Part shown: positions 1 through 62,915 of the stretch, piece after piece | Layout of the letters: the number at the start of each line of letters is the position of its first letter | How positions within the stretch are numbered: the stretch's first letter is position 1 | Assembly (NCBI GenBank): GCA_017521465.1 | Contig: JAFXCN010000005.1 | Coordinates: 1-62,915, forward strand | Length of the DNA: 62,915 bases | Direction: 5' to 3' | Origin: Clostridia bacterium | GTDB taxonomy: Bacteria > Bacillota > Clostridia > TANB77 > UBA1234 | Position numbers and translations under genes: made by a program | The notes under the pieces: generated by a model | Told to the model about the DNA's origin: nothing | The model's database searches: none | The model's input: the letters and a program-made list of their open reading frames with translations, nothing else

Positions 1-1101
1 AGCTCCCCAATCATGTGCATCTGCATCTACTGATAATGTTTTTGTTTCTTTATGTGATGAATTGTAATTACATGTTTTTGTTTGAATTTCTGCTTGCATA
101 CATGTTGCTTCTGTTGTTGTTACCCAAGCTCCCCAATCATGCGCATCTGCATTTACTGATAATGTTTGTGTTTCTGTATGTGCAGAATTTGTTTTACATA
201 TTCTTGTTTGAATTTCTGGTTGTGTACATGTTGCAACTGTTGTTGTTGTCCATGCTCCCCAGTCATGTCCAGACATTGCTAATGCTCTTGTCTCTACATG
301 TGATGCATCATTTGCACATATTCTTGTTTCAACTCCCTCTGTTGTACATGTAGAAGGTGTTGTTACATTCCATGCTCCATAATTGTGATTTGTAGAATCA
401 ATAGAACCTGTTCTTGTTTCTGTATGCGCTGAATTATATGAACAAGTTCTTGTTTCTACTCCTGGTGTTGTACATGTTCCATGTGTTGTTTCTACCCATG
501 CTCCATAATTATGATTTGTAGAATCAGTAGAACCTGCTCTTGTTTCTGTATGTGCTGAATTATATGAACAAGTTCTTGTTTCTACTCCTGGTGTTGTACA
601 TGTTCCATGTGTTGTTTCTACCCAACCTCCCCAGTTATGTGCCTCTGAATCAATGTCAATTTCATTAGTATAACCATACCCGCATCCTGATCTTTGGCAT
701 TCATATGTTGTTGAGCCTTTTGTTGTACACGTTGGTGCAGTATAACCAACGCTAACCACGTCATGTCCAAGCGCTTCGCCCACTGTTCGTGTAGCACCTT
801 CACCACATCTGCTACATGATCTTTTTTCCACTTTCGCGTCTGTACATGTTGCTTCTGATTTTGTTGTCCATGATCCCCAAGTATGTTCTTCAGATCCTTG
901 GTAATGGCTATAATATCCGTTATAATTGCAATATTCAGTTACTGAATGACGTGTACCACCATCTGCTGGCGTATATATTTTAGTTAAAGTATATCCTTCA
1001 TGATAAGGACAATCAGTTGTCACCGTCGCTGCATTTGCCACTCCACTACAACATATAAGAATAAGCAACATCAAAATTGTAATTGTTAATTTTTTTCTCA
1101 T
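1..1101 (-). CDS. Secreted Trp/Cys/His tandem-repeat protein, C-terminus cut by window edge
   Basis: The reading frame is open from the ATG at 1101 to base 1, giving 367 visible residues and no stop. It starts with a signal peptide (MRKKLTITILMLLILICC..., Ala-rich cleavage region near residue 24). The rest is repeats of about 42 residues with a His/Asp-W-G-x-W motif, then TCT, then E-T-R-T-C, as in HDWGAW, TCTTPGVETRTC and SAHTETRT. Two repeats are almost identical at DNA level with a 126-bp period (371-496 and 497-622). An early segment keeps a CSRCGEG-type Cys pair, which suggests that the repeats derive from small Cys-containing units. Such repeats are seen in exported clostridial proteins; no function is established. 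A weak ribosome binding site (AGGAAATG) precedes the ATG. The anchor, if any, lies beyond the window. Confidence 0.85.
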   Translation of the reverse strand, partial: MRKKLTITILMLLILICCSGVANAATVTTDCPYHEGYTLTKIYTPADGGTRHSVTEYCNYNGYYSHYQGSEEHTWGSWTTKSEATCTDAKVEKRSCSRCGEGATRTVGEALGHDVVSVGYTAPTCTTKGSTTYECQRSGCGYGYTNEIDIDSEAHNWGGWVETTHGTCTTPGVETRTCSYNSAHTETRAGSTDSTNHNYGAWVETTHGTCTTPGVETRTCSYNSAHTETRTGSIDSTNHNYGAWNVTTPSTCTTEGVETRICANDASHVETRALAMSGHDWGAWTTTTVATCTQPEIQTRICKTNSAHTETQTLSVNADAHDWGAWVTTTEATCMQAEIQTKTCNYNSSHKETKTLSVDADAHDWGA

Positions 1102-1154
1102 TTGCTACATCATTTCCTTTCTTAAAAATTTTAAATTTTGTTTTCTTAATTTTC

Positions 1155-1182
1155 ATTATAGTTATTTATTTTTAAAAGTCTA
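1155..1182 (-). promoter_or_regulatory. Putative sigma-A promoter of the repeat protein
   Basis: On the minus strand TATAAT (1160-1155) lies 16 bp downstream of TAGACT (1182-1177), a 4/6 match to TTGACA. It is about 55 bp upstream of the ATG at 1101. Confidence 0.4.
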
Positions 1183-1399
1183 TGCCAAAATTTTGGAAAA
1201 CTTTTTTCGACAACATTTTTGGCTTAAACCTATTTACGGAAGCTACTTTCTAATTTTTTTACTTCAAAATATTAAGATTAGATTACAAAAAAATTACAAA
1301 AATATTACACAGCTGCACTTTTTCAAAAAATCATAGCCTTTTTTTAAAACTTAAGATTACAAAAAAACTTCTACATTCGTTTCTGCCGTAAATAAAAAA
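1183..1399. other. AT-rich intergenic stretch, nothing recognised
   Basis: Between the promoter above and the terminator at 1400-1424 I see only A/T runs. There is no convincing open frame with a ribosome binding site, no repeat and no strong hairpin. Confidence 0.5.
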
Positions 1400-1424
1400 C
1401 AAGATGTTGTTTTTCAACATCTTG
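1400..1424 (-). terminator. Rho-independent terminator after the methyltransferase
   Basis: CAAGATGTTG (1400-1409) and CAACATCTTG (1415-1424) form a perfect 10-bp stem with a 5-nt T loop. On the minus strand it is followed by a T-run, and it lies just past the stop at 1433. Confidence 0.75.
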
Positions 1425-1432
1425 TTTTCTTT

Positions 1433-2029
1433 CTATTTTTTTACACACTTTAAAACATTAAAACCTGCTTTTTTATCTAACACTTCACAATTGCCATATA
1501 ATTCTTTTAAGTATTCCATTGCACTAGGTGCACCATGTTTTTTGTTTATTACAATGTATAATGCTCCACCATCATTCAAATGTTCTTTTGCATTTTTATA
1601 CATATTATATGTAGTTTCTTTTCCAGCTCTTATTGGTGGATTGGTGATTATAACATCAAACTTATCAGTAATTGACTGAAAGCAGTCTGATTCCTTTGTG
1701 TCTATTCTAGTTACTTTATTTAAAAATGCGTTTCTTTCAGCAAGTTCAATTGCTCTCAAATTAATATCAGCCATTATTACATCGGTATCACACAATTTAC
1801 ATATAGTTATTCCTATTGGACCATAGCCACAACCCAAATCTAGAACTTTTCCTTTTATATTCTCTTTAGTTAACAATACTTTTAATAAAAACTCCGTTGC
1901 AAAGTCTAAATGTTTTTTTGAAAAAACTCCATTATCTGTAACAAATCTAAAGTTTGTATCTTGTATCTTGCATTCTATCAATCTCTCATTTGAACTGCAC
2001 ATTGGAATTCTTGAATAATAATGTTCCAT
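1433..2029 (-). CDS. Class I SAM-dependent methyltransferase, RsmC/RlmG-like
   Basis: This 198-residue protein has SAM-binding motif I VLDLGCGYGPIGI at about residues 62-74, an acidic loop (VIMADIN) and catalytic motif IV NPPI at about 130-133. Together these are typical of N2-guanine rRNA methyltransferases (16S G1207 or 23S G1835 type). Length matches the short single-domain Firmicute form, not the longer E. coli RsmC. An upstream in-frame codon exists at 2056, but AGGAGG lies 6 nt before the ATG at 2029, so 2029 is chosen. The exact target base cannot be read from sequence. It stands alone, between a terminator and a divergent glycosidase gene. Confidence 0.85.
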   Translation of the reverse strand: MEHYYSRIPMCSSNERLIECKIQDTNFRFVTDNGVFSKKHLDFATEFLLKVLLTKENIKGKVLDLGCGYGPIGITICKLCDTDVIMADINLRAIELAERNAFLNKVTRIDTKESDCFQSITDKFDVIITNPPIRAGKETTYNMYKNAKEHLNDGGALYIVINKKHGAPSAMEYLKELYGNCEVLDKKAGFNVLKCVKK

Positions 2030-2058
2030 TTTATGCCTCCTCTTAATCATATACATTG

Positions 2059-2087
2059 AATTTACTACGATTTCTCAATTTAGTCAA
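2059..2087 (-). promoter_or_regulatory. Putative promoter of the methyltransferase
   Basis: On the minus strand TTGACT (2087-2082) and TAAATT (2064-2059) are separated by 17 bp, just upstream of the ribosome binding site for the ATG at 2029. Confidence 0.4.
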
Positions 2088-2102
2088 TATTTTAATATTT
2101 AA

Positions 2103-2131
2103 TTGAAAGAATATATTATGTCTTATATAAT
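2103..2131 (+). promoter_or_regulatory. Putative sigma-A promoter of the GH26-like gene
   Basis: TTGAAA (2103-2108) and TATAAT (2126-2131) have exact 17-bp spacing. The promoter lies inside the apparent N-terminal extension of the longer open frame, which supports the later start at 2154. Confidence 0.6.
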
Positions 2132-2153
2132 TACAATAGAAAGGATGTGCCAC

Positions 2154-3872
2154 ATGAAAAAAAAGATTATTGTTGCTATTATACTTATATTAATCACTTT
2201 ATTTGCATTATTTTTAATAAAAAATGTTTTTTATAATGAATGTTTTGAAAACATCAAAAACGGAGATTGTATATATGTCAATAATGTTAAACACGATACT
2301 CTTCCCAACTTGAATGGTAGCGAAGATATAAAGATTGTTTCTATTGAAAACAACATCAGTACACTAAAAAACATATCTGATAAATATAGTGTAAAACTTC
2401 CTGGTTTATTTGAATTTGATTTTTCTAAATCTAAAGACTATGTTATTGCAAAAAATGATGATTTATATATTCATATTTCTAAAGATCGTTCTCCTTATGA
2501 AGATACTTTTTGGTATATAGATTATTATCAAAATCGCTTCTACACTAATGAATCATTTTTACAAACTAATAATATTACTTTGCATGAAAACAGACAAACT
2601 GAAATCAATGGAAACAAAACTAGTATTTTAACCTTAACTAGACATTTTGACACATTAGATGATTTAACATATACGTACGCATTTATACAAACAAACGGCC
2701 AGTATTATACTCGTTTTACGTTTAAATCCAACAACTCATTTGATGATGCTTATATAGATATGTACACAAATGTATTAAATTCATATAACGAAACTTCTGA
2801 AAGTGGACTTAAAGAAACTCTAATATACTATGCAAATAAAGTTTCTAAAAAATTATTTAATGTTGAAGAACTCATTGCAAGCAGCAAATCACAATATTTT
2901 TTAGATATGTATCCTATAAAAAACAAAAATTGGGATGAAAAAACATTAGATTTATATAATGCATTTCTTAATTCTAATGATTTAAAATGGGGGATTTTCA
3001 CCGCGAATATTACAACAACTGCAATCGATGAAAAAATTCCTGAATTAGAAAATGCTCTAAACTACAAATTTGATATTATTTTAATGTATAACCATTTGGG
3101 AAATCCGCTACCAATTGAAACTATGAGAAAGATGAAAGATAAAGATAAAGTCATAGAACTTACGGTTCAAACTTGCGCAAACAACAACACAAAACTTTTT
3201 GATTATACTCCAATGTTCGATATTATTGAAGGTAAAAAAGATGAACAAATTCGAATGCTTGCAAAAGAAATAAAAGAATTTGGAAACCCCGTTCTTTTTA
3301 GACTTAATAATGAAATGAATAGTGATTGGACTAGTTACTCTGGAATAATTACACTTAGTGATCCAGAAATATATAAAGAAGTATGGCATAGAATTTACAA
3401 TATATTTGAAGAAGAAAAAGTAACAAACTGTATTTGGATTTTTAATCCAAATGACAATAACTATCCTCCATCAAAATGGAATAATTTCTTATCATATTAT
3501 CCAGGCAACGAATATGTTCATATGATTGGTGTTACTGGTTATAATACCGGAACATATTATGCTGAACAAAACGGAGAAACTTGGAAATCTTTTAAAACAA
3601 TTTATGATGAAATCAATAATAAATATAATGTTTTATTTAAAGACTTTCCATGGATTATAACTGAATTTGCAAGCAGCTCTGTTGGTGGTGATAAAGCTAA
3701 ATGGATAGAAGATATGTTTAAAAACATTAATAATTATCCTAATATAAAAGCTGCCGTTTGGTTCAGCGCAGCGGATTATGATCCAAATCAAAAAGGCAAA
3801 GTATCTAGACCATATTGGTTAGATGAAACACCGGAAACATTAGAGGCATTTAGAAAAGGATTGGAAAATTAA
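2154..3872 (+). CDS. Membrane-anchored GH26-like glycoside hydrolase
   Basis: The 572-residue protein starts with a Lys-rich signal anchor (about residues 2-24). A poorly conserved region of about 260 residues follows, then a TIM-barrel-like C-terminal half. Two acidic motifs fit the GH26/clan GH-A pattern: RLNNEMN with putative acid/base Glu387, and WIITEFAS with putative nucleophile Glu504. GH26 enzymes are mainly endo-beta-mannanases, but the substrate cannot be inferred here. The start at 2154 is chosen because AAAGGATG precedes it and the promoter (2103-2131) overlaps the upstream extension. Its stop overlaps the stop of the convergent polymerase gene by 4 nt, inside a shared terminator palindrome. 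Confidence 0.75.
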   Translation: MKKKIIVAIILILITLFALFLIKNVFYNECFENIKNGDCIYVNNVKHDTLPNLNGSEDIKIVSIENNISTLKNISDKYSVKLPGLFEFDFSKSKDYVIAKNDDLYIHISKDRSPYEDTFWYIDYYQNRFYTNESFLQTNNITLHENRQTEINGNKTSILTLTRHFDTLDDLTYTYAFIQTNGQYYTRFTFKSNNSFDDAYIDMYTNVLNSYNETSESGLKETLIYYANKVSKKLFNVEELIASSKSQYFLDMYPIKNKNWDEKTLDLYNAFLNSNDLKWGIFTANITTTAIDEKIPELENALNYKFDIILMYNHLGNPLPIETMRKMKDKDKVIELTVQTCANNNTKLFDYTPMFDIIEGKKDEQIRMLAKEIKEFGNPVLFRLNNEMNSDWTSYSGIITLSDPEIYKEVWHRIYNIFEEEKVTNCIWIFNPNDNNYPPSKWNNFLSYYPGNEYVHMIGVTGYNTGTYYAEQNGETWKSFKTIYDEINNKYNVLFKDFPWIITEFASSSVGGDKAKWIEDMFKNINNYPNIKAAVWFSAADYDPNQKGKVSRPYWLDETPETLEAFRKGLEN

Positions 3873-3888
3873 ATTTTCCAATCCTTTT
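3854..3888. terminator. Bidirectional terminator spanning two overlapping stop codons
   Basis: AAAAGGATTGGAAAATT (3854-3870) is perfectly inverted at 3872-3888 around a single central A. The palindrome has A-runs at its 5' end and T-runs at its 3' end on both strands. It contains the last codons and stops of both the GH26-like gene and the polymerase gene. Confidence 0.85.
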
Positions 3889-5065
3889 TTATTCGTGTTG
3901 CGCTCGATATTTTATCATATCCATATTTGTTCTTTATCATATCTAATGTTTCATCAAGTTTTTGTTGTTTTTCATTTCGCTCTGTTTCAAAAAGCGAAAT
4001 TTGCTTTTCTTCTTTATTTAATAATCCATCAACTCTCACTCCCACAAGCCTTATTTTAGTACCCTTTTTGTACATTTCATTTAATAACTCTTTTGCTTTT
4101 TCATATATAATTTTTGTGTTGGCTGTGGCATATTCTAACTTACCTTGATGCGATGTATTTTCAAAGTTATTTGTTCTAAGCTGCACATCAACAGTATTAG
4201 CAATCATATTCTCAGCTCTCAACCTATATGCAACTTTTTCGGTTAGTAGCAAAACTATTTCTTCAAGTTCAGTTAGTGTACCTAAATCTTTAGGCAAAGT
4301 TACAGAATTTCCTATTCCTTTTGGTTTTTCTTGAATATAAACAACTTCCGATTTATCAATTCCGTTTGCATATTCCCACATCATCTTACCTTGTTTTCCA
4401 AATTTACGTATAAGGATTTTCTCATCTGTTTTTGCTAATTCTCCTATGGTTTTGATTCCCATATTATATAGTTTTGGTGCAGTACGTCGTCCCAACATGA
4501 AAAGCTCTTCAACAGGAAGTGGCCACATTTTACTATAAATTTCGTTTTTATATAATGTATGTATTTTATCTGGCTTAGTAAAATCTGATGCCATTTTGGC
4601 AAGCAATTTATTTTCAGCAATTCCAATATTAACTGTAAAACCTAATTCTGTTTTGACTCTATAATTAATTTCTTTAGCAATATCTTCTATCTTTCTATCC
4701 ATTAAAAAATTAGTCATATCTAAAAAACATTCATCAACACTGAAGCGTTCTATATGATCTGTATATTCTAACAACAAATTATATAATTTATCTGAGCATT
4801 CATGATAATATCTATGGTTTGGTTTAAACACTTGTAAATTATTACATTTCAAACGAGCCTGATATAGAGGTTCCCCTGTTACAATTCCACAGGCTTTTGC
4901 AATCATACTTTTAGCTAAAACAATTCCACTTCTTCGCTCTTCATCACCACCAATTACAGCAGGAATATTTCTAATATCAATATTAAATCCTTTATTCATC
5001 AAATCAATTGCTGTCCAACTTAAAAAAGCATTATTAACATCAACATGTAAAATCTTTCTTTCCAT
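3869..5065 (-). CDS. dinB: Y-family (translesion) DNA polymerase, DinB/UmuC type
   Basis: At 398 residues it has normal family length. The catalytic acids of the palm domain are present: Asp9 in ILHVDVNNAF, and Asp111-Glu112 in FSVDECFLD. The helix-hairpin-helix/thumb region (PVEELFMLGRRTAPKLYNMG) and little-finger domain (DVQLRTNNF) follow. The first motif (VNNAFLSW instead of the usual MDAFFASVE) is typical of a clostridial subgroup near Pol IV. These enzymes bypass damaged bases at low fidelity and are often SOS-induced. A LexA-like palindrome between the -10 box and the start fits this. No beta-clamp motif was identified with confidence at the C-terminus. Confidence 0.9.
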   Translation of the reverse strand: MERKILHVDVNNAFLSWTAIDLMNKGFNIDIRNIPAVIGGDEERRSGIVLAKSMIAKACGIVTGEPLYQARLKCNNLQVFKPNHRYYHECSDKLYNLLLEYTDHIERFSVDECFLDMTNFLMDRKIEDIAKEINYRVKTELGFTVNIGIAENKLLAKMASDFTKPDKIHTLYKNEIYSKMWPLPVEELFMLGRRTAPKLYNMGIKTIGELAKTDEKILIRKFGKQGKMMWEYANGIDKSEVVYIQEKPKGIGNSVTLPKDLGTLTELEEIVLLLTEKVAYRLRAENMIANTVDVQLRTNNFENTSHQGKLEYATANTKIIYEKAKELLNEMYKKGTKIRLVGVRVDGLLNKEEKQISLFETERNEKQQKLDETLDMIKNKYGYDKISSATRIKKDWKI

Positions 5066-5080
5066 TCACATCACCAACAA

Positions 5081-5092
5081 GAATATTTGTTC
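5081..5092 (-). promoter_or_regulatory. Putative LexA (SOS) operator of dinB
   Basis: GAACAAATATTC on the minus strand differs by one base from the Gram-positive LexA pattern GAAC-N4-GTTC. It sits immediately downstream of the dinB -10 box, where a repressor would block initiation. Confidence 0.5.
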
Positions 5093-5094
5093 TT

Positions 5095-5123
5095 ATTATA
5101 TATTAGTAAACGACATTTTTCAA
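5095..5123 (-). promoter_or_regulatory. Putative dinB promoter
   Basis: On the minus strand TTGAAA (5123-5118) and TATAAT (5100-5095) are spaced 17 bp apart, about 30 bp upstream of the dinB ATG. Confidence 0.6.
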
Positions 5124-5129
5124 TATTAT

Positions 5130-5158
5130 TTGCGTTTTTACGTAATTTGTTGTATTAT
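5130..5158 (+). promoter_or_regulatory. Putative promoter of the LtaS-like gene
   Basis: TTGCGT (5130-5135) and TATTAT (5153-5158) are 17 bp apart, directly before the ribosome binding site AGGGAGG. Confidence 0.5.
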
Positions 5159-5178
5159 GTAGTGTAGGGAGGATGATT

Positions 5179-7089
5179 ATGCTTAAATATTCAAAATATA
5201 TTGTTAGCTTTTTACTTGCAGTTGGTGCAAGTTCATTTTTTATTTCAGGAATTATGAACAATGTCTGGCACAGTATCATTTTATTACTATATTTAACAAG
5301 TACATTTCTTGTTTTATTCTTTGATTTTTCAAAACTAAAACCAAAGTTATTAGAAAATATAAAAAAAGTAGTGTACTATTTATTCCCACTACTCATAACT
5401 TTATTTGTTTGGCAAGAATATACTGCAATTTATTTTATAGCAAACTATGCATTCTTATTTATATTCCATACATTACTGACTTATTTATTAAAGAATAATA
5501 AAATTGCATGTACTATTCAAGCGATATTTTCTTATGCAATTTGTATGCTTAATGAATTCATTTATATAGTAAGAGGAATTCCAATATTACCAAATGATAT
5601 ATATGCACTTTCTACAGGAGCTGCAGTATCTGGACAATATTCATTTGTGTTTTCATCTAAAATGGTAATATGTACCTTTGGATTTATATTATTACTTTTA
5701 ATAATTTTTAAATTCTTAGACGAAAAACCTAACAAAAAACTTTTACCACTTAATATTGGTATTTCTATAGTAGGCACATTAGCAATAGTTATCTGTTTGC
5801 TTACTGTTAAAACTCGTTCCGGAATATATTTCGCTGTAAGAGACACACATGAGAATTTCGGATTTATATTTTCTACAATATTATTTTCTCAAAATTTATC
5901 TGTAGAAAAACCAGAGTCATATGTACCAGATAAAATTGAAAGTTTGTATGATAGTTATGAAGATGACGAATTTACAACTGAAGATCTTCCAAATGTAATT
6001 GTAATAATGAACGAATCTTTTTCAGATTTGTCATACTTAGGAGATATAAAAACAAACGAAGAATATCTTTCATATTTTAATGAATTAAAGAAAGAATCTG
6101 CTTACGGAAACTTGATTGTTCCTGTATATGGTGGCGGTACATGTAATACAGAATTCGAAGTTTTAACTGGATGTTCAACAACCTATTTACCTCAAGGAAC
6201 ATATGCATACATGCAATATATCGAAGACGAATTGAAAGATTCACTTCCTTGGTATTTTAAAGAGTTGAATTTTAATACATATGCAGTTCATCCATTTTGG
6301 GAATTTGCATGGAACAGAAATAAAATATATAGCGAATTAGGATTTGATGATTTTACAAGTTTAGAAGATATGGCAAACTTAGACACAGAAGTATTTAATG
6401 ACAATTTATATCTTGAACATTATCAAAGTGAAGACTTAGAAATTATTAGAACTTTAGTATCAGATAGAGAAAATTATAATCAAATAATAGATATCTACGA
6501 AAACGATCCTAAAAATAAATTCATATTCTCTATAACAATGCAAAATCATGGTGGTTATACTTATGAAGGAGAAAATTTTGAAAACACTGTAATTGCAGAA
6601 GAATATGAAGATAATAAATTAAATCAATATTTAACATTAATTAAAGAAAGTGATATCGCTTTAGAAGAATTTATAAACTATTTTAAAAATAGAGATGAGA
6701 AAACTGTAATATTGTTCTTTGGCGATCACCAACCATCAATGAACAAAAAAACTATAGCGAAAATAATGGGCAAAGAATCATTCAACGATTTATCTATGGA
6801 AGAAAAGCAAAAAACTTACACTACTCCATTTTTAATTTGGAAAAACTATGATTCAACTTCAAAAGAACTTGATGTAGTTAGTACAAACTATTTATCACTG
6901 ATATTAAAGCAAGAAGTTGGTCTACCGCTAACAAAATGGGATAAAATAAGAAAAGATGCTCATTCACAATATAAAGCAATAAATCCATTTGGAGCACTTG
7001 ATTCAAACAATGTATGGAAGGAACTAGAAGATATTTCATTACCAGAGGAATATGAATTAATTCAGTATAATATGTTGTTTGACAATTAA
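5179..7089 (+). CDS. LtaS-like sulfatase-fold phosphoglycerol transferase
   Basis: The 636-residue protein has about five to six N-terminal membrane helices (residues ~5-215) followed by an extracellular alkaline-phosphatase/sulfatase-fold domain. Residues matching the LtaS active site are Glu279 (VIVIMNESFSDL), Thr321 as likely nucleophile (GGGTCNTEFE), and Asp516-His517 (FFGDHQPS). LtaS enzymes polymerise glycerol phosphate from phosphatidylglycerol into lipoteichoic acid; related proteins modify other wall polymers, so the product is not certain. Two ATGs are possible (5173 and 5179); AGGGAGG lies 6 nt before the second, which is chosen. Monocistronic, with its own promoter and terminator. 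Confidence 0.85.
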   Translation: MLKYSKYIVSFLLAVGASSFFISGIMNNVWHSIILLLYLTSTFLVLFFDFSKLKPKLLENIKKVVYYLFPLLITLFVWQEYTAIYFIANYAFLFIFHTLLTYLLKNNKIACTIQAIFSYAICMLNEFIYIVRGIPILPNDIYALSTGAAVSGQYSFVFSSKMVICTFGFILLLLIIFKFLDEKPNKKLLPLNIGISIVGTLAIVICLLTVKTRSGIYFAVRDTHENFGFIFSTILFSQNLSVEKPESYVPDKIESLYDSYEDDEFTTEDLPNVIVIMNESFSDLSYLGDIKTNEEYLSYFNELKKESAYGNLIVPVYGGGTCNTEFEVLTGCSTTYLPQGTYAYMQYIEDELKDSLPWYFKELNFNTYAVHPFWEFAWNRNKIYSELGFDDFTSLEDMANLDTEVFNDNLYLEHYQSEDLEIIRTLVSDRENYNQIIDIYENDPKNKFIFSITMQNHGGYTYEGENFENTVIAEEYEDNKLNQYLTLIKESDIALEEFINYFKNRDEKTVILFFGDHQPSMNKKTIAKIMGKESFNDLSMEEKQKTYTTPFLIWKNYDSTSKELDVVSTNYLSLILKQEVGLPLTKWDKIRKDAHSQYKAINPFGALDSNNVWKELEDISLPEEYELIQYNMLFDN

Positions 7090-7126
7090 ACACGAATTGG
7101 TCTTAGCCAATCTGCAATCCGTCAAA

Positions 7127-7156
7127 ACAGATGCTTAACAGCATCTGTTTTTTATT
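7127..7156 (+). terminator. Terminator of the LtaS-like gene
   Basis: ACAGATGC and GCATCTGT (7127-7134, 7141-7148) form a stem followed by a T-run. Confidence 0.8.
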
Positions 7157-7182
7157 TAATCAATAATCTATTTAAAATCCAC

Positions 7183-7211
7183 TTGCAAATTTACATAATA
7201 TGTTATATAAT
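7183..7211 (+). promoter_or_regulatory. Putative promoter of the 7245 gene
   Basis: TTGCAA (7183-7188) and TATAAT (7206-7211) are 17 bp apart. Confidence 0.6.
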
Positions 7212-7244
7212 ATATAAGCAATCTTAATTATAGGAGGTCTCTAC

Positions 7245-7664
7245 ATGACTTTTATTGGCATCGTATTCACAGCACTCACCGTTTTCAACGTGATTTTTTC
7301 TGTAATTCTTATTAAAATGGGAGCACATCGGCTTTACGTCAGTAAAATAGCCAAGAAATTTGGCAGAGATGAATTTGAAAAATATCAGCTTTTCTTTGAT
7401 AAAGAAATCCTCCAGCAAGTTTTGAAAGAATTCAAAATTTCTGGCAGAACTACTAATATGTTTCTTGAAGCCCAAAATTACTTCTTGATGATTTCTATGT
7501 TTGATGCACAATTGTACTATTCGTTCCCTGGAACAGAATATGCACTCATGCCTTACGAAGAACTTTCAATCAAGCAACTGCATAGTCTAATCGAACAGGC
7601 TTCGGTAAAACCGATAACAAACGGTAATGTATTATATTTTTCAAAATACGAGGCAGGCGTTTAA
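7245..7664 (+). CDS. Small unknown protein with one N-terminal membrane helix
   Basis: I do not recognise this 139-residue protein. Residues ~3-24 (IGIVFTALTVFNVIFSVILI) form one membrane helix. The rest is a soluble mixed alpha/beta segment with no Cys and no obvious catalytic motif. It is a real gene on mechanical grounds: a good promoter, AGGAGGT with 6-nt spacing, and a terminator wrapped around its stop. Its base composition is less AT-rich than that of its neighbours and resembles the nearby DUF5662 gene and the 28.8-kb phosphoesterase gene, which hints at a different origin. Confidence 0.7.
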   Translation: MTFIGIVFTALTVFNVIFSVILIKMGAHRLYVSKIAKKFGRDEFEKYQLFFDKEILQQVLKEFKISGRTTNMFLEAQNYFLMISMFDAQLYYSFPGTEYALMPYEELSIKQLHSLIEQASVKPITNGNVLYFSKYEAGV

Positions 7665-7680
7665 AACGCCTGCCTTTTTT
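7652..7680 (+). terminator. Terminator containing the stop codon of the 7245 gene
   Basis: GGCAGGCGTTT is perfectly inverted around a single A (7652-7674) and followed by TTTTTT. The TAA stop at 7662-7664 lies at the tip. Confidence 0.85.
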
Positions 7681-7698
7681 GTTTATTAGAAAATCTTC

Positions 7699-8241
7699 TT
7701 ATTTTTCACAATGTTTTCTGTACAATTCACGCAAATTCTTACGATTAATAGCCTTATTCAAACCTTCATTTGCAACTTGAGTATAAAATTCATCCAATAA
7801 AGCTACAAGCTTTGGATTAATCTTCGCATTCACCTTAGACTTATTCCAATATTCCAATTGTGAACTATTTGTCCAATCTTTACCTTTGTAAACAATACCC
7901 GCAGCCATCGTATCACAAATCATTTCAACAGTATACTTATACGGCATAATCGGCGTACTATCTGGCGCTTCATAATCATTCCAGTATTGATAATGATGTT
8001 TGTTTCTACCTTTATGATGAAGCCATGCTTTAGAATATCCTTCTTCCTTCTTACACATCACAATCGGACTTCTAGTACCTTGAAAATATTTAACAGATTC
8101 CCAAAACTCCGTATATGAAAACTTAGATAAATCATGAACAATACCCCTCCAAGGAATTCCCGCTTTCACACAAAGTTTAAAAACATACCACTTATGCTTC
8201 AAAACCGTGCCAAGATGCATAAAAAAGTTCTTAATTAACAC
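7699..8241 (-). CDS. DUF5662 family protein
   Basis: The 180-residue protein matches my recollection of the DUF5662 family through HLGTVLKHKWYVFKLC, HDLSKFSYTEF, YFQGTRSP, AWLHHKGRNKHHYQYW and VEMICDTMAA. The His/Asp-rich motifs look like a metal-binding, HD-like arrangement, but no activity is established. DUF5662 proteins occur in Firmicutes and their phages. A longer open frame starts at 8340 but would run through the hairpin at 8304-8356. The GTG at 8241 is chosen because AGGTGAG lies 4 nt upstream and homologues begin near this point. Composition resembles the 7245 gene. Confidence 0.75.
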   Translation of the reverse strand: MLIKNFFMHLGTVLKHKWYVFKLCVKAGIPWRGIVHDLSKFSYTEFWESVKYFQGTRSPIVMCKKEEGYSKAWLHHKGRNKHHYQYWNDYEAPDSTPIMPYKYTVEMICDTMAAGIVYKGKDWTNSSQLEYWNKSKVNAKINPKLVALLDEFYTQVANEGLNKAINRKNLRELYRKHCEK

Positions 8242-8303
8242 TGTTCTCACCTCATATATCTTATTCTTGCAGAATATATCACAAAATCTCACATTTGTCC
8301 AGT

Positions 8304-8356
8304 TTTTGCCCCGCCACTTTTGGTAAGATTTTCTTACCAAAAGTGGCGGGGCAAAA
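8304..8356. repeat. Perfect 25-bp inverted repeat, GC-rich core
   Basis: Arms at 8304-8328 and 8332-8356 are exact inversions with a TTT loop. The core GCCCCGCCACTTTTGG is strikingly GC-rich for this genome. Each arm begins or ends with TTTT/AAAA, so on either strand the RNA hairpin is followed by A, not U. It lies just after the Nudix gene stop and may still act as a terminator or processing signal. Confidence 0.9.
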
Positions 8357-8365
8357 TTACCTGTT

Positions 8366-8926
8366 TTATTTCAGCTTTTTTATTATCTTTTTATATACAT
8401 TTTCTACAACCCATTTTTCTGTAGCTTCTTTTTCCACTTCTTCTAGTGGTATCCATTTCACACCACTATTTTCATCTTCTTTTATCTTTAAAACTTCACT
8501 CTCATCAACTTCTAAAAGAAATGCAGCATTTAAGTGTGTATGCGAAGGAACATATTCACCTCTTTTTACATGTCCATCCACTGTTATTATCTCTAACGAA
8601 AATATATCTTCAGTCACGACTTTTACTTTTTTTACTCCTGTTTCTTCTTCTACTTCTCTTATTGCAACTGCTAATAAATCTTCCTCTCCATCCGCATGAC
8701 CACCTGGCCATGCCCATGAATTGTAGATATTATGATATATCATTAGCACTTTTGTGCGTTCTTTGTTTACAACCCATGCAGAGGACGTAAAATGCCCATA
8801 TTTATTTTCTCTTGTTAAGCTATTGTCAAAATTTTTTAAATAGCTTATCATAACTGCTTTATCTTTTTCTTCTTGTTCATTAAATGGAATATACTTTTCT
8901 AATTTTTCTTTTAACATTTCGTTCAT
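8366..8926 (-). CDS. Nudix hydrolase
   Basis: The 186-residue protein has a complete Nudix box G-x5-E-x7-RE-U-x-EE-x-G-U at residues 76-98 (Gly76, Glu82, Arg90-Glu91, Glu94-Glu95, Gly97), so it should bind Mg2+ and hydrolyse a nucleoside diphosphate linked to another group. The substrate is not evident. The N-terminal 40 residues are helical and charged, as in some Nudix proteins that act on sugar nucleotides or mRNA caps. AGGAG stands 7 nt before the ATG. It is separated from pncB by a structured repeat element, so the two are probably not one operon. Confidence 0.9.
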   Translation of the reverse strand: MNEMLKEKLEKYIPFNEQEEKDKAVMISYLKNFDNSLTRENKYGHFTSSAWVVNKERTKVLMIYHNIYNSWAWPGGHADGEEDLLAVAIREVEEETGVKKVKVVTEDIFSLEIITVDGHVKRGEYVPSHTHLNAAFLLEVDESEVLKIKEDENSGVKWIPLEEVEKEATEKWVVENVYKKIIKKLK

Positions 8927-8973
8927 TTTTTAACTCCTATAAATTTTGATACTTTTCATTCACCTTAAGCTTG

Positions 8974-9088
8974 ATTATCATTCCAAATCAATGTAACGCA
9001 GTTCGTTTTTGCAGACGGCCGCTGCGCGGGCGGCGATTCGCCCTTTTCCGTCTGCAAAAAAGATTCCTTCGGAATCTTTGATCCGCAC
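8974..9088 (+). repeat. ERIC-like structured element, copy 1 (full)
   Basis: Order of parts: CATTCCAAAT, conserved GTAACGCAGTTCG, outer stem TTTTTGCAGACGG/CCGTCTGCAAAAA, inner hairpin GGGCG-gcgatt-CGCCC, then 3' hairpin AAGATTCC-TTC-GGAATCTT and TTTGA. It begins about 11 bp past the pncB stop. Orientation of this copy is taken as reference. Confidence 0.9.
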
Positions 9089-9098
9089 ATTAATTTTC

Positions 9099-10535
9099 TC
9101 AAAAGTAAATGCTATTCAGCATATTATTCTTTAGAATCCACAAATCTTTTGATAAGTCTACGTAGTACATATGTGGTTTTTCTAAACGTTTAATTTCTTC
9201 CCATAATGTTTCTAATTGTTCTTGAGCATATTGCGCAATTTGTTTTAATTCAGGTGTTCTATACACCAATTTACCACTTTCAAATATTTTCTCTTGTAAT
9301 GGCTTGCAAATATAGTTTGTTATTACTTTCTTTTTCCATGGATCTTGTGGATCAAATATTGTATATTCATCTTCCGGAATTTTTTCATCATGTAGCGCTA
9401 TAACATCTGCTATCGCTTTATTAGTTTCTTTATCATAGAATCTATATACCTTTTTATAACTTGGATTTGTTACTTTAATTGCAGTTTCACTCACTTTTAT
9501 TTTTGGAACTATTTTTCCTTCTTTTTCTGTTGCCACCAATTTATATACTCCGCCAAATACAGGCTCACTTTTCGCCGTTATTAGATTTTCGCCTACACCG
9601 AACAAATCTATTTGTGCACCTTCTTCTAATAATTCTTTTATAGTTTTTTCATCTAATGAATTTGTTGCACATATTTTGCAATCTTCATATCCTGCCTTAT
9701 CTAATCTTTCTCTAACTTTTTTTGATAAATATGCTAAATCTCCACTATCAAGTCTAACGGCTTTTGGTCGTATCCCCTTTGGTTTTAATACTTCATCAAA
9801 TACTTTTATTGCATTTGGAAGTCCGCTCTCTAGAGTATTATATGTGTCAATTAATAACGTACAATCATACGGATATATTTCTGCATAAGCTTTGAACGCT
9901 TCATATTCTGAATCAAACATTTGAATCCAACTGTGTGCCATCGTTCCACTTGCAGTTACATTATATTCTTTTGCCGATAATGTGCAAGAAGTTCCAACTG
10001 CACCACCAATTATTGCAGCTCTTGCACCAGAGAACGCAGCATCTATTCCATGTGCTCGTCTCGCACCAAATTCCATTACAGGTCTTCCTTTTGCTTGATT
10101 TACTATTCTGCTTGTTTTCGTTGCTATTAAACTTTGATGATTAATTGTAAGCAATACCATTGTTTCTAATAATTGTGCTTCTATAATTGGAGCTCTAACT
10201 GTCATTAATGGTTCATTTGGAAACACCACTGTTCCTTCAGGAATAGCCCAAATGTCGCCTGTAAATTTAAATTCTTTTAGATAGTGTAAAAAATCTTCTG
10301 AAAATTTATTTTGTGTACGTAAATAATCAATTTCTTCTTCATCAAATTCAAGATTCTTGACAAAATCTATTACTTGTTCTAATCCAGCTACAATAACATA
10401 TCCTCCACCATCCGGTACTCTTCTAAAAAACACATCGAAATATGCGACAGTGTCTTTCATTCCTTTTGTAAAATATCCATTTGACATAGTATATTCATAA
10501 AAATCCGCGATCAATTCTAATTTTTTGCTATCCAT
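9099..10535 (-). CDS. pncB: Nicotinate phosphoribosyltransferase
   Basis: PncB makes nicotinate mononucleotide from nicotinate and PRPP, with ATP hydrolysis, in the Preiss-Handler route to NAD. The 478-residue length is normal. Recognisable motifs are FYEYTMSNGYF near the N-terminus, FGARRAHGIDAAFSGARAA, GTMAHSWIQMF with the phosphorylatable His region, DTYNTLESG, and VRLDSGDLA for PRPP binding. The ATG at 10535 has AGGAGAG 8 nt upstream; an in-frame GTG at 10544 is too close to that site. It is divergent from nrtR, and its promoter carries a palindrome like those at nrtR and the EIIC-like gene, so NAD-responsive repression is likely. Confidence 0.95.
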   Translation of the reverse strand: MDSKKLELIADFYEYTMSNGYFTKGMKDTVAYFDVFFRRVPDGGGYVIVAGLEQVIDFVKNLEFDEEEIDYLRTQNKFSEDFLHYLKEFKFTGDIWAIPEGTVVFPNEPLMTVRAPIIEAQLLETMVLLTINHQSLIATKTSRIVNQAKGRPVMEFGARRAHGIDAAFSGARAAIIGGAVGTSCTLSAKEYNVTASGTMAHSWIQMFDSEYEAFKAYAEIYPYDCTLLIDTYNTLESGLPNAIKVFDEVLKPKGIRPKAVRLDSGDLAYLSKKVRERLDKAGYEDCKICATNSLDEKTIKELLEEGAQIDLFGVGENLITAKSEPVFGGVYKLVATEKEGKIVPKIKVSETAIKVTNPSYKKVYRFYDKETNKAIADVIALHDEKIPEDEYTIFDPQDPWKKKVITNYICKPLQEKIFESGKLVYRTPELKQIAQYAQEQLETLWEEIKRLEKPHMYYVDLSKDLWILKNNMLNSIYF

Positions 10536-10552
10536 ATTAATCACTCTCCTTT

Positions 10553-10590
10553 GTTAGTATCATTATATTACTATCAACTTTAATTGTCAA
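10553..10590 (-). promoter_or_regulatory. pncB promoter with NrtR-like operator
   Basis: On the minus strand TTGACA (10590-10585) and TATAAT (10567-10562) have 17-bp spacing. Overlapping them, half-sites GTTAGTAT and CTATCAAC flank 10 bp at 10553-10578. Confidence 0.65.
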
Positions 10591-10605
10591 TATTTTTCTC
10601 AATTC

Positions 10606-10654
10606 TTGCTATTTTTTTTAGATAATGTTATATTGATATTATCAACATAACATT
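10606..10654 (+). promoter_or_regulatory. nrtR promoter with near-perfect 31-bp palindrome
   Basis: TTGCTA (10606-10611) and TATATT (10629-10634) are 17 bp apart. A 31-bp near-palindrome (10624-10654, outer arms AATGTTAT/ATAACATT, inner TTGATA/TATCAA) covers the -10 box and the start site, which fits autoregulation. Confidence 0.65.
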
Positions 10655-10674
10655 TGTGAAAGGTTGTGATTTTA

Positions 10675-11565
10675 TTGAAAAATATATCCGAAGACGCTTT
10701 AACCGAAAAAGAATTTTTAGAAAAATATGATATGAGTAAATATTTTAGACCTAGTGTAACAGTAGATGCAATACTTTATACAATTGGTGAAACGCATGTA
10801 GATAATTACAGAAAGCTATCCGAAAAACAACTAGAAGTTCTTTTAATAAAAAGAAATGCTCATCCTTTTAAAAATGTTTGGGCTTTCCCTGGAAAATTTA
10901 TTCAAGAAGATGAAACTTTTTTAGATGCTATAAATAATTGTATTGAAAGCAAAGTGCATGTTAATAATATTTATCTTGAGCAATTATATACATGGGGCGA
11001 TCCAAATCGTGATCCACGAGGAAGAATTATAAGCGCTTCATACATGGGATTAGTATCTAAAGAAACATCAAAAATTGTAGAATCTGATACTCTTAAATGG
11101 TTTTCCGTAAAAGTAAATACACTTTCCGAATTAATGAAGGAAACTAAATCTGGATACAAAAAAACTGAGGATATAGAAATAATCTTAACAGCTGATGAAA
11201 TTGTATTGAAGAACAAAGTTCGTGTCGTTAAAGAACTTAAAAATGGAGATTTAATAATATATACACAAATATTAAAATCTGATTTAGCATTTGACCATGC
11301 AAAACTTTTAATATATTCTCTTGAAAGACTAAAAAACAAAGTTGAATACACAACGATTGCCTTTAACTTATTACCTGAAAAATTTACTTTAACAGAACTA
11401 CAACAAGTTTATGAAGTATTATTAGATAAACCATTATTAAAAGCAAACTTCCGAAGAAAAATTGCAGATATGGTAATTGAAACAGATTTTTACGATGAAT
11501 TTGCAGGTCATAGGCCATCGAAACTTTATTGTTTTAATAAGAATTATCAATCGCATATGTTTTGA
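10675..11565 (+). CDS. nrtR: NrtR-type NAD-metabolism regulator (Nudix-like sensor plus winged helix)
   Basis: The N-terminal ~175 residues are Nudix-like (SVTVDAILYTI, LLIKRNAHPFKNVWAFPGKF, WGDPNRDPRGR). The C-terminal ~90 residues resemble the NrtR winged helix (FTLTELQQVYEVLL, NFRRKIADM). The Nudix box is degenerate: where REUxEE is expected the sequence reads NCIESKV, so catalysis is probably lost and the domain should only bind an ADP-ribose-like ligand. NrtR represses NAD genes until ADP-ribose lifts it. Divergence from pncB supports this strongly. TTG at 10675 is preferred because AAAGG is too close to the GTG at 10666, but that start cannot be excluded. Confidence 0.88.
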   Translation: MKNISEDALTEKEFLEKYDMSKYFRPSVTVDAILYTIGETHVDNYRKLSEKQLEVLLIKRNAHPFKNVWAFPGKFIQEDETFLDAINNCIESKVHVNNIYLEQLYTWGDPNRDPRGRIISASYMGLVSKETSKIVESDTLKWFSVKVNTLSELMKETKSGYKKTEDIEIILTADEIVLKNKVRVVKELKNGDLIIYTQILKSDLAFDHAKLLIYSLERLKNKVEYTTIAFNLLPEKFTLTELQQVYEVLLDKPLLKANFRRKIADMVIETDFYDEFAGHRPSKLYCFNKNYQSHMF

Positions 11566-11589
11566 TAAATTTAAAGAATAATAAATAAA

Positions 11590-11629
11590 GAATATGTAAA
11601 AAATAATATTTATTATTTTTTACATATTC
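11590..11629 (+). terminator. AT-only terminator hairpin after nrtR
   Basis: A perfect 19-bp inverted repeat (11590-11608 with 11611-11629, arm GAATATGTAAAAAATAATA) has a 2-nt loop and is followed shortly by CTTTTTTT. Confidence 0.7.
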
Positions 11630-11697
11630 ACTATTCTTTTTTTATACGACTGTTTGACTCAAATAATAATCGCTTTCTCTTTCCCAGAAATTCGTGC

Positions 11698-11812
11698 ATC
11701 ATTCCAATTAAATATAACGCAGTTCGTTTTCGCAGACGGTTAGCTAGCGCGGGCGGCGATTCGCCCTTTTCCGTAAGCGAAAATGTTTCCTTCAGAAACT
11801 TTGAGGCTCACA
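11698..11812 (+). repeat. ERIC-like structured element, copy 2 (full)
   Basis: Same order of parts as copy 1, with stem TTTTCGCAGACGG against CCGTAAGCGAAAA (two mismatches) and 3' hairpin GTTTCC-TTC-AGAAAC. It lies between the convergent ends of nrtR and the EIIC-like gene. Confidence 0.88.
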
Positions 11813-11840
11813 GAAACACCAATAACTATTAGAATTATAT

Positions 11841-11874
11841 AAAAAAGATGCAGGAAAACTCCTGCATCTTTTTT
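11841..11874 (-). terminator. Terminator of the EIIC-like gene
   Basis: AAAAAAGATGCAGGA (11841-11855) is perfectly inverted at 11860-11874. On the minus strand the stem is followed by TTTTTT, and it overlaps the stop at 11873. Confidence 0.85.
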
Positions 11875-12940
11875 ATAATTCTAATTTCATATCTCCGTCT
11901 TTTATCAATTCTTTTTTTCTCATTATTTCACTTACAACCCATGCTATTAATCCCGGAAATACAAAACACATTAATATTATTTTTATAAACACAGTAGTTG
12001 CTGCTTCTGTTTCTAGCATTGTTTGCCATGCCATTATTGGTCCTACTAGGCCTGCTGTCCCCATTCCTCCACCTGATGCATTGCTAGTAATTTTGATAAC
12101 TGTTGTCGAAATCGGTCCAAGAATTGCACTTGCAATAATTGCAGGCAACCAAATAATTGGTTTTTTTACAATATTACCAATTTGTATCATAGATGTTCCA
12201 ATACCTTGAGCTATTAATCCACCCCATTTATTTTCTCTGAAGCTTGCAATTGCAAAACCAATCATATTTGCACAGCAGCCTACTGTTGCAGCACCAGCTG
12301 CTATACCACTTAAATTTAAAATTATTGAAATCGCTGCCGAACTAATTGGCAAAGTAAGTATTATTCCCATTAGCACAGATACTAATATCCCCATTATTAT
12401 TGGTTGCCTTTCAACAGACCAGTTAATCAATTCTCCCAACGCTGTCATAAAACTAGATATTGTAGGTCCAACTAATAATCCAACTGTTCCACCTATCATA
12501 ATTGTTAGAATTGGCACTAATATAATATCAACTTTGGTTTTTCCTGATATAGCTCTACCAACTTCAATTCCTATCAAACTCGCTATAAATGCACCTAATG
12601 GTTCACCTGGACCCGCAAGTGTAATAACTGAATTTGCATATACCGTTCCTGCTATAATCTTACTTGCAAAGGCCCCAATCAAACCAGCCACAGCTGAAGA
12701 AATCACTACTAATGGTGGTGCTTTATATTTCATTGCAACGCCTACTCCAATACCAGCTCCTGTAAGACTTGCACAAACTTTACCAATTACTACTATTGTA
12801 TTTCCTATTTCTCCTCCAATTAATAGCCCTATTTGCTCTATTATAAGTCCAATAATTAAAGTACAAAATAGTCCCCACGACATACCTGTCAACCCATCTA
12901 CAAAGATATGTTTTAAAACTGTTTTCAATTTTTCTTTCAT
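11873..12940 (-). CDS. PTS_EIIC_2-like polytopic membrane transporter
   Basis: The 355-residue protein has about nine or ten hydrophobic helices and Gly-rich loops (VCASLTGAGIGVGVAMKYKA, GPGEPLGAFIASLIGIEVGR, GGGMGTAGLVGP) that resemble the orphan EIIC family PTS_EIIC_2. No EIIA or EIIB is encoded nearby, so it may transport without phosphorylation. Substrates of this family are not established as far as I know. Its perfect promoter is overlapped by a palindrome similar to those at pncB and nrtR, so I infer a link to pyridine or NAD-precursor uptake. The adjacent divergent upp makes a nucleobase an alternative. AAGGAGGG precedes the ATG. Confidence 0.75.
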   Translation of the reverse strand: MKEKLKTVLKHIFVDGLTGMSWGLFCTLIIGLIIEQIGLLIGGEIGNTIVVIGKVCASLTGAGIGVGVAMKYKAPPLVVISSAVAGLIGAFASKIIAGTVYANSVITLAGPGEPLGAFIASLIGIEVGRAISGKTKVDIILVPILTIMIGGTVGLLVGPTISSFMTALGELINWSVERQPIIMGILVSVLMGIILTLPISSAAISIILNLSGIAAGAATVGCCANMIGFAIASFRENKWGGLIAQGIGTSMIQIGNIVKKPIIWLPAIIASAILGPISTTVIKITSNASGGGMGTAGLVGPIMAWQTMLETEAATTVFIKIILMCFVFPGLIAWVVSEIMRKKELIKDGDMKLEL

Positions 12941-12953
12941 ATCTATCCCTCCT

Positions 12954-13019
12954 TTTTGATATTATCGTTTTAATAATATCTTTTGTTAGTATTATATTGG
13001 TAATATCAAAATTTGTCAA
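12954..13019 (-). promoter_or_regulatory. Promoter of the EIIC-like gene with NrtR-like operator
   Basis: On the minus strand TTGACA (13019-13014) and TATAAT (12996-12991) have exact 17-bp spacing. GTTAGTAT...TAATATCAA (12985-13009) covers the core promoter. A second arm, TTTTGATATTA (12954-12964), is a perfect inversion of 13001-13011, so two sites could be bridged. Confidence 0.65.
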
Positions 13020-13043
13020 TAGTTTTTTCTATATTTATAATTC

Positions 13044-13072
13044 TTGCAAATATCTTCTTATTGTTATATCAT
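13044..13072 (+). promoter_or_regulatory. Putative upp promoter
   Basis: TTGCAA (13044-13049) and TATCAT (13067-13072) are 17 bp apart. The leader of about 25 nt is too short for a riboswitch or attenuator. Confidence 0.5.
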
Positions 13073-13105
13073 ATACACAGTATAAATTAGAAGGGAGAAG
13101 ATAAA

Positions 13106-13732
13106 ATGAAAACAATCGTTTTAGACCATCCATTGCTTATACACAAATTATCTATTCTTAGAGATAAGAATACTGGTACAAAAGAATTTAGAGAAATAGC
13201 TGGGGAAATTGCAACAATAATGTGTTATGAAGCTACAAAAGATGCTACTCTAAAAGAAGTTGAAATCGAAACACCAATTACAAAAACAAATGTAAAAAGA
13301 TTAGATGAAAACCAATATGCATTCGTTCCAATTTTACGTGCCGGACTTAGTATGGTTGATGGTGTTTTAAACATGATACCCAATGCAAAAATTGGACATA
13401 TCGGATTGTATAGAAACGAAGAAACATTAGAACCTGTTCCTTACTACTTTAAAGTCCCAAAAGACATTGAAAAAAGAGAAGTAATACTTTTAGATCCTAT
13501 GCTTGCAACTGGTGGTTCAGCTGTGGATGCTATAGCACAAATCAAAAAAAGCGGAGTTACAAAAATCAAATTTTTAGCAATAATTGCAGCTCCTGAAGGT
13601 ATTGAAAGAGTTGAAAGAGAGCATCCAGATGTACAAGTATATTGTGCAACTGTAGATAGTCATTTGAATGAAAATGGCTATATAGTTCCAGGGCTTGGCG
13701 ATGCTGGAGATAGAATATTCGGAACTAAATAA
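13106..13732 (+). CDS. upp: Uracil phosphoribosyltransferase
   Basis: Upp converts uracil and PRPP into UMP for pyrimidine salvage. The 208-residue protein has family-typical length, the PRPP-binding loop [17 protein letters not shown] in the middle-to-late part, [14 protein letters not shown] near residue 75, and the C-terminal uracil-binding [20 protein letters not shown] lies upstream of the ATG. It is monocistronic between the divergent EIIC-like gene and a convergent membrane protein gene, with which it shares a terminator. Confidence 0.96.
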
Positions 13733-13738
13733 AAAAAT

Positions 13739-13768
13739 AAAAGTGCTCTGATTTTTCAGAGCACTTTT
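13739..13768. terminator. Bidirectional terminator between upp and the 13772 gene
   Basis: AAAAGTGCTCTGA (13739-13751) is inverted at 13756-13768 with a TTTT loop; T-runs follow on the plus strand and A-rich sequence serves the minus strand. Confidence 0.85.
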
Positions 13769-13771
13769 TTA

Positions 13772-16153
13772 CTACATATCTAACTTATTACTTATTTGCT
13801 TAATTGTATCTTTCAACTTATTTCCTTCTGTTTTTTCCTTAACTTCATTTCTTACAGCAAACGAAATTAATATTGCTCCACCAACTAATAAGTATATCCA
13901 CCAAGGAATACTCATCCAAAATTCTTTAGTAACATTGAATGCCATTACTATTTCAGCTAGCACACTGCATAGAAATATTGGTCCGTATTTTTTAGAATAT
14001 GTAAATATTATTATTCCTATCAATAATCCCATGAATAGAACTGCATCTAAACTACCTGTGTATGATGAAATTCCCCATAGATATATTAAAGAAAATCCTA
14101 TATATTCTACAATCTTGCACAAACTTGGATTTGAAGCATGTATTGAATTTCTTGTTATTAATCCTAATACCGCTAAATATCCAATTGAAATAATTGATAC
14201 CATTTCTACATTCAAGTCAATCATAATCATATTATATAGTACTAAAATCGTTAAATAGAACATTATTTTCATTGCATTCTTAGCTCCGTCTTTGTAACTT
14301 AAAACTTGCAATGCAGAAATAACTCCAAATAATATTGTATTAACATACTTATTTATATCTAACGAAATCGCTTGTGCCATCCAGTATATATAAGTTACTA
14401 TAGAATACACATTAAACTTTTTATCTTTTATAGATAAGAATGTGAAATATGTAATAATTAATATACTTACAACTTGCATCAAATACGGCTGTTCCACAAA
14501 AAACTCAGTCAGATATATGCTCGGAAGCAATAATATTAAAGGAGCTAAATTCCAATATTCTGAGGCACCAACATTTTTTATATTTCTTGCGAATAATAGT
14601 ACAGAAACAATATTTGCTAAAGCTTGAACTATATTAATATTGTTACTTAATAGCATCATTGACATTATTAAAGCTACATTAGTATATATTTTACTAATTT
14701 TTCTGGTTATATCTGTTGTAAATAACGAAACTATATATAACACTGTGGCCGTTAATAACATCATATATTTAGCAATTTCATATTTAATCAAATCATCATA
14801 AACAAGCAAACTTCCTATAATTCCTGTAATCATTGCAGCATGCAAATATCCGTATTTTTTATCAGAACCTAACTGCAATATTAATATAGATATTGCACTT
14901 GCTATAAACAACACTACATATGCAGGCACACTTTGCATATTCCATGTTGAAAAACTTATTAATCCCAAGAATACATATATTGCAATTCGAGCGGCCAATT
15001 GAATTTTTTCTGATTTAGAAAAAATTCCTAACCCAAACAATACCACCGCCGTAATTAACATTATTATTTGTTTTGTAATATATGATATTTCAAAAAGTTC
15101 TTCAAGGCTAATTATTTCAAAAACTAATATAAACATATTTAGCATTGCTAATAATATATATGACAATTTTTCTGTTTTTTTAGCATATATTAATAGGTTT
15201 ATTATTTGCAACAATGTAGCAACAATTACTGATATTGTCATTTCAGAAGTTAATGCGAATATTATTGTAAATAAATTAACAACTAATAGCGTCATTAACG
15301 TTACTACACAAAAAGTATTTATTATATTAAAAAAGTCTTCTGATTTAAAATGCAAATTAACAATCGTTAATATTAAATTGTAAGCTATCATACACGCTAA
15401 CACTACTGTAAAACTTTCTGTAAAAATGCATGCACCAAAAATAACTGCTAAAACTTGCATTATCAACGACCCTATACACAATAACTTCTTGCTAGTTTTG
15501 AAAGCTATTAAACCATAAATAGCACCCATTATCATGCATGTTATTAACCAATATATGTTTTTTTCCTGTGATGTTTGCAAATATTCACTTGCTAAATTAA
15601 TTAAATAAATTGCTAATGCAAGTACAGGAATATATGCCATTGAAATGTAAAAAAACGTATTTGCTGTATTTGGCAAATTAAACTTATCTTTTGCAATCTT
15701 ACTTATTCCTAAAAACACACCAACTAGTAAAGTTAATATTCCAACTTTAAACACATCTCCAATTGTATCCCACATCGATGTTAAAAATACAATTGCTGCT
15801 AATACAATAAGGAATGCGCCCGTCATAAGTATAAAATTATTCTTAGTTTCTTCTTTACTCTTTTCTATTTTAGGCGATTTTACAATTTGTTCTGATTTGA
15901 AATTTTCCATTTCTTTTATTGGCTCTTTTACATTTGACTGTTGTAATTTTTCGTTATTTAAACCAGTTGAATTATTATTAACATTTTTCTCTATATCCTG
16001 TAAAGTTAATCCACTTATCTTTAATAATTCATTTCTAGATTCAGCTAATCTTTTTACTTGTTTTATCAATCGCTCATTTTCTTTTTGTAACTCTTTATTA
16101 CTACAAATAACTATAATTAACCATATTATTACTACAATTGTTATTATTCCCAA
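13772..16153 (-). CDS. Large polytopic membrane protein of unknown function
   Basis: I cannot name this 793-residue protein. It has an N-terminal membrane helix (residues ~2-18), a charged coiled-coil segment (~20-100), then about 20 hydrophobic helices to the C-terminus. The plan of coiled coil followed by many helices resembles DUF2157/DUF2339-type membrane proteins, but I see no diagnostic motif. The start is a TTG with AAGGAG 8 nt upstream; an ATG inside the ribosome binding region leads only to a short frame. It follows the purine permease by 21 bp on the same strand, so the two are probably co-transcribed. Confidence 0.75.
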   Translation of the reverse strand: MGIITIVVIIWLIIVICSNKELQKENERLIKQVKRLAESRNELLKISGLTLQDIEKNVNNNSTGLNNEKLQQSNVKEPIKEMENFKSEQIVKSPKIEKSKEETKNNFILMTGAFLIVLAAIVFLTSMWDTIGDVFKVGILTLLVGVFLGISKIAKDKFNLPNTANTFFYISMAYIPVLALAIYLINLASEYLQTSQEKNIYWLITCMIMGAIYGLIAFKTSKKLLCIGSLIMQVLAVIFGACIFTESFTVVLACMIAYNLILTIVNLHFKSEDFFNIINTFCVVTLMTLLVVNLFTIIFALTSEMTISVIVATLLQIINLLIYAKKTEKLSYILLAMLNMFILVFEIISLEELFEISYITKQIIMLITAVVLFGLGIFSKSEKIQLAARIAIYVFLGLISFSTWNMQSVPAYVVLFIASAISILILQLGSDKKYGYLHAAMITGIIGSLLVYDDLIKYEIAKYMMLLTATVLYIVSLFTTDITRKISKIYTNVALIMSMMLLSNNINIVQALANIVSVLLFARNIKNVGASEYWNLAPLILLLPSIYLTEFFVEQPYLMQVVSILIITYFTFLSIKDKKFNVYSIVTYIYWMAQAISLDINKYVNTILFGVISALQVLSYKDGAKNAMKIMFYLTILVLYNMIMIDLNVEMVSIISIGYLAVLGLITRNSIHASNPSLCKIVEYIGFSLIYLWGISSYTGSLDAVLFMGLLIGIIIFTYSKKYGPIFLCSVLAEIVMAFNVTKEFWMSIPWWIYLLVGGAILISFAVRNEVKEKTEGNKLKDTIKQISNKLDM

Positions 16154-16174
16154 TTTGCCATCTCCTTTTTATCA

Positions 16175-17536
16175 TTATCCAATTGCCTTATATACAAAAT
16201 CTATTATAAATAATATTGAAAACAAATAAATTATTGGCGATACATTTTTGGCTTTTCCTAGAGCTACATTACTTATAATGTAGAATAGGAACCCTATTTG
16301 AATACCTGTCGTTATTGAATAAGAAAACGGCATTAAAACTATTGTAAAGAATGCTGGTAATGCAATAGCTAAATCTTTCCACTCAATATTTCCAACCGCT
16401 TCTATCATTGACACACCAATTAAAATTAATATTGGTGCTATCGCAGCCATAGGTACACATGCAACCAATGGATATACAAGTAATGATAATGCAAAACAAA
16501 GTGCTGCAAAAACTGATGTAAGTCCAGTTCTTCCTCCTGCTTGTATTCCTGCACTACTTTCAACATATGATGTTACATTACTTGTACCAAGTAGTGCGCC
16601 AACACTTGTTGAAATTGAATCTGCAAACAATGCTTTTTCTAATTTTGGTGACATATTTCCATCTTCATCAATTTTAAATATTCCAGATTTTTTTCCTGTT
16701 CCTATAAACGTTCCAACCGAATCGAATAAATCTGATATACAAAGTGTGAATATTGTCATTATTACTACAACTATTCCCGCTTCCGCTGTGAACAATCCGG
16801 CAAAATCAAGTTTTAAAAATGTAGGTTCTAACGATGGTAAAATTGTATAGTTTGAAAAGTCAGGCAACGAAGTAACACCAAGTGGTATTCCAATTAAAGT
16901 TGTTAGCAATATTCCTATTAAGTATGCGCCTTTAACTTTTCTTAAAAGCAATATACTTGTTATAATTAATCCTATTATTGAAAGTATGACAGCAGGTGTG
17001 TTGAATGTTACCAAACTTGGAATTGTAGAACTCCCACTAGCTATTCCATCTGTAACACCATTTACTGTGAATTGTATTAAACCTGTATTTCTAAATCCTG
17101 TATAAGCTATAAACAATCCTATTCCAACTGTTATCGCATCTTGGAAAAATGGTGGTATCGCAGCTATTAATTTTTTTCTTAAGCTAGTAAGTGTTATTAT
17201 TCCACTAACTACGCCACAAATAAAAACCATTGCTAAAGCTTGCTGCCATGTAAATCCCATTGACATACATATCGTATATGTAAATAATGAATTTAATCCA
17301 AGTCCTGCACTCATGACATATGGCACGTTGGCAAACAGTCCAATAAACAATGTACCTACAATCGAGGCTAATATCGTCGCCATATAAACTGCATTGTAAT
17401 CCATTCCCGTTTGAGAAAGTATCGTAGGATTTATAAAAATAATATACGATATCGCCATAAATGTAGTTAATCCCGCAATCAATTCCGTTGAAACTTTCGT
17501 TCCGTTTTCTTTTAATTTAAAAATCTTTTCCAGCAT
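16175..17536 (-). CDS. NCS2-family purine (guanine/hypoxanthine) permease, AzgA/PbuG-like
   Basis: The 453-residue protein has the NCS2 fold with about 13-14 membrane helices. Diagnostic segments are ELIAGLTTFMAISYIIFINP near the N-terminus, SAGLGLNSLFTYT in helix 3, FQDAITVGIGLFIAYTGFRN, and DLFDSVGTFIGTG. These match the AzgA/PbuG/PbuO branch, which imports adenine, guanine or hypoxanthine with protons. There is no room for a purine riboswitch in the 65-bp upstream gap. GAAGGGG precedes the ATG. It may be transcribed with the radical SAM gene upstream or from a weak promoter in the gap. Confidence 0.9.
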   Translation of the reverse strand: MLEKIFKLKENGTKVSTELIAGLTTFMAISYIIFINPTILSQTGMDYNAVYMATILASIVGTLFIGLFANVPYVMSAGLGLNSLFTYTICMSMGFTWQQALAMVFICGVVSGIITLTSLRKKLIAAIPPFFQDAITVGIGLFIAYTGFRNTGLIQFTVNGVTDGIASGSSTIPSLVTFNTPAVILSIIGLIITSILLLRKVKGAYLIGILLTTLIGIPLGVTSLPDFSNYTILPSLEPTFLKLDFAGLFTAEAGIVVVIMTIFTLCISDLFDSVGTFIGTGKKSGIFKIDEDGNMSPKLEKALFADSISTSVGALLGTSNVTSYVESSAGIQAGGRTGLTSVFAALCFALSLLVYPLVACVPMAAIAPILILIGVSMIEAVGNIEWKDLAIALPAFFTIVLMPFSYSITTGIQIGFLFYIISNVALGKAKNVSPIIYLFSILFIIDFVYKAIG

Positions 17537-17601
17537 ATTTTTTCCCCTTCTTGTTTTTTATATAATTATGATATCAAAAAATTACAATTTGTTAAATAAT
17601 T

Positions 17602-19080
17602 TTAATATTCTTTTTGAAACATAAACAAACCTCTTCTTCTCTTATTACCAAAGTTTTCAAAGTGATCTTTTCTTAAATTTTCTATAAACATTTCAAAATC
17701 ATCAAAACCTTTTTCATTATAAAATTTTGCAAGAACATCAAACCATTCTTCCGCGCTAATTTTTCTATCCATATAACCATTCTCTTTAGCATATACTGAT
17801 ATTTCGTAATAAAAATCAAATGGTGTTTCAAACTTTTGCACAACTATATTTAATGTATTTTTATATCTATCTTGGTTGTAATATATATCAAGCATTTCCT
17901 CCGTCTGCTTTAATTTCATCAATTCATTAAAACTTATAAAACTGTTTTCAAGAACTTCATATGGTGGCGTTGTTGTATATTTGTAATTATACTTATCTTT
18001 CTCACTTGTTATTTGACACCCTTTTAAAAGCTTCAAAAAGCCCAATTGAAGTTCGTTTGGATTCAGATTATAAACATCATTAAACGATACTTTAAATCGA
18101 TCATAGCCCTCGTGTGGGAGTCCAGCAATCAAATCCAAATGCATTGGTATATTTTCAAAGCTTGCAATTTTTTGGGTAACATCACTTAAAACTTTAAAGT
18201 CTGTTTTCCTATTAATTGCTTTTATAGTTTCTTCATTAGTTGATTGAACTCCAATCTCTAATCTAAACACACCCTTAGGAACTGTTTCTAAAAAGTTTAG
18301 CATTTCTTCATCGATTAAGTGTGCAGATATTTCAAAATGAAATTCAGATGAAATATTATTTTCTAAAATAAATTTCCAAATTTCTAATGCACGTTTTTTA
18401 TCATAATTAAAAGTTCTATCTACAAATTTTACAAGTCGAACTTGTGCTTTCATTAATATTAAAAGTTCGCTTTTTACTCTTTCCATTTCGAAAGGCCTAA
18501 TTCCTTTTATCGTAGATGACAAGCAATAACTGCAGTTATATGGGCAACCTCTAACCGTTTCAAGATAAACAATTTTTCCATCATAATCTTTTGCAATTTC
18601 TTCTGCGATACACGGAATATTTTTTGTATCTTCCACAATTCCAATTGTCCCTACAATTATTTCGTCATCTTGCTTATATGAAACATGATTATTTACTTCA
18701 CCATTAATAAGCTTTGGAAAAGTTTCCTCACCTTCACCAATAATAATATAATCTATAAAATCATATTTCTCTAAAAGCTCTTTTGAACAATAGGTAACTT
18801 CAGGTCCTCCTAAAATTATCTTTGTATTCGGAAGTAATTGTTTTAGATTTTCACAAATAACTAATGTTTGCTCTACATTCCATATATATACACTAAACGC
18901 TACAACATCCGCATTTTGCATCGCGATAGTTCTAAAAGTTTTATCCACTGGTTCGTTAATTGTAAACTCTTTTAACTGTACTTCTATATTTTCTTTATTC
19001 TTTATTGTTTCATATAAATATTTCAAAGCAATATTTGTATGAACATATTTTGTATTTAGTGTAGTTAATAATACTTTCAT
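17602..19080 (-). CDS. B12-binding-domain radical SAM protein (DUF4080 type)
   Basis: The 492-residue protein has an N-terminal cobalamin-binding-like Rossmann domain (residues ~1-150, with VVAFSVYIWN and ILGGPEVTY). A radical SAM domain follows, with cluster motif CPYNCSYC (Cys179, Cys183, Cys186), and then a helical C-terminal region like DUF4080. The classic DxHxxG cobalamin ligand motif is not evident, so B12 may not bind in the base-off manner. The reaction is unknown. It starts 3 bp after the AlkD-like gene stop, so the two are co-transcribed. Confidence 0.88.
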   Translation of the reverse strand: MKVLLTTLNTKYVHTNIALKYLYETIKNKENIEVQLKEFTINEPVDKTFRTIAMQNADVVAFSVYIWNVEQTLVICENLKQLLPNTKIILGGPEVTYCSKELLEKYDFIDYIIIGEGEETFPKLINGEVNNHVSYKQDDEIIVGTIGIVEDTKNIPCIAEEIAKDYDGKIVYLETVRGCPYNCSYCLSSTIKGIRPFEMERVKSELLILMKAQVRLVKFVDRTFNYDKKRALEIWKFILENNISSEFHFEISAHLIDEEMLNFLETVPKGVFRLEIGVQSTNEETIKAINRKTDFKVLSDVTQKIASFENIPMHLDLIAGLPHEGYDRFKVSFNDVYNLNPNELQLGFLKLLKGCQITSEKDKYNYKYTTTPPYEVLENSFISFNELMKLKQTEEMLDIYYNQDRYKNTLNIVVQKFETPFDFYYEISVYAKENGYMDRKISAEEWFDVLAKFYNEKGFDDFEMFIENLRKDHFENFGNKRRRGLFMFQKEY

Positions 19081-19083
19081 TCT

Positions 19084-19794
19084 TTACTCCATAACTTTAT
19101 ATTTTAATAACATATTTTTATCATCCAAACTTATTCTATAGCTTTCTCTACATTTTTGTATGGCTTTATTAAGCGTAAATTTATTTAATTTGTGGGTGTT
19201 TAAGAAATTAATAGTCTCTTCTCTTTTATGTATAAAACATTCACATATAAGCCATGCATTAACCATATTCACATAATATTCCTTTTCATTTTCAAAAGAG
19301 TTCAAAATTTCAAAAATCTCTTTTATAAATTCATCTTTTTTTACTAATTTAAATAATAAAATAACACCAATTCTTCTAACAAAAGGCTTTTTACTTTTAA
19401 TATATTCTTTAGATAATTCAATAATTTCTTTTTCTTTACCCTTTATATTTATTTTTAGTGCATCACACGACGCCCAATTATCTACTTTTTTACTATACCA
19501 TTCTAAATTTGTTTTCAGTTCATCAAAATCTTTTATGCTTGATATAATATTAGCGTATATTGCTGTATTCTCATAAAAATCCCATAATCTAAGATTTAGA
19601 AATTCTCTATAATTTCCTTTTGTTATCTGTTTAGAAATATCTTTTATCGTAGGTGCCATAATTGCAAGAACAGGCATATCAGTTTTTAGAGAATTTTTTG
19701 TCCATTCTATCTTACTTTTTCTTTGTAAAGATCTTAAATAATTTTGGAAATTTTCTCCATCCTCTTTGTTCCACGAATCTCTTATTAACTCCAT
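19084..19794 (-). CDS. AlkD-like HEAT-repeat DNA glycosylase
   Basis: AlkD enzymes excise alkylated purines without base flipping. The 236-residue product has alpha-helical HEAT-like repeats, with WASCDALKIN giving Trp107 and Asp111, the same spacing as catalytic Trp109/Asp113 in Bacillus cereus AlkD. KKPFVRRIGVILLFKL follows as in the family. A longer open frame continues to 19986, but that extension is made of the 35-bp intergenic repeat. AAGGAGAG stands 7 nt before the ATG at 19794, so the short form is used. It is first in a probable operon with the radical SAM gene. Confidence 0.88.
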   Translation of the reverse strand: MELIRDSWNKEDGENFQNYLRSLQRKSKIEWTKNSLKTDMPVLAIMAPTIKDISKQITKGNYREFLNLRLWDFYENTAIYANIISSIKDFDELKTNLEWYSKKVDNWASCDALKINIKGKEKEIIELSKEYIKSKKPFVRRIGVILLFKLVKKDEFIKEIFEILNSFENEKEYYVNMVNAWLICECFIHKREETINFLNTHKLNKFTLNKAIQKCRESYRISLDDKNMLLKYKVME

Positions 19795-19859
19795 AAAAAA
19801 TCTCTCCTTAACACCTAAAACTATATCATATTTTTTAGCAAGTGCCAACCAGCATATAA

Positions 19860-19950
19860 TTTCTGTCCAGCAAAAAACGTTCGCTGGGTGGATTTTTCTG
19901 TCGGACACAAAAGTTCGCTGGGTGGACGTTTCTGTCCAACGCAAAGTATT
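19860..19950 (+). repeat. 35-bp repeat array, locus A
   Basis: Two units start at 19879 and 19913 with GTTCGCTGGGTGGA and contain TGTCSRACRCAAA. A leading half-unit (TTCTGTCCAGCAAAAAAC) precedes them. The segment 19860-19947 matches 21305-21392 with two visible differences. Confidence 0.9.
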
Positions 19951-19960
19951 CAAAACATAA

Positions 19961-19990
19961 AAAAAAGTGCCCCCAAAAGGGGGCACCGGT
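19961..19990 (-). terminator. Terminator of the SPFH gene
   Basis: GTGCCCCC (19967-19974) and GGGGGCAC (19979-19986) form a very stable stem. On the minus strand it is followed by a run of eight T. Confidence 0.9.
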
Positions 19991-19991
19991 T

Positions 19992-21200
19992 TTATTCGGC
20001 AGGAGTCATTTCGACAGTCGTCGAGTTAGGAATGATTCCCTTCAGAATTTCAGTCAGGTTAGCAAAGTTGAAACCGGACATACCTTCGAAGGAGAAACCG
20101 CTCCACTTTTCGGCCCAAGCCTGTTCAACCGCTGCCTGAATTTCCTTCATCTTGAGTTCAATCAGCTGAGGATTCTGCTTATACGCTTCACCCTGAGCCG
20201 CAATCGCCTTGGCTTCTGCTTCGCCCTGCATCACAACGGCTTCAGCTTCAGCAGTCGCCTTTACCTTAATCTCGTTCGCCTCTGCTTCTGCCTGCACACG
20301 GCGAACTTCTGCGTCAGCTTCAGCCTGAATCTTCTTGACTTCAGCCTTGTTATCAGCCTCAATCTTTGCAACAGCAGCTGCATTTTCAGCCTCAATGCGC
20401 TTTACGTCCGCATCAGCCTGCGCCTGCGTGGTCTTCACCTTTGCATCGCCTTCAGCCTTAATCTTATCCGCCAGCGCCTGCTGCTCGTTGACTTCCTGCT
20501 GCAAGGTTGCCTTTTCCTTATCCATACGCATCTGAGCCTGATCCCTGATCGCAGCCTCATAGGATTCGGGCGCAATCAGATCATCCAGCGTAAAGGAAAC
20601 CAGGACAATAGGCAGTTCACTCATGCTCTTAGTCAGATAATCCTTAGCTTCAGTGGTGACCTGCTTTTTATTGGCCATCACATCAGCAGTAGGCTTAACA
20701 TTGACGGAGCTTTCGATTGCCTCACGGGACATCGTCTTCAGCATCTGCTGAATGCGCGCAGAAGAAAGCTGCTCGTTACCATACAAGGCAACGTATTCAT
20801 CCATCTTCTCCGTATTAATGCGAACACTGATGGTAGCAACGGCTTCGATATAATCCTTTTCGGACGTCTGAGCACCGTAGATATCATCCTCCGCCTCGCC
20901 CTGACTGAAAGTAAACACCTGGATTGTGGTGTTCCATTCATTAATCCGAGCCCACGGGGGGATGAAATTGTAACCGACCTGCAGCTGAGTCTTACTGCCA
21001 TCAAGCTGATAAGCAAGTCCGACTTCGCCAGGCTCCAGCGTCACCACGCACGATACAGCAATGCAGGCAATAGCAATGATAACGACTACACAAGGCGCAA
21101 GCACGCGCACAAGCTTAGTTCCAACGTTCATCTTAGGCAAGATAATTGCCATTGCCACCGCCGCGATGAGAAACAGGATTCCCAGAATCATCATGAACAT
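19992..21200 (-). CDS. SPFH/Band 7 (prohibitin-like) membrane scaffold protein
   Basis: The 402-residue protein has two N-terminal hydrophobic segments (residues ~3-22 and ~32-52). A Band 7 domain follows (LEPGEVGLAYQLDG, KDYIEAVATISVRI, SREAIESSVNVKP), then a long Ala/Glu/Lys coiled coil of repeated AEADAEVKxIQAE-type heptads (~230-350). SPFH proteins assemble into ring-like membrane scaffolds that organise proteases and lipids. Visibly higher GC and different codon choice (CTG, CAG, GCC) set it apart from neighbours, and related 35-bp arrays lie on both sides. AAGGAGG precedes the ATG. Transfer is a reasonable inference. Confidence 0.88.
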   Translation of the reverse strand: MFMMILGILFLIAAVAMAIILPKMNVGTKLVRVLAPCVVVIIAIACIAVSCVVTLEPGEVGLAYQLDGSKTQLQVGYNFIPPWARINEWNTTIQVFTFSQGEAEDDIYGAQTSEKDYIEAVATISVRINTEKMDEYVALYGNEQLSSARIQQMLKTMSREAIESSVNVKPTADVMANKKQVTTEAKDYLTKSMSELPIVLVSFTLDDLIAPESYEAAIRDQAQMRMDKEKATLQQEVNEQQALADKIKAEGDAKVKTTQAQADADVKRIEAENAAAVAKIEADNKAEVKKIQAEADAEVRRVQAEAEANEIKVKATAEAEAVVMQGEAEAKAIAAQGEAYKQNPQLIELKMKEIQAAVEQAWAEKWSGFSFEGMSGFNFANLTEILKGIIPNSTTVEMTPAE

Positions 21201-21252
21201 AGTTTTCCTCCTTAATTACGGTTGGTCGTTTGAGTTTATTTGCAACAATTAT

Positions 21253-21281
21253 ATTATACGCTGATTATGTAAAGTTGTCAA
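21253..21281 (-). promoter_or_regulatory. Consensus promoter of the SPFH gene
   Basis: On the minus strand TTGACA (21281-21276) and TATAAT (21258-21253) are perfect matches with 17-bp spacing. Confidence 0.8.
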
Positions 21282-21304
21282 TAGTTATTGTCTAACATTT
21301 TATA

Positions 21305-21472
21305 TTTCTGTCCAGCAAAAAACGTTCGCTGGATGGATTTTTCTGTCGGACACAAAAGTTCGCTGGGTGGACGTTTCTGTCCGACGCAAAGTCTTCGCTG
21401 GGTGGACGTTTCTGTCCGACGCAAAGTCTTCGCTGGGTGGACGTTTGTGTCCGACGTAAAGCATTCGCTAAT
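21305..21472 (+). repeat. 35-bp repeat array, locus B
   Basis: Unit starts are at 21324, 21358, 21393, 21428 and a decayed unit at 21463 (steps 34, 35, 35, 35). Each unit has TTCGCTGGGTGGACG then TTTSTGTCCGACGYAAAG. There is no variable spacer, so this is not a CRISPR array. Confidence 0.92.
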
Positions 21473-21485
21473 TCTACATAATATA

Positions 21486-21514
21486 TTGCTTTTTCGTGTA
21501 TTTCGTTATATAAT
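21486..21514 (+). promoter_or_regulatory. Putative promoter of the cation-efflux gene
   Basis: TTGCTT (21486-21491) and TATAAT (21509-21514) are 17 bp apart, immediately after the repeat array. Confidence 0.6.
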
Positions 21515-21544
21515 CTGCATGAATTTATGTTTTAGGAGGTTCTT

Positions 21545-22462
21545 ATGGAAAAGAGTTCTGCGAACAAGCGGATTGGCGCCGCATTCTTTCTGAATTTCTT
21601 TTTCTCTATTTTCGAACTAATTGGTGGTTTTTTTACTAATAGTATTTCTATTATTTCTGATGCTGTTCACGATTTTGGCGATGCTATTTCTATTGCTATT
21701 GCTTGGTTTCTGGAAAAGAAGTCTAACAAAAAGCCTGATAAAAACTATACATATGGTTATGCTAGGTTTTCTATCTTGGGTGCTTTGATTACCTCTCTAG
21801 TGCTTTTGATTGGCTCATCTGTAGTCATTTTGAATGCAATTCCGAGAATCATTACTCCTCAAATGGTTAATTATAATGGCATGCTGATTTTTGCCATTGT
21901 TGGTCTTGTCGTAAATGGTCTTGGCGCTTTTCTTACCTCGCATGGTGAACATCTGAATGAAAAAGCAGTAAGTCTGCATTTGCTCGAGGATGTCCTTGGT
22001 TGGGTAGCTGTGCTTATTACTAGCATTGCTATGAAGATTTTCAATATTCCCATCTTGGATCCTATCTTGTCTATTGCAATTGCTATTTTCATCTTATATC
22101 ATGCTGTAAAAAATCTTAAAGAAATCTTTTCTGTATTTTTGGAGAAATCGCCAAACGAGTGTGATTTTGATCATTTCAAAGAAGAATTGCTCGAAGAAAA
22201 TGATACTATCTTAGATATTCACCATATTCATACCTGGACGATGTCCGGTACTGATGTATACGCAACAATGCATATTGTTGTTAAAGATGATGTTACTCAA
22301 GATGAAATTATTGAACTCAAGCATGAGATTAAACACGAAGCTGTACATCATGGAATTTCCCATATCACGCTTGAATTTGAATATGAAAAAGAAAAATGTG
22401 ATGATGTCGAATGTAATCCTATTATCGAAACTCATTCCCATCATCATCACCACCATCATTAA
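21545..22462 (+). CDS. CDF-family divalent cation (probably Zn2+) efflux protein
   Basis: The 305-residue protein has six membrane helices with the metal-site motifs DAVHDFGDAISIA in helix 2 and LHLLEDVLGW in helix 5. A cytoplasmic C-terminal domain (HHIHTWTMSGTDVYATMHIVV) follows, ending in seven His after ETHS. The family exchanges Zn2+, Co2+, Cd2+ or Fe2+ for protons. The helix-2 HD plus D and helix-5 HxxxD pattern and the His tail favour Zn2+. AGGAGG precedes the ATG. It is less AT-rich than nearby genes, like the adjacent SPFH gene, and lies just beyond repeat array B. Confidence 0.92.
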   Translation: MEKSSANKRIGAAFFLNFFFSIFELIGGFFTNSISIISDAVHDFGDAISIAIAWFLEKKSNKKPDKNYTYGYARFSILGALITSLVLLIGSSVVILNAIPRIITPQMVNYNGMLIFAIVGLVVNGLGAFLTSHGEHLNEKAVSLHLLEDVLGWVAVLITSIAMKIFNIPILDPILSIAIAIFILYHAVKNLKEIFSVFLEKSPNECDFDHFKEELLEENDTILDIHHIHTWTMSGTDVYATMHIVVKDDVTQDEIIELKHEIKHEAVHHGISHITLEFEYEKEKCDDVECNPIIETHSHHHHHHH

Positions 22463-22466
22463 CAAA

Positions 22467-22497
22467 AAACGAGTCGCTAAACAGCGACTCGTTTTAT
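22467..22497. terminator. Bidirectional terminator between the efflux gene and trkA
   Basis: ACGAGTCGCT and AGCGACTCGT form a stem with an AAAC loop, flanked by AAAAA and TTTT. Confidence 0.85.
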
Positions 22498-23862
22498 TTA
22501 TTCAACAATTTCAGATAACCTTCCTATATTTTTATCCGCACTTGCTATTATCATAACTTTATCGTTTTCTTCTATTGTTGTTTCTCCATGCGGTATAATA
22601 ACTTTTTTATTTCTAATTATGAATGCAATTACGATGTCCTTTTTCAAATTAATTTCGCTTATTTTCTTGCCTAAAAACTCTAAATCATTTGTAGCTTCAA
22701 ATTCAATTGCTTCAGCTTTGTTCTTTGCAAATCTATATAACGATTTAATATTTTCTACGTGCATTGAATTGTTTTCAATTCCTCTTATAAATCTGTGAAT
22801 AGATCCAAGAATTATTAAGTGTGGTGATAACGTATTGTCTATTTGTACATTATGAAGCATTCTACTATAACTTAAAGAAACTATTTTTGTTATTAATTTT
22901 CTTACTTTGCAAGACCATGCAAACAATGTTACAACCAAGTTTGTTTCGTCCGCTCCTGTTATAGATATGCAACAATCAAAATCTTTTATTCCTTCTTCTA
23001 TTAACATATCTGAATCAATACCATTTCCATGTATTACATTTACATTCGGAAACTTTTCTACTATTTCTATGCAACGTTCTTTATCAAATTCAATTAATTT
23101 TATTTTTAAATTCATTTCAGAAAGATTTTCTAATAGTTGTTCTCCAATTCCACCGCAACCAATAATAAGAATATTTTTTACTGGTTTATCAATAAGATTT
23201 AATTTATTTAAGAACTTATAAATTTCCGAATGCTTGCCTATTATACAGATTTCATCGCCAGCTTTTATCGTTACGTCTCCTCGAGGCACTACCAATTTTT
23301 CATCTCTTATAATACTAACTACTGTAACTTTTGCATTAAACTTTTCTTTGAATTCTACTAATTTTGTATCGGCTAGAATTGTATCTTCTTTAACCTTTAT
23401 CTCAGCCATATCAACTTTTCCATTTGAGAAAATTCCAGTCTTCATATTAGAAGGATAACTAACTATTCTTGTAATTTCGTCCGCAGTATCTTGCTCCGCA
23501 TTTATAACCATATCTATTCCCATTTTTTCGCCTAGATATTTTTCATCATCTTTATATTCTTTTGATGAAACTTTTACAATACTATGTTTAGTGCCTAAAG
23601 TTTTTGCAGTTATCGCACTCATAAGGTTTACTTCATCATTTGATGTAACAGAAATAATAATGTCTGCCATATTAGCTTTTGCCTGCATTAATATAGCTTT
23701 GCTTGCTCCGCTTCCAGCAACACCTAACGCATCATATTCATTTGTAAATTCTTCTACCTTATTTTTTTCTATATCAATTACTGTTACTTCATGGTTAGCT
23801 AATACTAATTCTTTCGCTAGTTCTATTCCAGTTTCTCCAAGCCCTACTACTATTAATCTCAT
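22498..23862 (-). CDS. trkA: Trk/Ktr potassium uptake regulatory subunit TrkA
   Basis: The 454-residue protein has two tandem RCK units. The first Rossmann fold starts with MRLIVVGLGETGIELA, and the second near residue 230 with NILIIGCGGIGEQL. Each is followed by an RCK-C (TrkA-C) domain such as LVVPRGDVTIKAGDEICIIG. TrkA binds NAD(H) and nucleotides and gates a TrkH/TrkG membrane channel, which is not in this window. Its ATG overlaps the stop of the NhaP-like gene by 4 nt, which implies translational coupling and a joint role in K+/Na+/H+ balance. Confidence 0.93.
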   Translation of the reverse strand: MRLIVVGLGETGIELAKELVLANHEVTVIDIEKNKVEEFTNEYDALGVAGSGASKAILMQAKANMADIIISVTSNDEVNLMSAITAKTLGTKHSIVKVSSKEYKDDEKYLGEKMGIDMVINAEQDTADEITRIVSYPSNMKTGIFSNGKVDMAEIKVKEDTILADTKLVEFKEKFNAKVTVVSIIRDEKLVVPRGDVTIKAGDEICIIGKHSEIYKFLNKLNLIDKPVKNILIIGCGGIGEQLLENLSEMNLKIKLIEFDKERCIEIVEKFPNVNVIHGNGIDSDMLIEEGIKDFDCCISITGADETNLVVTLFAWSCKVRKLITKIVSLSYSRMLHNVQIDNTLSPHLIILGSIHRFIRGIENNSMHVENIKSLYRFAKNKAEAIEFEATNDLEFLGKKISEINLKKDIVIAFIIRNKKVIIPHGETTIEENDKVMIIASADKNIGRLSEIVE

Positions 23863-25148
23863 ATGCTTTCCTCGATTCTTTTTTCTCTTCTTTTCTCTAT
23901 AAACCTATACATTTTCCCTGTCGATAGTCCTTGAACTATTGTGGTAAATAATATTGTAATCATTGTCATGCTAAATAATATTTCATACGTCTCTATCGGC
24001 AAAACTTCTTTAAGTGTCATTATAAAAGCAAGTGATGTTCCACCTCTTAAACCTGTCCAAGTTAATATTAAAACAAACTCTTTTAAATTATATCTTCCTG
24101 GAATATTAGTTTTACCAACAAATAATGTAGCTACACTAACTCCAATAAATCTCGCTATAAGATTTATTAATATTGCTATTGGAATTAATATCATAAGCTC
24201 TCTGCTAACATTTATCGACAAGGCCATTAAGCCTACTAACACAAATAACACACTATTTAACAACATCTCGACAATTTCCCAAAAATCATCATACATTTCT
24301 TTCGAATCAACTACTTCTAACCATCTAGAAATTTTTCTTCTATTATATGCAAAATACATTCCTGCAACTACGCAAGCAATAACTCCAGAAAATTCAAAAT
24401 GCTCACATATAACATATGAAGTCGAAACAGTAAGTAAACTTATTAATATATGTAGAACTGGATTATTTGACATTTTTAATAATTTAAATAATATCCATGA
24501 TACAACCAAACCAACTACAATTGCTCCAAATATTTCTTTAAATAATAATATTAAAAGATTATGTTTTGTTGCATTTGTAACCATTCCTTTAGCAAAAATA
24601 AACATTGCTACGCAAATGCCATCCGAAAATAATGTTTCGCCCTCTATTACAGTTGTTATCCCTTTTGAAGCTCCATTTTTATTTAAAACTTCACAAGCGG
24701 GAATTGAATCAGCAAGTGAAATTAAACTTCCAAGCAATGTACATACCCAAAAATTCAAATTCAAATTTAATAGAATCGAAATCAAATAAAATAACCCACC
24801 ATATGCAAACGCATTCACAATCGTCGAAACAATAGCAATACTTCCTATTGGTATTATATTTTTCATAAATTTATTTAAATGAGTCTTGCTTGCCGCCGCA
24901 AAAAATATAAATCCTAAAATACATTCTAAAATAAAATTATCAAATTTAAAATTTTTAAATAAATTTATTACAAAAATGTTTAAATTCAACACTCCATATT
25001 TACCACAAATAATAAGTATTGCGCTAATTACAAACGAAACTATCATAAGCGCAATTTCATTTGGTATATGCGTTTTCTTTTCATTTATAATTGATGATAT
25101 AACAATTATTCCTGTTAAAAAAGCAAATCCAACAAGTAAATTTTCCAT
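23859..25148 (-). CDS. CPA1-family Na+(K+)/H+ antiporter, NhaP-like
   Basis: The 429-residue protein has about 12 membrane helices. Motifs are GSLISLADSIPACEVLNKNG and EGETLFSDGICVAMF in the middle helices, and TWTGLRGGTSLAFIM near the C-terminus. The helix-5 site reads SLADS where many antiporters have an Asn-Asp or Asp-Asp pair, so ion specificity is uncertain. ATG at 25148 is preferred over the upstream GTG (25166) because AGAGG lies 8 nt before it. It overlaps trkA by 4 nt; the two form an operon. Confidence 0.9.
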   Translation of the reverse strand: MENLLVGFAFLTGIIVISSIINEKKTHIPNEIALMIVSFVISAILIICGKYGVLNLNIFVINLFKNFKFDNFILECILGFIFFAAASKTHLNKFMKNIIPIGSIAIVSTIVNAFAYGGLFYLISILLNLNLNFWVCTLLGSLISLADSIPACEVLNKNGASKGITTVIEGETLFSDGICVAMFIFAKGMVTNATKHNLLILLFKEIFGAIVVGLVVSWILFKLLKMSNNPVLHILISLLTVSTSYVICEHFEFSGVIACVVAGMYFAYNRRKISRWLEVVDSKEMYDDFWEIVEMLLNSVLFVLVGLMALSINVSRELMILIPIAILINLIARFIGVSVATLFVGKTNIPGRYNLKEFVLILTWTGLRGGTSLAFIMTLKEVLPIETYEILFSMTMITILFTTIVQGLSTGKMYRFIEKRREKRIEESI

Positions 25149-25190
25149 AAACTCGTCCTCTCTCACAGTATTTTAATACCCTATATAAAT

Positions 25191-25219
25191 ATTAAACAAC
25201 ACCGTCCTTTTTTTGTCAA
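25191..25219 (-). promoter_or_regulatory. Promoter of the nhaP-trkA operon
   Basis: On the minus strand TTGACA (25219-25214) and TTTAAT (25196-25191) are 17 bp apart. Confidence 0.6.
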
Positions 25220-25237
25220 TCTTTGCAAATGTAGCTA

Positions 25238-25266
25238 TTGAAACAACAACGTCGCTTTGATATAAT
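25238..25266 (+). promoter_or_regulatory. Promoter giving a likely leaderless mRNA
   Basis: TTGAAA (25238-25243) and TATAAT (25261-25266) are 17 bp apart. Only six bases separate the -10 box from the ATG at 25273, so transcription should begin at or within a base or two of the start codon. Confidence 0.65.
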
Positions 25267-25272
25267 TTTGGT

Positions 25273-26184
25273 ATGGAAACAATAGAAAGATATAATCATT
25301 TAAATAAATATTTGATAAACAAATTTGGAGAACGCACTTTAAAAATATGTATTGACGGTGGTTTTTCATGTCCAAACAGAGATGGTACTTGTGGTATAGG
25401 TGGATGCATTTTTTGTGGCGAAAAAGGTTCGGGTGAACACTTAAATTCAGCCAACTCAATAACTACACAAGTTAAAAATCATCTTAATAGTTATAGAGGT
25501 GAAAGAGCAAATAAATTTATTGCTTATTTTCAAAACTTTTCTAATACCTATGATACTATTGAAAATTTAAAAGCAAAATATGACGCCGCACTAATTGATA
25601 ATAGAATTGTTGGATTAGCTATAGCGACCAGACCAGATTGTATAAATGAAGATGTTGTAAAGCTTCTAAAAAGCTATACTGATAAATATTACGTTTGGGT
25701 TGAACTAGGTCTTCAAACTTCAAATGAAAATACTGCCAAAATAATAAATCGTGGCTATACAAATGAAGTGTTTACTAGTGCAGTAAAACTACTGAACAAA
25801 AATAATATCGATGTTGTTACTCATATAATGGTTGGACTTCCAAACGAAACAACTGACGATTTAGAAAACACAGTAAAGTTTATTAATACTCACAATATTC
25901 AAGGATTAAAAATTCATTCAACATATGTTATAGAAAACACTAAACTTGCTGAAATGTATTATAATGGATTATATGAAACTATAACTTTAGAATACTATTT
26001 AGAAAGTCTTCTTTATGTTATAACACATATAAAGAAAGATGTTGTTATTCATAGAATTTCAGGTGATGCACCTAAAGATATTCTTGTTGCTCCAAATTGG
26101 AACACGCATAAAAAGTTAATCCTTAATGGATTAGATAAATTATTAAAAGAAAAAAATTTACACCAAGGATATTATTATAATTAG
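25273..26184 (+). CDS. TIGR01212-family (YtqA-like) radical SAM protein
   Basis: The 303-residue protein has the distinctive CPNRDGT...GGCIFC motif with cluster ligands Cys33, Cys45 and Cys48, preceded by NKYLINKFGERTLKICIDGG as in the family. Later segments WVELGLQTSN and HIMVGLPNETTDD match radical SAM core strands. The family is widespread in Firmicutes and its substrate is unsettled. No ribosome binding site is visible, and the -10 box sits 6 bp before the ATG, so the mRNA is probably leaderless. Alignment with the family leaves no room for a later start. Confidence 0.93.
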   Translation: METIERYNHLNKYLINKFGERTLKICIDGGFSCPNRDGTCGIGGCIFCGEKGSGEHLNSANSITTQVKNHLNSYRGERANKFIAYFQNFSNTYDTIENLKAKYDAALIDNRIVGLAIATRPDCINEDVVKLLKSYTDKYYVWVELGLQTSNENTAKIINRGYTNEVFTSAVKLLNKNNIDVVTHIMVGLPNETTDDLENTVKFINTHNIQGLKIHSTYVIENTKLAEMYYNGLYETITLEYYLESLLYVITHIKKDVVIHRISGDAPKDILVAPNWNTHKKLILNGLDKLLKEKNLHQGYYYN

Positions 26185-26199
26185 AAAGGGATGTTAAAT

Positions 26200-26748
26200 A
26201 TGATATTTTGGCTAATAGTTTTAGCTTTAGTTTTTATTAGATTTACACCATTTGGTACTGCGGTTATTGTAGACAGAAAAACTCATTATTGCAAAACAAA
26301 ACCTCGTGGAGGATTCTATTTCTTTAATCCTTTTACAGATAAAATTACAACTTATATTTCTACTACACCATATACAAAATATTATTCAGATATTTTTGAA
26401 ACAAACGACACAAAATATTTAAAAGTCAATTTTGCAGTTACATATCACGCAGAAAGTGTTGATGCTGTATTATTACATCTAAAAAATGATAAAAGAAGTA
26501 TTGATGATATTATAAAATGTGCTGTTGATTCTACACTATCTAGCTTTGATCAAAAGTATATTTATAAAAATCATGTCGATATTACTCAAGAAATAAAAAA
26601 TAGAATGGCTCTAGCCTGTATTCCTTTTGGCTTTATAATAGATTCTTTTAATATAACACAATTTATGCCTATGCCTGATTCTTCAGCTAATCAAAAATTC
26701 AAACCTCATGTATGTAAAGATGATGGTCCAATACAATTTAGTCGTTAA
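26200..26748 (+). CDS. Short SPFH/Band 7-like protein
   Basis: The 182-residue protein starts with one membrane helix (MIFWLIVLALVFIRF) and continues with a compact Band 7-like domain (GTAVIVDRKTHY, RGGFYFFNPFTDKI, LKVNFAVTYHAESVDAVL). It lacks the long coiled coil of typical SPFH proteins. GAAAGGG is followed by two possible ATGs; the one at 26200 has correct spacing, while 26191 is adjacent to the site. It starts 15 bp after the radical SAM gene on the same strand, so it is probably co-transcribed with it. Confidence 0.75.
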   Translation: MIFWLIVLALVFIRFTPFGTAVIVDRKTHYCKTKPRGGFYFFNPFTDKITTYISTTPYTKYYSDIFETNDTKYLKVNFAVTYHAESVDAVLLHLKNDKRSIDDIIKCAVDSTLSSFDQKYIYKNHVDITQEIKNRMALACIPFGFIIDSFNITQFMPMPDSSANQKFKPHVCKDDGPIQFSR

Positions 26749-26753
26749 AAACA

Positions 26754-26785
26754 AAAGACACTTCAACTGAAGTGTCTTTCTTATT
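26754..26785. terminator. Bidirectional terminator
   Basis: AAAGACACTTCA and TGAAGTGTCTTT (26754-26779) form a near-continuous 12-bp stem. It serves the plus-strand SPFH-like gene and the minus-strand hydrolase gene. Confidence 0.8.
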
Positions 26786-26788
26786 ATA

Positions 26789-27403
26789 TTATATAATTTC
26801 TACTTTTTTGTTATTTACCAATTCAGCAAATCTTTCTCCATCCTCTTTATTACCTACGATTACTCCATAATGGGTTGGAACTACTACTTTAGCATCAATG
26901 TTATTTGCTAAATCTGCAGCTTCTTCAACAGTCATAGTATATGTTCCTCCAACAGGCAATAAAGCAATGTCGCATTTAACATTTCTAATTTCTGGTACAT
27001 TGTCTGTATCACCAGCAATAAAATATTCTACTCCATCTAAATTTATTATAAAACCAACCCATCCATTTTCTTTAGGATGAAATTGTTTATTTTCATTATA
27101 TGCGTAAGTAGTTTTAAAATTGATATCATCAATCTTGTATTCATTATTCGGCTCTACAACAATTACACTATTTACTAATTTTTCAGCATCTGATTTTGCA
27201 TCTTTTGTAGTTATTATTATTGTATCATTCTTCATAACTTTAGTAATATCTTCTGGCGAAAAATGATCGTAATGCGAATGAGTACAAAAAATATAATCTG
27301 CATCATTGCATACATCTTCAATTTTGTATGGATCAATATAAATAATTTTACTTCCTTTAATTTTTATACTATTATGTTTAATAAATTCTATTTTTTCAGT
27401 CAT
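26789..27403 (-). CDS. Metallo-beta-lactamase-fold hydrolase (UlaG/UPF0173-like)
   Basis: The 204-residue protein has the metal motif THSHYDHFSPED (HxHxDH), then FIAGDTDNVPEI with the bridging Asp, and a late His in VVPTHYG. This is the compact beta-lactamase_B_2 form related to UlaG and UPF0173. These bind one or two metal ions; the substrate here is unknown. AAAGGTGAG stands before the ATG at 27403; the longer frame to 27436 lies inside the upstream gene. Its start overlaps the end of that gene by 8 nt, which indicates translational coupling. Confidence 0.85.
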   Translation of the reverse strand: MTEKIEFIKHNSIKIKGSKIIYIDPYKIEDVCNDADYIFCTHSHYDHFSPEDITKVMKNDTIIITTKDAKSDAEKLVNSVIVVEPNNEYKIDDINFKTTYAYNENKQFHPKENGWVGFIINLDGVEYFIAGDTDNVPEIRNVKCDIALLPVGGTYTMTVEEAADLANNIDAKVVVPTHYGVIVGNKEDGERFAELVNNKKVEII

Positions 27404-28484
27404 TTTTCTCACCTTTACTTGTATAATATTTTTCAAAATCTTTTACAATTCCTTTGTTTTGACCAAACATTACTGAATAAATAAGATATCTATCCCAAAG
27501 TTTAACATCTTCCTTTTGTCTTTTATCTAACAAAGAAAAATCTTTTAAAAAGTTTTTTAAACCCTCTATGTTTTCATTAATTTTTTCCGCCTTTTCAGTT
27601 CTGTATTCATTTTTAGCGTAAAATGTTTGAACATACGCTACAATACAATATGTTAGCACAGCTATTGGATACATTAATGCAATCTCAAGCGCTATTATTG
27701 CTGGAATTCCAAAAATAATTGAAAATATATTTTCAAGAATATCTCTATCAATATCAAATAACCATCCTATTCCTTCAAATGTCCAAGAAATTCCTACCAA
27801 CACTGCAAACATTCCTAATAATACCAACGTTCCGCGTATCAAACCTTTTAATATACCTCTTCTTCTAAGTTTTTTTTCACATGTTAAGCCTTTTTCTCTA
27901 GCCTCATTTTTAACTATTGGGTTTAGAGTTTCAATTAACTTAGATACATTTAATGATTTTGATTTAATTGCTTCTAAAACACATTTTTCACTTGCATCCA
28001 ATAAATTCTTATCCTCAGAAATAACACTTATTTTAGTATCAGAAATTGTAATTCTTTTCTTTTTTTCTAAATTTAATATAGCTGCTATTACATCCTTTTC
28101 GCCTATTTCAAAATTATCAATGTAACCTAACATTATTGGAGAATAATTTTCTAAAAATTCTCTATAGTATTCTTTTTTATTTTTTAAATCACTATAACTC
28201 AATTTATCTATTTCTTGTCTAAATTTTGCCATTCTATATCCCAAAATGATTCCTATAATAGGTAGCATTGGTAGCATAACAAAAAGTATGCTTCCGAAAA
28301 ACATCATTATAAAATAGTCAAATCCCAACTCTTCAACAAAAAAATCGTTATCTGGACTAGAGTTAATTATTAGTGACAGTAAAACTAAAAGAACTACTAT
28401 AATACCTAAAAAGCAGAATAAAATTTTCTTTCTTTTCTTTATAATTTTCCAAAAATATTTAAAAAACTTTTTTAGCCCTATCAT
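27396..28484 (-). CDS. Membrane protein with DUF2207-type C-terminal domain
   Basis: The 362-residue protein has N-terminal membrane helices (about 21-41 and 58-83), a cytoplasmic charged segment, a second helix pair (about 215-280), and a C-terminal tail LLDKRQKEDVKLWDRYLIYS that resembles the end of DUF2207 proteins. It lacks the large extracytoplasmic N-terminal domain of full DUF2207 members. Function is unknown. GGGAGG precedes the ATG. It overlaps the MBL-fold gene by 8 nt, so the two form an operon, read away from repeat array C. Confidence 0.65.
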   Translation of the reverse strand: MIGLKKFFKYFWKIIKKRKKILFCFLGIIVVLLVLLSLIINSSPDNDFFVEELGFDYFIMMFFGSILFVMLPMLPIIGIILGYRMAKFRQEIDKLSYSDLKNKKEYYREFLENYSPIMLGYIDNFEIGEKDVIAAILNLEKKKRITISDTKISVISEDKNLLDASEKCVLEAIKSKSLNVSKLIETLNPIVKNEAREKGLTCEKKLRRRGILKGLIRGTLVLLGMFAVLVGISWTFEGIGWLFDIDRDILENIFSIIFGIPAIIALEIALMYPIAVLTYCIVAYVQTFYAKNEYRTEKAEKINENIEGLKNFLKDFSLLDKRQKEDVKLWDRYLIYSVMFGQNKGIVKDFEKYYTSKGEKND

Positions 28485-28545
28485 ATTTTCACGCCTCCCT
28501 ATATAAAATTATATATTTCTACCAATTATTTTTCAACGATAAATT

Positions 28546-28666
28546 TATGTCCGCCACAAAGTGTTCGCTGAGTGAATTTTTCTGTCGGACACAAAAGTTC
28601 GCTGGGCGGATGTTTGTGTCCGACGCAAAGTGTTCGCTGGGGGGATATTTGTGTCCGACGCAAAGT
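28546..28666 (+). repeat. 35-bp repeat array, locus C
   Basis: Units start at 28562, 28596 and 28631 (steps 34 and 35) after a leading half-unit TGTCCGCCACAAAGT. The first full unit carries TTTTTCTGTCGGACACAAAA, as at loci A and B, so the order of unit variants is conserved between loci. The remaining gap to 28799 contains an isolated TTGACA (near 28713) without a good -10 box. Confidence 0.9.
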
Positions 28667-28799
28667 GATTACTGTTCACTATTAGTTGTTCGCTGTACTA
28701 GTTATGTTAGCTTGACAAGCTTTTTTTTATATGATAACTTTACTAATGTAATTTTAGGTTGATTATGAATTTCGGTATTTCCGAAAGGAGGACATATAC

Positions 28800-30026
28800 A
28801 TGGCTAAGAAGAAATCCAAGCTCGCTTGGCGCGAACGTGCCAAGCAGCTGTATGCTGAAGGTGTTGACGTAAATGCTATTCCTGATGTTGTGTATGAAGA
28901 GTATAAATCTGATAAGGTTTTTAAGGGAAAAACTAGTGCTAAAAATACTATTTCTCGTTTTTTGCGTGAAACCTATCCGCCTAAGCCTAAGACTTTTGAG
29001 GAACGGATTGAAGCTCAAAAAAGTTCTATTGTGACTCGTGAAGAAAAGAAGCGCGATAAGAAGCTTCTTACTAAAATTGCTGTAACTGATATGATCATTG
29101 ATGCTACTCTTGATGCGCTCAAGGCTCGACCTCTCCGAGAGATTAAGCCTTTTGAAGTGAATTTGGATAGAACTTATTCTGAAGAGACTATTGTTCTTAT
29201 GATTTCTGATATTCAGGCTGGCACCTACATCTCTAGCGAAGCTAGCGGTGGCCTTAATGAGTATAATTGGAGTATTCTTGAAAAGCAATTTGATCAGCTT
29301 TATATTGGTCTTGAAGAAATTGTTACTCGTCATAAGAGGGTTGCTCCTATTAAGAGTCTTCACGTTCATCTGATTGGTGATATCGTTGAAGGTTATGATA
29401 TCTTCAAGGGTCAAACCCGTCAGATTGATACTGAGATTACTGAACAGGCAATCGGCGTTAAGGATTTGCTTTGTGACTTCTTGCAGAAAGCTCTTCATCT
29501 GTTCGATAAGATTCACGTTGTTGCCGTCCCCGGTAACCATGGTCGCATCGGCACTAAGGGCGAAAATCTTCACTATGTAAGCTGGGACTATATTGTGTAT
29601 AAGTGGATGCAATCTGAGCTTAAAAACTTTGATAGCATTACTTGGCAGATTACTAAGTCTTGGTGGCAGATTGATACTATTTATGGTTATAACTTCTTGA
29701 TGTTCCATGGTGACGATATCAAGTCTTGGCAGGGTATTCCCTACTATGGCATTGATCGCGCTGCTAAAAACTATCATGAACTCCTCGAACTTTTGGGTCT
29801 TAAATATAATTATTTGGAAATTGGTCATTTCCACGTCCCGTCTGAACTTTCTGGCGTGACTACGGAAAAGTTTATTAATGGTTGTTGGCCCGGCGGTAGT
29901 CTCTACTCCATGAAGGGCCTGGTTACTGCAAATTATCCTGTTCAGAAGTTGTTTGCGGTGCATCCTACCCAGGGTGTCACTTACCGCTATCCCATTAAGC
30001 TTACTCTTCCTAAGAAAAGGAAATAA
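28800..30026 (+). CDS. Calcineurin-like metallophosphoesterase with N-terminal HTH-like region
   Basis: The 408-residue protein has a basic, helix-turn-helix-like N-terminus (WRERAKQLYAEGVDVNAIPD). A metallophosphoesterase domain follows: Asp137 (SDIQAGTY), GDIVEGYD (Asp194), GNHGRIG (Asn246-His247), FHGDD and GHFH. The first motif has Gln139 where DxH is usual, so one metal ligand may differ. DNA or nucleotide phosphodiesters are plausible substrates; similar HTH plus phosphoesterase proteins occur in phages. Codon use (AAG, CTT, GCT, CGT) differs from the AAA-rich neighbours and leaves a 406-codon antisense open frame. AAAGGAGG precedes the ATG. Confidence 0.8.
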   Translation: MAKKKSKLAWRERAKQLYAEGVDVNAIPDVVYEEYKSDKVFKGKTSAKNTISRFLRETYPPKPKTFEERIEAQKSSIVTREEKKRDKKLLTKIAVTDMIIDATLDALKARPLREIKPFEVNLDRTYSEETIVLMISDIQAGTYISSEASGGLNEYNWSILEKQFDQLYIGLEEIVTRHKRVAPIKSLHVHLIGDIVEGYDIFKGQTRQIDTEITEQAIGVKDLLCDFLQKALHLFDKIHVVAVPGNHGRIGTKGENLHYVSWDYIVYKWMQSELKNFDSITWQITKSWWQIDTIYGYNFLMFHGDDIKSWQGIPYYGIDRAAKNYHELLELLGLKYNYLEIGHFHVPSELSGVTTEKFINGCWPGGSLYSMKGLVTANYPVQKLFAVHPTQGVTYRYPIKLTLPKKRK

Positions 30027-30031
30027 AAAAT

Positions 30032-30062
30032 AAGACGCCGATTCATCGGCGTCTTTATTTTT
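30032..30062. terminator. Bidirectional terminator between phosphoesterase and SLH genes
   Basis: AAGACGCCGA (30032-30041) and TCGGCGTCTT (30046-30055) form a 10-bp stem with a TTCA loop and flanking A/T runs. Confidence 0.85.
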
Positions 30063-32604
30063 AATCTGTATATCCTCTATAGATTACAAAAAGATCTTCT
30101 ATTTCATCTATTGCAATTCTGTCTCCAGCTTTCACTTCTATTTTTCTAGGTTCTATAATATTGCTTGTTATAAACTTCCAATCGCCTGATGATTTTGAAA
30201 CTTTTGCAAATACTACTATATATTTATCAAACAAATATGTTTTACCTTCAATGTCAAAAGCATTTTTATTAATATTAATTGTGTCACCATTTGAAAGATA
30301 TATAATATCATCTTCAAAGCGTTCTACAATATAATCTCTCTTATCTCCTAACAATTTTGCATTATATCTTTCTTCTACTTCTAGCTTATCATCTTTTGTA
30401 GTATATGATATTAAATCACCTGGTTCACAATTTATATTTCCTGTTACGATATATTCTGAAATAACGTTGTTAAATGGGCTCAATTTTACCTTTAACACCA
30501 TTTTATTCGTTGTTTCTTTACTTTCATCTTCTTCCGTATTCTTATCATCCTTCTTGCCTTCTCGTTCTTGATATATATCTAAAACTCTTGCATATTTATA
30601 ATCATATTTATTTAGTTCTTTTTCTACAAAAATTGCAACTGCAACGTTCGAATCATCATATAACACGTGCACAACGTTATCATCAAGATTTTCTAAAATA
30701 TCTCTATCTTTTTCTACTACCAAATTATAATCTTTAATATTTTTATCTGAATTTATTACATATTCTTTTTCTATTATATATATTACTGTGTTTTCATCTA
30801 TTTCATATTCATCTAGCTTTAAGTCTTCATATTTTTTATTCTCAATATCCATATCTAGCGTTCCGCCAGGTATTTTTAAATTATCGACAAATATATCAAT
30901 AAATTCAATTTCCGAACCAGAAGATTCAAAATGTATTAATGTCCCTGCATCGATTTTTTTATCAAAAATAGTTTTATCGACTGTAAATGTCTTAATTCCA
31001 TTACTTGTTGAAATCTCCAATTCAGTAGTTTCTTCTTCACCTTCGTTTTTATACGCATCCAAAATTATTCCAAATCTTATCGCCTGACTTGCATTATCAT
31101 AATTTCGCTCTAAATTTATTTGCATTACTTCTTTAGAATAACTTGTAACTAATTCTATATCCCTACCAACGAACTCTTGAAGCGCTTTTACAGTAACTCT
31201 CTTAGTTGTTTCACTTCCATATAGTTTATATGTAACACTACTGTCACATACATAAAGTTGACCATCTACTGTTAAAAATATTTTCGAGTCTTTTGATTTT
31301 ACTGATTCCAGTTCGCCTCTTACTGTTTTGTCGTTATAAACATACATTCCATTTCTTATGCTAGAAAGCACTCCACCTTCTTTTACATCTGACCAACTTA
31401 ACGACTCGCCATTTGCATTAAGTAATACTTTATCTGTAAATAGCATATTTTTCTCATTTATTAATACATATTCTTTTCCATCAACGTCATGTTCCTTGCC
31501 ATCTTCGCCAATTTCCTTATGCTTTTCTCTTTGTATTTTTGCTTCTTTTACTAAAATATTTAAGTTTGAACCTAAATATGCAACTCTGTCTATTTTATCT
31601 TCTTCGTCAAAATAAATATATGCATAATTTTTACTTTTTCCTAATACATACGAACCATTCTTTGGATTGAATTTATAAATTTCTTCTAGCTCTTTTGTTG
31701 TACCTTCATCAAATCTCTCATCATATATAAAGTTTAATCCTATAGCTAGTTTGGTTTCTATATTATATATTCCCGAAAGTTTAGCACCTATACGCTTTAG
31801 TGGTATAGGATTTGGAACTTGCACATCATCAATCTCTTTTGTAGAAATATAATATTCAACAATTTCTTCTTCCTCAACTATATCTTTATAAACAGAAATA
31901 CCTTCTAATATATCATCATCGATAATCGCATAGTCTGGATAATATCTTGTAATAACTTTTTTAGGCACAGTCTCTTTTATAAGACCAACATGTGTCTTGT
32001 CTTTTATTGTCATATAGCTTTCAGCGTTTAACATATTCCAAATCATTATAGCTATATTTCCACGAGTAGCTTCATCACTATTTTTAAAGTATCCTACATT
32101 TTTAGCTAATCTAATTTCATTCATTTTTTTGATATATGGTGCATCCCATTTTTCGCCTGGTTTAGCTTGAAGATCTGTATACCCCAGCGCTCTAACTATC
32201 ATAGTTACTGCTTCAGAATAAGTGACTTTATCATTTGGTCTAAATGTACCATCCGAATAACCATTTATCATTTTCATGTCTGCCGCAACATTTACATATC
32301 CATAATACCAATCTGATGCTTTTACATCTTTAAAATTATTAATCCCTAAAGACATTTTGACACTTGCATCATCTAGTCGATATACTCTTAATATTAATTT
32401 TGCCATCTCTGCTCTTGTAACCGGTCTATTTGTAGAAAATACATTTTTCGAAGTACCATCTGCAATTCCAAGTGTATATAAAATTTCTGTAGGACTTTCA
32501 TATTTCGTTCCAATTGTATCATGGAATTGAGCCGCAAAAGTTACAGAACACATTCCTAAAATAATCACTATTATTAATATCAAAGATATATAAATTTTTT
32601 TCAT
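30061..32604 (-). CDS. SLH-domain surface protein (smaller paralogue)
   Basis: The 847-residue protein has a signal peptide ending near SVTFAAQ (about residue 25) and three S-layer-homology motifs in residues ~27-200 (PVTRAEMAKLILRVYRL, GYSDGTFRPNDKVTYSEAVT, EATRGNIAIMIWNML). A long beta-rich C-terminal part follows. SLH domains bind pyruvylated wall polysaccharide. AGGAGG precedes the ATG. It lies downstream of the second SLH gene on the same strand but has its own promoter, and a terminator separates them, so expression can differ. The C-terminal region has no recognised enzyme motif. Confidence 0.9.
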   Translation of the reverse strand: MKKIYISLILIIVIILGMCSVTFAAQFHDTIGTKYESPTEILYTLGIADGTSKNVFSTNRPVTRAEMAKLILRVYRLDDASVKMSLGINNFKDVKASDWYYGYVNVAADMKMINGYSDGTFRPNDKVTYSEAVTMIVRALGYTDLQAKPGEKWDAPYIKKMNEIRLAKNVGYFKNSDEATRGNIAIMIWNMLNAESYMTIKDKTHVGLIKETVPKKVITRYYPDYAIIDDDILEGISVYKDIVEEEEIVEYYISTKEIDDVQVPNPIPLKRIGAKLSGIYNIETKLAIGLNFIYDERFDEGTTKELEEIYKFNPKNGSYVLGKSKNYAYIYFDEEDKIDRVAYLGSNLNILVKEAKIQREKHKEIGEDGKEHDVDGKEYVLINEKNMLFTDKVLLNANGESLSWSDVKEGGVLSSIRNGMYVYNDKTVRGELESVKSKDSKIFLTVDGQLYVCDSSVTYKLYGSETTKRVTVKALQEFVGRDIELVTSYSKEVMQINLERNYDNASQAIRFGIILDAYKNEGEEETTELEISTSNGIKTFTVDKTIFDKKIDAGTLIHFESSGSEIEFIDIFVDNLKIPGGTLDMDIENKKYEDLKLDEYEIDENTVIYIIEKEYVINSDKNIKDYNLVVEKDRDILENLDDNVVHVLYDDSNVAVAIFVEKELNKYDYKYARVLDIYQEREGKKDDKNTEEDESKETTNKMVLKVKLSPFNNVISEYIVTGNINCEPGDLISYTTKDDKLEVEERYNAKLLGDKRDYIVERFEDDIIYLSNGDTININKNAFDIEGKTYLFDKYIVVFAKVSKSSGDWKFITSNIIEPRKIEVKAGDRIAIDEIEDLFVIYRGYTD

Positions 32605-32632
32605 TTGTATTCCTCCTATTTTCTATAAATAT

Positions 32633-32660
32633 ATTATATATTATTGAAAAATAGTGTCAA
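32633..32660 (-). promoter_or_regulatory. Promoter of the smaller SLH gene
   Basis: On the minus strand TTGACA (32660-32655) and TATAAT (32638-32633) are 16 bp apart. Confidence 0.65.
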
Positions 32661-32707
32661 TTAAAAATAGTCATTACTTTTTTATATTCTTTATAAATTA
32701 TCTATAA

Positions 32708-32741
32708 AAAAATAGAGTGCCTATATAAGCACTCTATTTTT
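32708..32741 (-). terminator. Terminator of the larger SLH gene
   Basis: AAAAATAGAGTGC (32708-32720) is perfectly inverted at 32729-32741; an A/T-run follows on either strand. Confidence 0.8.
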
Positions 32742-32769
32742 ATTTAGTTTTTATAACTTAAACTATTTT

Positions 32770-35565
32770 TTAGTCGTTTCCTTCTTCTTCACCAGCGTCT
32801 TCTTCGTTTCCTTCTTCTTCAACAACGTCTTCTTCGATTTCTTCCATTCCTCTTATTACGTATACAACCATAGCATCTTCATTTGAATCAACTTTAATTC
32901 TATCAGCTTCTTCAAGTTCAAGTTCATCAAGAGCTACTACTTCATAATCTGTTACATCATATTGAGTTTCTGCAGCATCTTCATCAGCAGATTCACTAAC
33001 GTTTACAACTACCATTGTATAGTCATCTACATCAGCTGTAGCTTCCATTTCTTCTATTAATGCTTCAATACCAGCTTTGCTTAATCTGAATGTACCATCT
33101 GGGTTAGTAATTGTTACTAAATCACCATGTTTGCTATCAGCTTCTACATTCTTAACATATGCATGATTTTCTTGAGCAAAGTCTAATTCTGCAGCTGTTA
33201 ATTTAGAAAGAACTGTGATTTCTAATTCACCATCATCATTTTCTTCTGTTTGGAATGCTACAAATTTAACTTCTGATGATTTAAGTTGTTCTTTAGAAAG
33301 GTAAGTTAATTCTTCACCATTAACTTTAAGTTCAGCTTCATATGCATCTTTATCTAAATCATTTACTCCTGAACCTTCAAGAACTACACCAAATTCCATA
33401 TCAGAAGCAACTTTATCATCAAGAATCATTACATATCTAATTGCTTTTAGATTGTTAGCATTAGCTTGTTCTTCTAAATCGAATACAACATATACTATAT
33501 CATCTGAACCACCATTTAATGAAGCAAGTTCATCAGAACCAGCGATAAATTCACATGTAAATGTAGTTGTTTTTGAACCTTTAGCTTTATCAGCTAATAA
33601 TTTTATTACAACGATTTCGTCAGTAACATATCCTTTACCTTCTGTACCACTAATTGAACCTAATTTTTCATCATATTTAGCTGCATTTAATTCAGCAACT
33701 TCATATTTTGGAAGATCTTCAGCATCTTCAGAATCATATGTTCCAAATGTATCTGTTTCTTCTATATCAACAAGATATTTGTCAAATTTTTCATCATCAT
33801 CTGTATCTTCTTTAATAGCAACCATTGCGAAATCTACGATTTCATCATCTTTGTTTAATTCTACAAAGAATACACAGTTTTTGATTACTGTTCTTAATGT
33901 ATCTAATTGATATAATAATTCAATTGCTTTAGCATTATCTTCATCAATGTTTAAGCTATATGTGTTTTCGCCTTCTTCATTTTCTAATGTTAAAGAATCA
34001 TCGCTACGATCATATTTTACTACTTTATAGAATCCGAAAGTAGTGTCTTCTTCTTCATCTAAATTACCAAATTCGATTCTTACTACAAATCCGAAAGCAT
34101 CTGTAACTAATCTAACTTCTTCGTTCTTGAAGTCTTTGTATAATTTTGCAGCTTTTGCACCTGCAAATTCCATAGATTTAGAATCTTCATCTTCTGGATC
34201 TACAATACATGTAGCTTTACCATCTAATACATATTCTTCACCTTCAACTGTGATAACATCATCAGCTGCAACGTATTTTGTTAATTTACCTTCAGCTTCA
34301 CCTGATTCGATAATGTAAAATACTAAAGAATCTTCTTCAGTAGCATTATCTTCTTCAACTACTGTAACTATTGTTAAAACGTCTCCAACTTCAACGTCTG
34401 ATATTCTTCCTCTTTCACCATCTACGATTACTACTCTATCTTCATTATCATCATCATAATAACGATTTGTTTTGTTTACTATAACATAATCGTCACCAGT
34501 TTTAACTTCTTCTACATATACGCTTTCAACGTTATATTCAGATTGATTTAATATTGTTTTTCTACCTTTTACTCTTAAGTAAGCGTATTCGCCTTCAATA
34601 CCACTATAATCTTCTGATAAAACGTAATTAGAACCTTCAACTAATTTGTCATCTCCTGTTGGAACCATTGTTAAAATTTCTTCTTCATCAACGTTTACTA
34701 AAACTTCAACTCTTGTATTTTCAACGAATTCATAGAAATCATTTCCAGCATATGTGTACCAACCTAATGAATCTAATTCATCACCTTCATCTTTTCCGTC
34801 AACGTCTCTTAATTCAACTTCAACTATTCCGTCTTCATCTCCGCTATCAATATTAAATGTTCCAAAGTATACTTCAGCATATGAATAGTCAGGGAATTTA
34901 ACGTTTAACATGATTTTAGAAGCTTCAGATGTCATACCTGTTCCTTGGTTTTCAGATGTGATTTTCCACATTGGAGTTCTTAACATATTCCATAATAGAA
35001 TAGCGATATCTCCTCTGATAGCACCGTCTGAAGAGTTTTTGTATTCAACATCATCAGTTAATTCTAATTCTCTAGCTTTTAATATAGCGTTTGTTGGCCA
35101 TGTTCCTTCTTCTTCCATAACGTTACCATAACCTAAAGCTCTTAACATCATTGTTAATGCTTCAGCATATGTAACAGTTTTTTCTGGTTTGAAGTCACCT
35201 GTTGGATATCCTTTGATAACACCAGCAGCAGCTGCTGTGTTAACATATCCTCTTGCCCATGCGAAAGCTTCACCATCTTTTAAAGCAACATCTGTAAAGA
35301 TGTTATCTCCTTGTGCTCTTTCAGCATCTTCTTCTAATCCCATGCAGATAACAATTAATTTTGCTAATTCTGCTCTGTTTACTTCTTTTTCTGGTCTGTA
35401 TGTTCCATCTGGGTATCCAGATACAACATCTAGCTCTATTAATGCTTCAACAGCAGCTTCGTACTTTGATCCAGCAATATCTTCAAGATTTACTGCTGCA
35501 AATGATGTTGCACAAAGTCCAAGAACCATTGAAAGAGCTAGTACTAATGATACTATTCTTTTCAT
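32770..35565 (-). CDS. SLH-domain protein, candidate major S-layer protein
   Basis: The 931-residue protein has a signal peptide (MKRIVSLVLALSMVLGLCAT...AA) and three SLH motifs in residues ~25-205 (GYPDGTYRPEKEVNRAELAK, GYPTGDFKPEKTVTYAEAL, GAIRGDIAILLWNML). A very acidic beta-rich region follows, ending in an Asp/Glu tail. Size, acidity, a long leader, a strong AAAGGAGG site and repetitive codon choice (GAA, GTT, GCT) are what one expects of an abundant S-layer protein. It is paralogous to the next gene downstream in the SLH part. No sortase motif is present; anchoring should be through SLH binding to wall polymer. Confidence 0.88.
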   Translation of the reverse strand: MKRIVSLVLALSMVLGLCATSFAAVNLEDIAGSKYEAAVEALIELDVVSGYPDGTYRPEKEVNRAELAKLIVICMGLEEDAERAQGDNIFTDVALKDGEAFAWARGYVNTAAAAGVIKGYPTGDFKPEKTVTYAEALTMMLRALGYGNVMEEEGTWPTNAILKARELELTDDVEYKNSSDGAIRGDIAILLWNMLRTPMWKITSENQGTGMTSEASKIMLNVKFPDYSYAEVYFGTFNIDSGDEDGIVEVELRDVDGKDEGDELDSLGWYTYAGNDFYEFVENTRVEVLVNVDEEEILTMVPTGDDKLVEGSNYVLSEDYSGIEGEYAYLRVKGRKTILNQSEYNVESVYVEEVKTGDDYVIVNKTNRYYDDDNEDRVVIVDGERGRISDVEVGDVLTIVTVVEEDNATEEDSLVFYIIESGEAEGKLTKYVAADDVITVEGEEYVLDGKATCIVDPEDEDSKSMEFAGAKAAKLYKDFKNEEVRLVTDAFGFVVRIEFGNLDEEEDTTFGFYKVVKYDRSDDSLTLENEEGENTYSLNIDEDNAKAIELLYQLDTLRTVIKNCVFFVELNKDDEIVDFAMVAIKEDTDDDEKFDKYLVDIEETDTFGTYDSEDAEDLPKYEVAELNAAKYDEKLGSISGTEGKGYVTDEIVVIKLLADKAKGSKTTTFTCEFIAGSDELASLNGGSDDIVYVVFDLEEQANANNLKAIRYVMILDDKVASDMEFGVVLEGSGVNDLDKDAYEAELKVNGEELTYLSKEQLKSSEVKFVAFQTEENDDGELEITVLSKLTAAELDFAQENHAYVKNVEADSKHGDLVTITNPDGTFRLSKAGIEALIEEMEATADVDDYTMVVVNVSESADEDAAETQYDVTDYEVVALDELELEEADRIKVDSNEDAMVVYVIRGMEEIEEDVVEEEGNEEDAGEEEGND

Positions 35566-35756
35566 TAGATAATCCTCCTTTAAATTTTTGTTTGTTTTTT
35601 CGAAAGGAAAGTAATTTGAATGTAATTAGGTTATTCCTTCCCTCTCATTTCTGCTCTCTAAATAACCTAACCTTGCAAACCACATAGATTATGGTACAAA
35701 TTACCATTTCTTTGCAACTTGCAAGCTCATTATATCGATACCATAAAATAAGTCAA
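35566..35756 (-). promoter_or_regulatory. Promoter and long 5' leader of the larger SLH gene
   Basis: On the minus strand TTGACT (35756-35751) and TATAAT (35734-35729) are 16 bp apart. The predicted leader is about 155 nt long, with inverted GGTTATT/AATAACC segments near 35630 and 35661 that could fold a stem. This is a possible mRNA-stability leader, as in other S-layer genes. Confidence 0.5.
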
Positions 35757-35830
35757 TTTATTTAATAAAACGTTTACTCAATTTACAAATTGTTTACATT
35801 TTGCTTACGGAAGTAGGGATTTTGTAACAA

Positions 35831-35874
35831 TTTTGTAATAAAAACCCTGCTTCCGCAGGGTTTTTATTACAAAA
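35831..35874. terminator. Perfect 20-bp terminator-like hairpin without an adjacent gene
   Basis: Arms 35831-35850 and 35855-35874 are exact inversions (core AAAAACCCTGC/GCAGGGTTTTT, loop TTCC). It has T-runs on both strands but no gene end within several hundred bases. It may shield the SLH promoter from read-through. Confidence 0.75.
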
Positions 35875-35954
35875 TTGTAGTGAATAACTAATAGTGAATG
35901 GCGAATAGTAAATTTCAAATTGACATTCTTTAAAAATTTGTATAAAATAAATAT

Positions 35955-36041
35955 AGAAAATGACAATTCCACAAACGTGGTTTTGCCGAGAATATATGAA
36001 AACTCACATCTACTCGTCAAAGTACAGATGTGAGCTTTTTT
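35955..36041 (+). ncRNA. Putative small RNA of about 88 nt
   Basis: TTGACA (35920-35925) and TAAAAT (35943-35948) are 17 bp apart. A short hairpin CCAC-AAAC-GTGG (35969-35980) follows, and then a terminator with stem CTCACATCT/AGATGTGAG (36003-36011, 36026-36034) followed by CTTTTTT. No ribosome binding site precedes the small open frame inside. It is transcribed opposite to both flanking genes. I do not recognise it as a known RNA family. Confidence 0.5.
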
Positions 36042-36100
36042 ATTTATGTAATTGCTTATTAACCCAGTTCTTATTAATATATCTAACTTTTGTTCGTATC

Positions 36101-36207
36101 GAAGTTTCCGAAGGAAACATTTTCGCAGACGGAAGAAGGCGAAATGCCACCCGCGTAGCGGCCGTCTGCGGAAGCGAACTGCGTTACAGCCATTTGGAAT
36201 GATAATC
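36101..36207 (-). repeat. ERIC-like structured element, copy 3 (full)
   Basis: In reverse orientation it has GTAACGCAGTTCG, stem TTCCGCAGACGG against CCGTCTGCGAAA, and 3' hairpin GTTTCC-TTC-GGAAAC. It lies upstream of the SLH locus and downstream of ddl. Confidence 0.88.
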
Positions 36208-36233
36208 AAACTTACGGTTAGCACTTACCGTCC

Positions 36234-36307
36234 GTAATCATTTTTACGTCGGACACACTCTGTTCACCCTTCGGGTGTACATTCTGTGTCGGACGAAAAA
36301 TGATTAC
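36234..36307. repeat. Imperfect 74-bp hairpin element
   Basis: Outer arms GTAATCATTTTT and AAAAATGATTAC are perfect. Inside them CGTCGGACACA faces TGTGTCGGACG with one mismatch, and the tip is CACCC-TTC-GGGTG. The TGTGTCSGACG segment is shared with the 35-bp repeat family. Confidence 0.75.
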
Positions 36308-36321
36308 TCGTATTGGCTGGA

Positions 36322-36379
36322 ATAAAATAAAAGAAGGGACTGCTAAAGCTTCGCCTTGCAGTCCCTTCTTTTATTTTAT
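36322..36379 (-). terminator. Strong terminator of the hydrolase-murF-ddl operon
   Basis: A 22-bp perfect stem (36322-36343 with 36358-36379, core AGAAGGGACTGC) has a 14-nt loop. It overlaps the ddl stop codon and ends in A/T runs. Confidence 0.9.
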
Positions 36380-37561
36380 CCCTGTTATATTCCCAATTAT
36401 ATTCGACTTGTATGTATAGTTGTTTTTATTTTTTTCTTCGTTTGCTTTTTCGGCAATTTCTACTAATTTATCTATTAGTTTTGAGTATGGCATGTCGTTG
36501 TATTGCCACAAGTAGAATGAGAATGAACCTGGTATTGTGTTTATTTCATTTATATATACTTTATTATCATCCTTATTTATAATGTAGTCTATTCTTGCAA
36601 CACCTTTTGAATGTAAGCATTTGAATGCTTTTTTTGTTAGGTCTTGTATTTCTTTTGTTATTTCGTCTGGAAGTTCTGCCGGTATTCTTCTATCCATATT
36701 GGCCATTCCGCCTTGCTTTGATCCAACTAATTTGCTACCAGTAGCATTTTTTGAGTTTTTTGCACCTCTCATATATTTTTCATCAAATGTTAAAAATTCT
36801 TCCCAGCTAACTGGTTCTTCGCATACGGAAGCTTCAACTTCGTCGCCTATTCCAAGCGCAGAGCAATTGATTTCTCTTAAATTTTCTACGCCTTTTTCAA
36901 CAATTACTCTTTGGTCATAATTAACTGCAACTTCTATTGCATTTATTAAGCCTTCTCTATCTTTTGCTTTGCTTATTCCTATACTTGAACCTAAGTTTGA
37001 TGGTTTTACAAACATTGGGTATGTTAATTTTTCTTCTATATTATTTAAAACTGCTTCTCTATCAGCGTTCCATTCGTCTCTAATAAAATATGTATAAGGA
37101 AGCACTGGAAGTTCATGTGCTTCATAAACTTTTTTCATTAATATTTTGTCCATACCAATACTTGCGCCTAAAACTCCTGATGATGTATATGGAATATTTG
37201 CAAGTTCTAATAAGCCTTGAAGGGTACCATCTTCACCATTCATTCCATGCATTGCAGGAATAACTACATCTAATGGTATAAACTCATTTTTTGAAAACAT
37301 TCCGCTTCCCAAAATCAACATTCCTTTTTTGTTTGGAGGAATAATTGCTTTTTTTAGTGATTTTTCATGTTTTTCAAATTCTCTATATATATTAGCATTT
37401 AATAATTCTTTTCCTGTATACCATTCTCCGTCCGAATGTATATATATAGGATATATTTCATATTTAGATTTATCTACATTTTCTATTAATTGCAAACCTG
37501 TAACTACTGAAACGTCATGTTCACAAGTAACACCACCAAAAATAACGCCTAACTTTTTCAA
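36371..37561 (-). CDS. ddl: D-alanine--D-alanine ligase
   Basis: The 396-residue ATP-grasp enzyme joins two D-Ala for peptidoglycan. Motifs are GVIFGGVTCEHDVSVVTG at the N-terminus, FVKPSNLGSSIGISKA for ATP binding, EKGVENLREINCSALG, and the Mg2+-binding INEINTIPGSFSFYLW. It is somewhat longer than the usual 300-370 residues, with an insertion around EPVSWEEFLTFDEKYMRGAK. A D-Ala-D-Lac or D-Ala-D-Ser specificity cannot be excluded by eye. It starts with TTG, with AGGAGG 8 nt upstream, 17 bp after the MurF-like gene. It is last in a three-gene operon. Confidence 0.92.
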   Translation of the reverse strand: MKKLGVIFGGVTCEHDVSVVTGLQLIENVDKSKYEIYPIYIHSDGEWYTGKELLNANIYREFEKHEKSLKKAIIPPNKKGMLILGSGMFSKNEFIPLDVVIPAMHGMNGEDGTLQGLLELANIPYTSSGVLGASIGMDKILMKKVYEAHELPVLPYTYFIRDEWNADREAVLNNIEEKLTYPMFVKPSNLGSSIGISKAKDREGLINAIEVAVNYDQRVIVEKGVENLREINCSALGIGDEVEASVCEEPVSWEEFLTFDEKYMRGAKNSKNATGSKLVGSKQGGMANMDRRIPAELPDEITKEIQDLTKKAFKCLHSKGVARIDYIINKDDNKVYINEINTIPGSFSFYLWQYNDMPYSKLIDKLVEIAEKANEEKNKNNYTYKSNIIGNITGIK

Positions 37562-37578
37562 TATTATTACCTCCTTAT

Positions 37579-39255
37579 TTATTCGTTATAATTATCTGGT
37601 AAATCATTTTCAAATAATATCACATCGCCTGCTCTTGTCAAGCTTCCTAATTTTTTAGTTGCTTCTTCTAATGTTGGAACAACAAAAATATTCATTTGAT
37701 CAAATTTAGTTTCTTTTATTCCTTCAGCAATAGGTTCTGTTCTTTTTGTTCCAACCAATATTGCTATATCCATACTATTTCCTATTTGTTTACCAAATTC
37801 TTTGTTTAAAATTTCTTCTTCAGCTCCAAGTTCAACCATACCTGGTGTAATTATTATTTTTCTACCTTCAAATTTCTTTACAATATCTAACGCCATTTTA
37901 CTTCCAACAGGATTTGAATTAAATGCATCATCAATTACTGTTGTTCCATTATTTGTCGGAAGTATTTGAAGCCTATGTTCGATCGGCTCTATTTTGCTAA
38001 CTCCAGCTTTTATCTCTTCATTTGTTAATTCAAGCGCTACCGCAATTGCTATACAACCTAATATATTTTGAACATTGTGTTCACCAAGAAGCTTTGTTGT
38101 ACATTCGAATTCACCATTTTTTGTTACAACTTTGAATGTACTTCCTGCAGGACTAACTTTTATATCTTTTGCGTAAACATCTGAACCACGGTCGCTCAAA
38201 CTATATAAATATTTTTCTCTTTGTTCTTCTTTATATATGTTGAAGCAATGTTCATTATCTTTTGGAAGAATCGCAATTCCTTTTTCACTTAAACCATCTA
38301 TCAATTCTTTTTTAGTCTTTACAACATTTTCAATTTTCTTAAATGTTTCTAAGTGTTGTGGGCCAATTGAAGTTATGATTCCTATATCTGGATGTACAAA
38401 TTCGCAAATTTCTTTTATGTCATTTATCTTTCTTGCCCCCATCTCAGAAATAAAGACTTGATGCTCTGGTTTTAATTGTTCCCTTATTACTCTAACATTT
38501 CCCATTGTTGTGTTATAACTATTTGGTGTTGCTAAAACATTATATTTTTCACTTAATATTTTTTCTAATATAAATTTCGTACTTGTTTTTCCATAACTTC
38601 CTGTTATTCCAATTTTAATTAAATCTTTATATTCTTTTTTCTTTAAAATTCTTCTTGCTTTATTTATATAACGTTCGTTAATCCATTCTTCTGTTGGATG
38701 AATAAATCCATTTGCAAGTATCATATTAAGCGGAATTGTAAATATAAAGAAAGAATACATGATAATAATTCTCTTTAAATATTCAATATAATTAGTTTCA
38801 TAAATGGTACTATTTAACCCTATGCCCATAAACTCACTAAATGCCGTTTCTAAAATTATCATTATAAAAAAGTTAGATAAATATAATCTCTTCGCGCGAG
38901 CCGTATATTTTAATGGCTTCTTTGCTGTCGCTCTTTCTTTTTTATCTTTCGAAAGTATAATTGTGTTTGCTACAAAAAATGTAATTGTAATTAATGAAAA
39001 TTGTATAATCAATGCTGTATAACCTAATTGCATGCTTAGATTTTTTAAAATTAGCAAAGTAAAGGTTGTAAGGAAAAACATTCCTATAACAGATAAAAAT
39101 TGTATTCCTGTATTTTTAAAAGCCTTTTTAGGATTTTTTGTAATCCATCTAAAAAAACCATCTACTTGATAGCTTTCAAGTTGCATAATATGTAGCATTT
39201 TAGGCACATTCATAAGATATATTACCCAGCAAAAAAAATATATTAACACTATCAT
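37579..39255 (-). CDS. murF: Membrane-anchored MurF-like ligase
   Basis: MurF adds D-Ala-D-Ala to UDP-MurNAc-tripeptide. The C-terminal ~340 residues are typical Mur ligase: P-loop GITGSYGKTSTK (about 216-227), NSYNTTMGN, SEMGARKINDIKEIC, GPQHLETF, EHRLQ and DDAFNSNPVGS. The N-terminal ~210 residues are not the usual MurF substrate-binding domain. They carry about five hydrophobic helices (2-15, 52-70, 80-100, 126-142, 163-182). The enzyme should therefore sit on the membrane and may use a lipid-linked or otherwise different acceptor. Its ATG directly follows the TAG of the hydrolase gene. Confidence 0.85.
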   Translation of the reverse strand: MIVLIYFFCWVIYLMNVPKMLHIMQLESYQVDGFFRWITKNPKKAFKNTGIQFLSVIGMFFLTTFTLLILKNLSMQLGYTALIIQFSLITITFFVANTIILSKDKKERATAKKPLKYTARAKRLYLSNFFIMIILETAFSEFMGIGLNSTIYETNYIEYLKRIIIMYSFFIFTIPLNMILANGFIHPTEEWINERYINKARRILKKKEYKDLIKIGITGSYGKTSTKFILEKILSEKYNVLATPNSYNTTMGNVRVIREQLKPEHQVFISEMGARKINDIKEICEFVHPDIGIITSIGPQHLETFKKIENVVKTKKELIDGLSEKGIAILPKDNEHCFNIYKEEQREKYLYSLSDRGSDVYAKDIKVSPAGSTFKVVTKNGEFECTTKLLGEHNVQNILGCIAIAVALELTNEEIKAGVSKIEPIEHRLQILPTNNGTTVIDDAFNSNPVGSKMALDIVKKFEGRKIIITPGMVELGAEEEILNKEFGKQIGNSMDIAILVGTKRTEPIAEGIKETKFDQMNIFVVPTLEEATKKLGSLTRAGDVILFENDLPDNYNE

Positions 39256-40026
39256 CTATTTACCTCCTAAAAAAACTTCAGCTATTTTTAAATATTGTGC
39301 TGTATTATCTAAATAAGAAAAATGTCCTGCTCCTTTTAATGTTACTAGGCCACTGTCTTTAATTTTTTTCTCCATTATTTTAGCCATGTATAGCGGAGTA
39401 TCTTTATCTTCTTCTCCCCAAATCAATAACGTAGGTCTAGTTATTTTATCAAGACTATTTGTTAAATCTAAATTTATTACATTTTTAAATGTTTCACGCA
39501 TTATATTCGAATCTAATTTTGAGTAATCACTTGATGAATATTTTTTTCTAAGTTTATCAACTTTTTCTTCAAATTTTTCTTTACTTGTAAACATTTTCAA
39601 CAAGCATTTTGACAATTTAAACGAAAACACTTTTAATCTATTTTTCAAATTTCTTTTTGGTTTTATACCTGCTGCATCTGTAAGAATAATTTTATCAAAT
39701 AATTTTTCATATCTTGATGCTAGATAAATAATTACTCTTCCGCCAAATGAATGTCCAATAACGTCTGCGCCTTCAATATGTAGCTCTTGCATAAAGCTAT
39801 GTACCATTTCAGCATATTCTGGAACTCCCCAAATTTCTGTTAAGGTATCACTTTTTCCGCCTTGTCCAGGAAAATCAAGAACAATTACTTTTCTAGTTTT
39901 ACTAAAAAATTGATAAATTGGCGCCATTGCTTCTATACATGCCATCCATCCATGAAGAAGTAATAATGGCTTCCCTTCACCAAAAATTTGATAGTTAATT
40001 TTTATGTCTTTATATCTAAAATCCAT
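39256..40026 (-). CDS. Alpha/beta hydrolase coupled to murF and ddl
   Basis: The 256-residue protein has the alpha/beta-hydrolase elements LLLHGWMACIEAM (oxyanion hole), VLDFPGQGGKSD, nucleophile elbow GHSFGGR (Ser93), acid LLIWGEEDKDTP and base GAGHFSYLD. The substrate is not evident; an ester or amide of a cell-wall precursor is suggested only by context. ATG at 40026 is used because GGAGG lies 5 nt upstream; an in-frame GTG at 40038 overlaps that site. The last codons (Gly-Gly-Lys) carry the murF ribosome binding site GGAGG, and its TAG abuts the murF ATG. Confidence 0.88.
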   Translation of the reverse strand: MDFRYKDIKINYQIFGEGKPLLLLHGWMACIEAMAPIYQFFSKTRKVIVLDFPGQGGKSDTLTEIWGVPEYAEMVHSFMQELHIEGADVIGHSFGGRVIIYLASRYEKLFDKIILTDAAGIKPKRNLKNRLKVFSFKLSKCLLKMFTSKEKFEEKVDKLRKKYSSSDYSKLDSNIMRETFKNVINLDLTNSLDKITRPTLLIWGEEDKDTPLYMAKIMEKKIKDSGLVTLKGAGHFSYLDNTAQYLKIAEVFLGGK

Positions 40027-40100
40027 ACGGACCTCCACGTTTCATTATATGTATCTATTGTATCGTTTGTGCAGGGAAAATGCAAGAGCATCATATTTCC

Positions 40101-40215
40101 GTGAGGCTCAAAGCTTCCGAAGGAAGCATTTTTGCAGACGGAAGAAGGCGAATTGCCACCCGCGTAGCGGCCGTCTGCAAAAACGAACTGCGTTACACTC
40201 GTTTGGAATGATACT
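40101..40215 (-). repeat. ERIC-like structured element, copy 4 (full)
   Basis: In reverse orientation it has GTAACGCAGTTCG, stem TTTTTGCAGACGG/CCGTCTGCAAAAA and 3' hairpin GCTTCC-TTC-GGAAGC, in which both sides changed relative to copy 3. It lies just upstream of the hydrolase gene. Confidence 0.9.
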
Positions 40216-40242
40216 CACACTCTCGGTGCACGAAGAAAATAA

Positions 40243-40265
40243 AAAAGATGGCAATGCCATCTTTT
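40243..40265 (-). terminator. Terminator of the MacAB-like operon
   Basis: AAAAGATGGCA (40243-40253) is inverted at 40255-40265 and lies directly after the permease stop at 40267. Confidence 0.8.
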
Positions 40266-40266
40266 C

Positions 40267-41442
40267 TTATTCGTTACGTAGTGCTTCTATTGGATTCAAT
40301 TTCGCCGCTTTATATGCTGGGAATAATCCGAATGTTATTCCTATTGTTAATGATATACTAAACGCTGCAATTGTCCATGGCAATGAATATACCGGCTGAA
40401 TTAACCCTATATTACCAATAATATATTTTATCGCTAACAATCCTAAAATTATACCAATTATTCCACCGATACCTGTTAATAGCAAGCTTTCTATTAAAAA
40501 TTGAATCATTATATCTCTTCTTTTCGCACCTATTGCTTTTCTTATACCAATTTCTCTCGTTCTTTCTGATACTGATACAAGCATAATATTCATAATCCCA
40601 ATTCCACCAACTACAAGTGAAATTGTCGCTATGCTTCCTAAGATAAGCATCATTATTCCACTAATATCTCCCATTACAGAAAGCATTGCTTCTTGTGTTA
40701 TTACTACATATTGATCATTATCTCTGTATATATCAAACAAAAAATCTTTTACTTTTTGAGTTGCAATATCTATCACATCGCCATCTCTTGCCTCAGCCAA
40801 AAACATTGTAACATTTGTTATTTTTAATGTCCTTTGTGCAACGCTTATTGGAAGCATTACCATATCATCATTAGTACCTTCCATTCCATTTGCAACTGAT
40901 TCAACGCATCCTATTACTAAAAATTTTGTTCCATTTATTTTTATATATTTTCCTACAGGATCTTCATCATCATATAATTTATTTTTTATTGTTGCACCAA
41001 CTACTGCAACTTTATCATTCTTTTCAATATCAAGCGCAGAAATGAATCTTCCGGATTCAAGTTTCATACCTTCCATTTCTAGATAATTTTCATCGGTACC
41101 AAATATTCTTGTGCTTTTTGTATTGGTTTCATATTTTACATTTGACTGCTTTAAAATATATGGTGAAATTTTAGTTATATATTGAGAACTTTGTTCTAAA
41201 CTTTCTAAATCTTTTAATGTAAGTTGCTTGCTTTCAGATGTCGAAAGTATCATACAAGTTATTAAGTTTGATCCCATACCTTCAATTCTATTTGTAACGG
41301 TCTGCATACTTCCTTGCGCAAAGCCAACAGCTACAATTACTGCCATAACACCAATTATTACTCCTAGCATTGTTAGCGCAGACCTTGTTTTGTTTCCCCA
41401 TATACTTTTTATTGCCATTTTATATGCAAATAAAAAATTCAT
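40267..41442 (-). CDS. MacB/FtsX-type ABC transporter permease
   Basis: The 391-residue permease has the MacB topology: one N-terminal helix (NKTRSALTMLGVIIGVMAVI), a large extracytoplasmic MacB_PCD domain (about 45-265) and three C-terminal helices with SERTREIGIRKAIGAKRRDI and PAYKAAKLNPIEALRNE. Such permeases act as mechanotransmitters that move peptides, lipoproteins or antibiotics outward. The ATPase and adaptor lie directly upstream (gaps of 15 and 22 bp), forming one operon. AAGGAG precedes the ATG. Confidence 0.92.
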   Translation of the reverse strand: MNFLFAYKMAIKSIWGNKTRSALTMLGVIIGVMAVIVAVGFAQGSMQTVTNRIEGMGSNLITCMILSTSESKQLTLKDLESLEQSSQYITKISPYILKQSNVKYETNTKSTRIFGTDENYLEMEGMKLESGRFISALDIEKNDKVAVVGATIKNKLYDDEDPVGKYIKINGTKFLVIGCVESVANGMEGTNDDMVMLPISVAQRTLKITNVTMFLAEARDGDVIDIATQKVKDFLFDIYRDNDQYVVITQEAMLSVMGDISGIMMLILGSIATISLVVGGIGIMNIMLVSVSERTREIGIRKAIGAKRRDIMIQFLIESLLLTGIGGIIGIILGLLAIKYIIGNIGLIQPVYSLPWTIAAFSISLTIGITFGLFPAYKAAKLNPIEALRNE

Positions 41443-41457
41443 ATTTGAATCTCCTTA

Positions 41458-42126
41458 CTATGATTCTTCATAAAGTTTTCCATCTTGTATTCGTACAATT
41501 CTTTTTGCCTGTGCTGCAACATCCGAATCATGCGTTATCAAAATAATTGTATTTCCTTGAGCATGTAAATCTTTAAAAATGTCCATTACTTCTTTGCCAA
41601 CTTTTGAATCTAAATTTCCTGTCGGCTCATCTCCTAATATAATTGGTGGATTTGTAACTAACGCTCTAGCAATAGCAACTCTTTGTTGTTGTCCACCAGA
41701 AAGTTCAGTTGGTTTATGATTTATTCTTTCTCCAAGCCCAACTTTTTCTAAAGCTTCTTTCGCAAGCTTTCGTCTTTCTGCGGCAGGAACATTTTTATAT
41801 ATTAACGGTAATTCAACATTTTCAATTGCACTTAGTTTTGGAAGCAAGTTGAATCCTTGGAAAACAAAACCAATCATATTATTTCTAATCTCAGCAAGTT
41901 CGTCATCTGTTTTTCCCGCTACTAATTTACCATCTAATGTATACGTTCCTTTTGACGGAACATCTAAACAACCAAGAATATTCATAAGTGTAGATTTACC
42001 AGAACCAGACGGGCCGATTATTGAAACAAACTCATGTCTATCAATATGAAGCGAAACGTCGTTTAATGCAAACACTTCATTTTCACCAAGTTTATATATT
42101 TTATAAATATTTTTTAAATCTATCAT
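41458..42126 (-). CDS. MacB/LolD-type ABC transporter ATPase
   Basis: The 222-residue ATPase has Walker [10 protein letters not shown] (38-46), the Q-loop region [14 protein letters not shown], signature [16 protein letters not shown], Walker [14 protein letters not shown] and switch HDSDVA. This is the MacB/LolD/FtsE class that pairs with MacB-type permeases. GGAGG precedes the ATG. It lies between permease and adaptor genes in the operon. Confidence 0.95.
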
Positions 42127-42148
42127 TAGAATCCTCCAATGTTATCTA

Positions 42149-43672
42149 TTATTGCAATAACAATTCAAGACCACTTCTTTGATCTGGAATTACAACTTCA
42201 TCACCTTCATTTAGGCCACTAATTATCTCGGCATATCCGGAATTACTAATTCCAGTTGTAATTTCTACTTTTTCTGCTACCTCACCTTTAATAACTTCTA
42301 CAAAAGCTTTTCCGTTTTCTTTTTGAATTGCTTCTACTGGTATCATTAATGCATCATTTCTTTCAGCTAAAATTATTTCTGCACTGGCATTCATAGAAAT
42401 TCTTAATCTATCCACTGCTGGTATTGCAATAGTTATATAATAATCAGTAACACCACCAATCGTAATACCTTCTAATGGAATTTTCGAAATTCTACCAGCA
42501 ATTGGGTTTTCTTCAGTTTCTGGAATCGCATCAACTGTAACCAAAACTTTATTATCCATAGAAATTTTACTTATATCTAATTCATCAACCGGTATTTGAA
42601 ATTCAAATTCATTGGTATTAGAAACAGTAGTAAGCAATGTGCCTGCAGCAACTAAGTCACCAACTTTAATTGTTTGTGCAGTTATTGTTCCACTAATTGG
42701 AGCAGTAATTGTATAATCATCCAATTTGTCTTTCGCATATTTTAATTGGTCATAGGCATTTTGAAGACTTACATTAGTAGTTTGTAAACTAGCAAGAATA
42801 TCTTCATTTCTTAGTTCTGCAATCATGTCACCCGCATTTACGTATTGACCTTCTTTTACATATAATTTAGAAATTTCTCCGCTTGCATTAGCCAAGACTT
42901 GCGAAGCAATTTTTCTTTTGAAATTTCCTGTTTCTGATGAAGTAATCTTTCCACCATCATTTGCAATTATAGATGCCTTCGCCTTTAATCCATCAAGTGA
43001 ATACTCAGCAGAATCTACTGTAATAGTAATATCAATCACGACACCACCAGAAGCTAAATTTGATTTACTTGTTCCCACATATGAAACATATCCATTCACA
43101 TATGAATACGAATCTACTAAAAGTATCTCTGCTCTATTACCTATTGAAACCCTATCAGCTGCTGAAGCTAAAAATTTTAATGTTACTTCATATCTACTTG
43201 TAGAATCAATATCGCACACATGCATAAAATTTGTAACATACGCCCCTTCATCAACTATTAGATTTTTAACTGTTCCAGAAACAGGCGCTTTAATTTTCAT
43301 ATTTTCAACTTGACGATTTAAATTTTGTTTTGAAATCTCTGCTTGTTTTACAGAAGACTGTTGAGATTTTAGATTCATTTCATACGCTTCTGAATCAAGT
43401 TTAATTATTGCATCTCCCTCATTTACTGTGTCGCCTTCCTCGAAATAAATTTCTTCTACAGTAGATGAAACTTTAGCAATCTCTTTTCTCGACTCTACCG
43501 CTGTAATAGTCCCACTACCTGACAACGAAGAAACAATATTTCCTCGTTCAATAGTAGTTGTTCTATATGATATCTCTTTATTCCCACTTCCTAAAACAGC
43601 GCCAACAATAATCAAAACAATTAGAATAATTAATACGATTCTAACCCATTTTTTCTTAAAAAAATTCTTCAT
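42149..43672 (-). CDS. MacA/HlyD-like periplasmic-adaptor-type subunit with two lipoyl-like halves
   Basis: The 507-residue protein has an N-terminal membrane anchor (WVRIVLIILIVLIIVGAVLG). It then shows two separate barrel-sandwich units, each with a hairpin: one ends in MKIKAPVSGTVKNLIVDEGA, the other in DYTITAPISGTITAQTIKVG. Beta-barrel and membrane-proximal domains follow (VTVDAIPETEENPIAGRI, DALMIPVEAIQKENGKAFV). Typical MacA has one such unit and about 380-400 residues. In this presumably monoderm cell it should couple the ABC transporter to wall-side substrates. ATG at 43672 is preserved with AAAGGAT 8 nt upstream. Confidence 0.88.
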   Translation of the reverse strand: MKNFFKKKWVRIVLIILIVLIIVGAVLGSGNKEISYRTTTIERGNIVSSLSGSGTITAVESRKEIAKVSSTVEEIYFEEGDTVNEGDAIIKLDSEAYEMNLKSQQSSVKQAEISKQNLNRQVENMKIKAPVSGTVKNLIVDEGAYVTNFMHVCDIDSTSRYEVTLKFLASAADRVSIGNRAEILLVDSYSYVNGYVSYVGTSKSNLASGGVVIDITITVDSAEYSLDGLKAKASIIANDGGKITSSETGNFKRKIASQVLANASGEISKLYVKEGQYVNAGDMIAELRNEDILASLQTTNVSLQNAYDQLKYAKDKLDDYTITAPISGTITAQTIKVGDLVAAGTLLTTVSNTNEFEFQIPVDELDISKISMDNKVLVTVDAIPETEENPIAGRISKIPLEGITIGGVTDYYITIAIPAVDRLRISMNASAEIILAERNDALMIPVEAIQKENGKAFVEVIKGEVAEKVEITTGISNSGYAEIISGLNEGDEVVIPDQRSGLELLLQ

Positions 43673-43708
43673 CGGCTCATATCCTTTCACTAAATAAAAT
43701 CGCATAAT

Positions 43709-43736
43709 ATTATATCATTTACGTAACACAAGTCAA
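43709..43736 (-). promoter_or_regulatory. Promoter of the MacAB-like operon
   Basis: On the minus strand TTGACT (43736-43731) and TATAAT (43714-43709) are 16 bp apart. Confidence 0.6.
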
Positions 43737-43837
43737 ATATACTTCGGACTCCGTACTGTGCGCATCTCTTTTCCAGCACCTGCTTTGCAGACATATATGT
43801 CTCTTTTTTCGCACCTCATTCTCACCGTATTTTTGAC

Positions 43838-43872
43838 TCTCATTGCAAATCACTGTAACGCAGTTCGTTTCA
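43838..43872 (+). repeat. ERIC-like element, 5' half only, joined to array D
   Basis: Only the left part (TTGCAAATCACTGTAACGC, then AGTTCGTTT) is present. Sequence then changes to TGTCTGCCACAAA, a 35-bp-family half-unit. The 43740-43837 stretch before it holds nothing I recognise. Confidence 0.75.
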
Positions 43873-44060
43873 TGTCTGCCACAAAACTTGTATTCAGTAA
43901 ATATTTATGCCTGGCGGAAAGTGTACGCTGGGCGGACGTTTGTGTCCGACGCAAAGTGTACGCTGGGTGGACGTTTGTGTCCGACGTAAAATGTACGCTG
44001 GGTGGACGTTTGTGTCCGACGTAAAGTAATTGCTGGTGAAATTTTTGTGTCCGACAGAAA
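43873..44060 (+). repeat. 35-bp repeat array, locus D
   Basis: After a degenerate unit, exact 35-bp steps occur at 43923, 43958 and 43993 (GTACGCTGGG...GTGTCCGACG), and a decayed unit follows near 44028. The array lies directly upstream of the mscL promoter. Confidence 0.92.
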
Positions 44061-44072
44061 GCATGCAACCTC

Positions 44073-44101
44073 TTGCGTTTTTTGTCGAGTTGTGTTATAT
44101 T
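44073..44101 (+). promoter_or_regulatory. Putative mscL promoter
   Basis: TTGCGT (44073-44078) and TATATT (44096-44101) are 17 bp apart. Confidence 0.5.
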
Positions 44102-44130
44102 ATGTTTATCATATAGAGAGGGGTTTGATT

Positions 44131-44649
44131 ATGAGTAAAAAAGAAAAAATTAAAGAAGCTTTAAATAAAGATGTTGATTTTAAAGCTGTTGGCGGTAAAA
44201 CAAAAGGTTTTATTTCAGAATTTAAAGATTTTGCTACTAAAGGTAATTTAATTGATATGGCTATTGGTGTTGTTGTAGGTGGTGCTTTTGGTAAGATTAC
44301 AACTTCTTTAGTTAATGACATTATTATGCCTCTAATTAGTTTAGCTACTGGTAAAATTGATTTTACAAATTTATTTGTTGTTTTAAGTGGTGATGAAACT
44401 TATACAACTCTTGCAGAAGCTCAAGAAGCTGGTGCAGTTACATTAAACTATGGTAATTTAATTACTGTAATTATTGATTTCTTATTAATTGCTTTATGTA
44501 TTTTCATTGTTATGAAGAAAATACTTGCTCCTAAGAAGAAAGTTGAAGAAGCACCTGCTCCAGTTACAACTAAAGAATGTCCTTTCTGTAAAACAGAAAT
44601 TCACATTGATGCAACAAGATGCCCACACTGTACTTCTGAATTAGAATAA
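44131..44649 (+). CDS. mscL: Large-conductance mechanosensitive channel with C-terminal zinc ribbon
   Basis: MscL opens under membrane tension to release solutes in hypo-osmotic shock. The 172-residue protein has [36 protein letters not shown] (read in two parts: helix TM1 about 33-55 and the following loop) and TM2 [20 protein letters not shown]. It then carries an extra C-terminal zinc ribbon, CPFC...CPHC (Cys150, 153, 164, 167), beyond the normal 130-150 residues. GAGAGGGG precedes the ATG at 44131; the longer open frame upstream is translated repeat. It has its own promoter and terminator. Confidence 0.93.
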
Positions 44650-44658
44650 TAAAATTTA

Positions 44659-44690
44659 AAACCGTATGCAAATTGCATACGGTTTATTTT
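44659..44690. terminator. Bidirectional terminator between mscL and the alcohol dehydrogenase
   Basis: AAACCGTATGCAA (44659-44671) is perfectly inverted at 44673-44685 around one A, with A/T-rich flanks. Confidence 0.85.
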
Positions 44691-44699
44691 TATATTCTT

Positions 44700-45851
44700 T
44701 TACATCGCTTCTTTATATAATCTTATGAAGTCTTCTTTCGTTACTTCTCTTGGGTTTCCTGGCATACATGGATCTTCCATTGCTTTTTCAGCAAGCATTT
44801 CTATATCTTCTTCTTTACATCCTGTATCTTTTACTGTTTGCGTTATTCCTACACTCTTTGATAGTTCTGTAATCATCCATACGAATGTGTTTATAACATC
44901 TTGATCATTTAAGTTTACAGCATCTGGTCTTCCAATATTAACTAATATTTCTCTAAATCTATCTGCGCAAACTTCTCCATTAAATCTCATAACTGTTGGA
45001 AGTATTATTGCGTTTGCAAGTCCATGTGGCGTGTCATAAACTGCACCTAATTGGTGTGCCATTGAATGAACTATTCCAAGCCCTACATTTGAGAATCCCA
45101 TTCCTGCAATGTATTGAGCTAAGCCCATCATTTCGATTGCTTCTTCATCTTTTTCGTTTACAGCAGCTGGCAAATATTTAAATATTAATTTGATTGCTTC
45201 CATGTGGAACATATCAGCCATTACATTGTGACCTTTTGTAATATATCCTTCAACTGCATGTGTTAATGCATCCATTCCTGTTGCAGCTGCAGTAGCCTTT
45301 GGAAGTGTAGACATTAATTCAGAATCTATGATTGCAAGTTGTGGTATATCATTTGGATCAACACATACCATTTTTATTTCTCTTTCTTCATCTGTTATTA
45401 CATAGTTTATTGTAACTTCAGCAGCTGTTCCATGAGTTGTTGGAAGCGCGATTAATGGCATTCCTTTGTTTATTGTGTTTGATAAACCATTTAATGATTG
45501 TAATGTTCTATCAGGATTTGTCATTAATATTGAAACACCTTTTGCAGCATCAATGGCAGAACCACCACCAACAGCAACAATTACATCTGCTCCATATTCT
45601 TTACATTTTTCAACTCCACCCAATACATTTGCAATAGTTGGATTTGGTTTTACATCATCATATATTGTGTATTCGATATTAGCTTTTTCTAAAATATCTG
45701 TTACTTTTCCAACAACACCAACTTTTACCAAAGCATTGTCAGTAACTACTAATACTTTTTTAAATCCTCTCTTTTGTAATTCTTCTGGAAGCACTTCTCT
45801 TGAACCCTTCCCAAAATAAGATGTTTCGTTTAAAACAAATTTTGTAGCCAT
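44700..45851 (-). CDS. Iron-containing (group III) alcohol dehydrogenase, FucO/DhaT-like
   Basis: The 383-residue enzyme has the NAD-binding GGGSAIDAAKGV, HGTAAEVT, and the Fe2+ ligands Asp194 and His198 (DALTHAVEGY) with His262 and His276 (HSMAHQLGAVYDTPHG), matching FucO. Substrates may be lactaldehyde, 1,3-propanediol, butanol or ethanol; a fermentative role is likely. ATG at 45851 is chosen because AAAGGAGG lies about 10 nt upstream. Monocistronic, with an ERIC-like element just before its start. Confidence 0.93.
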   Translation of the reverse strand: MATKFVLNETSYFGKGSREVLPEELQKRGFKKVLVVTDNALVKVGVVGKVTDILEKANIEYTIYDDVKPNPTIANVLGGVEKCKEYGADVIVAVGGGSAIDAAKGVSILMTNPDRTLQSLNGLSNTINKGMPLIALPTTHGTAAEVTINYVITDEEREIKMVCVDPNDIPQLAIIDSELMSTLPKATAAATGMDALTHAVEGYITKGHNVMADMFHMEAIKLIFKYLPAAVNEKDEEAIEMMGLAQYIAGMGFSNVGLGIVHSMAHQLGAVYDTPHGLANAIILPTVMRFNGEVCADRFREILVNIGRPDAVNLNDQDVINTFVWMITELSKSVGITQTVKDTGCKEEDIEMLAEKAMEDPCMPGNPREVTKEDFIRLYKEAM

Positions 45852-45892
45852 GTTAAAAATTCCTCCTTTGTATAATACTGGCACTAATCTTT

Positions 45893-46003
45893 GTGTGCCT
45901 CACAGCATCCGAAGGATGCTTTTTTCCAGGGCGAAAAAACGATTTCGCCCGCGCAGCGGCGCCCTGGGAAAACGAACTGCGTTACACCCATTTGCTATGT
46001 TAC
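45893..46003 (-). repeat. ERIC-like structured element, copy 5 (full, divergent stem)
   Basis: In reverse orientation it keeps GTAACGCAGTTCG, but the outer stem is TTTTCCCAGGGCG against CGCCCTGGAAAAA and the 3' hairpin is GCATCC-TTC-GGATGC. Most bases of each stem changed in compensating pairs relative to copy 1. A short AATCATT/AATGATT hairpin (46033-46061) follows. Confidence 0.9.
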
Positions 46004-46063
46004 TCGCACTTTCGGTGTATGAAGTGTTTTCGAATCATTTTTCATCGGACATAGAATGATTTT

Positions 46064-47767
<1,704 letters not shown>

Positions 47768-47797
47768 TCAAATCTTCCGTTCCCCTGGAAATTTGCG

Positions 47798-47912
47798 TAT
47801 CATAGCAAATTGCTGTAACGCAGTTCGCTTCCGCAGACGGCCGCTGCGCGGGCGGCGATTCGCCCTCTTCCGTCAGCGGAAGTGTTTCCTTCGGAAACTT
47901 TGAGATACACAT
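47798..47912 (+). repeat. ERIC-like structured element, copy 6 (full)
   Basis: It has GTAACGCAGTTCG, stem CTTCCGCAGACGG against CCGTCAGCGGAAG, inner hairpin GGGCG/CGCCC and 3' hairpin GTTTCC-TTC-GGAAAC. It lies between the S4 gene stop and the ABC-F promoter. Confidence 0.9.
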
Positions 47913-47926
47913 TTGAAAGATACAAT

Positions 47927-48649
47927 TTAATACTTAGTTACACACATTTTTATTCTTCCTTTTCTCGTTTCTCCATCTATACTCTCTATTTTTATTCTAC
48001 CTTGTCCTCTTACGGAAATAATGTCTCCATCTTTTATTTGTTTTGAAGCACTGCCTACTTCTAAATGATTTAAAAAGACTTTTTCTCGCCTTATACTTTC
48101 TGTACTTAATTCTCTCGAAAGGCCAAAACATGCACTAATTATTGCATCTATTCTTGGTGATGCAACAGTTATGGTCATACTTTTAGAAGTATCTTTAACT
48201 TGTATAATTTCTCCTATATCTTTAATTTCTACTTTTATTTTATCTCTACCAACTTTATCTAAGTTTTGCACTATATATTTAGAGATTTCTTTCATTACTA
48301 CTACATCACATTTATTTTCGTTAATTATTATATCTCCTATAACTTCTCTTTTTATTCCTAATCCTATAATGCTTCCCAACACACCTCTGTGAGATAAGCT
48401 TTTAACAGATTCAATTCTAATTAAAGTTATATATTCATTAAAATCAATATCATTGTCCCCAATAAATATAACCTTTCTCTCGGCATTTTCATATCCTCCA
48501 AAAGCTACAAAAGGAATATCTTTTAACAAACCTTGAACTTTTGCAAATTCCATAGGATCTAACATGTTTGTATATGTTGGCTTATTTGTTTTTTTATAAA
48601 TATTTATTTTATCTGTGAGTTTTGCTAAAATTAGTTGAGTATTTTCCAT
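47927..48649 (-). CDS. YlmH-family S4-domain RNA-binding protein
   Basis: The 240-residue protein has an N-terminal helical part (LTDKINIYKKTNKPTYTNML), a central domain with FGGYENAERKVIFIGD, and a C-terminal S4 domain (FLNHLEVGSASKQIKDGDII, SVRGQGRIKIESIDG). In Firmicutes YlmH lies in the divisome-linked ylm cluster and has been tied to ribosome rescue; here it is alone. AAAGGAG stands before the ATG at 48649. A perfect hairpin lies immediately upstream of that ribosome binding site. Confidence 0.88.
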   Translation of the reverse strand: MENTQLILAKLTDKINIYKKTNKPTYTNMLDPMEFAKVQGLLKDIPFVAFGGYENAERKVIFIGDNDIDFNEYITLIRIESVKSLSHRGVLGSIIGLGIKREVIGDIIINENKCDVVVMKEISKYIVQNLDKVGRDKIKVEIKDIGEIIQVKDTSKSMTITVASPRIDAIISACFGLSRELSTESIRREKVFLNHLEVGSASKQIKDGDIISVRGQGRIKIESIDGETRKGRIKMCVTKY

Positions 48650-48663
48650 AGGTTTTCTCCTTT

Positions 48664-48681
48664 CAACGCACAAGTGCGTTG
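48664..48681 (-). promoter_or_regulatory. Hairpin next to the S4 gene ribosome binding site
   Basis: CAACGCAC and GTGCGTTG (8 bp, 2-nt loop) lie directly 5' of the AAAGGAG of the S4 gene. They could affect translation or mark an mRNA 5' end. Confidence 0.35.
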
Positions 48682-48747
48682 TACTTTTCACTATTCGTTA
48701 TTCACTATTCACTATCTTCCCCATTCGCATGCAAAAAGGAAGTGCGA

Positions 48748-48771
48748 CAAAATCGATATAAAAATCGATTT
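48748..48771 (-). terminator. Terminator-like hairpin after the DUF3298 gene
   Basis: AAAATCGAT and ATCGATTTT surround ATAAAA; on the minus strand the stem ends in TTTTGT. It lies about 27 bp past the stop. Confidence 0.55.
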
Positions 48772-48797
48772 TGTTTCACCTCCTGTTTTACATGCTC

Positions 48798-49571
48798 TTA
48801 TTCTACATTAAATTTTCCATCTTCTAATTCAAATGGCATTTCAAAATTTAATGAACCGTATACGTATGGTGCTATTGCTGCTGGATCAAAGTATATTATT
48901 AATTTACCATCTTTTATATAAAACTTTTGTTTTTCTGGTATGTCTTTTAATCCATTTCCACCAACTAATTCATAATTTTTTAACATTGCTTGTTCGTTTA
49001 TTTCTTCTACGATTTCTTTTTCGTAATCTACTGTACTTGAGAACAAATCTTTAAGATATATTTCTGTGTTTTTCACAACATCTATATTGTATGTGTCTTT
49101 CCATGCATTTGATCTCATTCCACCAGTTTCATAATCTTGATCTATTACTATTGATAAATAATTACCATTGTTATATCTGTTATAATCAACATTATATCTA
49201 TATTTTGTAGTAACAGGTGTATTTTCATCTAGCACTACGTTTATTTCGTTTTGATAATATTTCACTGTATCACTCATACGTTTATTTATATATTGTTGAA
49301 ACGAATAGTTTGATAAATTTGAAATTCTTGGCATATTTATATGAATTTCTCTCTTTGAATCTGATGTTCTAGATTCTGTTGTGTCTACTATTGTTTTTTC
49401 TGCAGGTGTTTTCTTTTCATCAACAATTGTTTGGCCTGGCTCCGGATCTATTATTGGTTTTTCCTCATCCCACAAATTCATTAATAAAGCGCCTACACCA
49501 ACTAAAATTGCAACGACTACTATCACTATGGCTATTACTATAAATTTAATTTTTCCATGATTTAAATTCAT
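48798..49571 (-). CDS. DUF3298/RsiV-like extracytoplasmic protein
   Basis: The 257-residue protein has one N-terminal membrane helix (IKFIVIAIVIVVVAILVGVG), a Pro/Thr-rich linker, then a DUF4163/DUF3298-like domain (INMPRISNLSNYSFQQYINK, SIVIDQDYETGGMRSNAWKD, FYIKDGKLIIYFDPAAIAPY). In RsiV this domain binds lysozyme, but there is no cytoplasmic anti-sigma segment here, so it is probably not an anti-sigma factor. ATG at 49571 has GGAGG 8 nt upstream. Confidence 0.8.
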   Translation of the reverse strand: MNLNHGKIKFIVIAIVIVVVAILVGVGALLMNLWDEEKPIIDPEPGQTIVDEKKTPAEKTIVDTTESRTSDSKREIHINMPRISNLSNYSFQQYINKRMSDTVKYYQNEINVVLDENTPVTTKYRYNVDYNRYNNGNYLSIVIDQDYETGGMRSNAWKDTYNIDVVKNTEIYLKDLFSSTVDYEKEIVEEINEQAMLKNYELVGGNGLKDIPEKQKFYIKDGKLIIYFDPAAIAPYVYGSLNFEMPFELEDGKFNVE

Positions 49572-49641
49572 ATTATATACCTCCATATAACTTCAAGTAA
49601 TTATTATAATATCATAACGATTTTAGAATGTACATATTTTT

Positions 49642-50943
49642 TTATTTATTATTATTTTCTGTAATATTTTTTTCGCCAACTACTTTATATATAAATGCTG
49701 TTGCTGGTATACTCAACGCAATAGCTATTATGCACATAAACATTCTAATAAACTCTGTTGCTACAACTTCTGAATTTATTATTTCATTCACTGTATATCT
49801 ATAAGAATATAAATATACTAATTTTGGTATTAATAAAGCTGTAAATATTGCTATTACTACTTCTATTTTGCCTGTAGCTGCATCTTTAGATACATCAAGC
49901 AATTTATTAAAATCATTTTCATTAGATTCTTTACACTTTTTCCAAACGTTACACACAACATATGGCAACACTGCTGAAAGAATCAAGATTATACTTCCTA
50001 CAAACATATGATGAAAATCTATATTTCTCTTTATTATATTTTCAACTGTTAACATTGTATCAAATGTTCCCCCGGTATTTTTCAACATGTAATCTACACC
50101 AAATGTTACAAATGTAGTTAGTATTATTATAGCCATACAACTTAGCGCAGTCCATAAAGCATCTTTTGTTAGACCTAATTTTTGAATAACAATTGTAGAA
50201 ACTAAAACAGCTGCAAGTATTAATGATAACAATATTATAGATGTTCCTAAATAAATTTGTTCGCTACATATTAATATTGTTAGTGAAACAATTAATATTC
50301 CTATTAACACAGATAGCATTCCTCTATCTTTACCAAAAACAACAACTAAAACAATCGCAACAAGCGCAAGGATAATTAATCCTGTTTTTCTTTCCGTATT
50401 AAAACCAAAACCACAAGGCTCAACATATAATTCTCCTGTTTCACTATCAACGTCTGCAGCAACATAAATTACGTCACCTTTTTTTAGTTCTGGCACTTCT
50501 AAATTCAAAAGACTATCTGCCATTAGCGGATATACAATCTCGGTTTTTTCTCCAACATAATCGCCTTCTAATATTTCTATTTCTACGTCTTGCTTTTTCA
50601 TTTTATATAAAAATCCTGTGTAATCAGCTTCATATAAATACTCTGGATCATTTGCCACAACAACTTTTGCTTTTATTGCTTTTGGCATTTCCATTTCTTC
50701 ATAATATTCTATCAATGTTTCCATTTGACTTTCATAAGCTTCTTCGTATTCTTCGTCAGAAAGTGTTTCCTCGTCAGCAAATAATTTTTCATACTCTTCA
50801 TAATCATCAATTTGAACTATTTGAGAATCATCCGCTTCATTACCAATGACTTCAGCATTATTTACAACTTCTTCTGTTGCAAACACACACATTGTACTTA
50901 ATATTGTACAAACAATTAAAAGACACATTAAAAATTTCTTCAT
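49642..50943 (-). CDS. YibE/F-family membrane protein
   Basis: The 433-residue protein has a signal peptide (MKKFLMCLLIVCTILSTMCV), an acidic extracytoplasmic domain (about 25-185) and seven or eight membrane helices matching YibE/F (VLIGILIVSLTILICSEQIY, TKDALWTALSCMAIIILTTF, HHMFVGSIILILSAVLPYV). Function of the family is not established. A late cytoplasmic loop holds KDAATGKIEVV. It has its own promoter upstream; no clear terminator is visible before the DUF3298 gene 70 bp downstream, so read-through is possible. Confidence 0.85.
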   Translation of the reverse strand: MKKFLMCLLIVCTILSTMCVFATEEVVNNAEVIGNEADDSQIVQIDDYEEYEKLFADEETLSDEEYEEAYESQMETLIEYYEEMEMPKAIKAKVVVANDPEYLYEADYTGFLYKMKKQDVEIEILEGDYVGEKTEIVYPLMADSLLNLEVPELKKGDVIYVAADVDSETGELYVEPCGFGFNTERKTGLIILALVAIVLVVVFGKDRGMLSVLIGILIVSLTILICSEQIYLGTSIILLSLILAAVLVSTIVIQKLGLTKDALWTALSCMAIIILTTFVTFGVDYMLKNTGGTFDTMLTVENIIKRNIDFHHMFVGSIILILSAVLPYVVCNVWKKCKESNENDFNKLLDVSKDAATGKIEVVIAIFTALLIPKLVYLYSYRYTVNEIINSEVVATEFIRMFMCIIAIALSIPATAFIYKVVGEKNITENNNK

Positions 50944-50984
50944 ATATAACCTCCGTATAAATAAATTTGGTAGTCTCGTGAAAA

Positions 50985-51013
50985 ATTATACAATCTTATA
51001 CGAAAGAATGCAA
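50985..51013 (-). promoter_or_regulatory. Promoter of the YibE/F gene
   Basis: On the minus strand TTGCAT (51013-51008) and TATAAT (50990-50985) are 17 bp apart, next to repeat array E. Confidence 0.6.
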
Positions 51014-51025
51014 GAAAATCATTTT

Positions 51026-51154
51026 TTGTTCAACACAAAATGTTCGCTGAGCGGACGTTTGTGTCCGACGGAAAGTGTTCGCTGGGCGGACGTTTGTGTC
51101 CGACGAAAAATGTTCGCTGGGCGGACGTTTGTGTCCGACGAAAAGTGTTCGCTG
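51026..51154 (+). repeat. 35-bp repeat array, locus E
   Basis: Exact 35-bp steps occur at 51042, 51077, 51112 and 51147 (TGTTCGCTGRGCGGACG, then TTTGTGTCCGACG). The last unit runs without a break into the 3' half of an ERIC-like element. Confidence 0.93.
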
Positions 51155-51210
51155 GGCGGCTATTCGCCCTTTTCCGTTCGCGAAAATGTTTCCTTCTGAA
51201 ACTTTGATAC
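51155..51210 (+). repeat. ERIC-like element, 3' half only, joined to array E
   Basis: GGGCGGCTATTCGCCC, TTTTCCG and the 3' hairpin GTTTCC-TTC-TGAAAC plus TTTGA are present. The 5' half is missing and replaced by the 35-bp array. Confidence 0.8.
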
Positions 51211-51248
51211 TATTCACTTTTCACTATTCGTTATTCACTAAAAAATAA

Positions 51249-51275
51249 AACCCGGTTGAACCGGGTTTTATTTTT
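51249..51275 (-). terminator. Terminator of the giant surface protein gene
   Basis: AATAAAACCCGG and CCGGGTTTTATT form a 12-bp stem; A/T-runs on both sides allow termination on the minus strand right after the stop at 51276. Confidence 0.85.
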
Positions 51276-54200
51276 TTATTTTGTTACCGTTGTCGTATTT
51301 CCTGCTTTGTCAATTGCTTTTACAATTGATCCTGCTGGTACTGTTATGTTTGTTGTTCCGTTTGTTGTTCTTATTAATTTACCATTTAACATTACTCCGA
51401 CAAGGTTTGTGTCACTTACAGCTATTGAGCTTGTTGTTACTGTTAATGTTGGCGCTGTGTTATCAATTACTATGTCTGTTAATACAGGTGTTGTTGTTGT
51501 TCCTAAAACATTTCCTGCTTTATCTTTTACACTTGCATTTTTAAGACCGATTGATAATTTACCATCTCCACTAACATTTGCAACAATTGCCTCATATTCT
51601 GCTCCGTTTGTAATAGTATTACCCGTTACTCTGTTGAATATAGCAGTAGTACATTCATTGTTGTCAACAAATGCTACAATGTTATTTTCAAGTATTGTCG
51701 AACTGTAGAAGTATTGGTCTGTTACTTTAAATTTAATTGTTGTGCTGTTTGATTGTGTATTTGTTACGGTTTCTTTTCCATCTACTATTACTTTATCTTC
51801 TTTATTTCCTATTATAGTAGCATTTAATGTTATTGTTGCTTTCTTAGGACCAGTAATATTTCCAGCATTGTCTTTTACCCAAACATATACTGTCTTATTG
51901 CCATCACCTTGTGTTAATTCATGTAATGTTTCATTAGCATATGGAAGCCATCCGTTTGAACCTTCTGGTAATCCCATTACTTGTGATAATGTCTTTTCGT
52001 CATTTGTCACATACATCCAGTTTGCATTTGTCGCATTAATTTGAACTGTTACACCAACTTCAGTTGTTGTTGTTGCTCCATTATTTATTGAAACTCCGTC
52101 TAAAACTGGTGGTATGTTATCAACTACTACAGAGTTATCACTCGTCATAGTGTTCTTATTTCCTGCTGCGTCTGTTACTAATCCTTCTTGTGTTGTTATT
52201 GTAACCTTGCCATTTCCATCGCCAACTACAACATCTACTATAATTTTTCCTGGTGTACTTGTATCTACTTTATCGATTCTTCCACCTTCAACTACAATTT
52301 TATCTTTGTTAATTTCATATGGATTTTCTTCACCAATTTCAATAGTATACGTTATCTTGTCACCAGATTTATGTTCTCCACCAGGGTTTGTAATGCTAAC
52401 TTCTGGTTTGGTATTATCAACTATTATACCTGTCTCTATATGTTTTTCATCAGATGGATTTCCAGCCATGTCTGTTACAGTGCCTTTTTCAAGTTCAACA
52501 ATAATTTCTCCTTCTTTGTCTGTATCAACTGGTATTGTTATTATTATTTCTTGTTTGTTTGTATCTGGATTTGTTGCAACTATAGCATTTTCCACATCCA
52601 AACTTTCACCATCAACTGTAACTTTAATTTTGTCTTTATCCACAACTACTTCGTTATCATCTCCAACAGGCACTTTAATGATTACTTTATCTCCGTCCTT
52701 TACCTGTTCTTTAGTGTCTCCGTTTTCATCTTTAGGAAGAATTATTTCTGGGTCTGATAAAACTGGATCTTTTCTATCAATAATGATATTAACTTCTTCT
52801 GTCTCAGATTTATTTCCAGCTAAATCTTCAGCTCTTATTAATACGTCTGTTTCTCCTTCTTCACTAATAATGATTCTGTTGTCTGCTACATCTTCCCATG
52901 TTTTTCCACCATCTGTACTATATTCATATTTTTCTTCTGGTCTTGGTGTAATTGTTATTAATACATCCTCGTTTACAACTTCACCATCTGGTTCAACTGC
53001 AACGATAGGTTTTTCTGGAACTTTATTGTCAATAGTTACATCAGTTCTTAAAGTTGTAACATCATTTTTATTGCCTGCAATATCTGTTACTTTATTTGCT
53101 GGTATTTCTATTGTCAATTCTCCATCTCCTACTATTCCACTAATCGTTACAACATACTCTATTACATTTCCAGTAGCTTCATATGATAATTTAATATTAG
53201 TAGGTGTTACCTCTTCTCCTCCGACAAATACTTTTATATCAGTTTCTTTTAATGTTGTTGTTAAGTTTTCATTATTGTCTTCAGCATTAAACATTATTTC
53301 TATCTTGTCTTCTTTATTTGCCGCTACCATATTTGTATCTACATATGTTATAACTGGTTTTTGCGTTTCAATATTTGTTACTTTCACTTCAAATCCAGCT
53401 TCTGAAACGTTTCCAGCTGCATCGACTACCCAAATGTAATATGTATCCATTGGTTTTACATATACATGTGTTGTATTTGTATCTTTTATAAATACATCTT
53501 TTTGAGGTACGTAGCTTGGATCAATTGTTATGTAGTAACCTGCAATTCCACTTCCGTCTGTATTATCTTGCGCGCTTACTATGATTTCTTTATCTGTATT
53601 TGTCCATCTGTTATCAACTGTTGCTGTAACTGTTGGTTTAACTTTATCAATATTAGAAATCATTATAGAATTTGTAATTTCGTTTATTGCTCCATTTACA
53701 AGTTTAGCTGTAATTACATCTTCATATTGTGTTGCGATTACTAATGTATTGCTTTCTGTTGTAGACTTCCATTCTTCGCCATTTATTCTATAGTATTTCT
53801 CTAGAGTTGTTTCTGGCCAATGGATAGTTACTTCAACATTTTGATTTGTCCATTCATTTGTATTTGTACTAAATGTTATATCATCTGATGTTATGTTCTT
53901 AGTTATTACATTAGTTAATACATCTGATTCAGATACGTTACCTGCAGCGTCAGTTGTTCTTGTTTTTATGTCATATGCTTCTCCAATGCTTAATCCTGTA
54001 AATACATTACTTTCTTGATATTCTAACCAGTCTGCTGTTGAAGATTTCTTAATTGCATATTCTACATATAAAATACCACTATTAAATACGTTAGATAGGT
54101 TATCTTCTTGTTTTGCTTGTACTTTTATTGTGTTTTCTGTAACACTTATCTTTTCTGGTTTATCTTTAGAAGTACCCATAGTGTCTACATATACGCTTGA

Positions 54201-57200
54201 ATTATCTGTTGTTGAAGTTATGTCTTTTCCTTTATTTCCATATTTGTCTTCATAATCTGTTATAAGTACTTTAACTTCACCTTGTTCGTCTGATTCTTCA
54301 ACTTTAATTGTTGCAGTATATTCTTTAACTCCAGTGTTGCTTGGTGATACAGTTGCTACTTTTCCTAAAATGTTAACAGTTGGAACTTTTCCAAGTTCTT
54401 GATTTGATTTTAGTACAAGTGTTATTGTATCTCCTGCTTTTGCATATACATGACTCACATTATTTGTAGAAATACTTGCCGAAACTGTAATGCCTGCATA
54501 AATTGTTCTTTCTTCGCTGTCTATTTTTACTAATGTTCCATCAATATTTTTACTTAATGTATATGTTCTTACAAAGCTACCTAAATCATCTATTGGAAGT
54601 CCATCAGAAATTGTAACTTTATATCCATATTTCGTATATTCTCCTTCGTCTGTCATTCCATATCCTGCAACTGTATAACCTTGTTCGTTATACTCTAAGC
54701 TTCCTTCTAATTGAACTCTATTAGATCCAACCAATTTTAATATTGGTTCAATTCTTGTTGTTTCAATTATTCCATTCCAAGCATCCTCATATATAGTTTC
54801 AGCTTCTGATGTTGGTACATATATAATTGTTGATTCTGGTAAGTTTATTGTATTTAATGCTCCTAATGTTCCGGCTTCACTTATTGATGCTGGATTATTA
54901 GACAATATCAATGCTCTTAAATTATTATCTCCATTAAACATTCCACTGCCGTTTATAATCTTAAAGTCTTCACCCAATATTAATGTTTTTATTGAAGGAC
55001 AATACCAGAACATATTTCCTAAATCTGGATTATTTGATGTATCTATTAACAATTCTCCGCCTGTCAATTTAACACATCCATTAAACATTCCATTAAATGT
55101 TGTAACCTCTTTTGTATTTGCAAATAATTCTCTTGGAATATCGCCAGTTAGTCCGCTACATCCATAGAATGTTGCATTAAATTGTTTTACCTTTGTGTTA
55201 TTCTTAAACAAGTTTTCTGGAATACTTTCTATTCCTGTACAAGCATTAAATGTTGATTCAAAGCTTGTTACTTTTGTATTGTTTGCAAATAGATTTCCTG
55301 GTATTTCTTTTAGTCCTGTACATCCTTGGAATGCTAATGCCATTGTTTCAGCTTGTTGATTATCAATGAATAGTTCTGCTGGAATTTCTTTCAATCCTGT
55401 ACATCCTTGGAACGTACCGTAGAAACCTTTTGCATCAATTGCTCCATTAAATAATGTTTCTGGTAATGTTGTAATACCACTACATCCATTAAATGTATTG
55501 TTAAAGTTCACTGCTTGACTTGCATCTGCAAACAGATTTTCTGGCAAGCTTGTTATCTTCTTACAATTTAAGAATAGTGAATTAAATTCATTTACATTTA
55601 CAAAAGTATTTTCTGTTGGTGCCGGAACGCTACCTGCTAAGTTTATACAATTTGCAAATCCATAGCTTGTTGTTCCAAGTTCGCCCCAAGCTTTTAATCC
55701 TGTTAAATATTGAGTAAATGTATAGTAATCGTTGTCTGCTAATGGTGCTGTCCCCTCTAGACAACCAAATCTATTTACATCTCCTACTATCTTAATTGTA
55801 TATTTTGTTTCTGTTGTATTTTTGTATTCATGTGTTGGGAATTTTTCTGTTGTATATCTTTCTATTGTGCCATCTCCCCAATCAACCACGTAATTGTTAT
55901 TTACATGTGATGTTATAGGTAATTTAATTGTTGTGCCATTTCCGTCACTGTCCTTATTAGCTGGAATTGTCCATTCAGTAATTAAAGCATTTCCTGTGCC
56001 AAACACATTAGATAAGTATGCAACTTTATAATCTCCATCTTTATCGTTTACCACATCATATCCTTCTGGAGTTGTAACTTTTCCTGTAACATTCATCGCA
56101 TTTATCTTTCCTTTAAAGATACCATCGTAGAACTCAACATTGCCACCTGAAGCAATACCGTCTTTTTCGCCTTTAATTACTGGGGAATTATTAGGTATTG
56201 TTCCATCGTTTGTTCCTATTATTACTTTTCCAGTATGGTCTGCAGCTACATTTATAGCCCTATCATTTGATGTTATTGTTCCTCCTGTTATTACTATGTC
56301 TCCAGTATTCTTTTCAGTGTCAACGCCATATGCTGTATTTCCATTTGTTGTTGCTGTAAGTGTTCCACCTTCTATTACTATATTAGTTTGTTGTGTATAG
56401 CCATCTTTACAATTCACTTGTACTGCAATAGCTTGTCCTGATGTTCCTGTTGCATTAGCTGTTATTGTAGGATTTCCACTTATTTTTATATTTCCAGACT
56501 CGCCTGAAGATGTTACATAGTTTTCAACTGCTGTTGCTGAAACTGGCGCATTAGCTATAATTTCTCCTCCTGTAATTTCTATCTTGCCACCATTTCCTCC
56601 AACAGTTCTTACACCATAAGAACTTCCAGGATTTTCTGCTAAAATTTTTCCTCCTCTTATATACAATTCACCATCTACATTATAAATAGCTCTTACATAT
56701 TTTTTATCAAAGTTTCCTTCTAAATCGCCAGTTCCAATGATTTCTCCGCCATTAATATTAGTGATTGATGTATTATATATAGCAGTTCCTTTTGCACTTA
56801 TTACACCGCTAGTTACATTTAATGTTCCTTTATTTCTTACTGCATAATAAGTTTGAGTTGGGTCTTCACTTCTTATAGTTGCATCTTCTAAATTTAATGT
56901 ACCTTCGTTTAATACAACATTGTGGTTTGTTCCGCCTATAATTGTTCCTTCATCCTTAATATTTAATGTAGAACCTACACCAACATATATTGCATTTGTT
57001 GTCTTCGTTATAGTCTTGTTATTCATATCAAGTGTTATCTTTTTATTGTTTGAAATTGATGCATTCGAACTATCTTCATTGTCTCTTTCAACAATAATAG
57101 TTCCCTCTGTATCAATTGCTTTAATAGCGTCTGACAATGTAGCATAATGCACTCCATTTACACTATAATTTCCTGATATCACATTAACCGTTATAGTTTG

Positions 57201-60200
57201 AGTTTGAGGCGCGCTATAATTCTTTCCTTCTTCTGCACTTACAGTTATTGTTGTTGTTCCATATTTTAAAGCTGTTACTGTTATTGCATTTCCGTCTATT
57301 GCTGCATTTGCAATAGTAGAATCATTCGATACTACATCTACTGTGCTATCCCCATTATAGCTAAATGTTATTGTTCCTGTTTTACCTTTATGCAATTCTA
57401 ATATTGAATTGTTTAATGTTATTGTTGATGAAGCTTTTGCTATTTTCCATGTAATTTCTTTATTCGTTGTTGTTCCATCGCTCCATTTATAATTTGTAGA
57501 ATCATCTAATTCTAATACTACCTTGTATGTGCCTGCATCTGTTGCACTTGTTGTACTTTTTGCTGTTACTATACTTGTATTTGCAGGTATTGTTATTCCA
57601 TGTTCTTGTGCATTTTTATTATATACCTTGTCTGCTGGTGAGTTTGGAATTTGAACCGTTAATGTTAAAATCTTAAAGCTTATCGTCTTACTTCCGGCAT
57701 AATTTCCTTCACCTGTTACTGTTACGTTTGCTGTTCCTGCATTTAAATTATTGCTATATCCATATGTAAAGTCCGTACCTTCTACTAATGTTGTCGTATT
57801 TTCACCAAGTTTTACCGTTACTACTGGTTTTGGTGTTATAGCACTTCCTGTATATAATTGATCTGATATTGCTGCTATGTTTATATTTGCTACATCATAT
57901 GGTTTGATTGTCCATGTTATTGTCTTGTCCTCAGTTGTTCCATCACTCCATACAAAGTTTGTACTATTTAATTTTAATTCTACACTGTATGTTCCCGCAT
58001 TTGTTGCAGCTGTTGTACTATTTATAGCTACTATGCTTACATTTGCAGGTATTATTATTCCATGTGATTGCGAACTTCCGTTATATGTCTTATCTGCTGG
58101 TGAATTTGGAATTTCTATTTTTTCTGTTAAGATTGTAAAGTTTACTTTCTTACTTTCTGCATAGTTGCCTTGTCCTGTTACTGTAATTGTTGCTGTTCCT
58201 GCATCTGTATTATCACTATATTCATATATGAAGTCTGTTCCCTCTACCAATGTTACTGTATTTCCTCCTACTACTGCTGTTACTACTGGTTTTGGTGTTA
58301 TAGCACTTCCTGTATATGCTTGATCTGTTACTGCTGCTACACTTGCATTTGTTAAGCTAAATGGTTCAATTACCCATTCAATTTCTTTATTAGTTGTTGT
58401 TTCATCATTCCAATTATAATTATCTGGATCGTCTAATTTTAGCACTACATTATATCTTCCAGCATTTGTTGCTGATAATGTACTTTCTTCCGTTACGATG
58501 CTTGTGTATTCAGGTATTGTTATTCCGTGTGATTGTGATTTTCCATTATATACTTTTATCGCTGGTGAACTTGGTATTTTTATACCAGCTACACAAATTT
58601 CAAAGTTTACGGTCTTGCTTCCAGAATAATTTTCTCTACCTGTTATTGTAATTGTTGCTGTTCCTACACCAGTGTTGTTGCTATATCCATATGTAAAGTC
58701 TGTGCCTTCTACTAATGTTAATGTGTTTCCTTCTACTGTTATTGTTACCTTTGGTTTTGGTGTTATGGCATTTCCTGCATATAATTGTTCTGGCACTGCT
58801 TCCACATTTACATCTGCCATACTAATTGGTTTGATTACCCATGTTACCGTCTTATTCTCAGTTGTTCCATCATTCCATGTATAGTTTGCAGCATCATCTA
58901 ATTTTACAATTACACTATATGTTCCAACATTTGTTGCTTCTAATGTGCTTCCTGTTGTTACTATGCTTGTTTTTGCAGGTATTGTAATTCCATGTTCTTG
59001 CGCTTTTCCATTATATGTTTTTTCTGCTGGTGAACTTGGTATTTGTATACTTTGTGTTGATACATTAAATTCTACATTTGCAACATTTCCTGCAGCATCT
59101 TTAACCCATGCATAATATTTTCCTGCATTTACGTTTTTAAATGTTACTGTTGTTTCATTTGTTGTGTTTTGCACTTGATACCAGTAATTCAATTCGCTTC
59201 CACTTGTTACATTTGTTGTTCCTGCATTTGTTGGAGCAACATCACTAGTTGTTACTGCAAAATATTTTATTCCAGATATAGCATCAGAAATTGTTAATTT
59301 TGCATCTTCTAGTGATTTAATATCTGTAACACTTATTGTAGGAACTACTTTGTCTATTTTAACTCTAAATTCTGCAACTTCACTTATATTACCCATCTTG
59401 TCTACTGCTCTAAAGTATTGTATTTCATTTCTGTCTGCAAAGAAGTCTGCTTTTACCCCTACTACTTTTTCCCATGTTGTCTTACCATTTTCTAACCATT
59501 CATAATAATCTACACCACTTGAAGAGTCTGTTGATGTTGGTGTTATATATACATATTGATTTGCCCAATCACCTTCATTGTATACTTTTCCATCCTGAGT
59601 TTCAGCTATTAATGTTGGTTTTGATGGTGCTTCTTCATCTAATACTAACACTGATGAATAAATATTATTTACTGGTCCTGTTGTTTTAATATAATATTTT
59701 CCATCTCTAATTTCTACTTCTTCTTCATTATATGGAACTTTATTTGTTCCTTTTATAACTCCACCATAGAAATTAAATTTATCTGGTGCAATTACACCTT
59801 TGCTTCCTCCAGATATAACAGGAGTTATAGTATTAACTTCACCTTCACTAGTTCCTATTGTTAGCTTACCTGCGTTAGAACCCATTCTAACTCCGGCGCC
59901 TTCACCTGTCATTGTTCCACCAGTTATAGTTGTAGTTGCTGAGTTGCCAGAAACAAATACACCATATGCATTTGCATCTGTTACAGCTGTTGCTGTTAAT
60001 GTTCCTCCTGTTATTTCAACTGGTGCATCAATTATAACTCCACTACCAACAATTGATAATGCTCTTGCATTACCTCCTGAAACTACACTTTCAGCTGTTA
60101 TTGTTGGATTTCCTGAAATCTTAACTTCTGTTGTAGTCTCTGCTGATGCAAATGTTTCAATAGCATATGCACTATAACCTTTAGCTGATATATTTGCATT

Positions 60201-62915
60201 GCCATTAATTATTTTCTTGCCAGCTCCACCTATACCGTTTGATCCTTTTGTTGTGTAATTATTTATTGCAATGATATTACCACCAGAAACTGTTGTAGTA
60301 GCTCCTGCCTCTGTATATAAAGCTCTTACCCAAGAATCGGCAGATGTTTCAGCTTTTACTGTTCCACCTTTCATAATTACTGTTCCATAACTGTCAATAC
60401 CCCAGCCTTTACCTGAAACCATTCCACTGTTAAGTGTTATTGTTCCTGCCGCTCTATTTATTATTGGTTTATGTGTAGTTGATGTGTTTTCAATTGTCGC
60501 ATCAGTAATTTCAAGAGTTCCTTGGTTGTCTATTGAATTAAATCCTTCTGAATTTGTTATTGTTCCATTTCCAATTATACTTAATGTTCCTTTATTAAGT
60601 ATTCCTGAACCTGTTTTAATTATTTTATTTCCATTTGTGTCTAATATTACAGATTTACCTTCTACTATAAATGTTGAACTATCTGTAACTGTTTCTGCCT
60701 CTACTATAATTGTTCCACCATTTTCTGGAATTGCAGTGTATGCAGCCGCTAGCGTTGAATAATGAACTCCATTCACGCTATAGTTTCCTTTTGCTACTGT
60801 TACTGTTATTGTCTTGTCTTCTGCTGCATTATAATTTGCGCCTGCAGCTGCTTTTAATGTTATTGTTGCCGTTCCTTCTGCTACACCTTTTATTGTTATT
60901 GTTTTAGCTTTTGTGTCTAATGTAGCTTCTACTTTTGTTGAATCAGAATTTTCTATTGTTACTGTTCCATCTCCATCATATGTGTATGCTACTGTTATTG
61001 TGTTATTTTCTGTTATATTTGCTTTTGCTAGTGTTGTAGTTAATGTAGGTGTTGCCTTGTTAATTGTAAATGTCTTTGTTATAGTTCCTGTGTAATTTCC
61101 TTTACCTGTTACAGTTACTGTTGCAGTTCCTGGGTATACATTATCTACATATGCTACTGTGTAATCTGTTCCTTCTACTAATGTATAATCTCCATCAGTT
61201 AATTTGATTGTTTGTGTCTTAGCAGTTCCGTTATATGTATGTGTTGTTGTTGTTATATTGGCAGTTACATCTGCTAATGATTTCGCAATTACTGTTACTG
61301 TAAACATTGTTTTGTTTGGTGTAAACTCTTCACCTTCTGCTGCATTTACTGTTATTATCTCTGTTCCTACTTTTACACCTTTAATTGTTATCTTTTTAGT
61401 TGTTTCATTTACAGCTTGTACTGTTGCAACATTGGCACTTCCAGGTGTTGCTGTTACTTTTCCGTCACCATTATATGTATATGCAACATCAACTGTATTG
61501 CCATATGTTACTGTTGCATTTATAGCAGATATTGATGATATTTTCTTTAAGTATGCTGTTTCATATGTTGTACCTTCAACTGAAGCTGTTCCATAACAAA
61601 TTTCATATTCGCCAGGAATTATTACATCTTCTGCTGTTACACCATTAATTAACCTAAATGCTTTCGATTCTCCTTTTAAAACACCATCATAAAACTCTAC
61701 TGTTGCCACTGATTTTCCAATGTAAATTGCACTACCACCTGTTATTTCCGGAGATGTTCTTGATACATTGTTATCATCATTTCCTACTTTTAAAGTACCA
61801 GCAGAATTTATATATATCGCTGATATAGAACCTCCATTTATAATTGTTCCCTCATTTATATTAATCGTTCCATCTGAATGCATTACCATTGCATAGTATC
61901 CTTCTGTTGATATTGTTGCATTTGATATATTAGCTGTTCCAGTTCCAGAATTATTAATTACAACATTTTGCGAAGTGAACGTTCCGCCTGTTATGTTCAA
62001 TTCACCTTTTGAATTTATAGTTCCTCTTATATTTCCATCGCTTATATTTATCTTACCAGCGGTTCCAGAAATAACATCGTTGTTACCTTCTATAGAAATA
62101 TTTGTATTTGTATTTATCTCTAAATATTTAGATGTTTCAATTACGTTAACGTTTAAACCACTTGTATTACTTAAAGTACCTGTAGAAGATATTATCAAAT
62201 CACCACTGTTAACTATTAAATCAATTCCCTCCGTCATTGTAATTGTACCTGTACCAGTAATTGTCAACGTTCCATTATTGCTAATAGTTTTTGTTCTTGT
62301 TATTGTCTTATCTCTAGTATCAATTGTAATATTTTTTGTATTTGCAATTGTTACTACTGAATCATCTGTATTATCAGCTTCTACAACAATTGTTCCTTCT
62401 GTTCCATCGATTGCAGCGTATGCAGTCGCTAGCGTTGGATAATATACTCCATCCACGCTGTAGTTTCCTTTCGCTATTGTTACTGTTATTGTCTTATCTT
62501 CGGCTGCATTGTAATTTGTTCCTGCTGCTGCTTTTAATGTTATTGTTGTCGTTCCTTCTGCTACACCTTTTATTGTTATTGTTTTAGCATTTGTGTCTAA
62601 TGTAGCTTCTGCTTTTGTTGAATCAGAATTTTCTATTGTTACTTGACCATCTCCATTATATGTGTATGTTACTGTTGTTGTATTGTTTGTTGTTATAGTC
62701 ACATTAGTTGTTGATGGCGTAATTGTTGCATTTGCTTTATTAATTGTCAATGTAGCTGCATTTGAAGTTGCTACTGCATAGTTTCCTGATTCTTTAATTG
62801 TTGCTTTTACATAGTATGTTCCTGCATTCTTTGGTGCTCCACCTACTACGCTTGCTCCTGTTGTTGTTGGAGTTTGTGTTGAACAACTACTATCTGTATA
62901 GTATGTGTATGTTAT
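51276..62915 (-). CDS. Giant Ig/MBG, beta-helix and BspA-repeat surface protein, N-terminus beyond window
   Basis: The frame is open from the right edge to the stop at 51276, giving 3879 visible residues. A TTG at 62750 is only an internal Leu, since 55 more codons precede it. Visible order: Ig/MBG repeats; three beta-helix-like modules, each opening with NYSVxGVxYxTL (near 62470, 60790 and 57170); four MBG-type repeats of about 155 residues (59050-57430); a BspA/DUF285 leucine-rich stretch (about 55760-55080, LFANNTKVTSFESTFNACTG type); then bacterial Ig domains rich in VTDxAGN to the C-terminus. No LPXTG, SLH or membrane anchor is seen at the C-terminus. Adhesion is the likely role. Confidence 0.92.
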   Translation of the reverse strand: MTYTYYTDSSCSTQTPTTTGASVVGGAPKNAGTYYVKATIKESGNYAVATSNAATLTINKANATITPSTTNVTITTNNTTTVTYTYNGDGQVTIENSDSTKAEATLDTNAKTITIKGVAEGTTTITLKAAAGTNYNAAEDKTITVTIAKGNYSVDGVYYPTLATAYAAIDGTEGTIVVEADNTDDSVVTIANTKNITIDTRDKTITRTKTISNNGTLTITGTGTITMTEGIDLIVNSGDLIISSTGTLSNTSGLNVNVIETSKYLEINTNTNISIEGNNDVISGTAGKINISDGNIRGTINSKGELNITGGTFTSQNVVINNSGTGTANISNATISTEGYYAMVMHSDGTININEGTIINGGSISAIYINSAGTLKVGNDDNNVSRTSPEITGGSAIYIGKSVATVEFYDGVLKGESKAFRLINGVTAEDVIIPGEYEICYGTASVEGTTYETAYLKKISSISAINATVTYGNTVDVAYTYNGDGKVTATPGSANVATVQAVNETTKKITIKGVKVGTEIITVNAAEGEEFTPNKTMFTVTVIAKSLADVTANITTTTHTYNGTAKTQTIKLTDGDYTLVEGTDYTVAYVDNVYPGTATVTVTGKGNYTGTITKTFTINKATPTLTTTLAKANITENNTITVAYTYDGDGTVTIENSDSTKVEATLDTKAKTITIKGVAEGTATITLKAAAGANYNAAEDKTITVTVAKGNYSVNGVHYSTLAAAYTAIPENGGTIIVEAETVTDSSTFIVEGKSVILDTNGNKIIKTGSGILNKGTLSIIGNGTITNSEGFNSIDNQGTLEITDATIENTSTTHKPIINRAAGTITLNSGMVSGKGWGIDSYGTVIMKGGTVKAETSADSWVRALYTEAGATTTVSGGNIIAINNYTTKGSNGIGGAGKKIINGNANISAKGYSAYAIETFASAETTTEVKISGNPTITAESVVSGGNARALSIVGSGVIIDAPVEITGGTLTATAVTDANAYGVFVSGNSATTTITGGTMTGEGAGVRMGSNAGKLTIGTSEGEVNTITPVISGGSKGVIAPDKFNFYGGVIKGTNKVPYNEEEVEIRDGKYYIKTTGPVNNIYSSVLVLDEEAPSKPTLIAETQDGKVYNEGDWANQYVYITPTSTDSSSGVDYYEWLENGKTTWEKVVGVKADFFADRNEIQYFRAVDKMGNISEVAEFRVKIDKVVPTISVTDIKSLEDAKLTISDAISGIKYFAVTTSDVAPTNAGTTNVTSGSELNYWYQVQNTTNETTVTFKNVNAGKYYAWVKDAAGNVANVEFNVSTQSIQIPSSPAEKTYNGKAQEHGITIPAKTSIVTTGSTLEATNVGTYSVIVKLDDAANYTWNDGTTENKTVTWVIKPISMADVNVEAVPEQLYAGNAITPKPKVTITVEGNTLTLVEGTDFTYGYSNNTGVGTATITITGRENYSGSKTVNFEICVAGIKIPSSPAIKVYNGKSQSHGITIPEYTSIVTEESTLSATNAGRYNVVLKLDDPDNYNWNDETTTNKEIEWVIEPFSLTNASVAAVTDQAYTGSAITPKPVVTAVVGGNTVTLVEGTDFIYEYSDNTDAGTATITVTGQGNYAESKKVNFTILTEKIEIPNSPADKTYNGSSQSHGIIIPANVSIVAINSTTAATNAGTYSVELKLNSTNFVWSDGTTEDKTITWTIKPYDVANINIAAISDQLYTGSAITPKPVVTVKLGENTTTLVEGTDFTYGYSNNLNAGTANVTVTGEGNYAGSKTISFKILTLTVQIPNSPADKVYNKNAQEHGITIPANTSIVTAKSTTSATDAGTYKVVLELDDSTNYKWSDGTTTNKEITWKIAKASSTITLNNSILELHKGKTGTITFSYNGDSTVDVVSNDSTIANAAIDGNAITVTALKYGTTTITVSAEEGKNYSAPQTQTITVNVISGNYSVNGVHYATLSDAIKAIDTEGTIIVERDNEDSSNASISNNKKITLDMNNKTITKTTNAIYVGVGSTLNIKDEGTIIGGTNHNVVLNEGTLNLEDATIRSEDPTQTYYAVRNKGTLNVTSGVISAKGTAIYNTSITNINGGEIIGTGDLEGNFDKKYVRAIYNVDGELYIRGGKILAENPGSSYGVRTVGGNGGKIEITGGEIIANAPVSATAVENYVTSSGESGNIKISGNPTITANATGTSGQAIAVQVNCKDGYTQQTNIVIEGGTLTATTNGNTAYGVDTEKNTGDIVITGGTITSNDRAINVAADHTGKVIIGTNDGTIPNNSPVIKGEKDGIASGGNVEFYDGIFKGKINAMNVTGKVTTPEGYDVVNDKDGDYKVAYLSNVFGTGNALITEWTIPANKDSDGNGTTIKLPITSHVNNNYVVDWGDGTIERYTTEKFPTHEYKNTTETKYTIKIVGDVNRFGCLEGTAPLADNDYYTFTQYLTGLKAWGELGTTSYGFANCINLAGSVPAPTENTFVNVNEFNSLFLNCKKITSLPENLFADASQAVNFNNTFNGCSGITTLPETLFNGAIDAKGFYGTFQGCTGLKEIPAELFIDNQQAETMALAFQGCTGLKEIPGNLFANNTKVTSFESTFNACTGIESIPENLFKNNTKVKQFNATFYGCSGLTGDIPRELFANTKEVTTFNGMFNGCVKLTGGELLIDTSNNPDLGNMFWYCPSIKTLILGEDFKIINGSGMFNGDNNLRALILSNNPASISEAGTLGALNTINLPESTIIYVPTSEAETIYEDAWNGIIETTRIEPILKLVGSNRVQLEGSLEYNEQGYTVAGYGMTDEGEYTKYGYKVTISDGLPIDDLGSFVRTYTLSKNIDGTLVKIDSEERTIYAGITVSASISTNNVSHVYAKAGDTITLVLKSNQELGKVPTVNILGKVATVSPSNTGVKEYTATIKVEESDEQGEVKVLITDYEDKYGNKGKDITSTTDNSSVYVDTMGTSKDKPEKISVTENTIKVQAKQEDNLSNVFNSGILYVEYAIKKSSTADWLEYQESNVFTGLSIGEAYDIKTRTTDAAGNVSESDVLTNVITKNITSDDITFSTNTNEWTNQNVEVTIHWPETTLEKYYRINGEEWKSTTESNTLVIATQYEDVITAKLVNGAINEITNSIMISNIDKVKPTVTATVDNRWTNTDKEIIVSAQDNTDGSGIAGYYITIDPSYVPQKDVFIKDTNTTHVYVKPMDTYYIWVVDAAGNVSEAGFEVKVTNIETQKPVITYVDTNMVAANKEDKIEIMFNAEDNNENLTTTLKETDIKVFVGGEEVTPTNIKLSYEATGNVIEYVVTISGIVGDGELTIEIPANKVTDIAGNKNDVTTLRTDVTIDNKVPEKPIVAVEPDGEVVNEDVLITITPRPEEKYEYSTDGGKTWEDVADNRIIISEEGETDVLIRAEDLAGNKSETEEVNIIIDRKDPVLSDPEIILPKDENGDTKEQVKDGDKVIIKVPVGDDNEVVVDKDKIKVTVDGESLDVENAIVATNPDTNKQEIIITIPVDTDKEGEIIVELEKGTVTDMAGNPSDEKHIETGIIVDNTKPEVSITNPGGEHKSGDKITYTIEIGEENPYEINKDKIVVEGGRIDKVDTSTPGKIIVDVVVGDGNGKVTITTQEGLVTDAAGNKNTMTSDNSVVVDNIPPVLDGVSINNGATTTTEVGVTVQINATNANWMYVTNDEKTLSQVMGLPEGSNGWLPYANETLHELTQGDGNKTVYVWVKDNAGNITGPKKATITLNATIIGNKEDKVIVDGKETVTNTQSNSTTIKFKVTDQYFYSSTILENNIVAFVDNNECTTAIFNRVTGNTITNGAEYEAIVANVSGDGKLSIGLKNASVKDKAGNVLGTTTTPVLTDIVIDNTAPTLTVTTSSIAVSDTNLVGVMLNGKLIRTTNGTTNITVPAGSIVKAIDKAGNTTTVTK

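Follow-up and report, generated by a model that had tools for sequence, protein, structure and literature searches.

What does an EIIC-like membrane protein do among genes of NAD salvage, in a genome without Enzyme I of the phosphotransferase system (PTS)? We asked this of a stretch of 62,915 nucleotides of a Clostridia bacterium (contig JAFXCN010000005.1), hereafter the window, with a composition of 68% A+T and 32% G+C; the genome from which it comes measures 1.4 Mb and is 98% complete. The genes lie in the order pncB, nrtR, EIIC-like gene and upp, with families assigned through Pfam and NCBIfam:

9099..10544, minus strand: pncB, nicotinate phosphoribosyltransferase (Pfam NAPRTase_N/C; NCBIfam equivalog NF006695, 725 bits)
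10666..11565, plus strand: nrtR, Nudix-like sensor domain and NrtR winged helix (PF21906, 3.5e-22; PF00293, 1.1e-5)
11873..12940, minus strand: EIIC-like membrane protein of family PF13303 (3.8e-99; EIIC fold, Z 16), candidate niacin transporter
13106..13732, plus strand: upp, divergent from the EIIC-like gene (Pfam/NCBIfam)

Both domains of NrtR score above their cut-offs (PF00293 with 25.8 bits, PF21906 with 78.7 bits), while against the NCBIfam equivalog the protein reaches 157.6 bits, under the cut-off of 400, and in the alignment its Nudix catalytic signature is degenerate. The EIIC-like protein matches PF13303 (PTS_EIIC_2) with 332 bits at a cut-off of 28.9, and matches none of the NCBIfam models.

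Two other features of the window may be recorded here. A Nudix hydrolase gene (PF00293, 8366-8926) lies near pncB and a DUF5662 gene adjoins, the top-scoring operators described below being absent before both. Three copies of a GC-rich element, each about 100 bp long (GCAGACGG...GCGCGGGCGGCGATTCGCCC...CCGT), are dispersed over the window (~8985-9085, 11708-11812 and 47807-47905); the first two are intergenic.

Promoters and predicted operator sites

The following promoters, taken by direct reading, and predicted operators were found:

10562..10590, minus strand: pncB promoter TTGACA-17-TATAAT (-35 at 10590-10585, -10 at 10567-10562)
10553..10575, no strand assigned: predicted NrtR operator of pncB, GTTAGTAT-cattata-TTACTATC, overlapping the -10 box
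10621..10643, no strand assigned: predicted NrtR operator of nrtR (autoregulation), GATAATGT-tatattg-ATATTATC
12991..13019, minus strand: EIIC promoter TTGACA-17-TATAAT (-35 at 13019-13014, -10 at 12996-12991)
12985..13007, no strand assigned: predicted first NrtR operator of the EIIC gene, GTTAGTAT-tatattg-GTAATATC, covering the -10 box
12958..12980, no strand assigned: predicted second NrtR operator of the EIIC gene, GATATTAT-cgtttta-ATAATATC, between promoter and start codon

All four sites have a common geometry, an inverted repeat of 8 bp, a 7-bp spacer and 8 bp that spans 23 bp, and a consensus of about GWTANTAT-N7-ATANTAWC is common to the promoters of pncB, nrtR and the EIIC-like gene. 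The full sites are GTTAGTATcattataTTACTATC (pncB), GATAATGTtatattgATATTATC (nrtR), and GTTAGTATtatattgGTAATATC and GATATTATcgttttaATAATATC (EIIC). The first-pass annotation had reported TTGACA-17-TATAAT followed by TACTAAC at the pncB and EIIC promoters, which is exact and on the minus strand in both cases. It had also described overlapping inverted half-sites at three promoters. These sequences are all present; the pairing of GTTAGTAT with TATCAA, however, was replaced by the 8-7-8 geometry, which fits every site, and the picture of three sites was incomplete, as it missed the second EIIC site (12958-12980), a perfect palindrome downstream of the promoter. TACTAAC by itself occurs 10 times in the window against 8.7 expected, which is not significant, and was rejected as a stand-alone signal for this chance-level count.

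How far do these sites stand out? By consensus score and arm symmetry they rank top among all 23-mers of the window. A matrix built from the sites of relatives gives them scores of 21.6, 21.1, 20.2 and 15.0, compared with 10.6 for the next-best window site and 13.4 for the best across 20 simulated windows. Matches without mismatch in the 1.4-Mb genome are confined to these promoters, from which the pattern was drawn. Matches with one mismatch are many, and one of them lies ahead of pnuC-nadR, an operon in another part of the genome, at a promoter whose TTGACA-to-operator layout is closely similar to that of the window sites; this site played no part in making the search pattern.

Operators and gene order in relatives

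Is the operator conserved beyond the window? With a matrix trained solely on the four sites of the window we scanned 14 relatives' loci, which had been chosen for their NrtR or EIIC genes, the test thus being the position of the hit within the locus. In 13 of the 14, the best match fell in the promoter of nadD, pncB, nrtR or EIIC. An operator upstream of EIIC orthologues, on which the first-pass annotation had staked its proposal, was found both directly and by way of operons. The EIIC gene has its own predicted operator in five relatives (L054, L055, L057, L058 and L069). In an apparent operon nadD-nadE-EIIC (L056), the nadD-nadE promoter carries two operators, and in apparent operons pncB-EIIC (L060-L063) the operators lie before pncB; in both arrangements the EIIC gene has none of its own. 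One further locus, L064, yielded no operator site. Tandem conserved sites precede nadD in several genomes.

The EIIC gene stands beside nadD-nadE or pncB in most of the 11 EIIC genomes of the window's order. The gene runs read nadD, nadE, EIIC (G058, G097, G108, G066 and L069), pncB-EIIC (G005, G007, G008 and G092) or EIIC-pncB (L070). A strong NrtR homologue occurs in 11 of 11 EIIC genomes of the order, as opposed to 16 of the 103 others (P=2e-8, uncorrected for kinship). The order also lacks nadA in all of its 114 genomes, against a presence in 12 of 14 control genomes, and because of this absence its members are likely NAD auxotrophs that depend on NAD precursors. NiaR was not found above cut-off in any of the same 114 genomes.

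Some other arrangements were seen among the relatives. In G020, an NrtR-type operator (L068:675-697) precedes a NUDIX-like gene and then pncB, which suggests a further regulon member. In G010 (L067), NrtR is present, no EIIC was found, and a nucleotidyltransferase-like gene and pnuC lie before nrtR, as if PnuC had replaced the EIIC-like transporter. On contig C6 of G000 (L154:706-1431), a second NrtR-like protein has a winged helix, and a Nudix match could not be recognised in it; close to its gene lie another PnuC-like gene and one of radical-SAM type.

Proposed function of the EIIC-like protein

As an explanation of the whole, we consider it probable that the locus forms the central part of an NAD salvage regulon under NrtR, which includes a PF13303 niacin permease, in an organism without nadA. 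The regulon and its link to NAD salvage, as first suggested, find computational support in the sites, the cross-species matrix and pnuC-nadR. In the mechanism that we propose, in which NrtR binding, the response to ADP-ribose, transport, substrate and energetics are what we infer, pncB, nrtR, the EIIC-like gene and pnuC-nadR would each have NrtR dimers bound to the 23-bp inverted repeat on or close to their -10 box, and with NAD plentiful the bound repressor would block transcription. Upon NAD turnover, ADP-ribose, the usual effector of NrtR, would rise, NrtR would release and the salvage genes would be expressed. The EIIC-like protein would work as an EIIC-fold permease independent of the PTS, as a uniporter or a secondary transporter, and import niacin (nicotinate, possibly nicotinamide), which PncB would trap as nicotinate mononucleotide for NadD and NadE.

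Judging from its genomic context, the EIIC-like protein is most likely an importer of an NAD precursor. Three points favour niacin: some relatives have pncB as an immediate operon partner of the EIIC gene, niacin is what NiaR, discussed below, responds to, and nicotinamide riboside is already provided for by pnuC-nadR. Of the two substrates that the first-pass annotation had held plausible, niacin thus gains, and the riboside becomes less likely, given a separate pnuC-nadR under the same operator. Could the transporter under NrtR carry another NAD precursor or related compound (nicotinamide riboside, nicotinamide mononucleotide, quinolinate or deamido forms), or even be an exporter that relieves excess? 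Regulation by itself names no substrate and the niacin assignment leans on the partnership with pncB in some relatives, but the riboside is served already, the pncB-EIIC runs together with niacin-responsive NiaR control in other genera favour niacin, and repression under plentiful NAD speaks against export, so that we regard this account as unlikely.

Far less probable still is that the protein serves as a PTS sugar permease or as a regulator in the membrane, with control by NrtR explained by energy or redox demands. The Pfam name PTS_EIIC_2 would point that way, and the family has also been labelled 'PfoR, putative toxin regulator'. The EIIC fold itself is real: the AlphaFold2 model is confident (pLDDT 90, pTM 0.82) and matches the EIIC structures of PtsG (8qsr, Z 16.4) and MalT (6bvg, Z 16.2) over 315-322 residues at 11-14% identity, whereby, in the model, the EIIC name is correct as a name of the fold, which is the full EIIC transporter fold. 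A sequence search of solved structures gave no convincing match. The protein is alike in overall fold to the glucose/maltose-type PTS EIIC proteins, and differs from them in its low identity and in a host genome without Enzyme I. Indeed, Enzyme I (PF05524) is absent from the window genome at 98% completeness, and for this reason the EIIC-like protein cannot be an ordinary PTS permease there; the initial remark that no PTS partners lie nearby is therefore borne out more strongly than it was made. Enzyme I is missing in 9 of the 11 EIIC genomes of the order, the window's included, and present in G030 and G058. No EIIA or EIIB was recognised among the neighbouring genes that were read, and the genomic partners are NAD genes. 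Glucose-type EIICs use a conserved Glu and His; among 43 homologues of the family no Glu or His is conserved at a level of at least 90%, in a comparison whose active-site columns were not structurally aligned.

We give least credence to the view that the sites are a resemblance among AT-rich promoters and no operator of the window's NrtR: the 68% A+T of the window, the chance-level TACTAAC and a consensus derived from the sites themselves would fit it, but the window-only matrix works across species, pnuC-nadR was recovered, the simulated controls score lower and the sites before nadD are conserved in tandem in several genomes.

The wider family and known systems

Is control by NrtR, and with it the proposed import of niacin, a common trait of PF13303? 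The family occurs in 128 of the 291 sampled genomes of the class, and we compared 80 homologous loci, chiefly from other Clostridia and some from Bacilli. In these 80 loci, pncB or nrtR is mostly missing nearby, and a clustering of neighbours did not give homologues of the window's pncB and nrtR as common partners. Across the class, EIIC and NrtR show no co-occurrence (P=0.18), and NrtR control thus looks special to the window's order.

This wider family supplied the strongest further evidence. A different element often lies upstream of EIIC in the 80 loci, the word TGACAAGACA, commonly followed by a TGTA-type half. Of its 32 exact occurrences, 28 fall within the 2.4% of sequence directly upstream of EIIC (P ~1e-41, a descriptive value, the word having come from those same upstream regions). 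This box is similar to the type I NiaR site of the literature, TGT-N4-ACA with a CTTG centre, but reads TGTCTTGTCA here. The niaR gene adjoins EIIC in 20 of the 80 loci, three of these genes being confirmed as HTH_11 plus 3H, and lies no more than 3 kb from EIIC in 15 of the 291 class genomes, with about 0.1 expected; NiaR is present in 48 of the 128 EIIC genomes, a modest association (P=0.014). In G316 the order is nadA-nadB-nadC-niaR-EIIC (nadA, nadB and nadC identified by eye), with the box before nadA and before EIIC. From sequence, NiaR thus appears to regulate the PF13303 family across Clostridia. Both niaR and the box are missing from more than half of the 80 loci, and the family therefore need not have one common substrate. 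Two unrelated NAD repressors, NrtR in the window's order and NiaR elsewhere, appear to control PF13303; import of an NAD precursor is the simplest account of this double control. Such control would illustrate neatly how one transporter can change its regulator between lineages.

Is such a transporter new? The first-pass annotation took the role to be undescribed for this family, which is doubtful, since the family appears NiaR-regulated across Clostridia and NiaY could be the same. The vitamin B3 transporter families named in the literature consulted are NiaP, NiaX and NiaY. NiaP, NiaX and PnuC are likewise proposed to take up NAD precursors under the control of NAD-responsive repressors, and are protein families other than PF13303 with its EIIC fold. 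The SEED role 'Predicted nicotinate-regulated transporter BH3254' may be the PF13303 family. A search of the literature on PF13303, COG3641 or PfoR in connection with niacin returned nothing relevant. In PMC5343564, which cites Rodionov 2008, NiaY is a predicted niacin transporter of NiaR regulons, a membrane protein of Bacilli and Clostridia whose niacin uptake was proposed from genomic context. Compared by that description only, it belongs to NiaR regulons, as the PF13303 homologues behind niaR appear to do. NiaY may be PF13303 because PF13303 sits so clearly with niaR, and we hold the chances of identity to be about even. If they are the same, the transporter prediction is already known, and what is possibly new is the control by NrtR, the wide distribution and an EIIC fold without Enzyme I; if NiaY differs, PF13303 would be a further B3 transporter family. 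Either answer would be useful, as NiaP, NiaX and NiaY were detected in just 25% of B3-auxotrophic human gut genomes (PMC6593275).

Tentatively, and with rather more doubt than confidence, we propose that the whole EIIC-fold family PF13303, with its 128 of 291 class genomes, has lost its tie to the PTS and transports vitamin B3 as a family separate from NiaP, NiaX and NiaY. Depending on the lineage its repressor would be NiaR or NrtR, and it would fill much of the gap of missing B3 transporters in gut Firmicutes. If PF13303 carries niacin, many auxotrophs would gain a defined uptake route, the EIIC fold would work without phosphotransfer, and the family name, that of a sugar PTS, would mislead metabolic models.

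Among known systems, the NrtR regulon of Shewanella is another regulon of NAD metabolism close to the one proposed here. SsNrtR of Streptococcus sobrinus is likewise a repressor with a Nudix-like domain, a winged helix and a degenerate catalytic signature, as in the window, and its targets are pncB and pnuC-nadR, as predicted here (PMC12735969). The operator sequence of the NrtR family is lineage-specific (PMC4666351), and that of the window is in line with this. Compared with the known NrtR regulons, the predicted targets here add the PF13303 EIIC-like gene and, in relatives, nadD-nadE.
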